Shown here in pieces: positions 1 to 64,000 of a stretch of 64,000 nt of DNA. Both the position numbers and the translations under genes were made by a program. The stretch covers positions 89,277 to 153,276 of the forward strand of contig JALFKQ010000035.1 of the NCBI GenBank assembly GCA_022774645.1, written 5' to 3'. Position 1 is the stretch's first letter. Each line of letters begins with the position of its first letter. This DNA comes from Mycoplasmatota bacterium. Lineage in GTDB: Bacteria > Bacillota_I > Bacilli_A > RF39 > UBA660. The notes beneath the pieces are model-generated. The model made no database searches and was not told where the DNA came from. It saw only the letters and a program-made list of their open reading frames with translations.

Positions 1-267
1 GTCAGGTATTGAAACATTCTGTAAATTATATTCTAGGTTTATTTTATAAGAATATTTAAATTCTTTATATGAGAATTTTGCCTTACTTTCGGGCAAAATT
101 GACAATATCTGTTCAAAAATTTTTTTAGTTATTTGAATTATATTTTTATTTAAATCACCTATTTTTACATTAAAACATAAACAAGTATTTATAAATTCTT
201 CAAAATTTTTTTGTTCATAAATTGTATATAACTTTTTAAAATAATTTTCTATCTGCATTCTATCCAT
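1..267 (-). CDS. Partial hypothetical protein divergent from dnaA (3' end outside window)
   Basis: Reverse-strand ATG at 267 preceded by AGGAGAG Shine-Dalgarno; 89 codons open to the window edge (MDRMQIENYFKKLYTIYEQKNFEEFINTCLCFNVKIGDLNKN...). Confidence 0.6.
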   Translation of the reverse strand, partial: MDRMQIENYFKKLYTIYEQKNFEEFINTCLCFNVKIGDLNKNIIQITKKIFEQILSILPESKAKFSYKEFKYSYKINLEYNLQNVSIPD

Positions 268-309
268 ATTTATCTTCTCTCCTACACCATTTTATCATAA
301 AAAAAATAT

Positions 310-500
310 TATGTTAACTTATTTTTAAATTTATTATGTTAACTTTATCAACAATGTATCAACATTTTATGTTAACTTATCAACAAGTTATTAACAATTC
401 AAGTTTACATAATATTTTTAAATTGTTGATATTGTGGATAACTATAAAAAATAATCTAAATATAAAGAAAAAAATGTTTACAAAATGTGGATATCTTGTT
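310..500. other. oriC: Origin of replication (oriC) candidate upstream of dnaA: DnaA-box cluster
   Basis: DnaA-box-like 9-mers TTATCAACA (345-353, 377-385), TTATTAACA (388-396), TGTGGATAA = TTATCCACA reversed (433-441), TGTGGATAT (486-494), directly upstream of dnaA; further TTATCAACA at 2060-2068 between dnaA and dnaN. Confidence 0.8.
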
Positions 501-528
501 AATATAAGTGTTAATAAATTTTTTTGTT

Positions 529-556
529 TTGACATTAAAAAAAGTTGATTTATAAT
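529..556 (+). promoter_or_regulatory. dnaA promoter (sigma-A type)
   Basis: TTGACA (529-534), 16-bp spacer, TATAAT (551-556). Confidence 0.7.
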
Positions 557-594
557 TTATCTTAGAAAGACAAAAAGAAAGGAAGTAAATATAT

Positions 595-1986
595 ATGGAT
601 ATTGAAGATATATGGGTAAAATTCTTATCAAAAATAAAATCAAAAGTATCTTTGATGTCATATAATTATATATTCAAAGATCTTAGAATTCATTCTTATG
701 ACGATAGTAAAATAGTTATTATAGTGCCAAACAATGAATTGTTATTACAAAATATAACTAAAAACTATGTAACATTAATTGAAGATACATTAAATGATAT
801 AACGAATGATACATGTACTATTGAATATATTTTTCAAAAAGATGTTGATAAATTGTCAAAAAAGAAAGAAAAACCAAGAATTATTGAAGAAAATATAGAA
901 GAAGACTTTAATGATTTAAAAAATTATAAATATTCAAGTAATTTTAATCCAAAACATACTTTTGATACTTTTATAGTTGGGGATTCAAATAAATTAGCTT
1001 ATGGTACAGCTATGGCGGTAGCACAAAACCCAGGTAAACTATATAATCCATACTTTATCTATGCCAAAAGTGGACTTGGCAAAACTCACTTAATGCATGC
1101 AATAGGCAATTACATCGTTCTTCATTCAGATAAAAGAGTCCTATATATTAAGGCAGAAGAATTTGCAAATGATTACAGAGCAATAATAAATACTAAAAAT
1201 AAATATGGTAACAATATTACTTATTTAGAAGCATTTAGAGAAAAATATAGAGATGTAGATGTATTAATGATAGATGATATTCAATTTTTAGATAATAAAG
1301 TAAAATCACAAATGGAATTTACTAATACATTTAATAGCTTATATGAAAATGAAAAACAAATTGTAATAGCCTCTGATAGATCAATAAATGACTATGAACT
1401 ATTAGAAGAAAGACTTAAAACAAGATTTAGATGGGGTTTAACATCATCTATTAATCCACCAGATATAGACTTAAAGAAAAATATTATAAAAAACAAAATA
1501 ATGGTATATAATTTTGATTTAGATATTAAAGATGAGGTGGTAGAATATATTGCTAGTAATTGTGGAAGTAGTGTAAGAGATTTAGAAGGTGCAATAACAA
1601 GAGTAGTTGCCTACAAAGCAACATTTAATATATCGGAAGTAACACTAGATATAGCAAGGGAAGCTCTACAAGAATTTGTTTCAAAAACAGTATATAGAAC
1701 AAATTCAGTAAGTAAAATAATAGATATAGTTGCTAAATACTTTGGCTTAGAACCTGCAATGTTAAAAGGAAAAATGAAGAAAAAGAATGTAACAGATGCA
1801 AGAGCAATAGCAATGTATTTAAGTCGAATAATGACTGACGAAAGCCTACAAAGAATAGGATTAGAATTTGGAGGAAGAGATCATTCAACTGTTATATATT
1901 CACATGAAAAAATTTCTAATGAATTAAAAACGAACACGACCCTACAAGAAGAAATAAAAACACTAAAAGAAAAAATATGTGAATAA
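595..1986 (+). CDS. dnaA: Chromosomal replication initiator protein DnaA
   Basis: YAKSGLGKTHLMHAIGN Walker A, DVLMIDDIQFL Walker B, C-terminal GGRDHSTVIYSHEKI DnaA signature. Confidence 0.98.
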   Translation: MDIEDIWVKFLSKIKSKVSLMSYNYIFKDLRIHSYDDSKIVIIVPNNELLLQNITKNYVTLIEDTLNDITNDTCTIEYIFQKDVDKLSKKKEKPRIIEENIEEDFNDLKNYKYSSNFNPKHTFDTFIVGDSNKLAYGTAMAVAQNPGKLYNPYFIYAKSGLGKTHLMHAIGNYIVLHSDKRVLYIKAEEFANDYRAIINTKNKYGNNITYLEAFREKYRDVDVLMIDDIQFLDNKVKSQMEFTNTFNSLYENEKQIVIASDRSINDYELLEERLKTRFRWGLTSSINPPDIDLKKNIIKNKIMVYNFDLDIKDEVVEYIASNCGSSVRDLEGAITRVVAYKATFNISEVTLDIAREALQEFVSKTVYRTNSVSKIIDIVAKYFGLEPAMLKGKMKKKNVTDARAIAMYLSRIMTDESLQRIGLEFGGRDHSTVIYSHEKISNELKTNTTLQEEIKTLKEKICE

Positions 1987-2124
1987 ATTAACAAGTTACT
2001 AACATCTTAACAACGATAAATTTACATAAGAATGTAGTATTTATCGTATTATAAATGAGTTATCAACAATATTAACACTCTATAATAATAATAAATATAT
2101 AAATAAATAAGGAGGAAAAAAATT

Positions 2125-3243
2125 ATGAAAATGTTAATAGAAAAAAATATTTTAATGGAAGGATTAAATTGTGTAAGTAAAGCTTTATCAACAAGAAATA
2201 TAATTCCTGTATTAAATGGTATTAAATTTGAACTAACAAAAGACGGACTATATCTAACAGCAACAGACAATGATATTACTATACAAACATTTATCGACAA
2301 AAAAGATATTAAAAGCATAGATGAAGTAGGATGTACAATAATTTATGGTAAAACTTTACTAAATACTATTAGTAAATTACAAAATACAAATATATTAGTA
2401 GAAAATTTTGAAAATAATGAAGTATCTTTTAAAACAGAAAGTGGAGGAATTTATGATTTTCCTTGCTTTAATCAAGAAGACTTTCCTAATATTAAATTAG
2501 AAGAAGTTAAACATCCTATAAAATTAGATAGTCAAAAATTTAAAGAAATAATTAGTAAAACATCATTTGCTTGTTCACTTCAAGAAAGTAGACCATTATT
2601 AACTGGTGTTAATATAAAGTTAATAGGTGATATATTCGAATGTGTTGCAACTGATTCTTACAGATTATCAAAAGTAACAATTAAATTAGATTCAATGTAT
2701 AATGAAAATATTAATATGGTAATACCAGCTAGAAATATAAATGAACTTGTTAAAACAATTGGAAGTGAGTCTGAGTTAGAAATACATGTATTTCCAAATA
2801 AAGCATTATTCAAATTTGATAATATAATATTTCAAACATCATTATTAGATGGAACTTATCCTAATACAGACAATTCAATACCAAAAGAATTTAAATATAA
2901 AATAAAAGCTAATTTAAAAGATTTATATAGCTTATTAGATACAGCTTCGTCTTTAACTCAATCAAAAGATAAAAATATAGTGGATATGGAGATAAATGGT
3001 AGTGATCTTATTATAAGAGCTGCAAGTACAGAAGGAAAAGGAAAAGATAAAATAAATATTATTAATGAAACAGAAAATGATATAAAAATATCCTTCAGTG
3101 TTAAATATATGATGGAAGCATTAAAAGTATTTACACAAGAAGAAATATATATATTATTAAATGGTGAAATTAACCCAATAATATTAAAAGAAACAGAAAA
3201 TGAAGAACTAATTGAATTAATTTTACCAATGAAGACATACTAA
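2125..3243 (+). CDS. dnaN: DNA polymerase III beta subunit (sliding clamp)
   Basis: Follows dnaA; SRPLLTGVNIKL, ATDSYRLSK motifs. Confidence 0.96.
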   Translation: MKMLIEKNILMEGLNCVSKALSTRNIIPVLNGIKFELTKDGLYLTATDNDITIQTFIDKKDIKSIDEVGCTIIYGKTLLNTISKLQNTNILVENFENNEVSFKTESGGIYDFPCFNQEDFPNIKLEEVKHPIKLDSQKFKEIISKTSFACSLQESRPLLTGVNIKLIGDIFECVATDSYRLSKVTIKLDSMYNENINMVIPARNINELVKTIGSESELEIHVFPNKALFKFDNIIFQTSLLDGTYPNTDNSIPKEFKYKIKANLKDLYSLLDTASSLTQSKDKNIVDMEINGSDLIIRAASTEGKGKDKINIINETENDIKISFSVKYMMEALKVFTQEEIYILLNGEINPIILKETENEELIELILPMKTY

Positions 3244-3265
3244 AAACGAAGAAATTCGTTTTTTT
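3242..3265 (+). terminator. Intrinsic terminator after dnaN
   Basis: AACGAA-gaaa-TTCGTT stem followed by T tract. Confidence 0.6.
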
Positions 3266-3291
3266 AATTGAAAAAATAATTTTTTTACTTT

Positions 3292-3336
3292 TTCGACATA
3301 TTTCGACAAAATTCGACAAATAGTATATGTTATTAT
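3292..3336 (+). promoter_or_regulatory. comK-like gene promoter with 10-bp-phased repeats
   Basis: TTCGACA at 3292, 3302, 3312 followed by extended -10 TGTTATTAT (3328-3336); no -35 match at normal spacing. Confidence 0.45.
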
Positions 3337-3369
3337 AGTGGCCATTAAAAAAGAAAGGGGGAAAATATA

Positions 3370-3825
3370 ATGAATTATGAAATAACATATGACACACAAA
3401 TGATAGCACCTATAGATAAGAATAAATCAAAAGTAATAGAAACTGATGCAGAATATATAATAGATACTCCCGTGTTAAATATTCTTGAACATAGTTGTGA
3501 ATACTTTGGAAGTTCTTATGAAGGTAGAAAAGAAGGAACAAAAAAGTTATTAGGCATAACACATAAATCACCAATAATAGTCGAGGAAAGTAGAAAAATA
3601 ATATTTTTTCCTACATCATCTGCTGAAAATAAAGACTGTATTTGGATCAATCTAGAAAAAATAGATAAATATTTCAAACTTGGTCCTAAAAAGTCCGCAA
3701 TAAGATTTCGAAATGGTGATTTTTTAGAATTTGATGTATCATATGGATCATTATCTAATCAAATTTTAAGAGCAACAAGACTAAAATTTATACTTGAAGA
3801 AAGAGTATTAAAAAAAGATAATTAA
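3370..3825 (+). CDS. comK: ComK-family competence transcription factor homolog
   Basis: CEYFGSSYEGRKEGTKKLLGITHKSPIIVEESRKIIFFPTSSAENKDCIWINL and VSYGSLSNQILRATRLK match the ComK core (CRFFGSSYAGRKAGT...SHKPPI...FLFPTLSSTRPQCGWI...ISYNSFENQVYRTAWLR). Confidence 0.88.
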   Translation: MNYEITYDTQMIAPIDKNKSKVIETDAEYIIDTPVLNILEHSCEYFGSSYEGRKEGTKKLLGITHKSPIIVEESRKIIFFPTSSAENKDCIWINLEKIDKYFKLGPKKSAIRFRNGDFLEFDVSYGSLSNQILRATRLKFILEERVLKKDN

Positions 3826-3845
3826 ATATAAAATTATCTTTTTTT
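3813..3845 (+). terminator. Intrinsic terminator after comK-like gene
   Basis: AAAGATAATT...AATTATCTTT stem followed by T tract. Confidence 0.6.
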
Positions 3846-3935
3846 ATATGTCAATTTATGTTATAATTATATTGTCGTGTAGGTGTATCTATAATACATA
3901 AAAATTAAAAAAGGGGGGTTAAATGAAGTTTAAAA

Positions 3936-5018
3936 ATGAATATAACAAAAATTGAGCTGATGAATTTTAGAAATTATACTAAAAAAACCTTTGATAATTT
4001 TTCAAACTTAAACATCATTATTGGTAAAAATGGAATAGGTAAAACAAGTATTATAGAATCCATTTATTTAGGAAGTTTAGCTAAATCTTTTAAAACAAAT
4101 AATGAATTATCAATAATTAAAGAAGGAAAAGACTTTTTTAGGATAAAAGTTTATTATTTTGATTATGGTCCAAAGAAGAATTTAGAACTATTTTTAGACA
4201 AAAATGGTAAGAAAACAAAGATTAATTCAAAACTGCAAAGAAAATTAAGTGATTTTATATCACAATATAGAATAATTATGTTATCACCAGATGAACTAAA
4301 ACTTATAAAATCTTCACCAAATACTAGAAGAAACTATTTAAATATTCAATTATCACAATTGCATAAGGAATATATTCACTATTTAAATAATTATACTGTT
4401 TTAATTAAGAATAAAAATGATTACTTAAAAAAATTAATGCTAAATAGTAATCTCGATACTAGATATTTAGATATATTAGATGAAAAAATTGTGGAAAACG
4501 GTATAAAAATATATGAATATAGAAAAAAATATATTAATTTAATAAATAACAATATTAACAATATATTTAAAAATTACAGTAAAAATCAAAAAATTGAAAT
4601 TAAGTATGAATCTGACTATTCCTTAGAAGATAAAGAAAGACTAATAAACTTTTTAAAGAAAAATAGAACAAAAGAAATAAACTTAGGCATGACAAATCAT
4701 GGTATACACCGAGATGATTTTACTTTTTATCAAAATGGTAATAATTCTAAAGAATATAGTTCACAAGGAATACAAAAACTGATTGTTTTAGCAATGAAAT
4801 TATCTGAGGTAAAAATATTCATAGAAAACTATGATATAAAACCTATACTATTACTCGATGATTTATTTAGTGAACTAGATGAAGCAAATAGAAATAATAT
4901 ATTTAAATCATTAGATAAAAGTATACAAATATTTATAACAACTACTGACTTAAAAAACATAAATAAGAAAATAGTTGATAGAGCAAAAATATATAATTTA
5001 GACGAGAAGGAGAATTAG
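3936..5018 (+). CDS. recF: DNA replication/repair protein RecF
   Basis: LMNFRNY, IGKNGIGKTSIIE Walker A, SSQGIQKLIVLAMKLSE, LLLDDLFSELD. Confidence 0.95.
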   Translation: MNITKIELMNFRNYTKKTFDNFSNLNIIIGKNGIGKTSIIESIYLGSLAKSFKTNNELSIIKEGKDFFRIKVYYFDYGPKKNLELFLDKNGKKTKINSKLQRKLSDFISQYRIIMLSPDELKLIKSSPNTRRNYLNIQLSQLHKEYIHYLNNYTVLIKNKNDYLKKLMLNSNLDTRYLDILDEKIVENGIKIYEYRKKYINLINNNINNIFKNYSKNQKIEIKYESDYSLEDKERLINFLKKNRTKEINLGMTNHGIHRDDFTFYQNGNNSKEYSSQGIQKLIVLAMKLSEVKIFIENYDIKPILLLDDLFSELDEANRNNIFKSLDKSIQIFITTTDLKNINKKIVDRAKIYNLDEKEN

Positions 5019-6929
5019 ATGAAAGAAGAGTATGGAGTTAATGATATTCAAGTATTAGAAGGCTTAGAAGCTGTTCGTAAAAGACCAGGAATGTATATTG
5101 GAACAACTGGCGAAAGAGGTCTTCATCACTTAGTATGGGAAATAGTTGACAACTCAGTTGATGAAGCACTTGCTGGATACTGTGATGATATTGAAATTAT
5201 TATAAACGAAGACAATAGTGTTAGTGTAAGAGATGATGGAAGAGGAATGCCAACAGGTGTTCATCCAAAAACAGGAGTATCTACAGTAGAAACAATATTT
5301 ACAGTATTACATGCTGGAGGTAAATTTGGCGGAGGCGGATACAAAGTATCTGGTGGTCTACATGGAGTAGGTGCATCAGTAGTTAATGCATTGTCAGAAT
5401 GGCTAGAAGTAAAAGTATATAGAGATGGAAAAATTTATCATCAAAGATTTGAAAAAGGTGGTCACCCAGTAAAACCATTAGAGATAATAGGAGACTGTGA
5501 TCCAAATAGAACAGGTACTACCGTTACTTTTAAACCAGATTCACAAATATTTGAAGAAACAACAGTATTCAATTATGAAATATTAAAAAGTAGAACAAGA
5601 GAATTAGCTTTCTTAAATAAAGGATTAAGAATAATTCTTAGTGACTTAAGAACAGGAGCAAAAGATGAGTTTTTATATAATGGTGGTTTAATTGAATATG
5701 TCAAATTATTAAATACAAATAAGAAGCCAGTGCATGATGATATAGTGTATGTTGAAGGAGCAGAAGATAATATTAGCATAGAAGTTGCTATGCAATATAA
5801 TGATGGTTATTCAAGTAATATATATTCATTTACTAATAATATTCATACTGTTGAAGGTGGAACTCATGAAGATGGTGTGAGACTAGCATTATCAAGAGTA
5901 ATTAACAATTATGCTAGAAATAATGGAATATTGAAAGAAAAAGATGATTCACTTACACAAGATGATGTAAAAGAAGGTATAACACTAGTTATATCATGTA
6001 AGCATCCAAATCCACAATTTGAAGGGCAGACAAAAACAAAATTAGGAAATGTAGAAGTAAGAAAGATAGCAAGTAATGTATTTGGAGCAGGATTAGAAAA
6101 ATTTTTATTAGAAAATCCAGATCAAGCAAAAGCCATAATAGAAAAAGTAATGCTAGCATCACGAGCAAGAGTTGCAGCTAAAAAAGCAAGAGAATTAACA
6201 AGAAGAAAAGGTGACTTAGAAATAACAAATTTCTATGGAAAATTAACAGATTGTAAGAGTAAAGATCCTAGTGAATCTGAAATATTCTTAGTCGAGGGAG
6301 ATTCTGCCGGTGGTTCTGCTAAAAAAGGTAGAGATTATATGACCCAAGCAATTCTACCATTGAGAGGAAAAATATTAAATGTAGAAAAAGCTAGATTAGA
6401 TAGAGCATTAAGCAATGAAGAAATAAGAACAATTGTTACAGCATTTGGTACAGGAATCGGTGAAGAATTTGATTTATCAAAATTAAGATATCATAAAATT
6501 ATAATAATGACCGATGCCGATGTTGATGGATCTCACATTAGAATACTATTATTAACATTATTTTATAGATTTTTTAAGCCAGTTGTTGAACATGGTTATG
6601 TATATGCAGCTAATCCACCACTTTATAAAATTGTTTATGGAAAAAATATTAAATATGTATTATCAGATGAAGAAAAAGACGAATATGTTAAAACTTTACC
6701 TGAAAATGCTAAATATATAATTACTCGTATGAAAGGTCTTGGTGAAATGGATGCAGATGAATTAAGAGATACAACAATGTCAAAAGCAGATAGAATATTA
6801 AGACAAATAACTGTTGATGATGTAATGGCAGCAGATGAAATATTTACAACATTGATGGGAGAAGAAGTAGAGCCAAGAAAGAAATTTATTGAAGAAAATG
6901 CACTAGATGTAGAAAATCTAGACATATAA
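5019..6929 (+). CDS. gyrB: DNA gyrase subunit B
   Basis: [60 protein letters not shown]. Confidence 0.98.
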
Positions 6930-6941
6930 TAGGAGGTAACA

Positions 6942-9368
6942 ATGGATAGAATAGTACAAAATAATATAGTTAAAGAAGTAAAAGATTCATTTCTAGATTA
7001 TTCCATGAGTGTAATAGTTGCAAGAGCAATACCAGATTTAAGAGACGGTTTAAAGCCTGTTCATAGAAGAATTTTATACTCAATGTATGAATCAGGTTAC
7101 ACACCAGACAAGCAACACAGAAAATGTGCTAGAATTGTCGGAGATGTTATGGGAAAATATCATCCACATGGTGACTCATCTATATATGAAGCAATGGTTA
7201 GAATGGCACAAGATTTCAGCTATAGATATATGCTTGTGGATGGACACGGAAATTTTGGTAACATGGACGGCGATGGTGCTGCTGCTATGCGTTATACAGA
7301 GGCAAGATTATCAAAAGTAAGTTTAGAACTATTAAGAGATATAAACAAAAATACAGTAGATTTTATACCAAACTTTGATGAAACTGAAAAAGAACCAGTT
7401 GTAATACCAAGTAGATTTCCAAACATTTTAGTAAATGGAACAATGGGAATTGCAGTAGGTATGGCAACCAATATTCCACCACATAACTTAGGTGAAGTAA
7501 TAGATGGATGTATTGCATATATAGATAATCCACAAATAACAACAGATGAAATGATGCAATACATAAAAGGTCCTGATTTTCCAACTGGAGCAATAATCCT
7601 TGGAAGCAGTGGAATAAAAAAAGCATATGATACAGGTAGAGGAACTATTACTATCAGATGCAAAGCAGAAATAGAAGAATCAAATAATAGAAATAGAATA
7701 ATAATTACTGAAATTCCTTATGGTGTTAATACATTAGAATTAAAAAATAGAATTGCCGAACTAGTTAGAGATAAAGTTCTAGAAGGAATAGCAGATTATC
7801 ACGAAGAAACAAATATTGAAAATGGTGTAAAAATAGTAATTACCTTAAAGAAAGAAGCAAATGCAAATGTAGTACTAAATAATTTATATAAACATACTCA
7901 ATTACAATCAACATTTGGCATAATATTCTTAATGTTAGATCAAGGACAACCAAGAACATTAGGCATAGTTGATATTATCTCAAAATATATAGATTATCAA
8001 AGAGAAATAATAATTAGAAGAACAAGATTTGACTTAGCAAAAGCTGAAGCAAGAGCACATATTTTAGAAGGATATAAAATTGCTTTAGATCACATCGACG
8101 ATATTATTAAAATAATCAAAGAAAGTCAAAGTGATGTTCTTGCAAAACAAAGATTAATAGAAAAATATAGATTTAGTGAGATTCAAGCAGATGCAATATT
8201 AGAGTTGAAATTAAGAAGATTAACTGGATTAGAAAGAGAAAAAATAGAAGAAGAATTAGCAAATCTATTAAAATTAATTGAAGAATATAAATCAATTTTA
8301 GCTAGTGAACAAAAAGTATTAGAAATAATCAAGAAAGAAATGTTAGAAATTAAAGAAAAATTTGGAGATGAAAGAAGAACAAAAATAGATAATACAGCAA
8401 TTGAATACATTGAAGATGAATCTTTAATTCCACAAGAAGATATAATAATAACATTAACAAATAAAAATTATATAAAAAGAATACCAAAAGATACTTATAA
8501 AGTACAAAATAGAGGTGGCGTTGGTATAAAAGGAATGACTACAACAGAAGAAGATTTTGTAGAACAACTAATTTCATTAAATACTCACGATTACTTATTA
8601 TTCTTTACAAACAAAGGAAAGGTATATAGATTAAAAGGTTATAAAATACCTGAATATTCAAGAACTGCAAAAGGATTACCTATAGTTAATATATTGTCAT
8701 TAGAAAAAGATGAAAAAATTAACACAATGATAACAACAAATAAAAACAATACATACAAATGTTTGCTTTTCAGTACAAAAAATGGACTAATTAAGCGTAC
8801 ATTAATAAGTGAATTTGATAATATTAGACAAAGTGGTAAAATAGCAATCACATTAAAAGATAATGATGAATTAATATCAGTAAAGAAAACAACTGGAAAT
8901 GATCAAATATTCATGTGCTCATCTAATGGAAGAATGGCGAGATTTAATGAAGATGAAATAAGAATAATGGGAAGAACTGCTTCAGGTGTTAGAGGAATTA
9001 ACCTATCTGGTGATATATGCATAGGTACAGAGGTATCTGAAGCTGGAAAAATGTTATTAGTGGTTACAGAAAAAGGATATGGCAAAAAAACACCAATGGA
9101 CGAATATAGAGAAACAAAAAGAGGAAGCAAAGGTGTAAAAACATTAAATATTACTGATAAGAATGGTAAGATTGTTGGATTTAAATCAACTGATAATGAA
9201 AAAGATTTAATGATAATAACAGAAAAAGGAATAATAATAAGAATGGATGTTAATTCAATATCACAAATGGGAAGAGTTACAAAGGGAGTAAAGTTAATAA
9301 ATCTTAAAGATGATAATAGGGTTGCATCAATCTCTATATTAGAAAAAGAAAATGAAATATCAGAATAA
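6942..9368 (+). CDS. gyrA: DNA gyrase subunit A
   Basis: [44 protein letters not shown] catalytic region; C-terminal beta-pinwheel repeats. Confidence 0.98.
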
Positions 9369-9377
9369 AAAAAGAAA

Positions 9378-9393
9378 TGTTCCACGTGGAACA
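9378..9393. promoter_or_regulatory. parS: parS site 1 (ParB binding), also terminator-like after gyrA
   Basis: TGTTCCACGTGGAACA, perfect 16-bp palindrome close to the Bacillota parS consensus TGTTNCACGTGAAACA; flanked by A and T tracts. Confidence 0.85.
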
Positions 9394-9408
9394 TTTTTTT
9401 AATGTAAA

Positions 9409-9430
9409 AATTATTTCCCGGGAAATAATT
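9409..9430. promoter_or_regulatory. Noc-binding-site-like palindrome (NBS)
   Basis: AATTATTTCCCGGGAAATAATT, 22-bp perfect palindrome containing ATTTCCCGGGAAAT (B. subtilis Noc consensus). Confidence 0.7.
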
Positions 9431-9468
9431 TGTTATAAAAAAACAAAAAATTAAAAAGTTATTAACAA

Positions 9469-9484
9469 TGTTCCACGTGGAACA
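9469..9484. promoter_or_regulatory. parS: parS site 2
   Basis: TGTTCCACGTGGAACA perfect palindrome. Confidence 0.85.
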
Positions 9485-9736
9485 TTATTAACAACTGAAG
9501 TTTCTTATACTAAAAATCATTATATATGTTTATTTAAAATAAATAATTTAATAATAATATTATTAGATATAAAGATTATTGCAATGATTATAATAATTAA
9601 AATAATTATTCACATGGAATCAATTTAAAAAATAACATCTCTAATATTGAAAAAATACTTATAAATTAAAATTAAATATAGTTGCTATTTATATTTAATT
9701 TGATATTATATAATTTTCAGGATTACTTTAATTTAA

Positions 9737-9752
9737 TGTTCCATGTGGAACA
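9737..9752. promoter_or_regulatory. parS: parS site 3 (one core substitution)
   Basis: TGTTCCATGTGGAACA, one base different from sites 1, 2 and 4. Confidence 0.7.
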
Positions 9753-9930
9753 TTAACAATTGATATAAATTTACCATATTATAGCAGAATATAAATATAA
9801 ACATATTTTTATTAAATGTCGTAGCATTAAAAATAATTATAATTATGAAAGAACAATATAATAAAAAATATTAACAAAACCCAAATAATATTAAAATTGA
9901 GTTAAAGCATAATAGAAAAGTTACCAACAA

Positions 9931-9946
9931 TGTTCCACGTGGAACA
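9931..9946. promoter_or_regulatory. parS: parS site 4
   Basis: TGTTCCACGTGGAACA perfect palindrome. Confidence 0.85.
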
Positions 9947-10014
9947 TTAAAAAAAATTTAAAAAGAAAATTAATTTTAATGTTGTAAAAACAAATGACAT
10001 GTGATAATATATAC

Positions 10015-10090
10015 ATGTGCAACAAAGTTTAGTGAACCAGGTCAGAGTTGGAAAACGGCAGCCTTAAGCAATTAACTTTGTGTGCACATT
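10015..10090 (+). ncRNA. ffs: Signal recognition particle RNA, small bacterial type
   Basis: ACCAGGTCAGAGTTGGAAAACGGCAGCC core (SRP helix 8 domain) enclosed by ACAAAGTT...AACTTTGT and GTGC...GCAC pairing; TGTGATAAT extended -10 upstream; located upstream of tadA-dnaX. Confidence 0.88.
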
Positions 10091-10126
10091 TTATTTAAAC
10101 AAAAATACGAAAAGGTGTTTGCTATT

Positions 10127-10534
10127 ATGAAAACTGAAATAATAGAAAAATTGATTAAATTAAATAAAAAAGCATTCAAAAATAAAGAAGTTCCAGTTTC
10201 ATGTGTAATTGTAAAAAATAATAAATTAATATCTAAAGCATATAACAGCAAAATAAAAAAACATGATCCAACTGCACATGCGGAAATAATCGCAATTAAA
10301 AAAGCCGCAAAAAAACTGAAAACATGGAATTTGAATGACTGTGAGTTGTATGTAACACTATACCCATGTAAAATGTGTATAGATGTTATAAATGAAGCAA
10401 GAATAAAAAAAGTATACTACATATTAGATTCAACTAAAGAAACAGAAGTAACAATAAAATTTAACAAATTAGTCTGTAAAGAATATGATAACTTTTATAA
10501 AGAAATAACACAATTCTTTAAATACAAAAGATAG
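10127..10534 (+). CDS. tadA: tRNA-specific adenosine deaminase TadA
   Basis: HAEIIAIKKAAKK and LYPCKMC zinc motifs; ORF-track start at 10082 lies in SRP RNA, so start at MKTEII is preferred. Confidence 0.88.
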   Translation: MKTEIIEKLIKLNKKAFKNKEVPVSCVIVKNNKLISKAYNSKIKKHDPTAHAEIIAIKKAAKKLKTWNLNDCELYVTLYPCKMCIDVINEARIKKVYYILDSTKETEVTIKFNKLVCKEYDNFYKEITQFFKYKR

Positions 10535-10576
10535 TATAACATGTAAAAATTTGATATAATTAGAAGGGAGGCAAAT

Positions 10577-12202
10577 ATGGAATATATATCTTTATACCGT
10601 AAATATAGGCCGAAAACTTTTAGTGATGTTGTAGGTCAAGAAGTAGTGGTAAAAATATTAAAAAATAGCATCATAAATAATAAAATTAGTCACGCATATA
10701 TATTTAGTGGACCAAGAGGAACAGGAAAAACAAGTATAGCAAAGATTTTTTCTAAAGCTGTAAATTGCCTTGAAACTACAGACGGGGATTTATGCAATCA
10801 TTGTACTAACTGCTTAACAAATTTTGATGAAGAAATAGATATTATAGAAATAGACGCAGCTAGCAATAATGGTGTAGATGAAATTAGAGAAATTAGAAAC
10901 AATGTTAAATTAATGCCTGTGCACCTAAAATACAAGGTATATATTATTGATGAGGTACATATGCTTTCAACAAGCGCATTCAATGCACTACTAAAAACAT
11001 TAGAAGAACCTCCAAAACATGTTATATTTATTTTAGCAACAACTGAATTTAATAAAATACCTTCCACTGTTATATCTAGATGCCAAAAATTCGATTTTAA
11101 AAAAATTACAAACATACAAATTGAAAATCGACTAAAATATATTTTAAAACAAGAAAATAGAAGCATAAGTGATGAAGTAATAAGATTAATTTCAAAATTA
11201 AGTGATGGAGGATTAAGAGATGCAATAAACATGATAGACCAAGCCATTTCACTTGAAAAAGATAATATAACTATTGATGATATATATAATTTGATAGGAG
11301 ACATCAGTGAAGAAAAAGAATTTGAATTATTTAAATATATAACATCAGGAAATATAAAAGAAACATTGAAATTAATCAATAATTTTTATGAAGAAGGAAA
11401 AAATTTTATTAATATATGCGAAAGACTACAATTGTTAGTAAGAAATATAATAATTTTTAATAATACAGATAATTATTTTGAAAAAGATTACGAAAGCAAA
11501 TTATTAGATTTTTCTCACATAAAATTAGATTATTGTGAAAAATTATCTGAAGAATTATTTAATTTAATAAATGAGTTAAAAAGAACAAATAATCAAAAAA
11601 TTATTACAGAAATCTCTTTTTTAAAAATGTGTCTTATGTTAAAAGAAAAGGAAGAAAAAAATGAACCTGAAATTCAAGTTGAAAATAAACAGATAATAGC
11701 TGCAAAACCAGATATTATCGAGAAAAGCAATACATTAGAAAAAGATGAAAACAGAAAGATAAAAATAAATAATGTTTTTTGTGGTCCAAGCAAAGAATTA
11801 AAAAATAATTTTATAAATAACTATGAAAAATTGAAAGAATATTTATCAATTAAAGAGTATAATTCATTAGTAAATTTATTATTAAAGGCTACACCACAAA
11901 TCGTTACAGAAACTAATGTACTTTTTACATTTAAAAATAACTTTGACATAGTTTTATTTGAAAATAAATTAGAAGAAATTCAAGATTTATTTAAGAAGAT
12001 TTTTGGAAAAAAGTATTCAGTTATAGCAGTAAATAATGAGGAATATAGCATAATTCTTAAAGAATATAAAAAAAATATAGATGCTGGAAAGAAATATGAA
12101 TACATAGAAGAAAAAGAAGAAAAAAATAACAATAAAGCAAATACAAAAATTGAAAATACAGCTGAAACATTATTTGGAAAAGATTGTATAATAGTAGAAT
12201 GA
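10577..12202 (+). CDS. dnaX: DNA polymerase III subunit gamma/tau
   Basis: YRKYRPKTFSDVVGQE, GPRGTGKTSIAKIFSKA, zinc module CNHCTNC, DEVHMLSTSAFNALLKTLEEPP. Confidence 0.97.
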   Translation: MEYISLYRKYRPKTFSDVVGQEVVVKILKNSIINNKISHAYIFSGPRGTGKTSIAKIFSKAVNCLETTDGDLCNHCTNCLTNFDEEIDIIEIDAASNNGVDEIREIRNNVKLMPVHLKYKVYIIDEVHMLSTSAFNALLKTLEEPPKHVIFILATTEFNKIPSTVISRCQKFDFKKITNIQIENRLKYILKQENRSISDEVIRLISKLSDGGLRDAINMIDQAISLEKDNITIDDIYNLIGDISEEKEFELFKYITSGNIKETLKLINNFYEEGKNFINICERLQLLVRNIIIFNNTDNYFEKDYESKLLDFSHIKLDYCEKLSEELFNLINELKRTNNQKIITEISFLKMCLMLKEKEEKNEPEIQVENKQIIAAKPDIIEKSNTLEKDENRKIKINNVFCGPSKELKNNFINNYEKLKEYLSIKEYNSLVNLLLKATPQIVTETNVLFTFKNNFDIVLFENKLEEIQDLFKKIFGKKYSVIAVNNEEYSIILKEYKKNIDAGKKYEYIEEKEEKNNNKANTKIENTAETLFGKDCIIVE

Positions 12203-12216
12203 AAGGAATGATAAAT

Positions 12217-12510
12217 ATGAATATGCAAAGTATAATGGCACAAGCCAGAAAACTACAAGGAGATATAGAAAGAATTACGAAAGAAATAGAAAATACCACA
12301 TTTAAATATGAAAATGATTATGTATTAATTGAAGGAAAAGGAAATAACACAATTAATATTATAAAGATAAAAAATAATCAAATTTTAGAAGATAGTGAAA
12401 TGCTTGAAGATATGATTCAAGTAGGTGTAAATGATGTATTAAAGCAAGTTAAAGCAACAAAAGACAAAAAATTAGGAAAATATACTAACGGTATGGGAGG
12501 CCTATTATAA
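12217..12510 (+). CDS. ebfC: YbaB/EbfC family nucleoid-associated protein
   Basis: MNMQSIMAQARKLQ N-terminus and GMGGLL C-terminus; dnaX-ebfC-recR order. Confidence 0.9.
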   Translation: MNMQSIMAQARKLQGDIERITKEIENTTFKYENDYVLIEGKGNNTINIIKIKNNQILEDSEMLEDMIQVGVNDVLKQVKATKDKKLGKYTNGMGGLL

Positions 12511-12514
12511 TATA

Positions 12515-13114
12515 ATGGCACTTCCAAAGAGCTTCCAAAACTTAGTTAACAATCTAACAATTCTTCCAGGAGTGGGAGAAAAAACTGCAGAAAGATATGT
12601 TTATTCACTATATGAAAAAGACGAAGATGAAATAGAAATATTAGCAAGATCACTACTAGATTTTAAAAAAAATATTAAAATTTGTAAGAATTGTGGGTGT
12701 TTAAGTGATGAAGAAATATGTGAAGTATGTGCTGATACATCAAGAGATAAAAGTACAATCTGCATAGTTGAAGATTCTAAAAATGTATTCTTTATAGAAA
12801 AAACTGGTAAATACAAAGGAACTTACCACGTTTTAAATGGACTTATTTCACCAATAGATGGAAAAAATCCAGAAGACCTAAATATCTCAAATTTAATAAA
12901 TAAAAGAATAAATACTGATGTAAAAGAAATAATTATAGCATTAAATCCTTCAATTGAGGGCGAAATAACATCTCAATATTTACAAAAAATATTAGAAAAA
13001 TTTGATGTAAAAGTTTCAAGACTATCGTATGGTCTTCCAATGGGTACAGACATAGAGTATTTAGATCCTATAATGATATCAAAAGCTTGGGACGATAGAA
13101 AAGTAATATCATAA
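12515..13114 (+). CDS. recR: Recombination protein RecR
   Basis: LPGVGEKTAERY HhH, CKNCGCLSDEEICEVC zinc finger, Toprim region. Confidence 0.96.
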   Translation: MALPKSFQNLVNNLTILPGVGEKTAERYVYSLYEKDEDEIEILARSLLDFKKNIKICKNCGCLSDEEICEVCADTSRDKSTICIVEDSKNVFFIEKTGKYKGTYHVLNGLISPIDGKNPEDLNISNLINKRINTDVKEIIIALNPSIEGEITSQYLQKILEKFDVKVSRLSYGLPMGTDIEYLDPIMISKAWDDRKVIS

Positions 13115-13153
13115 AAATATAACTCATAAATTTATTTAGGAGAGAGTAAATTT

Positions 13154-13330
13154 ATGATAATTGATATTATAAAAAGAATAGTTTATTCATTATGTTTGCT
13201 ATACACAATAAATATTTTTATATATAAAACTGGAAAAACAGTTCCAATAAATTTCTATTCTATAGCAATAGTTAGCTTGTTTGATTTTTTAGGAGTAATT
13301 GTACTACTATATTTAAAATACTATTATTAA
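13154..13330 (+). CDS. Small membrane protein, BofA-like (58 aa; below ORF-track cutoff)
   Basis: MIIDIIKRIVYSLCLLYTINIFIYKTGKTVPINFYSIAIVSLFDFLGVIVLLYLKYYY with upstream AGGAGAG; hydrophobic layout, P-I-N motif and position after recR match bofA. Confidence 0.5.
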   Translation: MIIDIIKRIVYSLCLLYTINIFIYKTGKTVPINFYSIAIVSLFDFLGVIVLLYLKYYY

Positions 13331-13341
13331 GGAGTAATATT

Positions 13342-14130
13342 TTGAAAAAAATTTATCAGTATTTTGAAAAACTATATAATGAAAATAGAATGACTCAGGC
13401 ATTTCTTATAGGAAATGTTGTTTATGATGATATAAAAGTTGAACTAGAAAAAACAATTAATGATTTTATATTTAAAAATAATATAGAATTAGAGGAAAAT
13501 CCAGATATATATATAATAAAAACAGAAGATGGTTATTTAAGTAAGGAAAAAATAAAAGAATTATTAAATAATTTATCACATACATCACAATTTAATAATA
13601 CCAAACTATATATAATCGAGGACTGTGAAAAAATGAGCGATACAGTTTATAATGCAATGTTAAAAACATTAGAAGAACCAAGCCCAGGCATATATGCTAT
13701 TTTATTAACAAATAATATTGATGCAGTTAAGCCAACAATAGTTAGTAGATGTCAAAAAATATTTGTTAATTCGAGTAAAGAAAGAAAAGAAAAAGATGAA
13801 AATATAGTTATAGAAAGTACTGAAATAATAGAAAATTTAGAAAAATATGGAATCGAAAGTATAGCAAAATTTAATAAAATATATACAATAATTAATGATA
13901 GAGAAAAGTTTTTAAAGGTTTTATATGTAATGATGGATAAATATAAAGATGCTTTATATGAACTTGTAAATGACGAAAATATTAAAAAAGATGATATAAT
14001 ATTTATGAAAAATGATATAAATTCGATTTCCAAAAAAATATTAATAATAGACAAATATATATCATTAACATCAAATTATTTAAATAAAAATCTAACAATT
14101 GATAGATTTATCATAGAAATGTGGGGATAA
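13342..14130 (+). CDS. holB: DNA polymerase III delta' subunit
   Basis: YIIEDCEKMSDTVYNAMLKTLEEPSPG; KPTIVSRCQ; TTG start with SD GGAGT. Confidence 0.88.
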   Translation: MKKIYQYFEKLYNENRMTQAFLIGNVVYDDIKVELEKTINDFIFKNNIELEENPDIYIIKTEDGYLSKEKIKELLNNLSHTSQFNNTKLYIIEDCEKMSDTVYNAMLKTLEEPSPGIYAILLTNNIDAVKPTIVSRCQKIFVNSSKERKEKDENIVIESTEIIENLEKYGIESIAKFNKIYTIINDREKFLKVLYVMMDKYKDALYELVNDENIKKDDIIFMKNDINSISKKILIIDKYISLTSNYLNKNLTIDRFIIEMWG

Positions 14131-14132
14131 AA

Positions 14133-14936
14133 ATGAAAGCAGTCGGTGTAGAATTTAAAGAAAAAGGAAAATTATATACTTTTTTTGACAATAATTTAGA
14201 AATAAAATTAAATGATAAAGTAATCGTTAATACCGAAAGGGGATTGCAATATGGAAATATTGGTGCTTTATTTGGTGAAATTAATGATGGAAAAGAACAT
14301 GCCCTAGTAGAAAAAATTGCTACAAAAGATGACGAAATTCAAAATAAAAAAAATATAGATGATGCAATGAAAGCATTAATAAAAGCACAAGAACTAGCAG
14401 AGAAAACAAATTTAGATATGAAATTTCTAGATGCATTTTTTACTTTTGACAGAAAACAATTAGTATTTCAATTTTTATCCGATAATAGAGTAGATTTTAG
14501 AGATTTAGCAAAATCATTAGCTGCAATATATAAAACAAGAATAGAATTAAGACAGGTAGGTGTAAGAGACAAAGCTAAAAATATCTCCGGAATAGGCCAA
14601 TGCGGAAGAAAATTATGCTGTTCAAGTTTTTTAAATGATTTAGATTCAGTTGGTATAGCACAAGTAAAAAATCAAAATTTGTCATTAAATCCAAATAAAA
14701 TAAATGGACTATGTGGAAGATTACTATGTTGTCTAAAATATGAAGATGAATTATATACTGAATATAGAAAAGGTCTTCCAGAAGTTGGAGATAAAAAAAC
14801 ATATGATGGTGAGACAGGCAGTGTAATATCAGTAGATATTCCGAATAGAAAATATACTTTATTAACTGAAAAAGAAAATAAAATAGAAATAAAGGTGCCA
14901 TTAAAAAATGAAAAAAGAATCAACAAAAACAATTAA
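14133..14936 (+). CDS. ricT: PSP1 domain protein RicT (YaaT)
   Basis: GIGQCGRKLCCSSFL and NKINGLCGRLLCCLKYE cysteine motifs. Confidence 0.93.
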   Translation: MKAVGVEFKEKGKLYTFFDNNLEIKLNDKVIVNTERGLQYGNIGALFGEINDGKEHALVEKIATKDDEIQNKKNIDDAMKALIKAQELAEKTNLDMKFLDAFFTFDRKQLVFQFLSDNRVDFRDLAKSLAAIYKTRIELRQVGVRDKAKNISGIGQCGRKLCCSSFLNDLDSVGIAQVKNQNLSLNPNKINGLCGRLLCCLKYEDELYTEYRKGLPEVGDKKTYDGETGSVISVDIPNRKYTLLTEKENKIEIKVPLKNEKRINKNN

Positions 14937-15669
14937 TGATCTAGTTTATTATGGAAATATTAAGATAGTTCAAGATAAGAATTATTTTAATTTTAGTTTA
15001 GATTCAATATTGCTACCAAATTTTGCTTTATTAACACCAAATACAAAAAAAATAATGGACCTTTGTAGTGGAAACTTACCAATTCCACTAGTATTGAGCA
15101 CAAAAACTTCGGCTGAAATATATGCTGTGGAGTTACAAAAAGAAATATACGATTTAGCATTAGAAACATTAAAAATAAATAATCTTGAAAGCAAAATAAA
15201 ATTGTATAACGAAAATGCCAAAAATATGATAAATATGTTTGAAACAGATACATTTGATTTAATAACATGTAACCCACCATATTTTAAGAAAGAAAAAGAT
15301 AGTATAATTAATGAAAATATGGTAAAATCAATTGCTAGACACGAGATAGAGATAAAATTGGAAGACATAATAACAATATCAAGAAAATTATTAAAAAATG
15401 GTGGTTCGCTCTGTATGGTTCACAGAACTGATAGACTTATAGAAATAATAGAACTCATGAAAAAAAATAATATTGAACCTAAAAGAATTAGATTTATTTA
15501 TCCTAAAAAAAATTCAGAATCAAATTTAATCTTAATAGATGGAAGAAAGAATGGAAAATCAGGGTTAAAAATTTTACCACCGTTATTCGTACATAATGAA
15601 GATGGAACATATACAGAAGAAGTTCTAAAAATGTTTGGAAGTGATAGAAATGAATCAAAAAAGTTATGA
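14908..15669 (+). CDS. tRNA1(Val) (adenine37-N6)-methyltransferase family (YabB/TrmN6)
   Basis: SAM-MT motif I MDLCSGNLPIPLVLS, NPPYF catalytic motif. Confidence 0.9.
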   Translation: MKKESTKTINDLVYYGNIKIVQDKNYFNFSLDSILLPNFALLTPNTKKIMDLCSGNLPIPLVLSTKTSAEIYAVELQKEIYDLALETLKINNLESKIKLYNENAKNMINMFETDTFDLITCNPPYFKKEKDSIINENMVKSIARHEIEIKLEDIITISRKLLKNGGSLCMVHRTDRLIEIIELMKKNNIEPKRIRFIYPKKNSESNLILIDGRKNGKSGLKILPPLFVHNEDGTYTEEVLKMFGSDRNESKKL

Positions 15670-16489
15670 AAATAGTAAATATGGTAAATTATATTTAATA
15701 CCAACTCCAATAGGAAATTTAGAAGATATAACTTTGAGAGCAATAAAGACATTAGAAATGGTAGATATAGTTTATGCTGAAGATACTAGGGAAACGAATA
15801 ACCTGTTGAAATATTTAAAAATTACAAAAAAAGTTGAATCTTGTCATAAATATACAGAAATGAAACATAAAAATAAAATAATAGAAATTTTAAAATCAGG
15901 AAAAAATATAGGTTATGTAACTGATAGAGGTACACCATTAATTAGTGACCCTGGAAATATTATAGTAGAAGAGGCTATAAGCAATGGAATAATAGTTATT
16001 TCCTTGCCGGGGCCAAATGCATTATTGCCAGCTATAAACATGTCTGGATTAAGTAATGAAAAATTTTTATTTTATGGTTTTTTAAATAGTAAACCATCAA
16101 TCTCAAAAAAAGAATTAATAGAATTAAAGGATATAAAACAAACAATCATTTTATATGAATCTCCACATAGATTAACAGCTACTTTGAAACAAATTTTAGC
16201 AGTATTTGGGAATAGAAAAATAGCAATTGTAAGAGAAATATCAAAATTATATGAAGAAATAATAAGAGATAATATAGAAAATATATTAAAAATATCCGAT
16301 AATTTAAAAGGTGAAATAGTAATTGTAATTGAGGGAAACACTCAAGAAAAAGAAGATAAAATAGATTATAATAATGAAATTTCAAAATTAATTCAATCTG
16401 GATATTCAAAAAGAGATGCAGTAAGAGAAGTAGCGGACAAGTATAATATGAGCAAAAATAAACTATATAATGAATTTAAGGAGAATTGA
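15650..16489 (+). CDS. rsmI: 16S rRNA (cytidine1402-2'-O)-methyltransferase
   Basis: LYLIPTPIGNLEDITLRAIKTL, AEDTRET, DRGTPLISDPG, SLPGPNALLPA. Confidence 0.96.
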   Translation: MNQKSYENSKYGKLYLIPTPIGNLEDITLRAIKTLEMVDIVYAEDTRETNNLLKYLKITKKVESCHKYTEMKHKNKIIEILKSGKNIGYVTDRGTPLISDPGNIIVEEAISNGIIVISLPGPNALLPAINMSGLSNEKFLFYGFLNSKPSISKKELIELKDIKQTIILYESPHRLTATLKQILAVFGNRKIAIVREISKLYEEIIRDNIENILKISDNLKGEIVIVIEGNTQEKEDKIDYNNEISKLIQSGYSKRDAVREVADKYNMSKNKLYNEFKEN

Positions 16490-16490
16490 A

Positions 16491-17045
16491 ATGAAGTTAA
16501 TTGTGGGATTAGGAAATCCAGATAAAAAATATGAAAAAACAAGACATAACTGTGGATTCAGAGCTATAGATTTTTATGCTGAAAAAAATAATCTTACATT
16601 TAAATCAAAGTTTAAAGGATTATATTGTGAACAACTTGTTAATAATGAAAAAATAATATTATTAAAACCACAAACATATATGAATCTATCCGGAGAATCA
16701 GTTATAGAATTTGTGAAATACTATAATATAGATTTATCAAGCCTAATAGTTATATATGATGATGTAGACTTTGAGGTTGGAACATTTAAAATTAAAAGAA
16801 ATGGTAGTGCTGGTGGACACAATGGAATAAAAAACATAATAGAATTACTTAAAACAGAAAATATTCAAAGAATCAGAATAGGTATTTCAAAGAATCAAAT
16901 TCCATTAGATAAATATGTTTTGGGAACTTTTACAAAAGACGAAGATGAAAAAATAGAACAAGTATTACCAATAGTAGCTAATATAATTGATGATTTTACA
17001 ATGTATAATATAGATAAATTAATGGAAAAATATAATAGGAACTAG
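16491..17045 (+). CDS. pth: Peptidyl-tRNA hydrolase
   Basis: MKLIVGLGNPDKKYEKTRHNCGF; LLKPQTYMNLSGESV; GSAGGHNGIKNI. Confidence 0.97.
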   Translation: MKLIVGLGNPDKKYEKTRHNCGFRAIDFYAEKNNLTFKSKFKGLYCEQLVNNEKIILLKPQTYMNLSGESVIEFVKYYNIDLSSLIVIYDDVDFEVGTFKIKRNGSAGGHNGIKNIIELLKTENIQRIRIGISKNQIPLDKYVLGTFTKDEDEKIEQVLPIVANIIDDFTMYNIDKLMEKYNRN

Positions 17046-17047
17046 AC

Positions 17048-20000
17048 ATGAAAAATAATTTATTTAAAAAATTATTTGATTTTGATATTAATGCTGTACA
17101 TAAAATATCAGTAAGCAAAAATGAAATATATAACCAACTTTTGTTATATATCTTTTTTACTACAAAGAAAAATTTGTTACTAGTTGTATCTACATTAAAT
17201 GAAGCAACAGAAATATATAATGAAATAAAAAATTATTTAGATGAAGTATATTTATTTCCAGAAGATGACTTTATGGCAAAAAAAGCAATAGCTAGTTCCC
17301 CAGAGTTACTATATATGAGAGCAAATATACTTAATAAATTTGAGTCAGAGAGTAAAAAAATAATTATAGTTCACCTAAATAGTTTTATAAAAAAATTACC
17401 AGCTCCTTCAAGTTATAAAGAAAATAGAATAAATATTAAAATTAATTCAGAAATAAACAGAGAAGATTTTATTAATAAACTTATTAAAATAGGATATAAA
17501 AAAGAAAGTATGGTATATGAAACATCTGATTTTGCAGTCAGAGGTTTTATCATAGATATATTTCCTATTAATGAAGAAAATCCTATTAGAATTGAGTTAT
17601 TTGACGACACAATAGAAAAAATAAAATATTTTGATCCAGTAACACAAAAATCTATAAAAGAAATAGAAGAAATAATTATATCTCCAATAAAAGATGATTT
17701 TGATAATAACAATTCATCTATAAGAGATTACAATAAAGATGGATTAGTAATATTTCATAATTATAATCAAATAATAAATCAAGAAAAAATGATTCAACCT
17801 CAACTTAAATATTTAGGTATGCAAAGTGAAATATTTAAGTTAAGTAAGTTAGTAAATGAAAATGATTTATATTTAGATACAATAAATAACAGAAATTCTG
17901 ACATTAAAATTGAAGCAGAGGCAATAGATAATTATAATTCAAATAAAGAAAAATTCTTTTTTGATCTAAAAACAAGTGGTGGAACATTATATACAACTAA
18001 CAAGTTATTAACAGATGAAGTGAAAAAATACGATAAATCAATAGAAATAGAAAATTGTACATTAAATCATGGATTTGTGTATAAAAACAATGCATTTTTT
18101 TCAGAGTTTGACTTATATGAATCACAAAATAAGAAAGAATTAATTAAAGGTAGTTCACTTGGCAGTAAAATAATGTCAATAGATAGTATAAAACCAGGGG
18201 ATTATGTAGTGCATAGAAAATCTGGAATTGGTATATATATGGGTCTTACAACAATAGAAAAAAAGGGACTAAAAAGAGACTATCTATTAATACAATACAA
18301 AGGTAATGATAAACTATACATGCCAGTTGAAGACATTACAAAACTATATAAATACTCCTCAAAAGAAGGAGTAAAACCACCTATTAATAAATTAAATAGC
18401 GTTGAATGGACAAAGACAAAGTTAAGAATAAAAGAAAGAATAAAAAATATTACTGGTGAATTGTTAAAAATATATCAAGCAAGAAATAAAGCCACAATAG
18501 AACCATTTAAAAAAGACGATGAAGAGCAGATGATATTTGAATCTGAATTTGGTTATGAAGAAACAGTAGATCAACTAAAAGCTAGTGAAGAAATAAAGAG
18601 GGATTTAGAAAAACCAAGACCAATGGAAAGATTATTGTGTGGAGATGTTGGCTATGGAAAGACAGAAGTAGTTTTTAGAGCAATGTTTAAAACAGTAATG
18701 AATGGAAAACAAGTTGCCTACTTATGCCCAACAACACTGCTTTCTCATCAACAATATGATTCAGCTTTAAGAAGGTTTAAAAATTATGGAGTTAATATAG
18801 ATTTAATAAATAGACATTTTACTAATAAACAAGTACAGGAAAAATTAAAAAGATTAAAAGAAGGTAAAATAGACATTTTATTTGGAACTCATCGATTATT
18901 AAGTAGTGATGTAGAATTTAAAGATTTAGGGTTACTTGTTATAGATGAGGAACACCGTTTTGGGGTAGAACAAAAAGAAAAAATTAAAAAGCTAAAATCC
19001 AATGTTCATGTTCTATCAGTATCAGCAACACCAATTCCAAGATCATTACAAATGTCATTGGTTGGTATAAGAGATTTATCGTTAATAGAAAGTGCTCCAA
19101 GAAATAGATATCCAGTTCAAACATATGTTATAGAATATAATGATATGTTAATTAGAGAGGCAATTCTAAAAGAGATGAACAGAAATGGGCAATCATATAT
19201 TCTTTATAACAATATAACTAACATGGACTCACTTGCAGAAAAATATAAAAAATTAATACCAGAGGCAAGAATATGTTATGCACATGGAAAAATGTCTAAA
19301 AATGAAATGCAAGATATAATATATGATTTCACAAACAAAAAATATGATGTTTTAATAAGTACAACTATTATTGAAAATGGTATAGATATACCAAATGCTA
19401 ATACGATTATTGTTATTGATAGTGACAGATTTGGTTTAAGTCAATTGTATCAAATAAGAGGTCGTGTCGGTCGTGGAGACAGAATAGCTTATGCTTACTT
19501 AATGTATAAAAAAGAAAAAGTCTTAAATAGCATAGCACTAAAGAGATTAGAAGCAATAAAAGAATTTACAGAACTAGGTAGTGGATACAAAATTTCTATG
19601 AGAGACCTTGCGATTAGAGGAGCAGGAGATATTTTAGGTAAAGAACAAGCTGGTTTTATTGATTCAGTTGGTGTTAGTATGTATATGGAACTAGTTAACG
19701 AAGAAATAAATGGCATAACTATAAATGAAGATGAAGAAAGAGAACCAATTCCAATAGATATTCAAACTCACATTGATAAATGCTATACAGACGAAAGTGA
19801 TGTAATAATCGAACTACATAAGAAGATTAACGGAATTACAACAAGGAAAGAACTAAATGAAGTATTATCTGAAATAAGAGATAGATTCGGTATGACAAAT
19901 AAAGATCTTGAAATCTACGCTCATGAAAAATACTTAGAAAAATTACTTATGATTACAAATATTCAATTACTTGAAAATGATAATTTAAAATCAGTATTAA

Positions 20001-20206
20001 AATTACGAAAAGAAGTATATGAAGATATAAATATTGAAGAATTATTTGTAGAATCAACAAAAATCACAACAAAATTTAATTTTCAATATAAAGGTGGTTC
20101 AATATTAATAACGCTTCTAAAAGCAACTCTGGAAAAAAATTATATATATTATTTAGAAGATTTATTGGAAGTAATATATAATATGAAATTTAAGTATAAT
20201 AAATAG
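17048..20206 (+). CDS. mfd: Transcription-repair coupling factor
   Basis: [16 protein letters not shown] CarD-like domain; [30 protein letters not shown]. Confidence 0.97.
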
Positions 20207-20237
20207 AAAAATCACCAAAATATTACTAGGTGATTAA

Positions 20238-20735
20238 ATGCAGACAACAGGTATAATAAGAAAAATAGATGAACTTGGAAGAATAGTATTACCAAAAGAA
20301 TTAAGAAAATATTTGAACATTAACCCAGGAGATGATTTTCAAATAGCAATTGAATCAGAAAGAATAATACTAGAAAAATATTCAAGATTACAAAATATAG
20401 AAACAGAGTTAATAAATCTTATTAACTGTTTTTCTTCTGTAACAAAAAATGACATATACTTAATCATTAATAACAAAATTATTAACAAAGAAAATGAAAT
20501 GATAACGAATGAAATACAAAACTTAATACAAGAAAGAAAAATATTTTATAAAGATACAAATCTAAAATTGAAAATATCAAACAATATTATTTCAAAAAAT
20601 AAAATAGTTATAAATCCTATAATATTAAATAGTGACATTCTTGGTACAATTATTATCACTGACAATGTTAATCTTTGTGACATAATAAGTGACTCAAAAA
20701 TACTAGAGAATATTATAAAAATGAAATTTATGTAA
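20238..20735 (+). CDS. spoVT: Stage V sporulation protein T (AbrB N-terminus, GAF-like C-terminus)
   Basis: MQTTGIIRKIDELGRIVLPKELRKYLNINPGDDFQI; position after mfd as in Bacilli. Confidence 0.88.
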   Translation: MQTTGIIRKIDELGRIVLPKELRKYLNINPGDDFQIAIESERIILEKYSRLQNIETELINLINCFSSVTKNDIYLIINNKIINKENEMITNEIQNLIQERKIFYKDTNLKLKISNNIISKNKIVINPIILNSDILGTIIITDNVNLCDIISDSKILENIIKMKFM

Positions 20736-20815
20736 AAATTTGTCAAATTATGACTAATCTTGTAATTTAGGTTGAATAAAATTCTTTACTTTTGTATTAT
20801 TAAGTTGTGATAATT

Positions 20816-21007
20816 ATGAAAAAAATATTAAGAAGTATGAGAAATAAACCTGCGACATCTTTTACTTTGTTTTTGTGTATAACAATAATATTACTAATAA
20901 TTGCTTTGTTAAATATTAAAGATATATTTTATATATTTTTATTGCCTTTTATAACTTACTATGTAAATAAAATAGTTTATATAACTTTATTTGAGATAAA
21001 ATATTAA
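20816..21007 (+). CDS. Small hypothetical membrane protein
   Basis: Approx. 63-aa ORF, two hydrophobic segments, ends at the tatD start. Confidence 0.5.
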   Translation: MKKILRSMRNKPATSFTLFLCITIILLIIALLNIKDIFYIFLLPFITYYVNKIVYITLFEIKY

Positions 21008-21747
21008 TGATTGATACACATGCTCACATATTAAGTGAGTTTTATGACAACATAGATGAGTTAATAGAAGAGTTAAAAAGCAAAGAAATAATAAAAGTAA
21101 TAAATTGTGCAGATTCAGTAGAAACATCAAAAGAAGTATTAAATATATATACAAAATATGAAGGATATCTTTTACCAGCAGTAGGTATTCATCCTGAAAA
21201 TATAGAAAATGCAAATATAAGTGCAATAGAAGAATTAATAAAAAATAATAAGGTATTTGCCGTTGGTGAAATAGGTTTAGATTATCATTATAACGATGAA
21301 AATAAAAAAGAACAAAGAGAATATTTTATAAAACAATTAGATCTTGCAATCAAATATGATTTGCCTGTAATAATTCATATAAGAGAAGCAATGCAAGAAT
21401 GTTTTGATATACTTAAAACAAGAAAAAACAGAGGAATAATACATTGTTTCAGTGGAAGTACTGAAATGGCAAGAGAATATATAAAACTAGGATATAAGCT
21501 TGGAATAGGAGGAGTATTAACTTTTAAAAATTCTAAATTATATGAAGTAATAGAAAAAATAGATTTAAAAGATATAGTATTAGAAACAGATAGTCCATTC
21601 TTGAGCCCGGAACCATATAGAGGAAAGAAAAATAAACCTTCAAATGTATTCTATGTTGCAAAAAGGATTGCAGAAATCAAGAATATATCAATAGAAGAAG
21701 TAATAAACACAACAACTAAAACAGCTAGTCAAATTTTTGACATTTAA
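21007..21747 (+). CDS. tatD: TatD family hydrolase
   Basis: MIDTHAHILSEFY, VGIHPEN, GEIGLDYHY, HCFSG, LETDSPFLSPEPYRG. Confidence 0.95.
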   Translation: MIDTHAHILSEFYDNIDELIEELKSKEIIKVINCADSVETSKEVLNIYTKYEGYLLPAVGIHPENIENANISAIEELIKNNKVFAVGEIGLDYHYNDENKKEQREYFIKQLDLAIKYDLPVIIHIREAMQECFDILKTRKNRGIIHCFSGSTEMAREYIKLGYKLGIGGVLTFKNSKLYEVIEKIDLKDIVLETDSPFLSPEPYRGKKNKPSNVFYVAKRIAEIKNISIEEVINTTTKTASQIFDI

Positions 21748-21784
21748 TAATACTTATTATATAATTTATTTAGGAGTAAGTATT

Positions 21785-22339
21785 ATGAAAAAGTATATTA
21801 GAAGTAGAATATTTATGACTATAAAAACTTTTATAGCAATTATAATGATTTTATTTATTGGAAAAGAAACATATGAAAATAAATCATTATCAGTTTCAAT
21901 GAACACAAATTTAAATAAGTCAATAGATAAAAAAATAATACAAAATACTCAAAATGAGTTATATAAAGAAGGACTATATAATCCACTATATACATTCACA
22001 GGAGAACTTACAGGTTATGCTGGAGATTGTCCACTATGTTCTGGATATTTAGCTTGTCCTCCAAGAACAAATGTACTAAAAGAAGGCATATATTATAATG
22101 ATAAAACATATGGAACAGTAAGAATCGTGGCAAGCAGTAAGAATTATCCTTGTGGAACAATATTAAAATTTAATGTTAATAAATTATCAGATGAACCAAT
22201 AGTAGCAATTGTTTTAGATAGAGGAGTAAGTGGAAATGTTATTGATTTACTTACAACATCAGAAGACCATGCAATTAAAAGTATAGGAAGAGTTAAAAAC
22301 TTAGAGTTTGAAGTATTAAGAAAAGGATGGAAAAAATGA
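21785..22339 (+). CDS. 3D-domain (YabE/YuiC-like) cell-wall protein
   Basis: N-terminal TM; TGYAGDCPLCSGYLACPP...VASSKNYPCGTILKF...IVLDRGVSGNVIDLL. Confidence 0.8.
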   Translation: MKKYIRSRIFMTIKTFIAIIMILFIGKETYENKSLSVSMNTNLNKSIDKKIIQNTQNELYKEGLYNPLYTFTGELTGYAGDCPLCSGYLACPPRTNVLKEGIYYNDKTYGTVRIVASSKNYPCGTILKFNVNKLSDEPIVAIVLDRGVSGNVIDLLTTSEDHAIKSIGRVKNLEFEVLRKGWKK

Positions 22340-23124
22340 GAGATTTTGATTATAAAAAATCGTTAGGTCAAAATTTTTTAAAAGATCAAAATATTATTAA
22401 TAAGATATCTGATTCAATAAATCCATCAAAAGAAGATTTAATTATAGAAATTGGTCCAGGAGCAGGAGCACTAACAAAAGAGCTAGTAAAAAAGAACTGT
22501 GATGTAATATGTTTTGAAATAGATACAAGATTAGAAGAAAAATTGAATAAAATAAAAGATAGTAATAGTAATTTTAAAGTGGTATTTCATGATTTTTTAA
22601 AAGTGGATATAAGCAAATACATAGATACAAGTAAGTATAAGAATATTTATTATGTTGGAAATTTGCCATATTATATAACAACAGCAATAATTAATAAAAT
22701 TGTTAATGAATCTAATCCTTACGAAATAACAATTATGGTACAAAAAGAGGTAGCAGAAAGATTTGCAGCTAAGCCAAATACCAGGGAATATGGATCAATA
22801 TCAGTCTTTTTACAATATAATTTTGATATAGAAACAGTATGTATTGTTAATAAAAATTGTTTTGAGCCAATACCGAAAGTTGATAGTGCTGTAATAAAAT
22901 TAAAAACAACAAATAAGTATCAAAAAACAGTAAAAAACGAAGTAAAACTATATAAATTAATAAAGGATTCATTCACTTATAAAAGAAAAAATCTTAGAAA
23001 TAATCTAAAAAATTACAATCAAGCAAAAATAGAAGAAATACTAAAAAAATATGATAAAGATTTAACAGCAAGAGCTGAATCTTTAAGGATAGAGGAATTT
23101 ATAGATATATCGAACAATATATAA
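22336..23124 (+). CDS. ksgA: 16S rRNA (adenine1518/1519-N6)-dimethyltransferase
   Basis: KKSLGQNFLKD, IEIGPGAGALTKEL, GNLPYYITTAII. Confidence 0.97.
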   Translation: MRDFDYKKSLGQNFLKDQNIINKISDSINPSKEDLIIEIGPGAGALTKELVKKNCDVICFEIDTRLEEKLNKIKDSNSNFKVVFHDFLKVDISKYIDTSKYKNIYYVGNLPYYITTAIINKIVNESNPYEITIMVQKEVAERFAAKPNTREYGSISVFLQYNFDIETVCIVNKNCFEPIPKVDSAVIKLKTTNKYQKTVKNEVKLYKLIKDSFTYKRKNLRNNLKNYNQAKIEEILKKYDKDLTARAESLRIEEFIDISNNI

Positions 23125-23134
23125 TACAAAATAG

Positions 23135-23160
23135 AGAACAAACCAAATTGTTCTTTTTTT
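23135..23160 (+). terminator. Intrinsic terminator after ksgA
   Basis: AGAACAA-accaaa-TTGTTCT plus T tract. Confidence 0.6.
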
Positions 23161-23204
23161 ATGCATATTTTTATAAAAAAAATATACATTTAATTAGGGG
23201 GATT

Positions 23205-23960
23205 ATGCTAAAAATAGGTGACTATGTTACAAGAAAAAAGTATGGAAATGATATTCTATTTAAAATAGATAAAATAGAAAATAATACAATTTATCTTAAA
23301 GGAGTAGATGTAAGGTTATATGCTGATTCAGAAAAAGAGGATCTAATTTTGTCTTCTATAAGTAAAAAAAAAGAAAATTTTGAGACAATAAGGCAATTAA
23401 ATATAAAAGATTTTTTTTATATTCCAGGTACAATACTGCATTTAGACTCTGATCAAGAATATATAGACAAGTGTAATGAATATTATAAATCACAAAAAAT
23501 AAAAGCATATTCATATAAATTTGCTGAAAAAGATTTCAAAAATAATGTTAATAACTTGTTAAAAAAACACAATCCTAATATTTTGGTAATAACAGGGCAT
23601 GATGCTTACTATAAAAAAAGAAAAAATAATGAGAATTATAAAAACAGTAAATATTTTATAGAAACAGTGAAAGAAGCAAGAAAAATAAAAAATGAAAATG
23701 AACTATTAATAGTAGCCGGAGCATGTCAAAGTGATTTTATTTCATTGATAAAATCAGGTGCAACTTATGCTTCAAGCCCAAGTCATGTGAATATACATGC
23801 ATTAGATCCAGCAATAATAGCATCAGGATTAGCACTAACAGATAAAAATGAACAAATAAATTTAGAAGAAATCATAAATAAAACGAAATACAAAAGTGAC
23901 GGAATAGGGGGAATAAAATCAAGAGGTATGATGGTTACAGCATATCCAAGAAAGGAATAA
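23205..23960 (+). CDS. yabG: Sporulation peptidase YabG
   Basis: IGDYVTRKKYGNDILFKI; LVITGHDAYYK; VVAGACQSDFISLIKSGATYASSPSHVNIHALDPA. Start moved from 23148 because the upstream part overlaps the ksgA terminator. Confidence 0.93.
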   Translation: MLKIGDYVTRKKYGNDILFKIDKIENNTIYLKGVDVRLYADSEKEDLILSSISKKKENFETIRQLNIKDFFYIPGTILHLDSDQEYIDKCNEYYKSQKIKAYSYKFAEKDFKNNVNNLLKKHNPNILVITGHDAYYKKRKNNENYKNSKYFIETVKEARKIKNENELLIVAGACQSDFISLIKSGATYASSPSHVNIHALDPAIIASGLALTDKNEQINLEEIINKTKYKSDGIGGIKSRGMMVTAYPRKE

Positions 23961-23961
23961 A

Positions 23962-24174
23962 ATGAATATAAATAAAATAAAAGAAGAAATATTTAAATTA
24001 AAAGATGAAAAGTTAAAAATTAAAGTAATAATGAGAAGAAATAAATTTGAATATTTAGAAGGAAAAATAAAAAGTTTTCACCCAAATATTTTTACAATTG
24101 AAACTAATAAAGGATTAAAATCATTTACTTATTCAGATATAGCAACAAATTCAGTTATCATAAGCAAAATTTAG
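23962..24174 (+). CDS. veg: Veg family protein
   Basis: KVIMRRNKFEYLEGKIKSFHPNIFTIETNKGLKSFTYSDIATNSVIIS; follows yabG. Confidence 0.85.
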   Translation: MNINKIKEEIFKLKDEKLKIKVIMRRNKFEYLEGKIKSFHPNIFTIETNKGLKSFTYSDIATNSVIISKI

Positions 24175-24241
24175 TTAAAAATATTGAAAAGAATAAGCAT
24201 TTATAATATAATTATATTATCTAATTATTAAGGAGGAAGTC

Positions 24242-24529
24242 ATGAAAATTACAGATGTAAAAGTAAAATTAGAAAACAAAGATAATAATTTAAGAGGAAA
24301 AGCAACAGTTACAATAGATGACGCAATTGCAATTCATGATATTAGAATCTTAGAAGGGTTAAACGGTTTATATTTAGGAATGCCTAGTCGTAAGCTTCCA
24401 AACGGTAAATATGTTGATATTGCTCACCCAATCAATTCAGAAACAAGAGCAGAATTTGAAAAAGCTATTTATGAAGAATACGAAAAGGAACTAGAAAGAA
24501 AGAAAAATTCAGAAGAATCTGAAGAATAA
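24242..24529 (+). CDS. spoVG: Septation/RNA-binding regulator SpoVG
   Basis: MKITDVKVKL...ATVTIDDAIAIHDIRILEGLNGLYLGMPSRKLPNGKYVDIAHPINSETR. Confidence 0.97.
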   Translation: MKITDVKVKLENKDNNLRGKATVTIDDAIAIHDIRILEGLNGLYLGMPSRKLPNGKYVDIAHPINSETRAEFEKAIYEEYEKELERKKNSEESEE

Positions 24530-24540
24530 TCTGAACAAGA

Positions 24541-24563
24541 AAGACTACATAGTAGTCTTTTTT
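24541..24563 (+). terminator. Intrinsic terminator after spoVG
   Basis: AAGACTAC-ata-GTAGTCTT plus T tract. Confidence 0.65.
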
Positions 24564-24609
24564 CATAGTTTAAAATATTTAAACATATATTTAAATGGAG
24601 GAATAAACT

Positions 24610-24897
24610 ATGGATAAAAAAGATATTACAGATACATTCAATCATATAATAACAATAACAGAAAGAAAAACGATAATACTATCAGGGATAAAAAAATTAA
24701 ATAGTTTTGATGACACAGAATTTTTTGTAGACAGTATTATGGGGCCAATAATAATTAAAGGAGAAAATTTAGAATTATTAAAACTAGATACTTTTCAAGG
24801 TAACTTATCAATAAAAGGAAAAATATTTTCAGTAATGTATTTAGATGACAATAAAAAAATAAAAGCAGAAAGTATAATGTCAAGGTTATTTAAATAA
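24610..24897 (+). CDS. yabP: Sporulation protein YabP
   Basis: HIITITERKTIILSGIKKLNSFDDTEFFVDSIMGPIIIKGENLELLKLD. Confidence 0.88.
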   Translation: MDKKDITDTFNHIITITERKTIILSGIKKLNSFDDTEFFVDSIMGPIIIKGENLELLKLDTFQGNLSIKGKIFSVMYLDDNKKIKAESIMSRLFK

Positions 24898-25169
24898 TGA
24901 CTTTAAAAGAACAAATATTATCATTTATTTTTTCTTTTTTAGCTGGAATTATAATTCAATTAATATATAAATTTTCTTACAAATATATTTATAATGTAAA
25001 AAAAATATATACTTTTTTAAATTCTTTGCTACTTTTCACAAATATAACACTTATATATTTTAAAATATTCTATTATATCAATGGAGGAATAATAAATATT
25101 TATTTTTTATTGATTACAGTTTTAACATTTCTATACTTAAATAACAAAAAATTTACAAAAAAAATGTAA
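24897..25169 (+). CDS. yabQ: Spore cortex biosynthesis protein YabQ (short)
   Basis: Multi-TM 90-aa protein overlapping the yabP stop, upstream of divIC. Confidence 0.65.
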   Translation: MTLKEQILSFIFSFLAGIIIQLIYKFSYKYIYNVKKIYTFLNSLLLFTNITLIYFKIFYYINGGIINIYFLLITVLTFLYLNNKKFTKKM

Positions 25170-25236
25170 AAAAAAGTGTTATTAATTGTAATTACTATTT
25201 GATAAAGTTATAATTATAATAGAAAATGGGGTTAAT

Positions 25237-25527
25237 ATGAGAAAGGTAAGTCAAAAAACTAAGTTTAGAGTGACTTTTTTAACAATAGGGTTTATAATAT
25301 CTATTGTGATTTTTGGGTCTACTTTATTTTCTTATTTATCTCAAATAAATAGTAATAAAAATGAAATAGCAACTTTACAAAAAAAATATAGTGAGGAATT
25401 AGAATTAGAGGAAGATTATAAAAATCAAATAAATAAATTACAAGATCCAGAATATGTAGCTAGAAGAATAAGAGAAAAGCATCTTTATTCTGGTAAGAAT
25501 GAAATAGTAATAAAAATTGAAGATTAG
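25237..25527 (+). CDS. divIC: Septum formation initiator DivIC/FtsL family
   Basis: TM + coiled coil + DPEYVARRIREKHLY. Confidence 0.88.
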   Translation: MRKVSQKTKFRVTFLTIGFIISIVIFGSTLFSYLSQINSNKNEIATLQKKYSEELELEEDYKNQINKLQDPEYVARRIREKHLYSGKNEIVIKIED

Positions 25528-25539
25528 GAAAGGCTTGAT

Positions 25540-26865
25540 ATGGAAGAAGTATATAATTTTATCAGAAAAGAAATAGGTCTTTCAGTAGGAGATACAATAG
25601 TCGTAGGTGTTTCTGGGGGACCTGACTCAATGGCACTACTATATATATTAAATGAATTTAAAAACAAAATGGATTTAAATATTGTTTGTGCTCATGTCAA
25701 TCATAATAAAAGAAAAGAAAGTGAACAAGAAAAAATAGATCTTGAAAATTATTGTAAACAAAATAATATAATATTTGAATATGTTAAAATAACTAAATGG
25801 GGTGACGATAATTTTCATAATGAAGCAAGAAGTGTAAGATACAATTTCTTTGAAGAGTTGGTTTTTAATTATCACGCAAAATACTTAATGACAGCTCATC
25901 AAGGAGATGACTTAATAGAAACAATTCTTATGAGAATAGTAAGAGGATCTACTTTAAAAGGATATAGCGGATTTAGTAGAATAGTGGACAAAGGTGCATA
26001 TAAAATAGTTAGACCTTTAATTACAGTTACAAAAGATGAAATAATGAAATTTGATGAACAAAACAATATTAAATTTGCAATAGATCAATCAAATAATGAA
26101 GATCATTATACAAGAAATAGATATAGACATACAGTATTACCATTCTTAAAACAAGAAGAGCCAAACATACATAAAAAATTTTTGAAGTTTAGTGAAACAT
26201 TGTTAAAGAATAGTAACTATATAGATTCGATTGCAAATAAAGAATTTAATAAAGTTTTTCAAAATGGAAATCTAGATATTGATAGATTTAAAGTACTTGA
26301 TAATGTAATACAAACAAAGATTATATATAACATATTAGAAAAAATATATGGAGATGACTTATTGATAATTGGTGATGCTCATGTTGATTTAATATTCGAC
26401 TTAATAATATCTAACAAATCAAATAGTATTGTACATTTACCAAATAATGTAATAGTGGTTAAATCATATAATGAACTAACATTTAGTTATGATGATGATG
26501 TTAATGATGAATATGAAATACAAATTGATGAATTAGTAAATCTGCCAAATGGAAAAATAATAGAAAAAGTAAATGAAACTAATGATACATCAAATTATAC
26601 AATAAGAATGAATAGCTCAGAAATAAGTTTGCCATTGTATGTCAGAAACAGAAGAGATGGGGACAAAATTAAATTAAAAGGGCTAAATGCACATAAAAAA
26701 GTAAACGAAATATTTATAAATGAAAAAATAAAAATGAAAGATAGAAACACTTGGCCAGTAGTACTTGATTCAAAAGACAATATAGTATGGCTTCCAGGAC
26801 TAAAAAAGTCAAATCTTGACAAGAAAATTACTGAAGAGTATGATATAATACTGAGATATTATTAG
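25540..26865 (+). CDS. tilS: tRNA(Ile)-lysidine synthase
   Basis: VGVSGGPDSMALLYIL PP-loop; AHVNHNKR; TAHQGDDLIETILMRIVRGS. Confidence 0.95.
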   Translation: MEEVYNFIRKEIGLSVGDTIVVGVSGGPDSMALLYILNEFKNKMDLNIVCAHVNHNKRKESEQEKIDLENYCKQNNIIFEYVKITKWGDDNFHNEARSVRYNFFEELVFNYHAKYLMTAHQGDDLIETILMRIVRGSTLKGYSGFSRIVDKGAYKIVRPLITVTKDEIMKFDEQNNIKFAIDQSNNEDHYTRNRYRHTVLPFLKQEEPNIHKKFLKFSETLLKNSNYIDSIANKEFNKVFQNGNLDIDRFKVLDNVIQTKIIYNILEKIYGDDLLIIGDAHVDLIFDLIISNKSNSIVHLPNNVIVVKSYNELTFSYDDDVNDEYEIQIDELVNLPNGKIIEKVNETNDTSNYTIRMNSSEISLPLYVRNRRDGDKIKLKGLNAHKKVNEIFINEKIKMKDRNTWPVVLDSKDNIVWLPGLKKSNLDKKITEEYDIILRYY

Positions 26866-26882
26866 AAGAAAGGAAAGAAACA

Positions 26883-28838
26883 ATGAATATAAAAAAGACT
26901 AAAAAAGGTATGAATTTAATGCCTTATGTAATACTAACAATAGTAGTACTAGGATCATATTTATTCTTAAATTCATTTAGTACAAAAGTAAATAAAATGG
27001 ACTATAATGAATTAACAAAAGAAATAGGAAATAATAATGTTAAAGAATTAACAGTAACTCCTAAAAATGCTGCAGGAGTTTATATATTAACAGGTAAATT
27101 AAATAATTATGGAAAGGGTGAAACATTTACAGTAACTATCCCTTATACAGATACAGTTATTTCATCAGTGTATGAACTAGCTGAAAGTAATAATTTAAAA
27201 GTACAAACAAACACTAATCCAGAAAATAGTGCTTGGTTAAATATAGTTATAAATATAGTACCAATTATAATATTTGGAGTACTTGCTTATGTAATGATAG
27301 CAAAACTAAGTAATAATGGTAAAGGTACATTTGATTTTAGTAAAAGTAGAGCTAAACTATCAGAAGATGGTGGAACTAAAACATTTAAAGATGTTGCTGG
27401 ATTAAAAGAAGAAAAAGAAGAAGTTCAAGAACTAATTGATTTCTTAAAGAATCCAAAGAAATTTACTAAAATGGGTGCTAGAATTCCAAAAGGAGTATTA
27501 TTAGTAGGTCCTCCAGGAACAGGTAAAACATTACTTGCAAAAGCAGTAGCAGGAGAAGCAAAAGTACCTTTCTTCTATATAAGTGGTAGTGATTTTGTAG
27601 AATTATTTGTAGGTGTTGGTGCTTCTCGTGTAAGAGACATGTTTAAACAAGCAAAACAAACTGCGCCATGCTTAATATTTATAGATGAAATAGATGCAGT
27701 AGGTCGTGAAAGAGGAACTGGACTTGGCGGTGGACACGATGAAAGAGAGCAAACACTAAATCAATTGTTATCAGAAATGGATGGTTTTAGTGAAAATGAA
27801 GGAATCATAATTATAGCTGCAACAAATAGACCAGATGTATTAGATCCAGCTTTATTAAGACCAGGAAGATTTGATAGACAAGTAACAGTTGGAAGACCAG
27901 ATGTTAAAGAAAGAGAAGAAATTTTAAAAGTTCATGCTAAAAATAAAATACTTGCTCCAAGTGTAAAGCTAAAACATATAGCTGAAAGAACACCGGGATA
28001 TTCAGGAGCAGATTTAGAAAATCTACTTAATGAAGCTGCATTACTTGCAGTAAGAAGAAACAAAGATGCAATTACAATGGATGAGATAGATGAAGCAAGT
28101 GACAGAGTTCTTATGGGACCAGCAAAAACTAGTAGAAAAGTAACAGAATATGAAAAGAAGATAGTTTCATATCACGAAGCTGGACACGCAGTTTCAGGAA
28201 TTGTTCTTCCAAATGGTGAAGAAGTACACAAGATAACAATTATTCCAAGAGGTATGGCAGGTGGATATACACAAATGCTTCCAAAAGAAGAAAGAACACT
28301 TGTATATACTAAGAAAGAGTTAGAAGAACAAATTATAACTTTATTATCAGGCCGTGTAAGTGAAGAAGTATTCTTAAATGAAATATCAACAGGAGCGAGT
28401 GACGACTTAAAGAGAGCAACAAAAATAGCTAGAAGTATGGTTACAGAATATGGTATGAGTTCACTTGGTGCTGTTCAATTAGAACATAGAAGTGAAAGCG
28501 TATTCTTAGGTAGAGATTATAATCAAACTAAAAATTTCTCAGATCAAGTAGCATTAGAAATAGATAAAGAAGTAAGAAAAATAATTGATGAATGCTATGC
28601 TCAAGCAAAAGAAATACTTAAAAAACATAAAAATTTAGTAGAAGTATTAGCAAAAGTTTTAGCTGAAAAAGAAACTTTAACAAAAGAAGAAATAGAAGAT
28701 ATTGTAGAAGCTAATAGCAATATTAAAATAAAAAAAGAAGAAAAAATTTCTGATGAAGATAAAGAAATTAAAGAAGTAGAAGAAAATAAAGAAGAAACAC
28801 CTAAGAAAACTAAAAAGCAAACTAAAACAGAAGAGTAG
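26883..28838 (+). CDS. ftsH: ATP-dependent zinc metalloprotease FtsH
   Basis: [47 protein letters not shown]. Confidence 0.98.
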
Positions 28839-28856
28839 AAATACTCTTCTTATTTT
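28829..28856 (+). terminator. Intrinsic terminator overlapping the ftsH stop
   Basis: AGAAGAGTA...TACTCTTCT hairpin. Confidence 0.55.
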
Positions 28857-28905
28857 GGTATAATATTGCCGAGTAGGAAAACTATGCAGTGAAAAGAGGG
28901 ATAAA

Positions 28906-29451
28906 ATGATATTATTTATAGATACTCATGATGAATTAATAACAATTGCCTTAAAAACAAAAGATAATCTATACATTAAAACACAAGAAAGTGAGTATTC
29001 TCATTCAATATACACAATGCCAATGATAGCAGCTGTATTTGATGAGAACAAACTTGATATAAAAGATTTAGAGAAAATAATAGTAGTTAATGGACCAGGA
29101 AGTTTTACAGGAATAAGAATTGGACTTAGTTCTGCTAAAACAATTGCCTATGCATTAAATATTAAAATAAATACTATTTCAAGTTTAATGGCATATTTAA
29201 TAAGCAGTGATATTAAGAAAGATAAAATGGCAATTATAGAGGATAATAAAGGTTACTATATTGCAGCAACAGATAAGGATAATAATATAATCTTAGATGA
29301 GCAATATGTAACTGAAAATAACTATAATTATACAGTTGTAGAACACAAATTAGATATAAAAAAAATAATAAATTATTTAAAAGACGCAGAAAGTGAAAAC
29401 CCACATTTTATAAAAGCAAATTACATTAAAAAGATAGAGGTGGAAAAATGA
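28906..29451 (+). CDS. tsaB: tRNA t6A biosynthesis protein TsaB
   Basis: YSHSIYTMP; VVNGPGSFTGIRIGLSSAK. Confidence 0.92.
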   Translation: MILFIDTHDELITIALKTKDNLYIKTQESEYSHSIYTMPMIAAVFDENKLDIKDLEKIIVVNGPGSFTGIRIGLSSAKTIAYALNIKINTISSLMAYLISSDIKKDKMAIIEDNKGYYIAATDKDNNIILDEQYVTENNYNYTVVEHKLDIKKIINYLKDAESENPHFIKANYIKKIEVEK

Positions 29452-29780
29452 TAGAAAAGGAAATATTATCAGATACAGATTCAGTGTATAACTATAAAGA
29501 CGGAGATACAGTATTAGGCTATCTAGAAATTAGATTAGTAGACGGTGTAATTGATATAATGAATCTATTTGTAAATGAGGAAAACAGAAAGCAAGGGATT
29601 GCAACTGCATTAATGGAAGAAATGTTTAAAAAAGAAAAATATAGTAGGATAATGTTAGAAGTAAATGAAAATAATATAGAAGCATTAAGACTATATAATA
29701 AATTAGGATTTAAAGAAATAAGCTTAAGAGACAGATATTATGGTGAAGACACAGCTATAATTATGGAGAAGGTGAAATAA
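29448..29780 (+). CDS. rimI: Ribosomal protein alanine acetyltransferase-like GNAT
   Basis: NLFVNEENRKQGIATALMEEM; LEVNENNIEALRLYNKLGFKEISLRDRYY; tsaB-rimI-tsaD order. Confidence 0.9.
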   Translation: MIEKEILSDTDSVYNYKDGDTVLGYLEIRLVDGVIDIMNLFVNEENRKQGIATALMEEMFKKEKYSRIMLEVNENNIEALRLYNKLGFKEISLRDRYYGEDTAIIMEKVK

Positions 29781-30784
29781 TGAAAGATGTTTATATCTTA
29801 GCAGTAGAATCTTCTTGTGATGAAACTAGTGTAAGTATTATTAAAAATGGTTATGAAGATATAGCAACAATTATCAATACTCAAATAGATGTTCATACAA
29901 AATATGGAGGAGTAGTTCCAGAAGTAGCAAGCCGTTTACATTTAGAAAATATTACAATGGTAATAAATGAATGTATGGAAAAAGCTAATATGAAATTTGA
30001 AGATATTGATGCATTTGCTTGTACTTATGCTCCTGGGCTTCTAGGAAGCTTACTAGTAGGTGTTGAAGCAACAAAAGCACTATCATATATATATAAGAAA
30101 CCATTTATAGCTGTTAATCATATGATGGGACATATATATGCCAATATGATAGGTAATCATTTAGAATATCCTTTATTATCATTAATAATTTCAGGAGGTC
30201 ATACTGATTTAATTTTAATGAAAAGTGAAGATTCATTTGAATATATAGGTCAAACATTAGATGATGCAATAGGAGAGGCATATGATAAAGTAGCAAGAAT
30301 ATTAAATTTGCCTTATCCAGGAGGACCAAATGTTGAAAAATATGCATTACAAGGAAATCCGACATATAAGATGCCAAATATATTAAATGACGATTCATTC
30401 AATTTTAGTTTTAGTGGTATAAAGAGCCATATAAATAATTTAGTCCACAATGAAAGACAAAGAGGTAATAAAGTTAATGAGTATGATATTGCTTCATCAT
30501 TTCAAACTTGTGTGACTAGTCATCTAGTTGATAAAACAAAGAAAGCATTATTAAAATATAACTTAAAAACATTACTTATAAGTGGTGGAGTAGCAAGTAA
30601 TACTTATATAAGAGAGTCACTAAAAGAAATGTGTGAAAGTATAGTGGTAGAAATGCATATGCCACCTAAAAAATATTGCACAGATAATGCCGCAATGATA
30701 GGTGCTGCAGCTTACATATTGTATAAAAATAAAAAATTTGCACCATTAAGTACAAATGCTATGAGCCATATAAACTTACAATAA
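29780..30784 (+). CDS. tsaD: tRNA t6A threonylcarbamoyltransferase TsaD
   Basis: ESSCDETSVSI; VVPEVASRLHLENI; NHMMGHIYAN; ISGGHTDLILM. Confidence 0.97.
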   Translation: MKDVYILAVESSCDETSVSIIKNGYEDIATIINTQIDVHTKYGGVVPEVASRLHLENITMVINECMEKANMKFEDIDAFACTYAPGLLGSLLVGVEATKALSYIYKKPFIAVNHMMGHIYANMIGNHLEYPLLSLIISGGHTDLILMKSEDSFEYIGQTLDDAIGEAYDKVARILNLPYPGGPNVEKYALQGNPTYKMPNILNDDSFNFSFSGIKSHINNLVHNERQRGNKVNEYDIASSFQTCVTSHLVDKTKKALLKYNLKTLLISGGVASNTYIRESLKEMCESIVVEMHMPPKKYCTDNAAMIGAAAYILYKNKKFAPLSTNAMSHINLQ

Positions 30785-30786
30785 AA

Positions 30787-30815
30787 AAATAATCATCTTT
30801 AAATGATTATTTTTT
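30787..30815. terminator. Bidirectional terminator between tsaD and the convergent gene
   Basis: AAATAATCAT-ctttaa-ATGATTATTT with A/T tracts. Confidence 0.65.
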
Positions 30816-31232
30816 TATTTTCTTATTAATTTCACTAACATTTTCGTGTATTGAAAGTAATACTAATGAAAATTCATATACAATTCTTAAAATTAAATTT
30901 CCACCAATTAGTACTAGCAAGAATAGAACAAAACTAGTTGAAATAAAACTAAAAGATGATAAAGTAGTAAATATAGCAAAAACTAAATAAGATACTTTTA
31001 ATATTGTTGTAATATACATTTTTTTGAATTTAACAAACTCATATAGTTTAGCCATAAATCCTTTGTAATTATTTTCATTCTTATCAGCAAAAACAGTGAA
31101 GTATAAACAAATACCGGCAACAATTGCAACAACTAATGAAATAATTGTCCACATACCAGCATTTTGTAAACTAGAGACTCCAGAATTACCGAAATAAGAA
31201 TCAATGTCACTTCCATATGCATTTCCGTACAT
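30807..31232 (-). CDS. DUF4282-like membrane protein
   Basis: FVKFKKMYITTILKVSYLVF...LILRIVYEFSLVLLSIHENVSEINKK; SD AGGAGG upstream of MYGNAYG. Confidence 0.55.
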   Translation of the reverse strand: MYGNAYGSDIDSYFGNSGVSSLQNAGMWTIISLVVAIVAGICLYFTVFADKNENNYKGFMAKLYEFVKFKKMYITTILKVSYLVFAIFTTLSSFSFISTSFVLFLLVLIGGNLILRIVYEFSLVLLSIHENVSEINKKIKK

Positions 31233-31276
31233 AAAGCACCTCCTTTTCTGTAAATATACTAACATATTATTAACAA

Positions 31277-31723
31277 TTAATAAATATTAGAAGTATTCTT
31301 TTTAAAAACAAATAATTTGCTTAAAACATAATTAGCAACAGTTACAACGATTTGAACAACTAATTTCATAATTTTATCATTTAAATGTAATAGAGTGACA
31401 AATATAAACATAATACCCATATCCATAAGTAAAGTTGCTATTCTAGAACCATAAAAACTAGCTGCCTCTTTTAATTTGTTTTCATTGTTACTTTTAAAAA
31501 CAAATATTCTATTAGCAAAATAGGCAAAAGTTACAGCACATATCCAAGAAATAATATTAGCTGCTTGAAGTTGATACCATATATCAGGACTTAAAAAAGT
31601 CAAAATACATAAATAATAACTTCCTAGACTCACAACAGTAGTAAGTCCACCAACTATTAAATAATTAATTATCTCTTCATATTTCTTATAAAGTTTTAAA
31701 CATTTTTTCCACACTTTTTTCAT
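31277..31723 (-). CDS. GtrA family membrane protein
   Basis: INYLIVGGLTTVVSLGSYYL...AVTFAYFANRIFVFKS four-TM GtrA pattern. Confidence 0.9.
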   Translation of the reverse strand: MKKVWKKCLKLYKKYEEIINYLIVGGLTTVVSLGSYYLCILTFLSPDIWYQLQAANIISWICAVTFAYFANRIFVFKSNNENKLKEAASFYGSRIATLLMDMGIMFIFVTLLHLNDKIMKLVVQIVVTVANYVLSKLFVFKKNTSNIY

Positions 31724-32646
31724 AAGTATTCTTCATCAAATCCAATCTCTTCTTTAGCTATATATATTGGTCTATTTTTAGTTTCATTATACGTTTTTCC
31801 TAGATATTCACCTAAAATTCCCAAGAATATTAATTGAAGTCCACCAAGGAAAAGCATCACACACATTAAAGAAGAATAACCAGGAGTATCAATTCCTTTA
31901 ACTATAGCTTTTATAATAATAACAATTAAATAAATAAATGCTGCAAAGCTAGTTAGTATACCAGTATAAGTAGCAAATCTAAGTGGTTTTGTACTAAAAG
32001 CAACTATTCCATCAAAAGCATAATTAAATAACTTAACTTTATTCCATTTAGTAGTGCCACCTTTTCTTTCTTCTACTTTATAAGAATCATAATATGTTTT
32101 GAATCCTACATAACTAAATATACCTTTTGAAAATCTATTTCTTTCATCTAAAGAAACAATAGAATTAACCATATTTCTTCTAAACATTCTAAAATCACTT
32201 GCACCATCAACTATATTCATATTAGAAAGTTTTCCCATAATATTATAGAAACATCTTTGCAAAAATCTCTTTTTATGTTGTTTTTGACACATACAAACTG
32301 AATCATAATCTGGATTTTCATTTAAAAATTTATACATTTTAACCATATAATTTGGATTTTGCTGTAAATCGCAGTCAATTATACAAGCATAATCAGAAGT
32401 AGAGTGTAAAAGACCTGCATAAATAGCTGCTTCTTTACCAAAATTTTTAGAAAAACTAACAATTTTTACACGCTCGTCATCTTTTTCGTGTAGTTCTTTT
32501 AATTTTTTTAATGTTTTGTCTTTACTTCCATCATCCACAAAAATAAAGTTGTGTTTAATATCCCCCAATGCTTCATTAACTTTCTCATAAAAATTAACAA
32601 CATTTTCTTCTTCATTATATGAAGGTACTATAACATCTAATTTCAT
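31720..32646 (-). CDS. Family 2 glycosyltransferase (GtrB/DPM1-like, two C-terminal TM)
   Basis: LDVIVPSYNEEENVVNFYEKV; FVDDGSKDKTL; CDLQQNP; GEYLGKTYNETKNRPIYI. Confidence 0.93.
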   Translation of the reverse strand: MKLDVIVPSYNEEENVVNFYEKVNEALGDIKHNFIFVDDGSKDKTLKKLKELHEKDDERVKIVSFSKNFGKEAAIYAGLLHSTSDYACIIDCDLQQNPNYMVKMYKFLNENPDYDSVCMCQKQHKKRFLQRCFYNIMGKLSNMNIVDGASDFRMFRRNMVNSIVSLDERNRFSKGIFSYVGFKTYYDSYKVEERKGGTTKWNKVKLFNYAFDGIVAFSTKPLRFATYTGILTSFAAFIYLIVIIIKAIVKGIDTPGYSSLMCVMLFLGGLQLIFLGILGEYLGKTYNETKNRPIYIAKEEIGFDEEYL

Positions 32647-32658
32647 TTTTAACCTCTT

Positions 32659-33147
32659 TTAATAACCTAATTTTCCATCTAAACTTTCATCATTTTTAAT
32701 AAGATCACTTACTAAAATTTCTCTATATTTATCTTTACTATCTCTAATAACTAATTTTTCGATTCCACTATTTATAACAACTCTCTTACACATAGAACAA
32801 CTCATTGAGTTTTCTACATATTCACCAGTTTTTGAATCTTTACCAACCATATAAAGTGTAGCACCAATCATTTCACTTCTGCTTGCCGAAATAATAGCAT
32901 TTTGTTCAGCGTGTACGCTTCTACATAGTTCATATCTTTCACCTCTTGGAATATTTAATTGTTCACGAATACAATATCCAAGATCATCACAATTTTTTCT
33001 ACCTCTTGGAGCTCCATTATATCCAGTAGATATAATTTCATCATTTTTAACGATAACTGCTCCCCATTTTTTTCTTAAACAAGTGGCTCTTTCTAAAGTT
33101 GCCTCTGCTATATCTAAATAATAATTATTTTTATCTATTCTTTCCAT
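32659..33147 (-). CDS. dCMP deaminase family protein (ComEB-like)
   Basis: CRSVHAEQNAIISASR and SCSMCKRVVINSG zinc motifs. Confidence 0.9.
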   Translation of the reverse strand: MERIDKNNYYLDIAEATLERATCLRKKWGAVIVKNDEIISTGYNGAPRGRKNCDDLGYCIREQLNIPRGERYELCRSVHAEQNAIISASRSEMIGATLYMVGKDSKTGEYVENSMSCSMCKRVVINSGIEKLVIRDSKDKYREILVSDLIKNDESLDGKLGY

Positions 33148-33256
33148 ACTAAAACCTCTTAGATATATTGTATCATAAAATACAAAATTCTTATATATAA
33201 ATTATTTATTTAACAATGGTCAATATGTTATACTTATATAGAATAGGAAGGTAAGT

Positions 33257-34933
33257 ATGAGAGATTTTATAAAAAAAATAATAAGAAAAAGTAAAAAAGA
33301 AATATTCTTCGAATTAATCGTATGTATAGTTTTAAGAGCAATATTATTAATAAATCCAATACTTTATAGTGAAACAGTAAACTATATTTCAGATTCAAAG
33401 TATGGAGAAGCAATAAATATATTAATCATATATATAATATCAATGAGTATCTATAAACTATTTGAATATATTAGACAAAGAACATTCTATTCTGTATATA
33501 GCAAGCTTTATAAAGAATCAACTTCAATCGGAATGCAATACACAAATAATAATTCTATATTCAGTTTATCAAGATTTACCCCTGGAGAATACTTAAATAT
33601 AATGGGGACTGATATTGATATAGTATGTAGTTTTATAACAAATGGTATATATAGAATTGTACAATTATTAGAATTTTTAGTAATATATTATTATTTCTTT
33701 AATATAAACATAACATTATTTTTTATAACAATATCTTTTTCAATAATAGTACTTACATTAATAATAATATTTGGAAATAAAATACAAGTATTTAATAAAG
33801 AAAGAAAAGATAATTATGATAAAAAAACTAGTGCTATAAATGATTTTTTCAATGGAATTAAAGAAATAAAAGGATTTAATTTAGGAAAAAGTATTAATAA
33901 TAGAGCATCAAATGAAACAAATAAGTATCTACAGTCATTTAAAAAATATTCAATATGTTACTATGCTATCAATATAATAACAGTATATATATTTGAAATA
34001 TTGAGATTATTTGTATTTATATATGGAGTTATTGAAATATCAAAGGGTAATATGGAATTAGGTGTATTATTAGTAATATATAGTTACTATCAAAAAATTA
34101 TAGATAATTTCTCATTAGTTTCAACAATGAATTTAGAATATAAAAATGTTAAGATGTCTTTATCAAGAATAAATAAATTATTTGAATATGCTAAAAGTGA
34201 TAATGAAAATAAAGTTGAGATAACTGAACCAAAGGGCAAAATAGATTTTAGTCATGTTTTATATGGCTATAGACATGATCCAGTATTAAACGATTTTACA
34301 ATCGAAGTAAAGCCAAATACCATAACAGCAATAACAGGGAAAACAGGAAGTGGAAAAACAGGAGTATTCGATTTGTTAATGAAAATGAATAGACAAATAC
34401 AAGGTAGTATCATGATAGATGATTTAGATATATCTACAATAAATGATACTTCTTATTATAATGTGGTATCAATTGCAAGAAAAAATCCATTTTTCTTCAA
34501 TAGTAGTATAAAAGACAACTTAACAATTATAGGTAAAGAAACAAGCGAAATAGAAAAAATATGCAAAAGTTTAGGAATACACGAAACAATAATGTCATTA
34601 GAAAAAGGATATGACACAGTTATATCTAATAGTACTAAACTATTATCATCAAGTGATAAAAAACTTTTAGCTATAGCTAGAGTATTAATAAAAGATACTA
34701 AAATATTCTTATTTGACGAAATTATCGAAGCATTAGATAAAGAAAATAGAGACATAGTAATGAAAATATTAAAAGAAAAGAAAAAAGATCATACTATTAT
34801 GATAATTTCAAGAGATAAAAACATATTGAAACAAATGGATAATATAGTTTTAATAGATGCAGGAAAAGTAGAAGGAATAGGTAATCATGAAGAACTATCA
34901 AAAGAAAGTTCCTTATATAAAGAAATAATATAA
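33257..34933 (+). CDS. ABC exporter half-transporter (TMD-NBD) with degenerate NBD motifs
   Basis: N-terminal TMs; intact Walker A ITGKTGSGKTGVFD; Walker B IFLFDEIIEALD; signature LSSSDKK instead of LSGGQ; H-loop His replaced. Confidence 0.88.
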   Translation: MRDFIKKIIRKSKKEIFFELIVCIVLRAILLINPILYSETVNYISDSKYGEAINILIIYIISMSIYKLFEYIRQRTFYSVYSKLYKESTSIGMQYTNNNSIFSLSRFTPGEYLNIMGTDIDIVCSFITNGIYRIVQLLEFLVIYYYFFNINITLFFITISFSIIVLTLIIIFGNKIQVFNKERKDNYDKKTSAINDFFNGIKEIKGFNLGKSINNRASNETNKYLQSFKKYSICYYAINIITVYIFEILRLFVFIYGVIEISKGNMELGVLLVIYSYYQKIIDNFSLVSTMNLEYKNVKMSLSRINKLFEYAKSDNENKVEITEPKGKIDFSHVLYGYRHDPVLNDFTIEVKPNTITAITGKTGSGKTGVFDLLMKMNRQIQGSIMIDDLDISTINDTSYYNVVSIARKNPFFFNSSIKDNLTIIGKETSEIEKICKSLGIHETIMSLEKGYDTVISNSTKLLSSSDKKLLAIARVLIKDTKIFLFDEIIEALDKENRDIVMKILKEKKKDHTIMIISRDKNILKQMDNIVLIDAGKVEGIGNHEELSKESSLYKEII

Positions 34934-34957
34934 AATACCTTAATTGGTATTTTTTTA
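34933..34957 (+). terminator. Intrinsic terminator after ABC gene
   Basis: AAATACC...GGTATTT plus T tract. Confidence 0.55.
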
Positions 34958-34989
34958 TTGTTCTCATAATATGATTTAATGAGGAAAAT

Positions 34990-37572
34990 ATGAGAACAAA
35001 TATCAAAATAGGTCTTACCAGTAAAGAAGTAATAAATAGTAGAAATAAATATGGAAGTAATAAATTAACAACAAAAAAGAAGAACACTTTTCTTCAATTA
35101 ATTATTGAATCATTAAGCGATCCAATAATTAAAATATTATTAATAGCACTAGCAATAAAAATCATTTTCTTATTTCAAGATTCTAATATTTTTGAAACAT
35201 TAGGTATTGCTATTTCTGTTTTTTTAGCTACATTTATTTCTGCATTATCAGAATATGGTAGTGAAAAAGCTTTTGAAAAGTTAAGTGAAGAAAATTCATT
35301 AGTAAAAGTAAAAGTACTAAGAAATTCTAAGAAAATATTAATTAATATGGATGAAGTTGTAGTAGGAGATATTGTGTATCTAGAAAGTGGGGATAAGGTA
35401 CCAGCAGATGGGGTAATTATTGATGGTGAATTATATATAGATGAAAGTTCTCTCACAGGTGAAACAAAAGAGAAGCATAAAAATACTAATAATAACGAAG
35501 TATATATGGGAAGTATTGTTTGTGGAAAAAAAGGAATAATAGAAGTTACACTCGTGGGAGACAAAACTTTTTATGGTAGAATTGCACAAGATATACAAGA
35601 AAGTACAATAGAAAGTCCATTAAAATATAGACTTAAAGTACTTGCTAAACAAATAAGTAAATTAGGATATATATGTGCCTTTTTAATTCTTATTTCATAT
35701 TTATTTAATTCTGTTGTAGTAGCAAACAATTTTGATATTAACAAGATATTAACATTTAAAACTATATTTCCACATCTTTTATATGGTTTAACATTAAGTG
35801 TAGCAGTTATAGTAATGGCTGTACCAGAGGGTTTACCAATGATGATTACACTTGTTTTATCATCTAATATGAAAAGATTATTAAAAAATAATGTACTTGT
35901 TAGAAAATTAGTAGGTATAGAAACAGCTGGTTCATTAAATATATTATTCACTGACAAAACAGGGACATTAACAGAAGGAAAATTAAAAGTACAAAGAATA
36001 GTTGATACAGAATTGTATGAGTATGACACAATAGAGAAAATAAATAACAATAAAAATTTAAATGAATTATTTTATCAATCTCTTGTTTACAATAATGAAT
36101 CATTTTTTAATAATAATATTGCAGAAGGAGGAAATATAACTGATAGAGCAATACTTGATTTCTGTAAAAAAGAAGATAAAACAAAATATAAAATCATAAA
36201 TAAAGAAGAATTTGATAGTAAAAAGAAATATTCTGCGGTAACAACTAACTATAATAATAAAACAGTATTTATCAAAGGCGCTTACGAAATAATATTAAAT
36301 AAATGTACAACATATTTAAAAAGTGATGGTACCAAGAGGGTATTAATTGATAAAATCAAAATAAGTAAATATATAAAAGAAAAAACAGAACAGGGTGAAA
36401 GGGTACTTGCTCTTGCAATAAATACTGATAATGAATTCAAAAATTTAACATTACTTGGCTTTGTATTTTTAAAAGATAATATTAGAAAAGAAGCATTTAA
36501 AGGAATTGAATTAATAAAATCAGCTGGTATTCAAGTATGCATGGTTACAGGAGACTCAAAAGAAACAGCAGTAGCAATAGCAAAAGATTTAAAAATAGTG
36601 GAGTCAGATAAAGATATAATATTAACAAGTGATGAATTTAACAATATGGATGATGAATCTATTAAAAAAATAATACCAAGATTAAAAGTTTTAAGTAGAA
36701 GTTTACCACAAGATAAAAATAAATTAGTAAGATTAAGTCAAGAAATGAATATGATATGTGGTATGACAGGAGATGGGGTTAATGATGCTCCAGCATTAAA
36801 AAAAGCAGATGTAGGTTTTTCACTTGGTAGTGCAACAGAAGTAGCAAAAGAAACAAGTGATATAGTGATACTTGATAATAATATATTATCTATATCAAAA
36901 GCCATACTTTATGGTAGAACAATATTTAAAAGTATAAGAAAGTTTATTATATTTCAATTAACAGTTAATTTTTCAGCTGTATTTTTAAACATAATTGGAC
37001 CTTTTATAGGAATTTTAAATCCAGTAACTATCATACAAATACTATGGATAAATATGGTAATGGACACTCTTGCCGGTTTAGCTTTCTCATATGAACCAGC
37101 TTTAATTGAATATATGATGGAAAGCCCTAAAAAAAGAGATGAAAAAATAATAAACGAATATATGATAAATCAAATACTATGTAATGGTGTCTACACTTTG
37201 TTATTATGTACTTGGTTTTTAAAGTCACCATTAATAGGAAAAATTTATCAAACTGATATATCTGATAAATATATACTAACCGCATTTTTTGGATTATTTA
37301 TATTTATTACAATATTTAATGCTTTTAATGCAAGAACATATAGAATAAATACATTTTCTAATCTATTAAAAAATAAAGTATTTATAGCAATAGTGTTTTT
37401 TATAGCAGTAGTTCAAATACTACTTATATATTTTGGTGGTACATTATTTAGAACAACAGGATTATCTATTTATGAATTTGAAATAATGTTATTATTAGCC
37501 TTTTCAATAATACCTTTTGACTTTATAAGAAAAATCATATTAAAAAAGAAAGGCATATCAAGAAAAATATAA
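34990..37572 (+). CDS. Calcium-transporting-type P-type ATPase
   Basis: DKTGTLTEGKL phosphorylation motif; DESSLTGETKEK; MTGDGVNDAPALKKADVG; PEGLPM. Confidence 0.93.
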   Translation: MRTNIKIGLTSKEVINSRNKYGSNKLTTKKKNTFLQLIIESLSDPIIKILLIALAIKIIFLFQDSNIFETLGIAISVFLATFISALSEYGSEKAFEKLSEENSLVKVKVLRNSKKILINMDEVVVGDIVYLESGDKVPADGVIIDGELYIDESSLTGETKEKHKNTNNNEVYMGSIVCGKKGIIEVTLVGDKTFYGRIAQDIQESTIESPLKYRLKVLAKQISKLGYICAFLILISYLFNSVVVANNFDINKILTFKTIFPHLLYGLTLSVAVIVMAVPEGLPMMITLVLSSNMKRLLKNNVLVRKLVGIETAGSLNILFTDKTGTLTEGKLKVQRIVDTELYEYDTIEKINNNKNLNELFYQSLVYNNESFFNNNIAEGGNITDRAILDFCKKEDKTKYKIINKEEFDSKKKYSAVTTNYNNKTVFIKGAYEIILNKCTTYLKSDGTKRVLIDKIKISKYIKEKTEQGERVLALAINTDNEFKNLTLLGFVFLKDNIRKEAFKGIELIKSAGIQVCMVTGDSKETAVAIAKDLKIVESDKDIILTSDEFNNMDDESIKKIIPRLKVLSRSLPQDKNKLVRLSQEMNMICGMTGDGVNDAPALKKADVGFSLGSATEVAKETSDIVILDNNILSISKAILYGRTIFKSIRKFIIFQLTVNFSAVFLNIIGPFIGILNPVTIIQILWINMVMDTLAGLAFSYEPALIEYMMESPKKRDEKIINEYMINQILCNGVYTLLLCTWFLKSPLIGKIYQTDISDKYILTAFFGLFIFITIFNAFNARTYRINTFSNLLKNKVFIAIVFFIAVVQILLIYFGGTLFRTTGLSIYEFEIMLLLAFSIIPFDFIRKIILKKKGISRKI

Positions 37573-39306
37573 TTATTTTCTTCTAATAAGTCTTGCCTCT
37601 CTATCATACTCAGCTTTATAAAGAGAAATTTCTTCACTTCTCTTATTAAAATATTCAATCATATCCAAGTAAGATTGATAATCGAAATTCATAAAAATAT
37701 CTTTGAAATAAAATTGATGTAATAAATATTGATTATATAAACTAGGATATTCTCTAAGTGGATTACATACTTTAGCATATTGATCTACACCGAGTCCATA
37801 ATGTTTCATTGGCATATTTGAATATTTGCTTTGCATATAGGTTCTTTCGATTAGTTTTCTAGTAACATCATTTATCTTAAGATTATTATCGTTAACAAAT
37901 TGAGTTAAATATTCTTCTTCTTGAACTCTATATACAAAAGGTATATTTAATTCTTTTGCTATAGTCGCAACAATTTGATTATATAAAACTGCAAACTCAC
38001 TAACAATACTTTCACTTTTATATTGTCTATTATATCTGGGATTCAAATCACTTTTAAGTTTCCAATAACCAAACTTTCTTTCATTCTTAGCTTCAAGAGC
38101 TTTAGAAAGCATAAACAATTCAAAAATAGAATTACTAAAATCACAAGATAAAATACCGTCTAATATATTATCAGCTTCTTGATATGACATATTTCTACTA
38201 ACAATAACTTCGTTTTCTTTTAAATAATAGTCCAATATCTCACCAGAATCATTTAAAATAACTGTTAGTTTAATGGTGTTTCTTGGTTTATAAGATTTTA
38301 AGGTAAGTTGTTTTTCAATTTTTGGATTAAGAAGTCTTATTCCAGAACCGGATACATATGAAGTTTTGAAGTTGTTCATTGCATCAAGGTCAATAACACT
38401 ACCAGGTACAATAGATCCACCAGCATCCGCAACAAATAAATCAACTATATACTTATTACTATCCTTTTTTATTGATAAAGCATCATCATATAAACTTGTG
38501 TTATAAGAATCAATTGTAATAACTGGGTTATGATATATTTTTCTATTTGGAATATATATTGTATCATCAGATGGTTTTAAAAAACCATACTTATCATTGA
38601 TATCCTGTAAACTAATTCCTCTTTTGATACCTTGTATAACCATATACATTTGTCTTAAAAAAATGCTATTTTCACCTTTAAAAGAATTTAACTTTTTGTA
38701 ATATTTCATCTTATTTATTTTAGAATGATAAAATATCTTCATTAAAGTTAAGTAGTAATATATATCATCAGTACCATTTTTAAGAGATAACATAGCTCTA
38801 TTAAAAGCAAAATCAAACAATTCAAAACCATTTTTGGTAAGTACATCCTTATTACTCGAAACGAACTTTTTAACTATATTACTATCTTCATGACTACTTA
38901 TAAGTTCTTTTATTATAATAAACAAAGAATTTACATCACTATTTTTATCAATAACAAGTTCATCTAAAGTATTAGAACAATCAAGTAATATATCATTATC
39001 ATGATGAACAAGGTACGCCAATATTTTCTCTTTTGAAAACTTTATACTACTTTTAATATAAGCTATTTCTTTTTCATTAAAGTTATTTCTATTTATGAGA
39101 ATAGATAATAAGTTAGTAAGTTTTTCTAAAAATGAAGTGTAACTTTTTTCACAAGAACAATTATTTAAATAATCATTTAGTTTAGTTATTAAAATATTAA
39201 TAAATTCTTTCTCATTAATGGACATAGTATGTAAAAAATATTGTATGCTTCCATCTGTAAAATCACCTTTATTAATAAATTTTTTAAAGTTATCTTTTTC
39301 TTTCAT
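37573..39306 (-). CDS. Divergent RNB-domain (RNase II/R family) protein
   Basis: VITIDSYNTSLYDDALSIKKDSNKYIVDLFVADAGGSIVPGSVIDLDA; C-terminal HYGLGVDQYAKVCNPLREYPSLYNQ (RNase R-like). Start set at MKEKDNF to avoid overlap with the divergent ORF. Confidence 0.78.
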   Translation of the reverse strand: MKEKDNFKKFINKGDFTDGSIQYFLHTMSINEKEFINILITKLNDYLNNCSCEKSYTSFLEKLTNLLSILINRNNFNEKEIAYIKSSIKFSKEKILAYLVHHDNDILLDCSNTLDELVIDKNSDVNSLFIIIKELISSHEDSNIVKKFVSSNKDVLTKNGFELFDFAFNRAMLSLKNGTDDIYYYLTLMKIFYHSKINKMKYYKKLNSFKGENSIFLRQMYMVIQGIKRGISLQDINDKYGFLKPSDDTIYIPNRKIYHNPVITIDSYNTSLYDDALSIKKDSNKYIVDLFVADAGGSIVPGSVIDLDAMNNFKTSYVSGSGIRLLNPKIEKQLTLKSYKPRNTIKLTVILNDSGEILDYYLKENEVIVSRNMSYQEADNILDGILSCDFSNSIFELFMLSKALEAKNERKFGYWKLKSDLNPRYNRQYKSESIVSEFAVLYNQIVATIAKELNIPFVYRVQEEEYLTQFVNDNNLKINDVTRKLIERTYMQSKYSNMPMKHYGLGVDQYAKVCNPLREYPSLYNQYLLHQFYFKDIFMNFDYQSYLDMIEYFNKRSEEISLYKAEYDREARLIRRK

Positions 39307-39379
39307 TAATTTTATAATATCACTTAGAATTTTATAATACAAGAAAAATATGGTATAATTCATATAAGGGTGAATATGA

Positions 39380-39799
39380 ATGTATAAAAAGAAAAAATTA
39401 TTATTAAATATAGTTAATATATTATTTTTAGTTTTCTCATTAATGGAATTAATTAAATATTTCAAAATAGATAATACTTTTTATGGAGTTATTTATTTAT
39501 TGATAAATTTAGTAATATTATTTTTGCTTTTACCTGTAACATATAATTATAAAAGACATTATTCTAAAGCAAGAATAAGTAAAATTATATTAATAATTAT
39601 AATAGGTTTATTTAATTCTTTTATATTAAATTTAATAATATTAAATAATATGAGTTACATTGATTCATCAAAAGAATACATGAAGTCTATATTTATATTT
39701 AAAAATATACTTAAACCGATTCTATATGGTTTATTAGGTTTATTTTTAATATTAGAAACCAAAATAAATAAAAGAATCAAAAAGGCTAAAAAAGATTGA
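39380..39799 (+). CDS. Hypothetical multi-TM protein
   Basis: 139-aa ORF with several hydrophobic segments; no family recognised. Confidence 0.6.
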   Translation: MYKKKKLLLNIVNILFLVFSLMELIKYFKIDNTFYGVIYLLINLVILFLLLPVTYNYKRHYSKARISKIILIIIIGLFNSFILNLIILNNMSYIDSSKEYMKSIFIFKNILKPILYGLLGLFLILETKINKRIKKAKKD

Positions 39800-39857
39800 T
39801 AATTGTACAAACTTATGTTAAAATAAAGGCATTTCTGATAAGAAAAGTCGATAATGT

Positions 39858-39886
39858 TTGACAAAATGTAACAAATATGATATAAT
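39858..39886 (+). promoter_or_regulatory. Perfect consensus sigma-A promoter
   Basis: TTGACA (39858-39863), 17-bp spacer, TATAAT (39881-39886). Confidence 0.85.
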
Positions 39887-39916
39887 ATGTGCATATTTAC
39901 AAAGGGGGTAAATAAT

Positions 39917-41263
39917 ATGGATAAACAATTTGTTAGAGGACTTGAAAGTTTAATTAATGCATTAAGAAATTATGATGCTAAATTAAGAAAGCAACATGCT
40001 GAAAGTAGTAAGGAAGAACAAGCTAAAATAGTAGTTAAGGTTAAGGATGTAGACAAGAGATACTATGAGGCTAGAGCTGACTATACTAAATATATTGCTA
40101 AAGAAACTACAGAAGAAGAAAGAATAGCAATAGAAAAGAAATATGCTGAAAAATATGAAATAAAATCAGGCAGGGTTGAAGAGTTACCAAAAGAACTAGA
40201 AAATAATGAACCAGAAGAACAAGAAGAAGAGGAAGAAGTAACTGAAATTAAGAAACCTAAAAATGGTTTATTAAAGAAAGTATTATCCTATGTTGGAATT
40301 GCTGCTTTAGCTGGTGGTATCGTATATGGAGCAACAAGATGCTCAAAAAACAACAGTGCTGATGTACTAGTTACTGATGAACAAATTGAAGATACTGACT
40401 TAGATGAAGAACTAGAGCCAGGTGAACCAGGTACATTTAAAGATGCAAGTAATGATGAAGAAGTAAATGCTAGAATAGATTGGTACTTCAATAATTATTT
40501 TGATAAAGAATATACTGATATGAATCAAATTCAAAAGGATTCAATTAATAAAGAAAATTTAGCTGATATTATAAAAGTTGTTAATGGAGAAATCCCAGAA
40601 GGATTCGAAATGAATGAGTTAGTCAACTATAATAATAAACTAACACAAATGTTTTCAACATATCTATCAACTTTAGAAAGAACTGAAGCTGGAAATGTTG
40701 GATTTATACCATCACAATATTTATATGAAGATGGTTCACATGAACAAAAATGTGCTGCTGAATTAGATGCTGTTATGGAACCATTAATTAAAGCAGTTAA
40801 TGAACATGATAATGAAGCATTTAAAAAATATGCAGTTGAGTTCGGTGAATTAATGAGAGATCAATATTATATTCCAGATGCACAAGCTAATCACTACAAT
40901 GTAAGAAGCATTGCATCATTCCCAAGTAGAATGCATTTATATGGTTTATCTTATGCTATGTATGCTGAAACTATTATGGAATATGGAATTGTTAATAATA
41001 TAGATGTATGTATTCCATTCTGCTTCAATAGTGATGGAGTTGTTGAAGAAATACCATTATCAAAATTAATGGCAACATTAGATTTTGTACCAATGGGACA
41101 ATGGGAATATGTATTAAAGAGAGCTGGAATGAGTCAACAAGAAATTGTTAACTATGGTAATACATTAGTTGAAGATACAATGTTCCAAGGATTCTTAAAA
41201 GATGCTAAGAATCATTATAATGAAAAATTAAGTCAACAAATGACTTTAACAAAAAATAGTTAA
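39917..41263 (+). CDS. Hypothetical single-TM protein with acidic region
   Basis: SD GGGGG; charged coiled-coil-like N-terminus, EEQEEEEEVTE, TM LSYVGIAALAGGIVYGA, then long predicted extracytoplasmic domain. Confidence 0.75.
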   Translation: MDKQFVRGLESLINALRNYDAKLRKQHAESSKEEQAKIVVKVKDVDKRYYEARADYTKYIAKETTEEERIAIEKKYAEKYEIKSGRVEELPKELENNEPEEQEEEEEVTEIKKPKNGLLKKVLSYVGIAALAGGIVYGATRCSKNNSADVLVTDEQIEDTDLDEELEPGEPGTFKDASNDEEVNARIDWYFNNYFDKEYTDMNQIQKDSINKENLADIIKVVNGEIPEGFEMNELVNYNNKLTQMFSTYLSTLERTEAGNVGFIPSQYLYEDGSHEQKCAAELDAVMEPLIKAVNEHDNEAFKKYAVEFGELMRDQYYIPDAQANHYNVRSIASFPSRMHLYGLSYAMYAETIMEYGIVNNIDVCIPFCFNSDGVVEEIPLSKLMATLDFVPMGQWEYVLKRAGMSQQEIVNYGNTLVEDTMFQGFLKDAKNHYNEKLSQQMTLTKNS

Positions 41264-41288
41264 GAAATAATCAGGGGAGGAATTTATT

Positions 41289-42851
41289 ATGTATAGTAAT
41301 GAAAGAAGAAGCGGATTTAGTATCGCGGATTTATTAGTAAAAATTATATTTGCTGCATTATTTATATTCATACTAATTTGGTTATTTGAAAAAAAAGTTC
41401 CAAATATGACACCTTTCTATAGTAATGTATTTAGAGAAAATATTAAATACATGCAAGAAGCTGGTGAAAGTTATTTTACAGATGATAAAATGCCTAAGAA
41501 TATTGGCGAATCAACTAAGATTAGTTTAGGTGAAATGTTTGATAAGAAACTATTATTACCATTTGTAGACGAAAATGGACACTCTTGTAATCAATATGAT
41601 TCATATGTAAGTGTTACTAAAACTGATGCTGGATATGAACTTAAAACAAATCTAGTATGTAATAATGAAAGCAACTTTACAATTAAAATATTAGGATGTC
41701 ATACTTATTGTAAAGATAATTCTTGTAATAAAACATGTAGAATTGAAAAATTAACTGAATATCAATTCAAGAAAACAATAAAATCAACTAAGACAGTTTA
41801 TAATTGTAATAATTTACCAGGATCTAAGAGAAACGGTGCATATTGTTATTTATCAAAATTAGTTGATAGTAAACCATCAAAAATTACTAACTCAACAACT
41901 AAAACGATTTCAGAACCAGCAGTTAGAGTTGTGGTAAGCGGAACTAAACAATTACTAGAAACAATTAAAACTAAAAATAATGATAGTACACAAAGAATAT
42001 ATGATGACAAAGTTTATATAACAACAGGTGGTGGAACAACTACTGAAAGACAATGTCATAATGTAGAAAAAGAAGAAGCATTCAGTTGTCCAAAAACAAA
42101 AACTGAGACAATAACTGAAAAATGTACAAAATACAAAACTGAAAAGAAATGTACAACTAAGACTTCTAAACAACCATATAGTTGTGCTCCATGTACAACA
42201 TACAGAGATTCTAATGGTAAATCTCATACAACATGTGCTACATGTTACAAAAATGTTAAAACTGAAACTTGTAATAATGTTCAAGTACCATATGAATCAA
42301 CTTGTACAAGACAACAAACAGTTACTTATACTGGAACATGTTATAGAACAGTTACTAAACAAGAATGTGAAAATGTAACAGTTACTAAACCTACAACTGG
42401 ATATTGGACTTGTCCTTCAACATCAACTGGACAAAGTGGTTCAGGTGAAAACTTAAAATGTTGGCATACAGTTATTGTATCTGGTGGATATAGTTACAGC
42501 TGTCCAAGCAAATCAAATTATAGCGAAGGTTCAGGAGCTAACTTAAAATGTTACTATGTAACTAATGCTTCTTATAAAGAAGAATGTAGAGATAAAACTT
42601 ATACTTATAATAAATCAGATAGTATGTGTTATAAACAAATTAAAGTAACTTCAACAAGTGAAGGTTGTGATAAAGGATACAAACTTGAAGGTAATAAGTG
42701 TAATAAATATACAACTAAAAAAGTAAAAGCTAATAGTAAGAAAGTAAGCTCAACATCATATAAATATATGTGGAGTAAAGAAGAATCTGTTAGTGGATGG
42801 ACAAAAACTGGAAAAACAAGAACAGTAGATGGAAAAGAGATATGTGAATAA
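41289..42851 (+). CDS. Hypothetical Cys/Thr-rich exported protein with pseudopilin-like N-terminus
   Basis: SD GGGGAGG; RRSGFSIADLLVKIIFAALFIFILIWLF N-terminal helix; many Cys in approx. 280 C-terminal residues (CHNVEKEEAFSCPKTK...CSYSCPSK-type repeats). Confidence 0.75.
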   Translation: MYSNERRSGFSIADLLVKIIFAALFIFILIWLFEKKVPNMTPFYSNVFRENIKYMQEAGESYFTDDKMPKNIGESTKISLGEMFDKKLLLPFVDENGHSCNQYDSYVSVTKTDAGYELKTNLVCNNESNFTIKILGCHTYCKDNSCNKTCRIEKLTEYQFKKTIKSTKTVYNCNNLPGSKRNGAYCYLSKLVDSKPSKITNSTTKTISEPAVRVVVSGTKQLLETIKTKNNDSTQRIYDDKVYITTGGGTTTERQCHNVEKEEAFSCPKTKTETITEKCTKYKTEKKCTTKTSKQPYSCAPCTTYRDSNGKSHTTCATCYKNVKTETCNNVQVPYESTCTRQQTVTYTGTCYRTVTKQECENVTVTKPTTGYWTCPSTSTGQSGSGENLKCWHTVIVSGGYSYSCPSKSNYSEGSGANLKCYYVTNASYKEECRDKTYTYNKSDSMCYKQIKVTSTSEGCDKGYKLEGNKCNKYTTKKVKANSKKVSSTSYKYMWSKEESVSGWTKTGKTRTVDGKEICE

Positions 42852-42873
42852 TTAGAGAAAATATCTCTTTTTT
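42838..42873 (+). terminator. Intrinsic terminator after Cys-rich gene
   Basis: AAGAGATAT...ATATCTCTTTTTT hairpin. Confidence 0.55.
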
Positions 42874-42923
42874 CTTGTAATTTTTTAATCATTATATTAA
42901 ACTAAATATTAGAGGTGAAAGTG

Positions 42924-43580
42924 ATGGAAAAGCATTGTCGTGAATGTGGAAAAAAAATTGCAAACTCACAAAACTTATGTGACAATTGCAGATCAAAAAG
43001 AAATGGAAAAGATACATTAGCTAAATACCCATGGTGGATACTTGGATTAATATTACCACCAGTAGGATTAGTTCTATATTTAATATGGAGAAAGGATAAA
43101 AAAGAATCAGCTAAAAGTGTTATTGTTGGAACAATAATTTCAGCAGTAATTTGGTTATTCTTAGGTTTATCATTCTTGATTGATGGAAAAGAAAATCCAA
43201 AAGGAAAAAATACAATTAAAACACAGGATGTAAGTAAATCAGCTGATTCAATAAAGAATTGGTATGAAGCGGTATCAAGTGGTGATTATATTGTTACTAT
43301 AATAGCAAGTTCAACATGTCCACATTGTAAAGCATATAAGCCAGTTATAACTGAATTATCAGAAAAAGAGAAATTTAAAATGTTTTTCTTTGAAGCAGAT
43401 GAACTATCAGATAGTGATTACAAAATATTATCAGGAACATTCACATTAACAAATTATAAAGGATCTGTACCATATACATTTGTAGTACACAATAAAGAAT
43501 TTGTAAGTGATACAGTTGGATTTAAAGATGAAGAAACAACAAGAAGTTACTTAATATCAGCTGGAGTAATAGAAAACTAG
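42924..43580 (+). CDS. Zinc-ribbon membrane protein with thioredoxin-like domain
   Basis: CRECGKKIANSQNLCDNC; two TMs; ASSTCPHCKAYKPVITELSE (CPHC active site), SVPYTFVVHNKEFV (cis-Pro region). Confidence 0.78.
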   Translation: MEKHCRECGKKIANSQNLCDNCRSKRNGKDTLAKYPWWILGLILPPVGLVLYLIWRKDKKESAKSVIVGTIISAVIWLFLGLSFLIDGKENPKGKNTIKTQDVSKSADSIKNWYEAVSSGDYIVTIIASSTCPHCKAYKPVITELSEKEKFKMFFFEADELSDSDYKILSGTFTLTNYKGSVPYTFVVHNKEFVSDTVGFKDEETTRSYLISAGVIEN

Positions 43581-43630
43581 GAAACTAGTTTTTTTCTTTA
43601 TATTATAGTATAATTTATATAGGTGATTTA

Positions 43631-44725
43631 ATGAAAAAAATACTAATGTCTATAATAACTATAAGTATTGTTTTAATATTATCTAAATTTTATTTGTCAA
43701 ATTATAAAATTGAATATAAAATAAATAATTATAATATAAAAGAAACATATAAAGATAAAAGATATTATTTTGAAATAAATGGTAAAAATAACTATAACTT
43801 TGATATGTATTTAAAAAGGACATTAAGTAAGCATAAGATTATTAATATAAAGGCAATAGAGAAAGATGATATAAGTTGTATTGTACCAGAATCAGATGAT
43901 TTAAAAACATATCCATTATGTTATAAAAATAATGAATATATTGATTATAATTTAATTGATATAGAAGAATTAGAAGAATATAAAAGTAATAGAATAATGA
44001 TTGATAAACCAAAAGATGATTTTATATACTATGATAATCTAAATAATAATGAATTTGTGGCATTATGGAATTATAAAGGATACATTATAATGCATAATAA
44101 TACATATAAATATGTCGAAATGTTTAAAAAGGATAAGTATGATAATACATTATCATATATGCTTGATAATACAATTTATATGGCAAATTATGATGAAGAA
44201 CACGAATATACAAAATTAATTAAATTAAATATAGAAAACTATAAACAAGAAACAATAGATTTAAAAGTTACAATAGATTATGATTCATATATAGTAGGTC
44301 ATATTAAAAATAAATTATATATATTTGACAATAAACATACAGTTCTATATGAATTAAATTTAAAAAATAATAAAATAAAAGTGATAGGAAATAATCAAAT
44401 CGGATTTAAGAAATATGAAAACGGTGAATTTGTTAATTGTAGTAAAGCAGAATATAAAATAAATAAAATTAAATATAACAAAATTATATCATTATATACA
44501 TATACAACAAATAATGGTTTATATAAAAAAATAGAGAATAGTAAACTAAATCAAAAGATAAATAATAATGACATTAAAATAATAGGTGAGTATCAAAATA
44601 ACTTATATTATACACTTAATGATGAATTTTATAGATATAATCCTAAAGATGGAAGTGAAAAAATATTTTATAATTACGAACTTGCTTTTAATAGTGACAA
44701 TATGATCTATTTATATATTAAATAA
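43631..44725 (+). CDS. Hypothetical exported protein
   Basis: N-terminal signal anchor MKKILMSIITISIVLILSKFYL; 364 aa; no family recognised. Confidence 0.6.
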   Translation: MKKILMSIITISIVLILSKFYLSNYKIEYKINNYNIKETYKDKRYYFEINGKNNYNFDMYLKRTLSKHKIINIKAIEKDDISCIVPESDDLKTYPLCYKNNEYIDYNLIDIEELEEYKSNRIMIDKPKDDFIYYDNLNNNEFVALWNYKGYIIMHNNTYKYVEMFKKDKYDNTLSYMLDNTIYMANYDEEHEYTKLIKLNIENYKQETIDLKVTIDYDSYIVGHIKNKLYIFDNKHTVLYELNLKNNKIKVIGNNQIGFKKYENGEFVNCSKAEYKINKIKYNKIISLYTYTTNNGLYKKIENSKLNQKINNNDIKIIGEYQNNLYYTLNDEFYRYNPKDGSEKIFYNYELAFNSDNMIYLYIK

Positions 44726-44768
44726 CAATTTTATAAATTAAACATATAATAAACTAGGTGATAGTTAT

Positions 44769-45098
44769 ATGTTTGAAAATTCAAGTAAAAAAGGATTAGA
44801 AAGTCCATTTTATACATTATATGAAATACAAAAGGGAGATACTCTTTATAAAATTTCAAAAGAATTTAATGTTAATACAAAATTATTATCAGAATTAAAT
44901 GGTTTAAATATAGATGATTATATATATCCAGGACAAACATTATTAATTCCTAAAAAAGATGTAAGCTATTATATTACGAAAGATGGAGACACACTATATA
45001 CAGTTAGTAATATATTTAAAACAACTGAAAAAGACATAGTGGAACAGAACAGAACGATATATTTACTTGCTGGTCAAATGATATATTATAAGAAATAG
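44769..45098 (+). CDS. Protein with two LysM domains
   Basis: YEIQKGDTLYKISKEFNVNTKLLSELNGLN...IYPGQTLLIP and KDGDTLYTVSNIFKTTEKDI. Confidence 0.85.
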   Translation: MFENSSKKGLESPFYTLYEIQKGDTLYKISKEFNVNTKLLSELNGLNIDDYIYPGQTLLIPKKDVSYYITKDGDTLYTVSNIFKTTEKDIVEQNRTIYLLAGQMIYYKK

Positions 45099-45171
45099 AC
45101 TTTTACAGTCTTTTTTCTTTATATAATTCACATTTTAATAATCTCGTGTTATAATTTAAATATAATAGGAG

Positions 45172-46788
45172 TTGGTTAAGTTGATAATAAAGAAGCCATA
45201 TGCTTTTTTAATTAAAAATTTTAGGATTATTCATGCCTTAATTTTTATTATGCTTCTTTATATGGGCATAAAATCAATGGATATATATACATTTTTTAAT
45301 ATGTATGCAACTAGATTTGTTTATACCTATAGTGTAGATTTAGCCGCTAAGTATGTAAATTACTATATGTTTATAGCATCAATAGCAGTAATACTATTAT
45401 CATTATTGGTATATTATATATTATCATTAAAAAATAAAGATAGAAAATTATATATATTTACATGTATCTATTATATATTGCTATTTGTATATTTTATATT
45501 TATTTATAATACATTAGCTAATTTGCAGAGCAATAGCTTGAGTATAGAACAAGTAAGATCACTTAGAGATATATCATTGATTGTTTTAATACCACAGGTA
45601 ATACTTAATTTTATTCACTTAGGAAGAGCTTGTGGATTTAATATTAAACAATTTAATTTTAAAAAGGATTTAGAAGAGTTAGAAATTGATACATCTGATT
45701 ATGAGGAAGTTGAAATAACTTTATCAAAAAATAATTATAAAATAGCTAGATTCTTTAGAAAAGCATTAAGATTAACAAAATATTTTATATTAGAGCATAA
45801 ATTTGTTGTTACAATATTTGCATCTGTTATAGTATTAATAACAACATTAACAATATTTATTAATATGAGAGTATATCAAGAAAGATATAGAGAAAAACAA
45901 GAAATATTAGCTAGTACATTATGGTATACTGCTGAGCAAGCATATATTACTGATAGTGATATGACTGGAAATAAAATACAAAAAGATAAATATTATGTAT
46001 TAGTTAGAACAAAAATTGATAATAAATCTTCAAAAACATATAAATTAACAAGAGATACATTTAGACTAGTGGTTAATAATGAAATGTTAATACCAAAATT
46101 CAGTTATAAAAATGAATTTTTAGATTTAGGTGAAGTTTTTGCTCCGATGGATGTTTCTCCTGGTGAGACAAAAGAAATAGTAATTGTATATGAAATAGAT
46201 AAAAAAGATGTTAAAAAAGAATATATATTTAGAATTAAAAATTATGAAACTATTTCATTGGGCGATATAACAGCACCATATAAAGAAATTATAATTAAAC
46301 CATATGATTTAAATAGTAAAAATGATACTGGAACTTACTATCTACCAGCAGAATTAAAATTTGAAAATACTGTTTTAGGAAATAGTAGTTCAATTATAGG
46401 AGAATATCAAATATCACCTTCATTTAAAGAAAAATATCAATATTGTCCTAGTGAAGATAAATGCTATGATGGGACTTATATGGTAAGGCCAGAAAGTACA
46501 GGTAAGGGAAATGTAGCTGTATTAAAACTTAAAATAAGTGCCAATATTGATAAGAATATATTCTTTAGTAAATATTTTAAATATCCAAGTGACTTAATAA
46601 AATATTATGGAAAAATAAGGTGTGAGTTTGGAGATACATCATATACTTATACTCCTTTAATCATAAGTACTAAGTATCAAAAAGATACATATACTTATAT
46701 TGAAGTGCCAAAAGAGTTAAACAAGGCATCAAAAATAGAATTAATCTTATCAATTCGTGGTATTAAATACACAATTGTCTTGAAATGA
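45172..46788 (+). CDS. Hypothetical multi-TM protein with C-terminal extracytoplasmic domain
   Basis: Five or so hydrophobic segments then 330-aa soluble region; TTG start (45172 or 45181). Confidence 0.65.
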   Translation: MVKLIIKKPYAFLIKNFRIIHALIFIMLLYMGIKSMDIYTFFNMYATRFVYTYSVDLAAKYVNYYMFIASIAVILLSLLVYYILSLKNKDRKLYIFTCIYYILLFVYFIFIYNTLANLQSNSLSIEQVRSLRDISLIVLIPQVILNFIHLGRACGFNIKQFNFKKDLEELEIDTSDYEEVEITLSKNNYKIARFFRKALRLTKYFILEHKFVVTIFASVIVLITTLTIFINMRVYQERYREKQEILASTLWYTAEQAYITDSDMTGNKIQKDKYYVLVRTKIDNKSSKTYKLTRDTFRLVVNNEMLIPKFSYKNEFLDLGEVFAPMDVSPGETKEIVIVYEIDKKDVKKEYIFRIKNYETISLGDITAPYKEIIIKPYDLNSKNDTGTYYLPAELKFENTVLGNSSSIIGEYQISPSFKEKYQYCPSEDKCYDGTYMVRPESTGKGNVAVLKLKISANIDKNIFFSKYFKYPSDLIKYYGKIRCEFGDTSYTYTPLIISTKYQKDTYTYIEVPKELNKASKIELILSIRGIKYTIVLK

Positions 46789-46819
46789 TACATATAATTT
46801 GTTATAATTATATGTACAT

Positions 46820-46893
46820 GGAGCCATAGCCAAGTGGTAAGGCACAGGTCTGCAACACCTCCATCGTCGGTTCAAATCCGACTGGCTCCTCCA
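46820..46893 (+). tRNA. tRNA-Cys(GCA)
   Basis: Cloverleaf GGAGCCA...TGGCTCC T CCA; anticodon loop CTGCAAC; GGTTCAAATCC T-loop; encoded CCA. Confidence 0.95.
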
Positions 46894-46932
46894 ATAGAAA
46901 AATTGTTCTAACATTTTAGAACTTTATATAAA

Positions 46933-46964
46933 AATATCAATTTCAAATGAAGTTGATATTTTTG
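46933..46964 (+). terminator. Terminator hairpin after tRNA-Cys
   Basis: AATATCAATTTC-aaat-GAAGTTGATATT then TTTT. Confidence 0.6.
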
Positions 46965-47047
46965 TATGAAAAAATAGATTTATATAATTATAACAAATAA
47001 CAGTTAATATAATAAAAACATTTTAAAAAAGAGTCAAAACTAGTCTT

Positions 47048-47745
47048 TTACTTTTCTAAATCCTTATTATATAAATTTTTATAATACTCACATTTTTTTA
47101 ACAATTCTCTATGAGAACCACTACCTATAATTTTGCCATTATCTACAACAAAAATCTTGTCAGAATTAATTACAGTTGATAATCTATGTGCAACTATAAT
47201 AGTATATTTGCCTTTTAAATTATTAATTGATTTTTGAATTTTTGATTGAGTTTCATTATCTAATACACTTGTAGCTTCATCAAATAAAATTATTTCGGTT
47301 TTCATAAGTAATGTTCTAGCAATAGCTAACCTTTGTTTTTGACCACCAGATAATATTACACCATTTTCTCCAACCATAGTGTCATATTCATTAGGTAGTG
47401 ACATGATATAGTCATCAATACATGCCACTTTACAAGCATTACGAATTTCCTTCATTGTTGCATTTGATTTAGCTAATAATAAATTATCTTTTATAAAAAA
47501 ATTAAAAATATAAGGATTTTGTGTAATTATTGACATATTATCTCTTATAGTTAAACAACTTAATTCATTTATATCAATATTATCCAGCAATATTTTACCT
47601 TTAGTCGTATGATATAATCTTGTTATTAAATTAAATATTATTGTTTTTTCTGCATCGATTTTACCAACAAAAGCAATTCTTTCATTTGGATTAATTTCAA
47701 AATTTCTTTTGTTAAGGATTTTTGAATAGAAATTAATGTTTTTTT
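47048..47745 (-). pseudogene. ABC exporter ATPase remnant (TM domain lost, Walker A degraded)
   Basis: LSGGQKQRLAIARTLL signature and FDEATSVLDNE present, but Walker A reads VGKIDAEKT and the frame is closed by a stop just upstream; no TMD. Confidence 0.7.
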
Positions 47746-47825
47746 ATAAATTCTAAATTGTAAACCATACTAATGAAAATTAGTATTTTTTTATTTGTAA
47801 TGTTATAATTAAATTGGTGATTAAA

Positions 47826-48518
47826 ATGAAAGTAGCAGTATTTTCAGATATACACGGAAATTATCAGGCATTAGATGCAATTTTAAATGATGTAAAAAAA
47901 AAGAGTGTTGATGAAATAATATTCTTAGGAGATTCAGTTTCACTTGGACCATCACCTTATGAATGTATTGATAGACTAATGAAAAAAAATATAACATTCA
48001 TAAATGGAAATCATGAATTATATCTATTAGATAAAAAATACTATGATGATGATATGAGTGAGCAAGAAATTGAACATAATTTATGGGTACTAAAAAATTT
48101 GAAAGATGAACATTTGAAATATATTTCAGAACAACCGCTAAAATATTCACTAACTATTAATAACAAAAAATATTTATTTATTCATTTCTTTTTAGAAAAT
48201 GAAGTATATCCATTTAAACATATTAGTATATTTAAAACAGATGAATATAAGAAAGTATTTGAAAGTGTAGATTATGATTATTGTTTCTATGGGCATTTTC
48301 ATCAAGGTAGAATAGATGAATATAAAAATAAATGGTTTTATGGAATAGGTAGCAGTGGTTGTGTAAAAGGTAATGAAACATTTTATTATATTATAGACGA
48401 ATCAGGAATTAATAAAGTCGAGTTAGAATTTGATAGAAAAGAATTTGATAAAATTATATTAAGTACTGAATATCCTGATAAAGAAAATATTTCTAGTATA
48501 TTTTTCAATAAAAAATAG
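47826..48518 (+). CDS. Metallophosphoesterase (YfcE/MJ0936-like)
   Basis: VAVFSDIHGNYQALDAIL, FLGDSVSLGP, INGNHE, YGHFHQGR. Confidence 0.9.
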   Translation: MKVAVFSDIHGNYQALDAILNDVKKKSVDEIIFLGDSVSLGPSPYECIDRLMKKNITFINGNHELYLLDKKYYDDDMSEQEIEHNLWVLKNLKDEHLKYISEQPLKYSLTINNKKYLFIHFFLENEVYPFKHISIFKTDEYKKVFESVDYDYCFYGHFHQGRIDEYKNKWFYGIGSSGCVKGNETFYYIIDESGINKVELEFDRKEFDKIILSTEYPDKENISSIFFNKK

Positions 48519-48542
48519 ACATTTTTAAATGTCTATTTTAAT
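48514..48542. terminator. Bidirectional terminator
   Basis: AATAGACATTTTTAAATGTCTATT between convergent genes. Confidence 0.6.
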
Positions 48543-49829
48543 TGTTATATCACTTGTTGGATAAGTACAGCAAGGATGAATATAATTGAATTTTATGTCC
48601 GCTTTTCTTCTTTTATCTAATCCTTCTTCAATTCTAACTGTACCCCAAAGTAATAATGACCTACAATATCCACATTTCCCATTTTTACATCTACTTCTTG
48701 CTGGTATATTATTGCTTTCAAGAGCTGATAATATTGTTTGATTTTCAACACAAATTATATTATATTCTTCATCTTGTGAGAATACTTTTATTTTATACAC
48801 TTTAGGAAGTGGTATTTCTACAGATTCTTGTATTTCAGTAGGTTGTACCGTAGATTCTTCAGCTTCAGTATTTTCTTCTTCATTTTTCTTTTTCTTTCTT
48901 CCTCTTTTTTTAGGAAGTTCTTCTTGTATTTCAACAACATCGGCAGGAGTAACAGAATCATTTATACTTTTTTGATATATAGGATAACTCTCAAATCTTA
49001 AATTTTTAAGTCCTAAATTTAAAACAGATAACTCATTATTAATGTAATCATAAAATTCATAATTTCCAAAACAAAATGCTGTGAATTTAGCTGTAACTTG
49101 ACTTTTAATTAAACTAGCTGTTATATTATTGACTTCTTCATCGTTAGAATTTATAAATAAAACTTTTATATTCGAATTGTTTTTAGCAAGTTCTTCAAGT
49201 TCATACTTGTAGACAAATTCATTTGTGTGAGATAAATAAAATATGGTAATATCTTTATTTAAATATCCGTCATTTATTGCTTTAGCCATTGAAACAAAAG
49301 GTGATACAAATTCATCATGTGTAATACCTACAATACTTTTCATATCTCTAATAGTAGAAGGATAAAAGTCACCAGATGGTGCTAATGATAAAACCATATC
49401 TCCGATATTTAAATTATCTAATATGTAGTTAGAAACCAATCCATTAGTATGTCTTTTTACTGAGATTCTATAAACATTATCAAGAGCTTCCTTAGGACTA
49501 CTTGAAAGTGAATAAGTTCTTGATAAAACATTGTTATTAATATTAAAAAGTAATGTTATATATTGTCCGGGTCTAAAAGTAGCAAGTGATTCTTTGTCAG
49601 CAGCTGCAAAATAAAATATTTTAAGATCAGAACTCATTTCAACTATGTTTTTAATTATTAGTTTTTGAGTGCCTGGATGTAATTTAGTAGCAAGTTTTTT
49701 AACATTAAATTCTACTGGTATTAAATCGGGATCAGTCTTATTTATAATTTTACTTCTAATTTCACCCAAATTTTTAAATTTTTTAATATCTTTTCCAGGA
49801 GGAAATGATGAAATTTTAATTGTTTTCAT
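48525..49829 (-). CDS. FNR-type FAD/NAD(P) oxidoreductase with C-terminal [2Fe-2S] ferredoxin domain
   Basis: RTYSLSSSP FAD motif; ARSRCKNGKCGYCRSLLLWG...HPCC [2Fe-2S] ligands. Confidence 0.85.
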   Translation of the reverse strand: MKTIKISSFPPGKDIKKFKNLGEIRSKIINKTDPDLIPVEFNVKKLATKLHPGTQKLIIKNIVEMSSDLKIFYFAAADKESLATFRPGQYITLLFNINNNVLSRTYSLSSSPKEALDNVYRISVKRHTNGLVSNYILDNLNIGDMVLSLAPSGDFYPSTIRDMKSIVGITHDEFVSPFVSMAKAINDGYLNKDITIFYLSHTNEFVYKYELEELAKNNSNIKVLFINSNDEEVNNITASLIKSQVTAKFTAFCFGNYEFYDYINNELSVLNLGLKNLRFESYPIYQKSINDSVTPADVVEIQEELPKKRGRKKKKNEEENTEAEESTVQPTEIQESVEIPLPKVYKIKVFSQDEEYNIICVENQTILSALESNNIPARSRCKNGKCGYCRSLLLWGTVRIEEGLDKRRKADIKFNYIHPCCTYPTSDITIKIDI

Positions 49830-51366
49830 TTTTAACATCTCCTTTGTCTATATCATTAAGTGTTTTATTAGCAATTTCATAACCATTAATATATGTACTG
49901 TCATATCCATGTCCATAATATGAATAAGCTCCACATAACCTTAAACCATTAACAATAGCATCCTCATCTTTATTAGTTATTCTAGATAAAATGGAATCAG
50001 AATTAATTAAAGACCATCCATAAACTGTACCATCATATGAGCTATCGTATAATGAATAAGTATAAGGTGTTGATATCTCAATTTCTTCAATAAAATCTTT
50101 AATATTTATACCACAAACAGTTTCAAATCTTTCTATTAGTTTACTAGCTATTTTTTCTTTTACTTTATAATAATTTTCTTCATTTAAAATACTTCCAAAG
50201 CAATCTGCATAATAAAATGCAGTTATATTTAAAATAGTAGTGTCTTTCTCAGAAGCTTCTGGGTTTGCTTTATTTAAACAAGTAACAACTATTGTGTTTG
50301 AATCTAAATTCTTCATTTTTTCGATTTCTGTATTACTATCAAGTGAATTATATATAAAATATGAATAATTATTAATACCGAGTTCTTCTGGGCTCTTATT
50401 TAATCCTAAATAAACAGTTAATGCTTTAGCTCCAAGCCTTCTACCATTAAGTAATCTAAGTACCTTTTTATCAAGTTTATCTTTATCTATTAAGTCTTCA
50501 TATATATTTAATAGTGAAGTATTACATATTATATGATTTGTTTTATAAGTTTTACCACTTTCAGTAGTAACACCAACGACAGAATTATTTTCAACTAATA
50601 TTTTATTAACTCTATCATTAAACCATACTTTTCCACCATAATCTCTTATTTTCTTTTCAATAGCAAGAGATATTTCCATACTTCTATTTTTAGGAATATA
50701 AGCTTTATTACTTATTAATTCATAAAATATATACATATAGTGAGCAAAATTCATATTAAGAGTTGATACACCAAAATAAATCCAATAAGACTTAATAATA
50801 TCTTCTATCTTTTTAGGAAGTTTCAATTTTTTAAACACTTCTTCAACAGAATAGGCAGCAGTATTAATAAAATTAGGATATTTCTCTTTTATAAAATCAT
50901 AATCGATATTATCATTACTAATCATATAAAGAAAACCATCGCGAATTTCTTTTGCTAAATCAAAGAACTCACTTAATTTATCTTTTGATTCTGGTTCGTA
51001 ATCTTGCATTTTTTTAATAAATTCATCTAATCCAAAGACTAAGTCATATTCTTCTCTTGGATTATCTGTTTTAATTATTTTATATGATGAAGGTATTTCT
51101 AACCATTCAATCTCGTCATTTAAATTAAATTCATTAAATAATTTTCTAAGTCTACCTTTATTATTAGTTTCACTGCCTAAATTATGAACCGCTCTAAGTG
51201 TGTTTTCAAATTCAAATCTACCTTTAACAAAACTAGTAGCAAGTCCACCTGGAACAGAGTTAGCTTCAAGAACTAAAACACTTTTACCTTTACTAGCAAT
51301 TTGAAGAGCAGACATAAGTCCTGCATTACCAGCACCAATAACAATAACATCATAATTATCTTTCAT
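49816..51366 (-). CDS. NAD(P)/FAD-dependent oxidoreductase (phytoene desaturase/CrtI-like)
   Basis: DVIVIGAGNAGLMSALQIASKGKSVLVLEANSVPGGLATSF dinucleotide-binding motif; C-terminal GLRLCGAYSYYGHGYDSTYINGYEIA. Confidence 0.88.
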   Translation of the reverse strand: MKDNYDVIVIGAGNAGLMSALQIASKGKSVLVLEANSVPGGLATSFVKGRFEFENTLRAVHNLGSETNNKGRLRKLFNEFNLNDEIEWLEIPSSYKIIKTDNPREEYDLVFGLDEFIKKMQDYEPESKDKLSEFFDLAKEIRDGFLYMISNDNIDYDFIKEKYPNFINTAAYSVEEVFKKLKLPKKIEDIIKSYWIYFGVSTLNMNFAHYMYIFYELISNKAYIPKNRSMEISLAIEKKIRDYGGKVWFNDRVNKILVENNSVVGVTTESGKTYKTNHIICNTSLLNIYEDLIDKDKLDKKVLRLLNGRRLGAKALTVYLGLNKSPEELGINNYSYFIYNSLDSNTEIEKMKNLDSNTIVVTCLNKANPEASEKDTTILNITAFYYADCFGSILNEENYYKVKEKIASKLIERFETVCGINIKDFIEEIEISTPYTYSLYDSSYDGTVYGWSLINSDSILSRITNKDEDAIVNGLRLCGAYSYYGHGYDSTYINGYEIANKTLNDIDKGDVKNENN

Positions 51367-51475
51367 AAACTTGCTCCTTTATTCTCATATTAATTGTAAC
51401 ATTTTTAACAATATAAATAAAGATGAAATATTGAATAAACTTATATACTTGTAGTATAATTAAATTGGTGAAATT

Positions 51476-51610
51476 ATGAGTGAATTTATTAAAAATGCAT
51501 TATTATTAGAAACTAATTTTCAATCACAATTAGCATTACTTTTCATTGTAATGTTATTTATAGTTCTAACAATTATATGCTTAACAATAATTAAAAAGTC
51601 AAAAAAATGA
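51476..51610 (+). CDS. Small single-TM protein (44 aa)
   Basis: MSEFIKNALLLETNFQSQLALLFIVMLFIVLTIICLTIIKKSKK; SD GGTG upstream; precedes LTA-synthase-like gene. Confidence 0.5.
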   Translation: MSEFIKNALLLETNFQSQLALLFIVMLFIVLTIICLTIIKKSKK

Positions 51611-51617
51611 GGGGTTT

Positions 51618-53558
51618 ATGAAAAATAAATTTAAATTAGTACTTTGGTGGACAATATGGATTATATATTTAGAAATAATATATAAGTTTTTTATTATAAA
51701 AAATTTATTTACAATTAATACACTATCAGTAATATTATTTAGTATTCCATGGATAATATTGTTAACTATAATAACATCTATATTTAGTGAAAAAGTTAAC
51801 AAGATATTAACATTTATTTTATCATTTGGAATAACTCTTATTACATTAGCACAAATAGTATATTATAATTTTTATAATTCAATGTTTTCATTTTTATCTT
51901 TAACTACTGGCACTGGTCAAGTAATGCAGTTTTATGAAATGATAATATCAGTAATACTTAGAATATGGTACATATTTGTAATAATAATTGTTCCATATGT
52001 ATTATTCTTAATATTTAAAAATAAAATATTTGATTTTAGAAGAAATAATATTAAATATTTTATAGGCTATTTTATAATACTAGTGTTTTCATTCATCGGA
52101 ATAGTGATAGTAGTTAATAAAAGTAACAGTGGATTTTATTCTTTAAAAAGATTAATATTTAAAACACATGCTCCGATGTTAACAATTGATAAAACAGGAT
52201 TACTTACTATGGAAGCAATTGACATTGAAAGATATTTTTTTGGATTTACAGAAGAAGTATATTTAGAACCAACGAATAAAGATAATGATGAACCAAAGGA
52301 AGAAGAAAAAGTAATAGAATATAATGTAACTGATATAGATTTTGATATTAAAATTGAAGAAGAAACTAATAGTAAAATTAAAAGCATGCATGAATACTTT
52401 AAAACAGTGGATTCATCAAATAAAAATGATTATACAGGTCTTTTTAAAGGTAAAAATCTTATATATATAACAGCAGAAGCTTTTGATACAATTGCCATAA
52501 ATGAGAAATTAACACCTACATTATATAAAATGGCTAATAATAGTTTTATTTTTAATAATTATTATCAACCATTATATCCAGTATCTACATCAGATGGTGA
52601 GTATATGAATGTTACGAGTTTAATACCCAAAGAAGGTGTATGGAGCTTTTCAAAATCAAGTAGTATTAGTATGCCATATGGAATAGGTAATATGTTTAAA
52701 AAAGAAGGTTATATTACTTATGGATTTCATAATCATAATTATAAATATTATAATAGACATAAATCACATAAAAATATTGGTCTTACATATTATGGCTGTG
52801 GAAATGGTCTTGAAAAGAAAATGAATTGTAAACATTGGCCTAATAGTGATAAAGAAATGATAGATGGAACAACTGGTTATTACATTAATAGTGATAGTCC
52901 ATTTATGACTTACTATATGACAGTAAGTGGTCATTTAAATTATAATTTTAATGGTAATAATATGGCTTATAGAAATAAAAGTAAAGTCAAAGATTTAAAA
53001 TATAGTACAGCTGTTAAAGCTTATATTGCAACACAAATAGAACTTGATAAGGCAATAGAAAAGTTATTAAGTGAACTTGAAAAAGCAGGCAAATTAAATG
53101 ATACTTTGATAGTAATTGCGCCAGATCATTATCCTTATGGATTAACAACAAAGCAAATGAATGAAATTAGTAATTTTGATAGAAGTGATAAATTTGAAAA
53201 ATTTCATACAACACTTATAATGTATAATCCAACAATTGAAAAAACAGAAGTAAGTAAAGTTATAAGTAGTTTAGATATCTTACCTACAATATATAATTTA
53301 TATGGCCTTAGATTTGATTCAAGATTATTAATAGGTAGAGATATATTTAGTGATAATGAGCATATAGTTATACTTTCTGATAGAAGTTGGATAACTGATA
53401 AAGGAAGATATAATGCAGTAACAAAAGAATTTATAAGTAATGGTGAAGATGTAAGTCAAGAATATATTGATGAAATAAATATAAAAGTTAATCAAAAATT
53501 CAGTATGTCATCATTAATATTAGATAATAATTATTATAAGAAACTAGGTATAAAATAA
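51618..53558 (+). CDS. LTA synthase/sulfatase-family membrane enzyme
   Basis: Five TM N-terminus; LIYITAEAFDTIAIN; TSDGEYMNVTSL; VSGHLNY; IVIAPDHYPYG. Confidence 0.87.
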   Translation: MKNKFKLVLWWTIWIIYLEIIYKFFIIKNLFTINTLSVILFSIPWIILLTIITSIFSEKVNKILTFILSFGITLITLAQIVYYNFYNSMFSFLSLTTGTGQVMQFYEMIISVILRIWYIFVIIIVPYVLFLIFKNKIFDFRRNNIKYFIGYFIILVFSFIGIVIVVNKSNSGFYSLKRLIFKTHAPMLTIDKTGLLTMEAIDIERYFFGFTEEVYLEPTNKDNDEPKEEEKVIEYNVTDIDFDIKIEEETNSKIKSMHEYFKTVDSSNKNDYTGLFKGKNLIYITAEAFDTIAINEKLTPTLYKMANNSFIFNNYYQPLYPVSTSDGEYMNVTSLIPKEGVWSFSKSSSISMPYGIGNMFKKEGYITYGFHNHNYKYYNRHKSHKNIGLTYYGCGNGLEKKMNCKHWPNSDKEMIDGTTGYYINSDSPFMTYYMTVSGHLNYNFNGNNMAYRNKSKVKDLKYSTAVKAYIATQIELDKAIEKLLSELEKAGKLNDTLIVIAPDHYPYGLTTKQMNEISNFDRSDKFEKFHTTLIMYNPTIEKTEVSKVISSLDILPTIYNLYGLRFDSRLLIGRDIFSDNEHIVILSDRSWITDKGRYNAVTKEFISNGEDVSQEYIDEINIKVNQKFSMSSLILDNNYYKKLGIK

Positions 53559-54373
53559 TGAAAATGACAGTAAAAGATTTTGATTTAAAAAGTACAATAC
53601 TTAGTGGTTCTTGCTTTAGAGTAATAGAAGAAGTAGATGGAAGTTTCACTAATATATTAAAAGATAGAGTTATAAACATAAAACAAAATAAAGATGAATT
53701 AATAGTTATATCTTCAAATAATAATAATTTAGAGTCAGTTATTAAAGAATATTTTGATTTAAACAGGGATTATAATGTGATTAATCAACAACTTATTAAC
53801 AATGATAATAAAATGATAGAAATAGTATCAAAATGTAAAGGATATAAAATAATAAATCAAGATTCATTTGAAATGTGTATAAGTTATATAATAAGTCAAA
53901 ATAATAATGTTAAAAGAATAAGTAAAGCTATATTAGATATAAGTAATAAGTATGGAAAAACTGTAATATTTAATAACAAAGAATATCATCTATTTCCAAC
54001 ATATGAATCTATTAAAAATATATCGGTAGATGAATTAAGAAGTTTTAAGGTTGGCTTTAGAGCAGAATATATAAGAGATTTTTTAGATAAATATGAAAGT
54101 TTAAAAGATATAAATACTTTAAACACGAAAGAAGCAACAGCTGAATTAATGAAAGTAAAAGGTATAGGTTTAAAGGTTGCTTCTTGTATATTGTTATTTG
54201 GTTATAAAAGGTTAGATACTTATCCGATTGATACATGGGTTAAGAAAAGTATATCGGAAATTTACAATATTAAAAACGATCAAAAAACAATAGAAAAGTT
54301 TGCAGAAAATACATACAAAGAATATTCAGGTATAGCAATACAATATTTATTTCATAGTAAAAGAAATGTATAA
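53558..54373 (+). CDS. 8-oxoguanine DNA glycosylase/AP lyase (OGG1-like)
   Basis: VKGIGLKVASCILLFGYKRLDTYPIDTWVKK (HhH-GPD with catalytic Lys and Asp). Confidence 0.9.
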   Translation: MKMTVKDFDLKSTILSGSCFRVIEEVDGSFTNILKDRVINIKQNKDELIVISSNNNNLESVIKEYFDLNRDYNVINQQLINNDNKMIEIVSKCKGYKIINQDSFEMCISYIISQNNNVKRISKAILDISNKYGKTVIFNNKEYHLFPTYESIKNISVDELRSFKVGFRAEYIRDFLDKYESLKDINTLNTKEATAELMKVKGIGLKVASCILLFGYKRLDTYPIDTWVKKSISEIYNIKNDQKTIEKFAENTYKEYSGIAIQYLFHSKRNV

Positions 54374-54425
54374 AAAATAGCGATAACATATTTAATATTT
54401 TAGTTAAATATGTTATCATTTTATT

Positions 54426-55364
54426 ATGAAGAATAAAATAGGATTAACAATTATATTTATATTATTAATAGGTGTAATTATGCTACTATTTGCAGGAATA
54501 ATGCATAAGTTAAACGCAGAGTCTCTGAACGAAGGTTTTTACTTGTTAGGAGATGCTGAAACAAAGGTAGAATATGGGAATAAATATGATGAACTTGGAT
54601 ATGTAGCAATAGTTAATGATGTGGATTACCATAATAAAGTTATAGTAGAAAATAATGTTAATGAAGAAAAACTCGGAGAATATACTATCAATTATTATTT
54701 AACAGTTAAAAATCATAAAAAAAGCTTATCAAGAACAGTAAAAGTTGTTGATAATGTTAAACCTATAATAAAAATAAATGGAGATAAGGAAATATATTGT
54801 ACTGTTAATTTAAATGATTGTGAATTACCAAAATATGAAGCTAGTGATAATTATGATGGCAATATTATTGATAAAGTAGTTATAGAAAATAATGTTGATA
54901 TGAGTAAAAAAGGCGTATATGAAGCTAAATATAAAGTAAAAGACAGTAGTGGAAATGAAGCAGAAGAAACAGTTAAAATAAATGTTAAAGATAAGTTTGA
55001 ACATACATATGTAAATATATCAATATCAAAGCAAAAATTAACTTATTATGTTAAAAATAAACCAGTATTAGTAACAGATGTCACAACTGGTAAAAATAAT
55101 GCAACTAAAACAGGTAACTTCAAAATAAGAAATAAAGTAAGAAATACATATCTAACAGGTAAAGATTATAAATCGTTTGTTAAATATTGGATGGCTTATT
55201 CAGGAAATAGTTATGGAATACATGATGCTTCTTGGAGAAATAAATTCGGAGGATCAATATACAAAGCAAATGGAAGTCACGGATGCGTTAATGTTCCAAC
55301 AGATGCAGCAGCAAAATTATATAATATGTTAGACATTGGTACACCAGTTTATATTAAGAGATAA
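54426..55364 (+). CDS. L,D-transpeptidase with Ig-like (DUF5011-type) domain
   Basis: DNVKPIIKINGDKEIYC...YDGNIIDKVVIENN...DSSGNEAEETVKINV; catalytic GIHDASW...NGSHGCVNVP. Confidence 0.92.
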   Translation: MKNKIGLTIIFILLIGVIMLLFAGIMHKLNAESLNEGFYLLGDAETKVEYGNKYDELGYVAIVNDVDYHNKVIVENNVNEEKLGEYTINYYLTVKNHKKSLSRTVKVVDNVKPIIKINGDKEIYCTVNLNDCELPKYEASDNYDGNIIDKVVIENNVDMSKKGVYEAKYKVKDSSGNEAEETVKINVKDKFEHTYVNISISKQKLTYYVKNKPVLVTDVTTGKNNATKTGNFKIRNKVRNTYLTGKDYKSFVKYWMAYSGNSYGIHDASWRNKFGGSIYKANGSHGCVNVPTDAAAKLYNMLDIGTPVYIKR

Positions 55365-55371
55365 AAAATAG

Positions 55372-55400
55372 TTGCATTTATAAAACTTATATGTTACTAT
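55372..55400 (+). promoter_or_regulatory. Promoter for uracil permease-upp operon
   Basis: TTGCAT (55372-55377), 17-bp spacer, extended -10 TGTTACTAT (TACTAT 55395-55400). Confidence 0.55.
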
Positions 55401-55418
55401 TTATTAAAGGTTAAAAAT

Positions 55419-55505
55419 ATGAGAGAATTGAAGTCAAAAAAATTTGTTGTTTTAAAAAAATGTACTAATATTATTGATTTTAATTCTTTTTTAAATTCTC
55501 ATTGA
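55419..55505 (+). CDS. Candidate attenuator leader peptide (28 aa)
   Basis: AAAGG SD then MRELKSKKFVVLKKCTNIIDFNSFLNSH*; stop codon forms the end of the 5' arm of the downstream terminator. Confidence 0.45.
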   Translation: MRELKSKKFVVLKKCTNIIDFNSFLNSH

Positions 55506-55527
55506 TTTATTCAATGAGATTTTTTTT
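55497..55527 (+). terminator. Strong intrinsic terminator/attenuator upstream of uracil permease
   Basis: TCTCATTGA-tttat-TCAATGAGA followed by 8 T. Confidence 0.8.
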
Positions 55528-55560
55528 GACCTGATTTATTGTTTTAAAAAGGAGGAAAAT

Positions 55561-56838
55561 ATGAAAAGCAGTAAAATGTTACTTGGAGTTAATGACAAAC
55601 CACCATTATTAAAATGGATATTATTATCATTGCAACATGTATTTGCAATGTTTGGAGCAACAATTCTTGTTCCAATTTTAGTTAATAAAGCAGTAGGAAG
55701 TGATGTGTTATCTATACCAGTAGCACTAATAAGTTCTGGAATTGGTACTCTAATTTATATAATATGTACAAAGGGAAAATCACCAGTTTATCTTGGAAGT
55801 TCATTTGCATTTATTACACCAATGATTGTTGCATTTGCTAAATGTGGAAAGGCAAGTGTATTTACAGGAATAATGGCAGTAGGACTAGTTTATGTGCTAG
55901 TAGCTTTAATAATTAAATTAGTAGGTAAAAACTGGATAAATAAATTATTACCACCAATAGTAGTTGGACCCATGATTATGATAATAGGTTTATCACTAGC
56001 ACCAACAGCAATAGAAGAAATAGGATTAAACTTAGAAAAAGTACCTTGGAAAAATATAGTAGTTGCATTAATATCATTCTTAACAACAGGAGTCCTTGCA
56101 GTAAGAGGTAAAGGATTTTTAAAAGTAATACCTTTTTTACTTGGTATGGTTGCAGGATATATTTCATCAATAATACTAGGTATGGTCAATTTAAAAGAAA
56201 TATTTGAAACAAGTTTTATAGCTGTACCGGATTTTTATGTACCATTTGTACATTATAAATTAAATTTTGCAGGGATATTAACAATTGTACCAATAGCTCT
56301 TGTTACTATATCTGAGCATATTGGAGATCACAAAGTTTTAAGTGAAATAATTGATAAAGATTTAATAACTGATCCAGGACTTGATAATACACTTATGGGA
56401 GATGGAATGGCAACATTTGCAGCAGGCTTGATTGGTGGGCCAGCTAACACAACATATGGAGAAAATACATCAGTTGTTGGAATGACAAAAGTAGCATCAG
56501 TTTGGGTTATTGGATTAGCAGCAATAATAGCAATAATATTTGGATTTTTAGGACAATTAACAGCAATTATTTCTTCAATACCAAGTCCAGTTTTAGGAGG
56601 AGTATCAATATTACTTTATGGATTTATATCAGTAAATGGATTAAAAATATTAATTCAAAACAAAGCAGACTTTGAAAATACTAAAAATGTAATAGTAGCT
56701 TCATCAATGTTAGTACTTGGTTTAGGTGGAGCAGCAATATCAATAATTACAAAAAACATATCAGTATCAATATCAGGAATGAGTTTAGCAGCACTAGTTG
56801 GAATATTATTAAATCTATTTATAAAGGAGAGTAAATAA
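55561..56838 (+). CDS. Uracil permease (NCS2 family)
   Basis: LQHVFAMFGATILVPIL; GPANTTYGENTSVVGMTKVAS; PSPVLGGVSILLYGFI. Confidence 0.94.
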   Translation: MKSSKMLLGVNDKPPLLKWILLSLQHVFAMFGATILVPILVNKAVGSDVLSIPVALISSGIGTLIYIICTKGKSPVYLGSSFAFITPMIVAFAKCGKASVFTGIMAVGLVYVLVALIIKLVGKNWINKLLPPIVVGPMIMIIGLSLAPTAIEEIGLNLEKVPWKNIVVALISFLTTGVLAVRGKGFLKVIPFLLGMVAGYISSIILGMVNLKEIFETSFIAVPDFYVPFVHYKLNFAGILTIVPIALVTISEHIGDHKVLSEIIDKDLITDPGLDNTLMGDGMATFAAGLIGGPANTTYGENTSVVGMTKVASVWVIGLAAIIAIIFGFLGQLTAIISSIPSPVLGGVSILLYGFISVNGLKILIQNKADFENTKNVIVASSMLVLGLGGAAISIITKNISVSISGMSLAALVGILLNLFIKESK

Positions 56839-57464
56839 TGAAAGAAATTATATTAGATCACCCACTTGTTACACATAAATTATCAATATTAAGAGATAAA
56901 AATACAGGTACAAAAGAATTTAGAGAAATAATAAGTGAAATAGCAATATTACTGTGTTATGAAGCAACAAAAGATGCTACACTAGATGATATAACAATTG
57001 AAACACCGCTTACAAAGTATGATACTAAAAAGTTAAATGAAGATAAATATGCATTTGTACCTATATTAAGAGCTGGAATGAGTATGGTTGATGGTATTAT
57101 TAAAGTAATACCAAATGCTAAAATAGGGCATATCGGGCTATATAGAAATGAAAAAACACTTGAGCCAGTGGAATATTATTATAAAATGCCTGACAAAATA
57201 GAAGAAAGAGAAGTATTTGTTTTAGATCCAATGTTAGCAACAGGAGGAAGTGCAATAGCAACAATAAATAGATTAAAAAAAGATGGTGTTAAAAAAATAA
57301 AATTTCTGTGTATAATAGCTTCTCCAGAAGGTATAGAGAAACTAAAAAATGCACACAATGATGTACAAATATATTGTGCATGCAAAGATAAATGTTTAAA
57401 TGAAAATGGTTATATATTACCAGGTTTAGGAGATGCAGGAGATAGAGTTTACGGAACTAAGTAA
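56838..57464 (+). CDS. upp: Uracil phosphoribosyltransferase
   Basis: DHPLVTHKLSILRDKNTGTKEFRE; PILRAGMSMVDG; DPMLATGGSAIATI; GDAGDRVYGTK. Confidence 0.97.
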   Translation: MKEIILDHPLVTHKLSILRDKNTGTKEFREIISEIAILLCYEATKDATLDDITIETPLTKYDTKKLNEDKYAFVPILRAGMSMVDGIIKVIPNAKIGHIGLYRNEKTLEPVEYYYKMPDKIEEREVFVLDPMLATGGSAIATINRLKKDGVKKIKFLCIIASPEGIEKLKNAHNDVQIYCACKDKCLNENGYILPGLGDAGDRVYGTK

Positions 57465-57514
57465 ACCATACTAAAACTTATACAAAAAAATAAATAAAAT
57501 GTTATAATTAAGTT

Positions 57515-58147
57515 ATGATAAAGAAAATATTAAAAGAAAATTATTTATATTTAATAATTATAATACTTCTTATTATAACTTTTTTAATTATAAAAAATAC
57601 TAATATATATAATAAAATAGTTGATATTGATTATACCGTTATAGAATTTATAGGTAATCATGTTGACAAAAGATTAACAGCAGTTTTTAATTTTTTAACG
57701 AATTTTGGTGATTGGTACATACCAACTATAATTATCGTGTGTATTTTATTGTTTATTAAAAATAAATGGTATTTTACATTAATAACAGGAAGTTATACAA
57801 TTTCAGGACTTGTTGTATTAATATCTAAATTGTTAGTAAGAAGACCAAGACCTCTTGTAGCATTAATAGATATACCTAAGAGTTATAGCTTTCCAAGTGG
57901 ACACACATTAACATCAATATTGTTTTATATGGTACTTTGGTATTTACTTACTAAAAACACAAATAGATTTAATAAAGCAGTGTTCTTTTCCTTATTTATT
58001 TTATTAGCAATATTAGTTGGATTTTCAAGAATATATTTAGGAGTACATTTCTTTTCTGATGTAATAGGAGGTCTTATTTTATCAATACCTTGTACTCTTA
58101 TGTGTTTAAATATAATAAATAAAAACTTTGGAGAAAAATTAAAATGA
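57515..58147 (+). CDS. PAP2 family phosphatase
   Basis: KLLVRRPRP; SFPSGHTLTSI; SRIYLGVHFFSDVIGG. Confidence 0.93.
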   Translation: MIKKILKENYLYLIIIILLIITFLIIKNTNIYNKIVDIDYTVIEFIGNHVDKRLTAVFNFLTNFGDWYIPTIIIVCILLFIKNKWYFTLITGSYTISGLVVLISKLLVRRPRPLVALIDIPKSYSFPSGHTLTSILFYMVLWYLLTKNTNRFNKAVFFSLFILLAILVGFSRIYLGVHFFSDVIGGLILSIPCTLMCLNIINKNFGEKLK

Positions 58148-59205
58148 GAGGTTTAGTTTTAGAAGGTGGAGGAGCAAAAGGAGCATATGAAGCTGGTGCT
58201 ATTAAAGCACTTCAAAAAAAGAAAATATATTTTGATGGTGTTAGTGGAACCTCAATAGGTGCAATAAATGCAGCTTTTTATGCCGAAAGAAATTTAACAG
58301 GGCTTTATAAATTATGGGAAAGTACAGATAGTAGTGAACTATTTGGAATCGATGGAGAATTTCTAAATAACATTTCACATTTAAAGTTTAAAAAATCTGA
58401 AATAAAAAAGAATAAAGAAAGTATAAGATCAGTGATTAAAAATTTTGGTATAGACACTAAAAATATAAGAGCATTGTTAGACAAATACATAAAAGAAGAT
58501 AGATTAAGAAAAACAAAAATAGATTTTGTGCTTGTTACATTTAGTATAAATGATTTAAAACCGGTAATAGTACATAAAAATGATATACCAAAAGATAAAA
58601 TACAAGAATATATAATGGCAAGTGCATATCTACCTGGATTTAAATTTGAGAAAATTATTGATAATAAATATTATATAGATGGTGGAGTCTATGATAGATG
58701 CCCAGTTAATGAATTAATTGATGCAGGATATGATGAAATATTTGTAATAAAAGCTTGGCAAAACAAATTAAAATATAAAAAGAAACCTGGAATAAAAATA
58801 CACGAAATTAAGCCAAGAGAAGACTTAGGCTCTGTCTTAGTTTTCACAAAAGAAGTATCCACATACAGAATGAATTTGGGTTATTATGATACTTTAAAAT
58901 ACTTAGATAATCTAGATGGAAAGAAGTATTATTTTAAATATTATAGTGACAAGTATTATGATAATCTTTTCGATAAAATATGGTATAAAAAAATAATTAA
59001 AAAATATAATAACAATATAGTACCTAAATCAAATAAAGATTTTATTATTAAAATAATAGAGAAGGTATGTAAAGAATTAAATATAGAAAGATTCAAAATA
59101 TATAATACACCATATCTACTTACTAAATTAAAATACAAAATGATAGAAAAAAGAGATAATTACTATTATGATTTTATTAAAAATATAAAAGTGGATTTTG
59201 AATAA
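58144..59205 (+). CDS. Patatin-like phospholipase
   Basis: LVLEGGGAKGAYEAGAIKAL; GVSGTSIGAINAAF; DGGVYDRCPV. Confidence 0.94.
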   Translation: MRGLVLEGGGAKGAYEAGAIKALQKKKIYFDGVSGTSIGAINAAFYAERNLTGLYKLWESTDSSELFGIDGEFLNNISHLKFKKSEIKKNKESIRSVIKNFGIDTKNIRALLDKYIKEDRLRKTKIDFVLVTFSINDLKPVIVHKNDIPKDKIQEYIMASAYLPGFKFEKIIDNKYYIDGGVYDRCPVNELIDAGYDEIFVIKAWQNKLKYKKKPGIKIHEIKPREDLGSVLVFTKEVSTYRMNLGYYDTLKYLDNLDGKKYYFKYYSDKYYDNLFDKIWYKKIIKKYNNNIVPKSNKDFIIKIIEKVCKELNIERFKIYNTPYLLTKLKYKMIEKRDNYYYDFIKNIKVDFE

Positions 59206-59261
59206 ATTATAAAAAAACTATTGCAAAAGTATTAAAAAATTGCTAAAATACTTTATGCAAT

Positions 59262-59336
59262 GCAGGTATAGTTCAACGGTTAGAATGTGGCCTTGCCAAG
59301 GCTAAGATGTCGGTTCGATTCCGATTACTTGCTCCA
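59262..59336 (+). tRNA. tRNA-Gly(GCC)
   Basis: GCAGGTA...TACTTGC T CCA; anticodon loop TTGCCAA; GGTTCGATTCC T arm. Confidence 0.93.
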
Positions 59337-59381
59337 GTGACGTTTCTGTTCGAACTTTTATAGTTTGAACTTGAGATACAT

Positions 59382-59407
59382 ATCAATCCGTTCGGGTTGA
59401 TTTTTTT
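59382..59407 (+). terminator. Terminator hairpin after tRNA-Gly
   Basis: ATCAATCC-gttc-GGGTTGAT then T7. Confidence 0.7.
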
Positions 59408-59447
59408 GTGTTTACAAAAGAATTAATAAGGAAAGGATGTGATTTTT

Positions 59448-59723
59448 ATGATAAAGTTTACTACACAAGAGTTAGAAATGGAAAGTAATCTTAAACAACG
59501 TATTGAGTTTATTTGTGAGTTTTGCCATACTACACCAAAGATTATCAATGGTAGTATCAAACGAATAAACAATACTAACTTGAACTACCTAGAACCACAT
59601 AAAATCATTATAAACAATACTACTTTTCTAGCATTTAACTATTCTACTGATATTTATGTAGGTAATTTAAGTAAAAAGATTAAATTAGTAGAACTTGAAG
59701 ATTACATAAAGAATATGGCTTAA
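59448..59723 (+). CDS. Hypothetical mobile-element protein
   Basis: SD AAAGGATGTG; MIKFTTQELEMESNLKQRIEFICEFCHTTPKIINGS...; no family recognised. Confidence 0.6.
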   Translation: MIKFTTQELEMESNLKQRIEFICEFCHTTPKIINGSIKRINNTNLNYLEPHKIIINNTTFLAFNYSTDIYVGNLSKKIKLVELEDYIKNMA

Positions 59724-59863
59724 ACACTAATGAGTTTTGCAAATGATATTGACTTTTTCTCTTTAAAACCTTATCATATAAAGCGAAAACAAGGGGAATT
59801 TACATACCAAATCTTTTTAATGGGGTTATGATTTGGAAGTACACAATTTAAAAACATAAGTTA

Positions 59864-59914
59864 AAGAGATAAAGGTAGTAGATGTATCTATGGGCTTTTA
59901 TCTCTTATTTTTTT
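59864..59914 (+). terminator. Terminator/attenuator-like hairpin in recombinase leader
   Basis: AAGAGATAAAG...CTTTTATCTCTT (1-nt bulge) followed by ATTTTTTT, 20 nt before the recombinase start. Confidence 0.55.
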
Positions 59915-59916
59915 AG

Positions 59917-61900
<1,984 letters not shown>

Positions 61901-62013
61901 ATAATTAAATAAATAATGGAGCAAGTTTAAAACAAAAAAGTTTACTTTTCTTGTTTTAGACTTATCTATCATAAAAGATTTTTTGCTAACTTTTTAATGA
62001 AAAAAGTTATAAC

Positions 62014-62186
62014 AAACGTGGCACGTTTTGTTGAACGAAGTTCAATGAAAGTGGCGATAGTTTGTTACCAAGACTTATGTAATTTTGTTTTATTGCGTTA
62101 GCTTTAAAACATTATGGAATAAGTCAAAAGGGTTCTAGGGAAGCCCTAGCCCACGAGGTAATTTTGATGGTACGTCAAAATACCTA
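62014..62186. other. oriT: Candidate oriT region (cluster of hairpins upstream of relaxase)
   Basis: AAACGTG-g-CACGTTT (62014-62028), TTGAAC-gaa-GTTCAA (62031-62045), CTAGGG-aag-CCCTAG (62135-62149), AGGTAATTTTGA-tggtacg-TCAAAATACCT (62156-62186, one bulged A). Confidence 0.5.
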
Positions 62187-62246
62187 GGGGGTTAAACATT
62201 TTGACAAAGCCAAAATAAGTTTAAAATAAGGAGTGTGATTTTATAT

Positions 62247-62459
62247 ATGGACTTTGAATATAAACGAGAATTTTATAATTTAAAATATGGTAAATGCCAT
62301 CTAATTGATGAGAAAGAAAACTTGTATTTAATCTATGCTGATAATTGTTTTAATCACTATATCGTTTGTACCTATATTGAACCAAATTCTAATGCAATGA
62401 TGAATCAAGAGTTCTTCCCTACTTTAGAAGATGCAAGAAAATATTTTAATGATAAATAA
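62247..62459 (+). CDS. Small hypothetical mobile-element protein
   Basis: MDFEYKREFYNLKYGKCHLIDEKENLYLIYADNCFNHYIVCTYIEP..., immediately upstream of relaxase. Confidence 0.6.
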   Translation: MDFEYKREFYNLKYGKCHLIDEKENLYLIYADNCFNHYIVCTYIEPNSNAMMNQEFFPTLEDARKYFNDK

Positions 62460-62474
62460 GGGGGTTGATAGTTT

Positions 62475-63866
62475 ATGAGCGAATTGTCTTACTCACTACA
62501 TTTAAGTAGTGATAAAAATAGAAAGCCATCATCAAAAAATATGGCAAAGAACAATACTTCTGGTTCTACCTCTCTATCTAATAATGCTATCCAAAATGCA
62601 AAGCAATTATCAAGAGTAGATAAACATAACTATCGTAAGTATGATAACAATAGCGAATTGATAGAAATAATCAAAGGTACTACTTCTCTTTATGAAGATG
62701 TTAAAAATCTCTATTTAGAAGAATTTGAAGAAGCAAGACTTGAATATAACAAAGAGCAAGAAAATAAAGGTAGAAATGATAGAAAGATTACTGATTACTT
62801 TAAAAAGATAAGTGATAATACTAAAAACGATCTTGCTTGTGAGATTATTATAGAACTTGGAGATAAAAAATACTGGGACACTAAAGATGATAAATTTAAA
62901 CATAAAATGACTAATGTCTTTAAAGAACAACTTAATGATTTACAAGAGTTAGTTCCTGATTTTAAAATAGCAAGTGCAATTATTCATTATGATGAAACAA
63001 GTCCACATCTTCATGTTGTAGGTGTACCAATAAAATATAAAAGCAAAAATGGTATGTCTAAACAAGTTGGTAAAGGCGATGTTTTCACTAGAGATAGTTT
63101 ACGTACTATTCAAGATAAAATGAGAACATTGTGTATTGCAAGTTTTAATAAAGAATATGGTCTTAATAATATCTTAAAGAAGAAAGAAAAAGGCAGAAAT
63201 AAAGACATAAATGTTAAAGATATGACTAACTACCAAGCAATGAAAGAAGAACTTAATAAGAACAAAGAAGCATTAGAAATTGCGAGTAAAAAATCTAGTG
63301 AACTTGATAAAACTACAAATGATATTAAAGATACTATCAATAATCTAAAAAAAGCACCAATAGTTAAAAATACCTACACTATTTCAGAGAGTGATAGAAA
63401 TAAGATTATAGACTATGTTGATAAAGTTCAGGATACTAACAAAGATTTTAAAAAGACTGAAATGTTATCAGTAACCTTAAATAATGTTGATACTGAATTA
63501 CAAGAAAATAGAGAAAAGATTAAAATACTGACTGAAAATAATAAAGCATTAACTCTTAAAGTTGATACTTTATCTAAAAATATTGATAATAAAAACAAAG
63601 AGATTAAAGAGTTAAAAAATGATAATAAACACCTACAAGAAATGGTCGATTATTTCAAAAATCTATTTAGAAGATTAGTAAAATTCATTAAAAATAAGAT
63701 GTTTGGTAAAGAAAAGGAACGAGAGGATTATTGGAAAGTATCTAAAGATATGTACGAACACGGAATATTTAGTGATGAAACTATTGAATCAATTAAAGAT
63801 GATTATGTTTGGAATAAAGAAAATGATAAACATAAAGATAAAGGTCGAGATGACTTTGAATTATAG
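62475..63866 (+). CDS. MobV/Pre-family relaxase (plasmid recombination enzyme-like)
   Basis: DKHNYRKYD (HNxR motif I); IHYDETSPHLHVVGVPI (HxDExxPHxH motif III); C-terminal coiled coil. Confidence 0.92.
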   Translation: MSELSYSLHLSSDKNRKPSSKNMAKNNTSGSTSLSNNAIQNAKQLSRVDKHNYRKYDNNSELIEIIKGTTSLYEDVKNLYLEEFEEARLEYNKEQENKGRNDRKITDYFKKISDNTKNDLACEIIIELGDKKYWDTKDDKFKHKMTNVFKEQLNDLQELVPDFKIASAIIHYDETSPHLHVVGVPIKYKSKNGMSKQVGKGDVFTRDSLRTIQDKMRTLCIASFNKEYGLNNILKKKEKGRNKDINVKDMTNYQAMKEELNKNKEALEIASKKSSELDKTTNDIKDTINNLKKAPIVKNTYTISESDRNKIIDYVDKVQDTNKDFKKTEMLSVTLNNVDTELQENREKIKILTENNKALTLKVDTLSKNIDNKNKEIKELKNDNKHLQEMVDYFKNLFRRLVKFIKNKMFGKEKEREDYWKVSKDMYEHGIFSDETIESIKDDYVWNKENDKHKDKGRDDFEL

Positions 63867-64000
63867 TTTTTAAGAGGATGTTTTATAAGTGATGAATTAC
63901 TTTATAAGTAGTTCTCTTTTTTTGCTCTTAAACACTATTAAAATGCCTTAAAAAGTAGTATAATTAGATTATAAAAGTGATACACAAATAGTAATTTGTA

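Follow-up and report, generated by a model that had tools for sequence, protein, structure and literature searches.

We analysed a 64-kb stretch of DNA (the window) from a Bacillota genome, and our results point to the 189 bp in front of its uracil permease and upp genes as a translation-coupled, UTP-sensing attenuator for uracil salvage, similar to those of E. coli pyrBI and pyrE, a reading to which we assign a probability of roughly 0.7. According to a recent review, pyrimidine genes in Gram-positive bacteria are controlled by PyrR, and mechanisms acting on termination or on the start site are mainly Gram-negative (PMC13328217). In a literature search that reached subscription papers in part, no leader of this kind was found described before a uracil permease in Bacillota. 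If our reading is correct, UTP sensing through a paused polymerase has evolved in a further phylum, it seems independently, and is present in dozens of gut Bacillota that lack PyrR; these leaders would then offer a natural setting in which to examine transcription-translation coupling in bacteria expected to have runaway transcription. The attenuator may also explain how gut bacteria with reduced genomes and no pyrB match uracil uptake to need. A broader proposal, which we hold as tentative and somewhat doubtful, is that this is an unrecognised and widespread form of pyrimidine sensing in Bacillota without PyrR, built on a translated, U-rich leader whose second half also pairs with its own first codons, in which UTP would be read by a race between the polymerase finishing the U-rich arm and the ribosome entering the leader, and in which coupling would be re-created where the polymerase may run away.

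The original prediction, made from the letters of the window, had placed a promoter, a Shine-Dalgarno (SD) sequence, a 28-codon open reading frame (ORF) and a terminator in front of the permease, and we recovered each of these elements, and their spacing, to the base. The parts of the locus are as follows:

55372-55400 (+), leader promoter TTGCAT-17-TACTAT, with the -35 at 55372-55377 and the -10 at 55395-55400
55406-55410 (+), leader SD sequence AAAGG, very near the probable 5' end of the transcript
55419-55505 (+), leader ORF of 28 codons, MRELKSKKFVVLKKCTNIIDFNSFLNSH, with its ATG at 55419 and a TGA stop; the frame is kept in relatives
55421-55437 (+), predicted leader hairpin (RNAfold), 5' arm; the matching stem of nine relatives has compensatory changes
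55474-55490 (+), 3' arm of the same predicted hairpin (RNAfold), inside the U-rich tract
55459-55496 (+), U-rich latter half of the leader, with a T fraction of 0.55 (first half, 0.32)
55497-55527 (+), intrinsic terminator with a 9-bp stem, a 5-nt loop and U8; the leader stop is the last 3 nt of its 5' arm
55561-56838 (+), uracil permease (NCS2, UraA/PyrP-like), first regulated gene, over the cut-off of TIGR00801
56838-57464 (+), upp, uracil phosphoribosyltransferase (TIGR01091), second regulated gene, its start overlapping the permease stop

The terminator (TCTCATTGA-TTTAT-TCAATGAGA at 55497-55519, -10.5 kcal/mol, followed by T8 at 55520-55527) lies 33 nt before the permease ATG (55561) and is one of two intrinsic terminators predicted in 4.5 kb, where shuffled sequences give 0.9. 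The promoter by itself is at chance level in this AT-rich DNA, since a promoter scan, under whose threshold the leader promoter itself scored, found 31 against 35 expected in shuffles. An SD-led ORF of 18-55 codons ending at a hairpin terminator occurs exactly once on both strands of the whole window, and that single case is the leader; the survey for similar leaders covered the window and 748 kb of the relatives' loci. The start context of the window's leader ORF (AAAGG) is weaker than that of relatives, which have GAGG or GGGTG at the same place. A conserved ATTTATTG, which repeats the sequence of the terminator loop, is also present 3' of the terminator U-tract, at 55527-55550 in the window and at the same place in L082-L090. 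Elsewhere in the window, a large protein that begins like a serine recombinase (59935-61869) is encoded no more than about 600 bp past a tRNA gene (59262-59333), possibly as part of a mobile element inserted beside the tRNA.

The identity of the two downstream genes is supported by NCBIfam profile scores of 380 bits for the permease (TIGR00801) and 285 bits for upp (TIGR01091), and the best match of the permease is the uracil permease PRK10720, at a score under that model's own cut-off. The assembly that contains the window amounts to 1.4 Mb in 36 contigs and is 93.85% complete, and its near relatives in the public collection are labelled as uncultured Erysipelotrichaceae, Tenericutes or Bacilli MAGs. 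The earlier observation that no PyrR-binding-loop consensus was seen was borne out at the scale of the genome: the PyrR RNA element RF00515 had no match in it, with control genomes giving matches, and no Rfam family matched at gathering score across 55372-55560. At the protein level, no PyrR exceeded the cut-off in the window's genome (an assembly that is 94% complete), where Upp alone matches the phosphoribosyltransferase family, or in 18 genomes of the same genus. Outside the genus, PyrR was over the cut-off in only 1 of 35 genomes of the leader clade; this is the genome of L137 (G115, which also holds L035), where the permease still has the leader. A PyrR-type attenuation overlooked by our search would agree with the status of PyrR as the usual Gram-positive regulator (PMC13328217) and with the PyrR-box motif found at two permeases outside the clade (L096 and L109), but the counts just given for the RNA and the protein make it scarcely credible.

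No pyrB was found in the window's genome (a single match of 146 bits, against a cut-off of 237), so that, judged by this marker, the organism probably relies on uracil salvage. Only one genome of the same genus, G007, has pyrB, which is followed by pyrI, and this genome has no permease. Upstream of its pyrB (L120, 1290-1490) we found TTGCAT-17-TATAAT, a 26-codon ORF with a TTG start and a terminator of -10.4 kcal with the stop codon in its loop; this leader has no U gradient and the TTG start is weak. The resemblance in layout between this attenuator and the permease leader is supportive, not conclusive. Among the Clostridia genomes L140-L149, no leader before pyrB was seen by eye. In genomes G100 and G101 the pyrB matches (L148 and L149, L153 and L154) are split in two adjacent pieces separated by a short gap, possibly by a frameshift or an insertion.

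Ten of the 18 same-genus genomes have the permease and all 10 have the leader layout in front of it, that is, a TTGCA/TTGAA-N17-TATTCT-like promoter, GAGG or AGG, an ORF of 24, 25, 27 or 28 codons with a U-rich end and a stop, a TCTCATCATTTATTGRTGAGA-like terminator with U7-9, an SD sequence and the permease. In nine same-genus loci the stop, TAG or TAA, abuts the terminator; the window's species differs in that its TGA ends the 5' arm. In a quick tree of 107 permeases, 92 form a single clade (support 99) that mixes MAGs labelled Bacilli and Clostridia, and of these 79 have the leader, 11 have no detected leader and 2 have too little upstream sequence (leader state was assigned by eye or from the survey for L021, L034, L036 and L077 in the clade and for L103 outside it). 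What these leaders share is a promoter followed by a very short 5'UTR, then an ORF of 24-47 codons behind an SD sequence, with its stop codon at an intrinsic terminator or within it, and finally the permease. The conservation that the original prediction had counted on therefore exists for the leader ORF, at 10/10 permeases in the genus and 79/92 loci in the clade, and equally for the position of the stop at the terminator and the U-richness before it. Among 101 terminator-bearing regions upstream of permeases, an ORF that follows an SD sequence, has 20 or more codons and ends at the terminator is found in 81; such an ORF arises in 1.75% of dinucleotide shuffles. Beyond the clade we found permeases with the PyrR-box motif (L096, L109), plain ones, and a pair, L102 and L103, with a similar short leader of 17-21 codons that ends at a terminator about 40-110 nt 5' of the permease. 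The two belong to another family within this class, in which no PyrR exceeded the cut-off, and their leader is possibly of independent origin.

The genes upstream of the element vary between species of the genus, and because of this the leader can be assigned to the permease and not to its upstream neighbour. The original prediction had itself raised the possibility that the hairpin is only the terminator of the L,D-transpeptidase gene (ldt), and this is contradicted by the different upstream genes of the relatives. More generally, an ordinary arrangement, in which the hairpin serves just to terminate ldt transcripts, or in which the ORF is a small gene in its own right that brings its terminator with it, would fit the position of the ldt stop, 8 nt 5' of the leader promoter and with no terminator of its own, and the close spacing of stop and terminator, which is normal under runaway transcription (PMC7858274). 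However, the element tracks the permease and not ldt among relatives, the space for a permease promoter 3' of the terminator is scant and the peptide is unconstrained, and we consider this explanation very unlikely.

The distances within the leaders are consistent with ribosomal control of the terminator. A comparable promoter is present in 72 of 76 leaders and lies, measured from the -10 to the start codon, at 15-21 nt in 66 of those 72, which implies a 5'UTR of about 10-14 nt. The stop codon falls between -6 and +27 nt from the start of the terminator stem in the 76 leaders (between -6 and +2 in 39 of them, at +9 in the window). From the terminator to the permease start the median distance is 42 nt, which leaves little room for a promoter, so the permease mRNA probably reads through the terminator. 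Control could also be exerted at initiation, by nucleotide-sensitive reiteration at the GGG or an A-run near the start site: reiterative transcription regulates B. subtilis pyrG and occurs often among the nucleotide genes of S. agalactiae (PMC4448216), and 39 of the 76 leaders have GGGTG 5-9 nt past the -10, where transcription is expected to start. As the main control this is highly improbable, because the GGG is missing there in half of the leaders, the window's included, and because the ORF and the U gradient would be left unexplained. The longer, conserved AGGGTGT box to which this GGG belongs (for example in L007 and L010, just 5' of the leader ATG) may be SD sequence, start site and reiterative-transcription site at once.

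That the leader is translated is well supported by its reading frame. Stops number 277 and 250 in the other two frames of the 76 leaders, against 0, by construction, in the frame itself, and those other frames are open throughout in just 0 and 5 leaders. In eight close ungapped pairs, to which the substitution test was confined, 57 substitutions created no in-frame stop, when 3.5 would be expected if they were random (P = 0.02). The same pairs have 7 synonymous codons against 6.9 expected, which is chance level, and across the leaders the peptide sequence is not conserved and no amino acid run is common to all. A frame that is kept while its peptide is not would be as expected if the act of translating mattered and the product did not. 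A translated leader would also serve attenuation by another signal, such as slow or stalled translation at particular codons, general stress on translation or the nascent peptide, in which case the U-richness would only follow from the use of hydrophobic codons; Phe, Ile, Leu and Val do prevail in the second half of the leader, and B. subtilis has ribosome-mediated attenuation at bmrCD (PMC4191407) and vmlR (PMC9226507). This explanation is unlikely, as the controlled gene is for uracil uptake, the variable peptides have no residue run in common, and U is in excess at third codon positions beyond what the amino acids account for. In particular, the run of codons for the operon's product amino acid that would mark an amino-acid attenuator was not found in this uracil uptake operon, whose leader peptide is unconstrained.

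T makes up 27% of the first half of the leader and 53% of the second, with a rise in 76 of 78 leaders, and each of the three codon positions takes part in it (0.40/0.57/0.61), whereas hydrophobic windows of the permease have the second position alone raised (0.25/0.59/0.37). When the amino acids are kept constant, T stands at the third position 734 times against 598 expected (z 9.2, inflated by relatedness; the leader loci share ancestry and z-scores overstate their independence). Because this excess goes beyond the amino-acid effect, U content of the RNA is favoured, and not merely hydrophobic residues; the comparison of leaders thus argues that selection acts on RNA U content and not on the peptide. 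The NusG pause motif TTNTTT, looked for before the terminator, was found at 56 loci against 59.1 expected in shuffles, with no excess.

A further element, missed by the original prediction, is a conserved and covarying leader hairpin, whose 3' arm is predicted to be formed by the U-rich tract (the window's leader folds at -16.7 kcal/mol in RNAfold). Leaders fold more stably than shuffles that preserve the gradient (mean z -1.5 to -1.6; 31-34 of 76 below -1.65 and none above +1.65), and the pairs found in excess link the stretch from about codon 3 to codon 10 to the U-rich zone roughly 12-35 nt 5' of the terminator. Compensatory changes affect 7 of 29 pairs in the same-genus leaders (n = 9), all seven in the leader stem, with 10 covarying cells (0/500 shuffles as high), and 8 of 22 pairs in the Clostridia leaders (n = 11; 4/500 shuffles), with 13 cells (0/500). 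Prediction and test of the structures used the same alignments, which favours them on percentage paired, and the covariation signal is lost when the pairing is slid by 1-3 columns. This pairing might suggest an RNA-structure switch, with the hairpin as an aptamer or protein-binding site acting on the terminator and translation as secondary, and the stable folding (mean z about -1.55) and the compensatory changes in two clades agree with it. Yet the hairpin varies in sequence and internal structure between clades while the ORF frame is strictly kept, the excess pairing never includes the terminator, and no Rfam match at gathering score points to a described riboswitch family, so a switch of this type is quite improbable. 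A competing antiterminator was not found either, since base pairing between the leader and the terminator's 5' arm does not exceed that of shuffles across the 76 leaders (z +0.18); an AUGAGA:UCUCAU match noted in the window is not common to all relatives and not above shuffles in these leaders. Sequestration of the SD sequence or start codon by the hairpin, seen in 43 of 76, did not exceed shuffled controls, although the stem of the genus does reach the start codon.

Taken together, the comparative anatomy of these leaders supports well the idea that the element works like pyrBI, and the pyrBI-style attenuation put forward in the original prediction stands as far as layout, frame, U content and conservation are concerned; the response to UTP is what we infer from them. 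Transcription would start some 10-13 nt 5' of the leader start codon, which would allow a ribosome to load at once. With plentiful UTP, the polymerase would outpace the ribosome through the U-rich half of the leader, the terminator would fold and transcription would stop before the permease. With scarce UTP, the polymerase would slow down in the U-rich tract of roughly 40 nt, the ribosome would catch up and, on reaching the stop codon, which lies at the terminator's 5' arm or within it, would block folding and permit transcription of permease and upp. The leader hairpin, which pairs early codons with the U-rich tract, would probably either pause the polymerase or hide the leader once the polymerase has outrun the ribosome. 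These steps follow the logic of pyrBI, in which limiting UTP slows the polymerase on a U-rich template and the ribosome blocks the hairpin (PMC10135430), and termination in E. coli fell from about 90% to under 10% when the stop codon was shifted from 28 bp to 5 bp ahead of a terminator (PMC4824070). In B. subtilis, however, the polymerase is reported normally to outrun the ribosomes, and terminators adjoin stop codons without being blocked (PMC7858274), and UTP shortage would therefore have to restore coupling locally. This runaway transcription counts against our reading, as do the 11 of 92 clade members without a detectable leader, the missing excess of TTNTTT, the weaker start context of the window's leader ORF, and the TTG start and lack of a U gradient in the pyrB leader of G007.

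Among known systems, the closest in layout is E. coli pyrBI, with its leader pyrL: both have a promoter, an SD-led ORF, an internal hairpin, a pyrimidine-rich tract, an intrinsic terminator that the ribosome can reach and a pyrimidine gene under control, and neither needs antiterminator pairing. The features that define the pyrBI/pyrE type are found here, namely an apparently translated leader with a ribosome-binding site 3' of the operon promoter, an intrinsic terminator within reach of the ribosome, a U-rich tract selected as RNA, no competing antiterminator and pyrimidine genes downstream. Unlike pyrBI, the element belongs to Bacillota and to uracil salvage, its ORF stops at or in the terminator where pyrL runs through it, its U gradient is much stronger, and its leader hairpin is a long one whose 3' arm is the U-rich tract. 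The leader peptides read also differ, and we do not claim common descent with the enteric leader. At E. coli pyrE (rph-pyrE), translation ends just before the terminator, as in the leaders described here, but the translated part is there a full gene, rph, and here a dedicated short leader. PyrR attenuators (RF00515) likewise control pyrimidine genes of Bacillota, uracil permease included, by premature termination; in the present case there is no PyrR RNA or protein, and we propose that the signal is read by the speeds of polymerase and ribosome. Finally, the bmrCD (PMC4191407) and vmlR (PMC9226507) attenuators of B. subtilis are translated leaders that control a terminator in Bacillota, where antibiotics are sensed, whereas we predict that the leader of the uracil permease senses a nucleotide.
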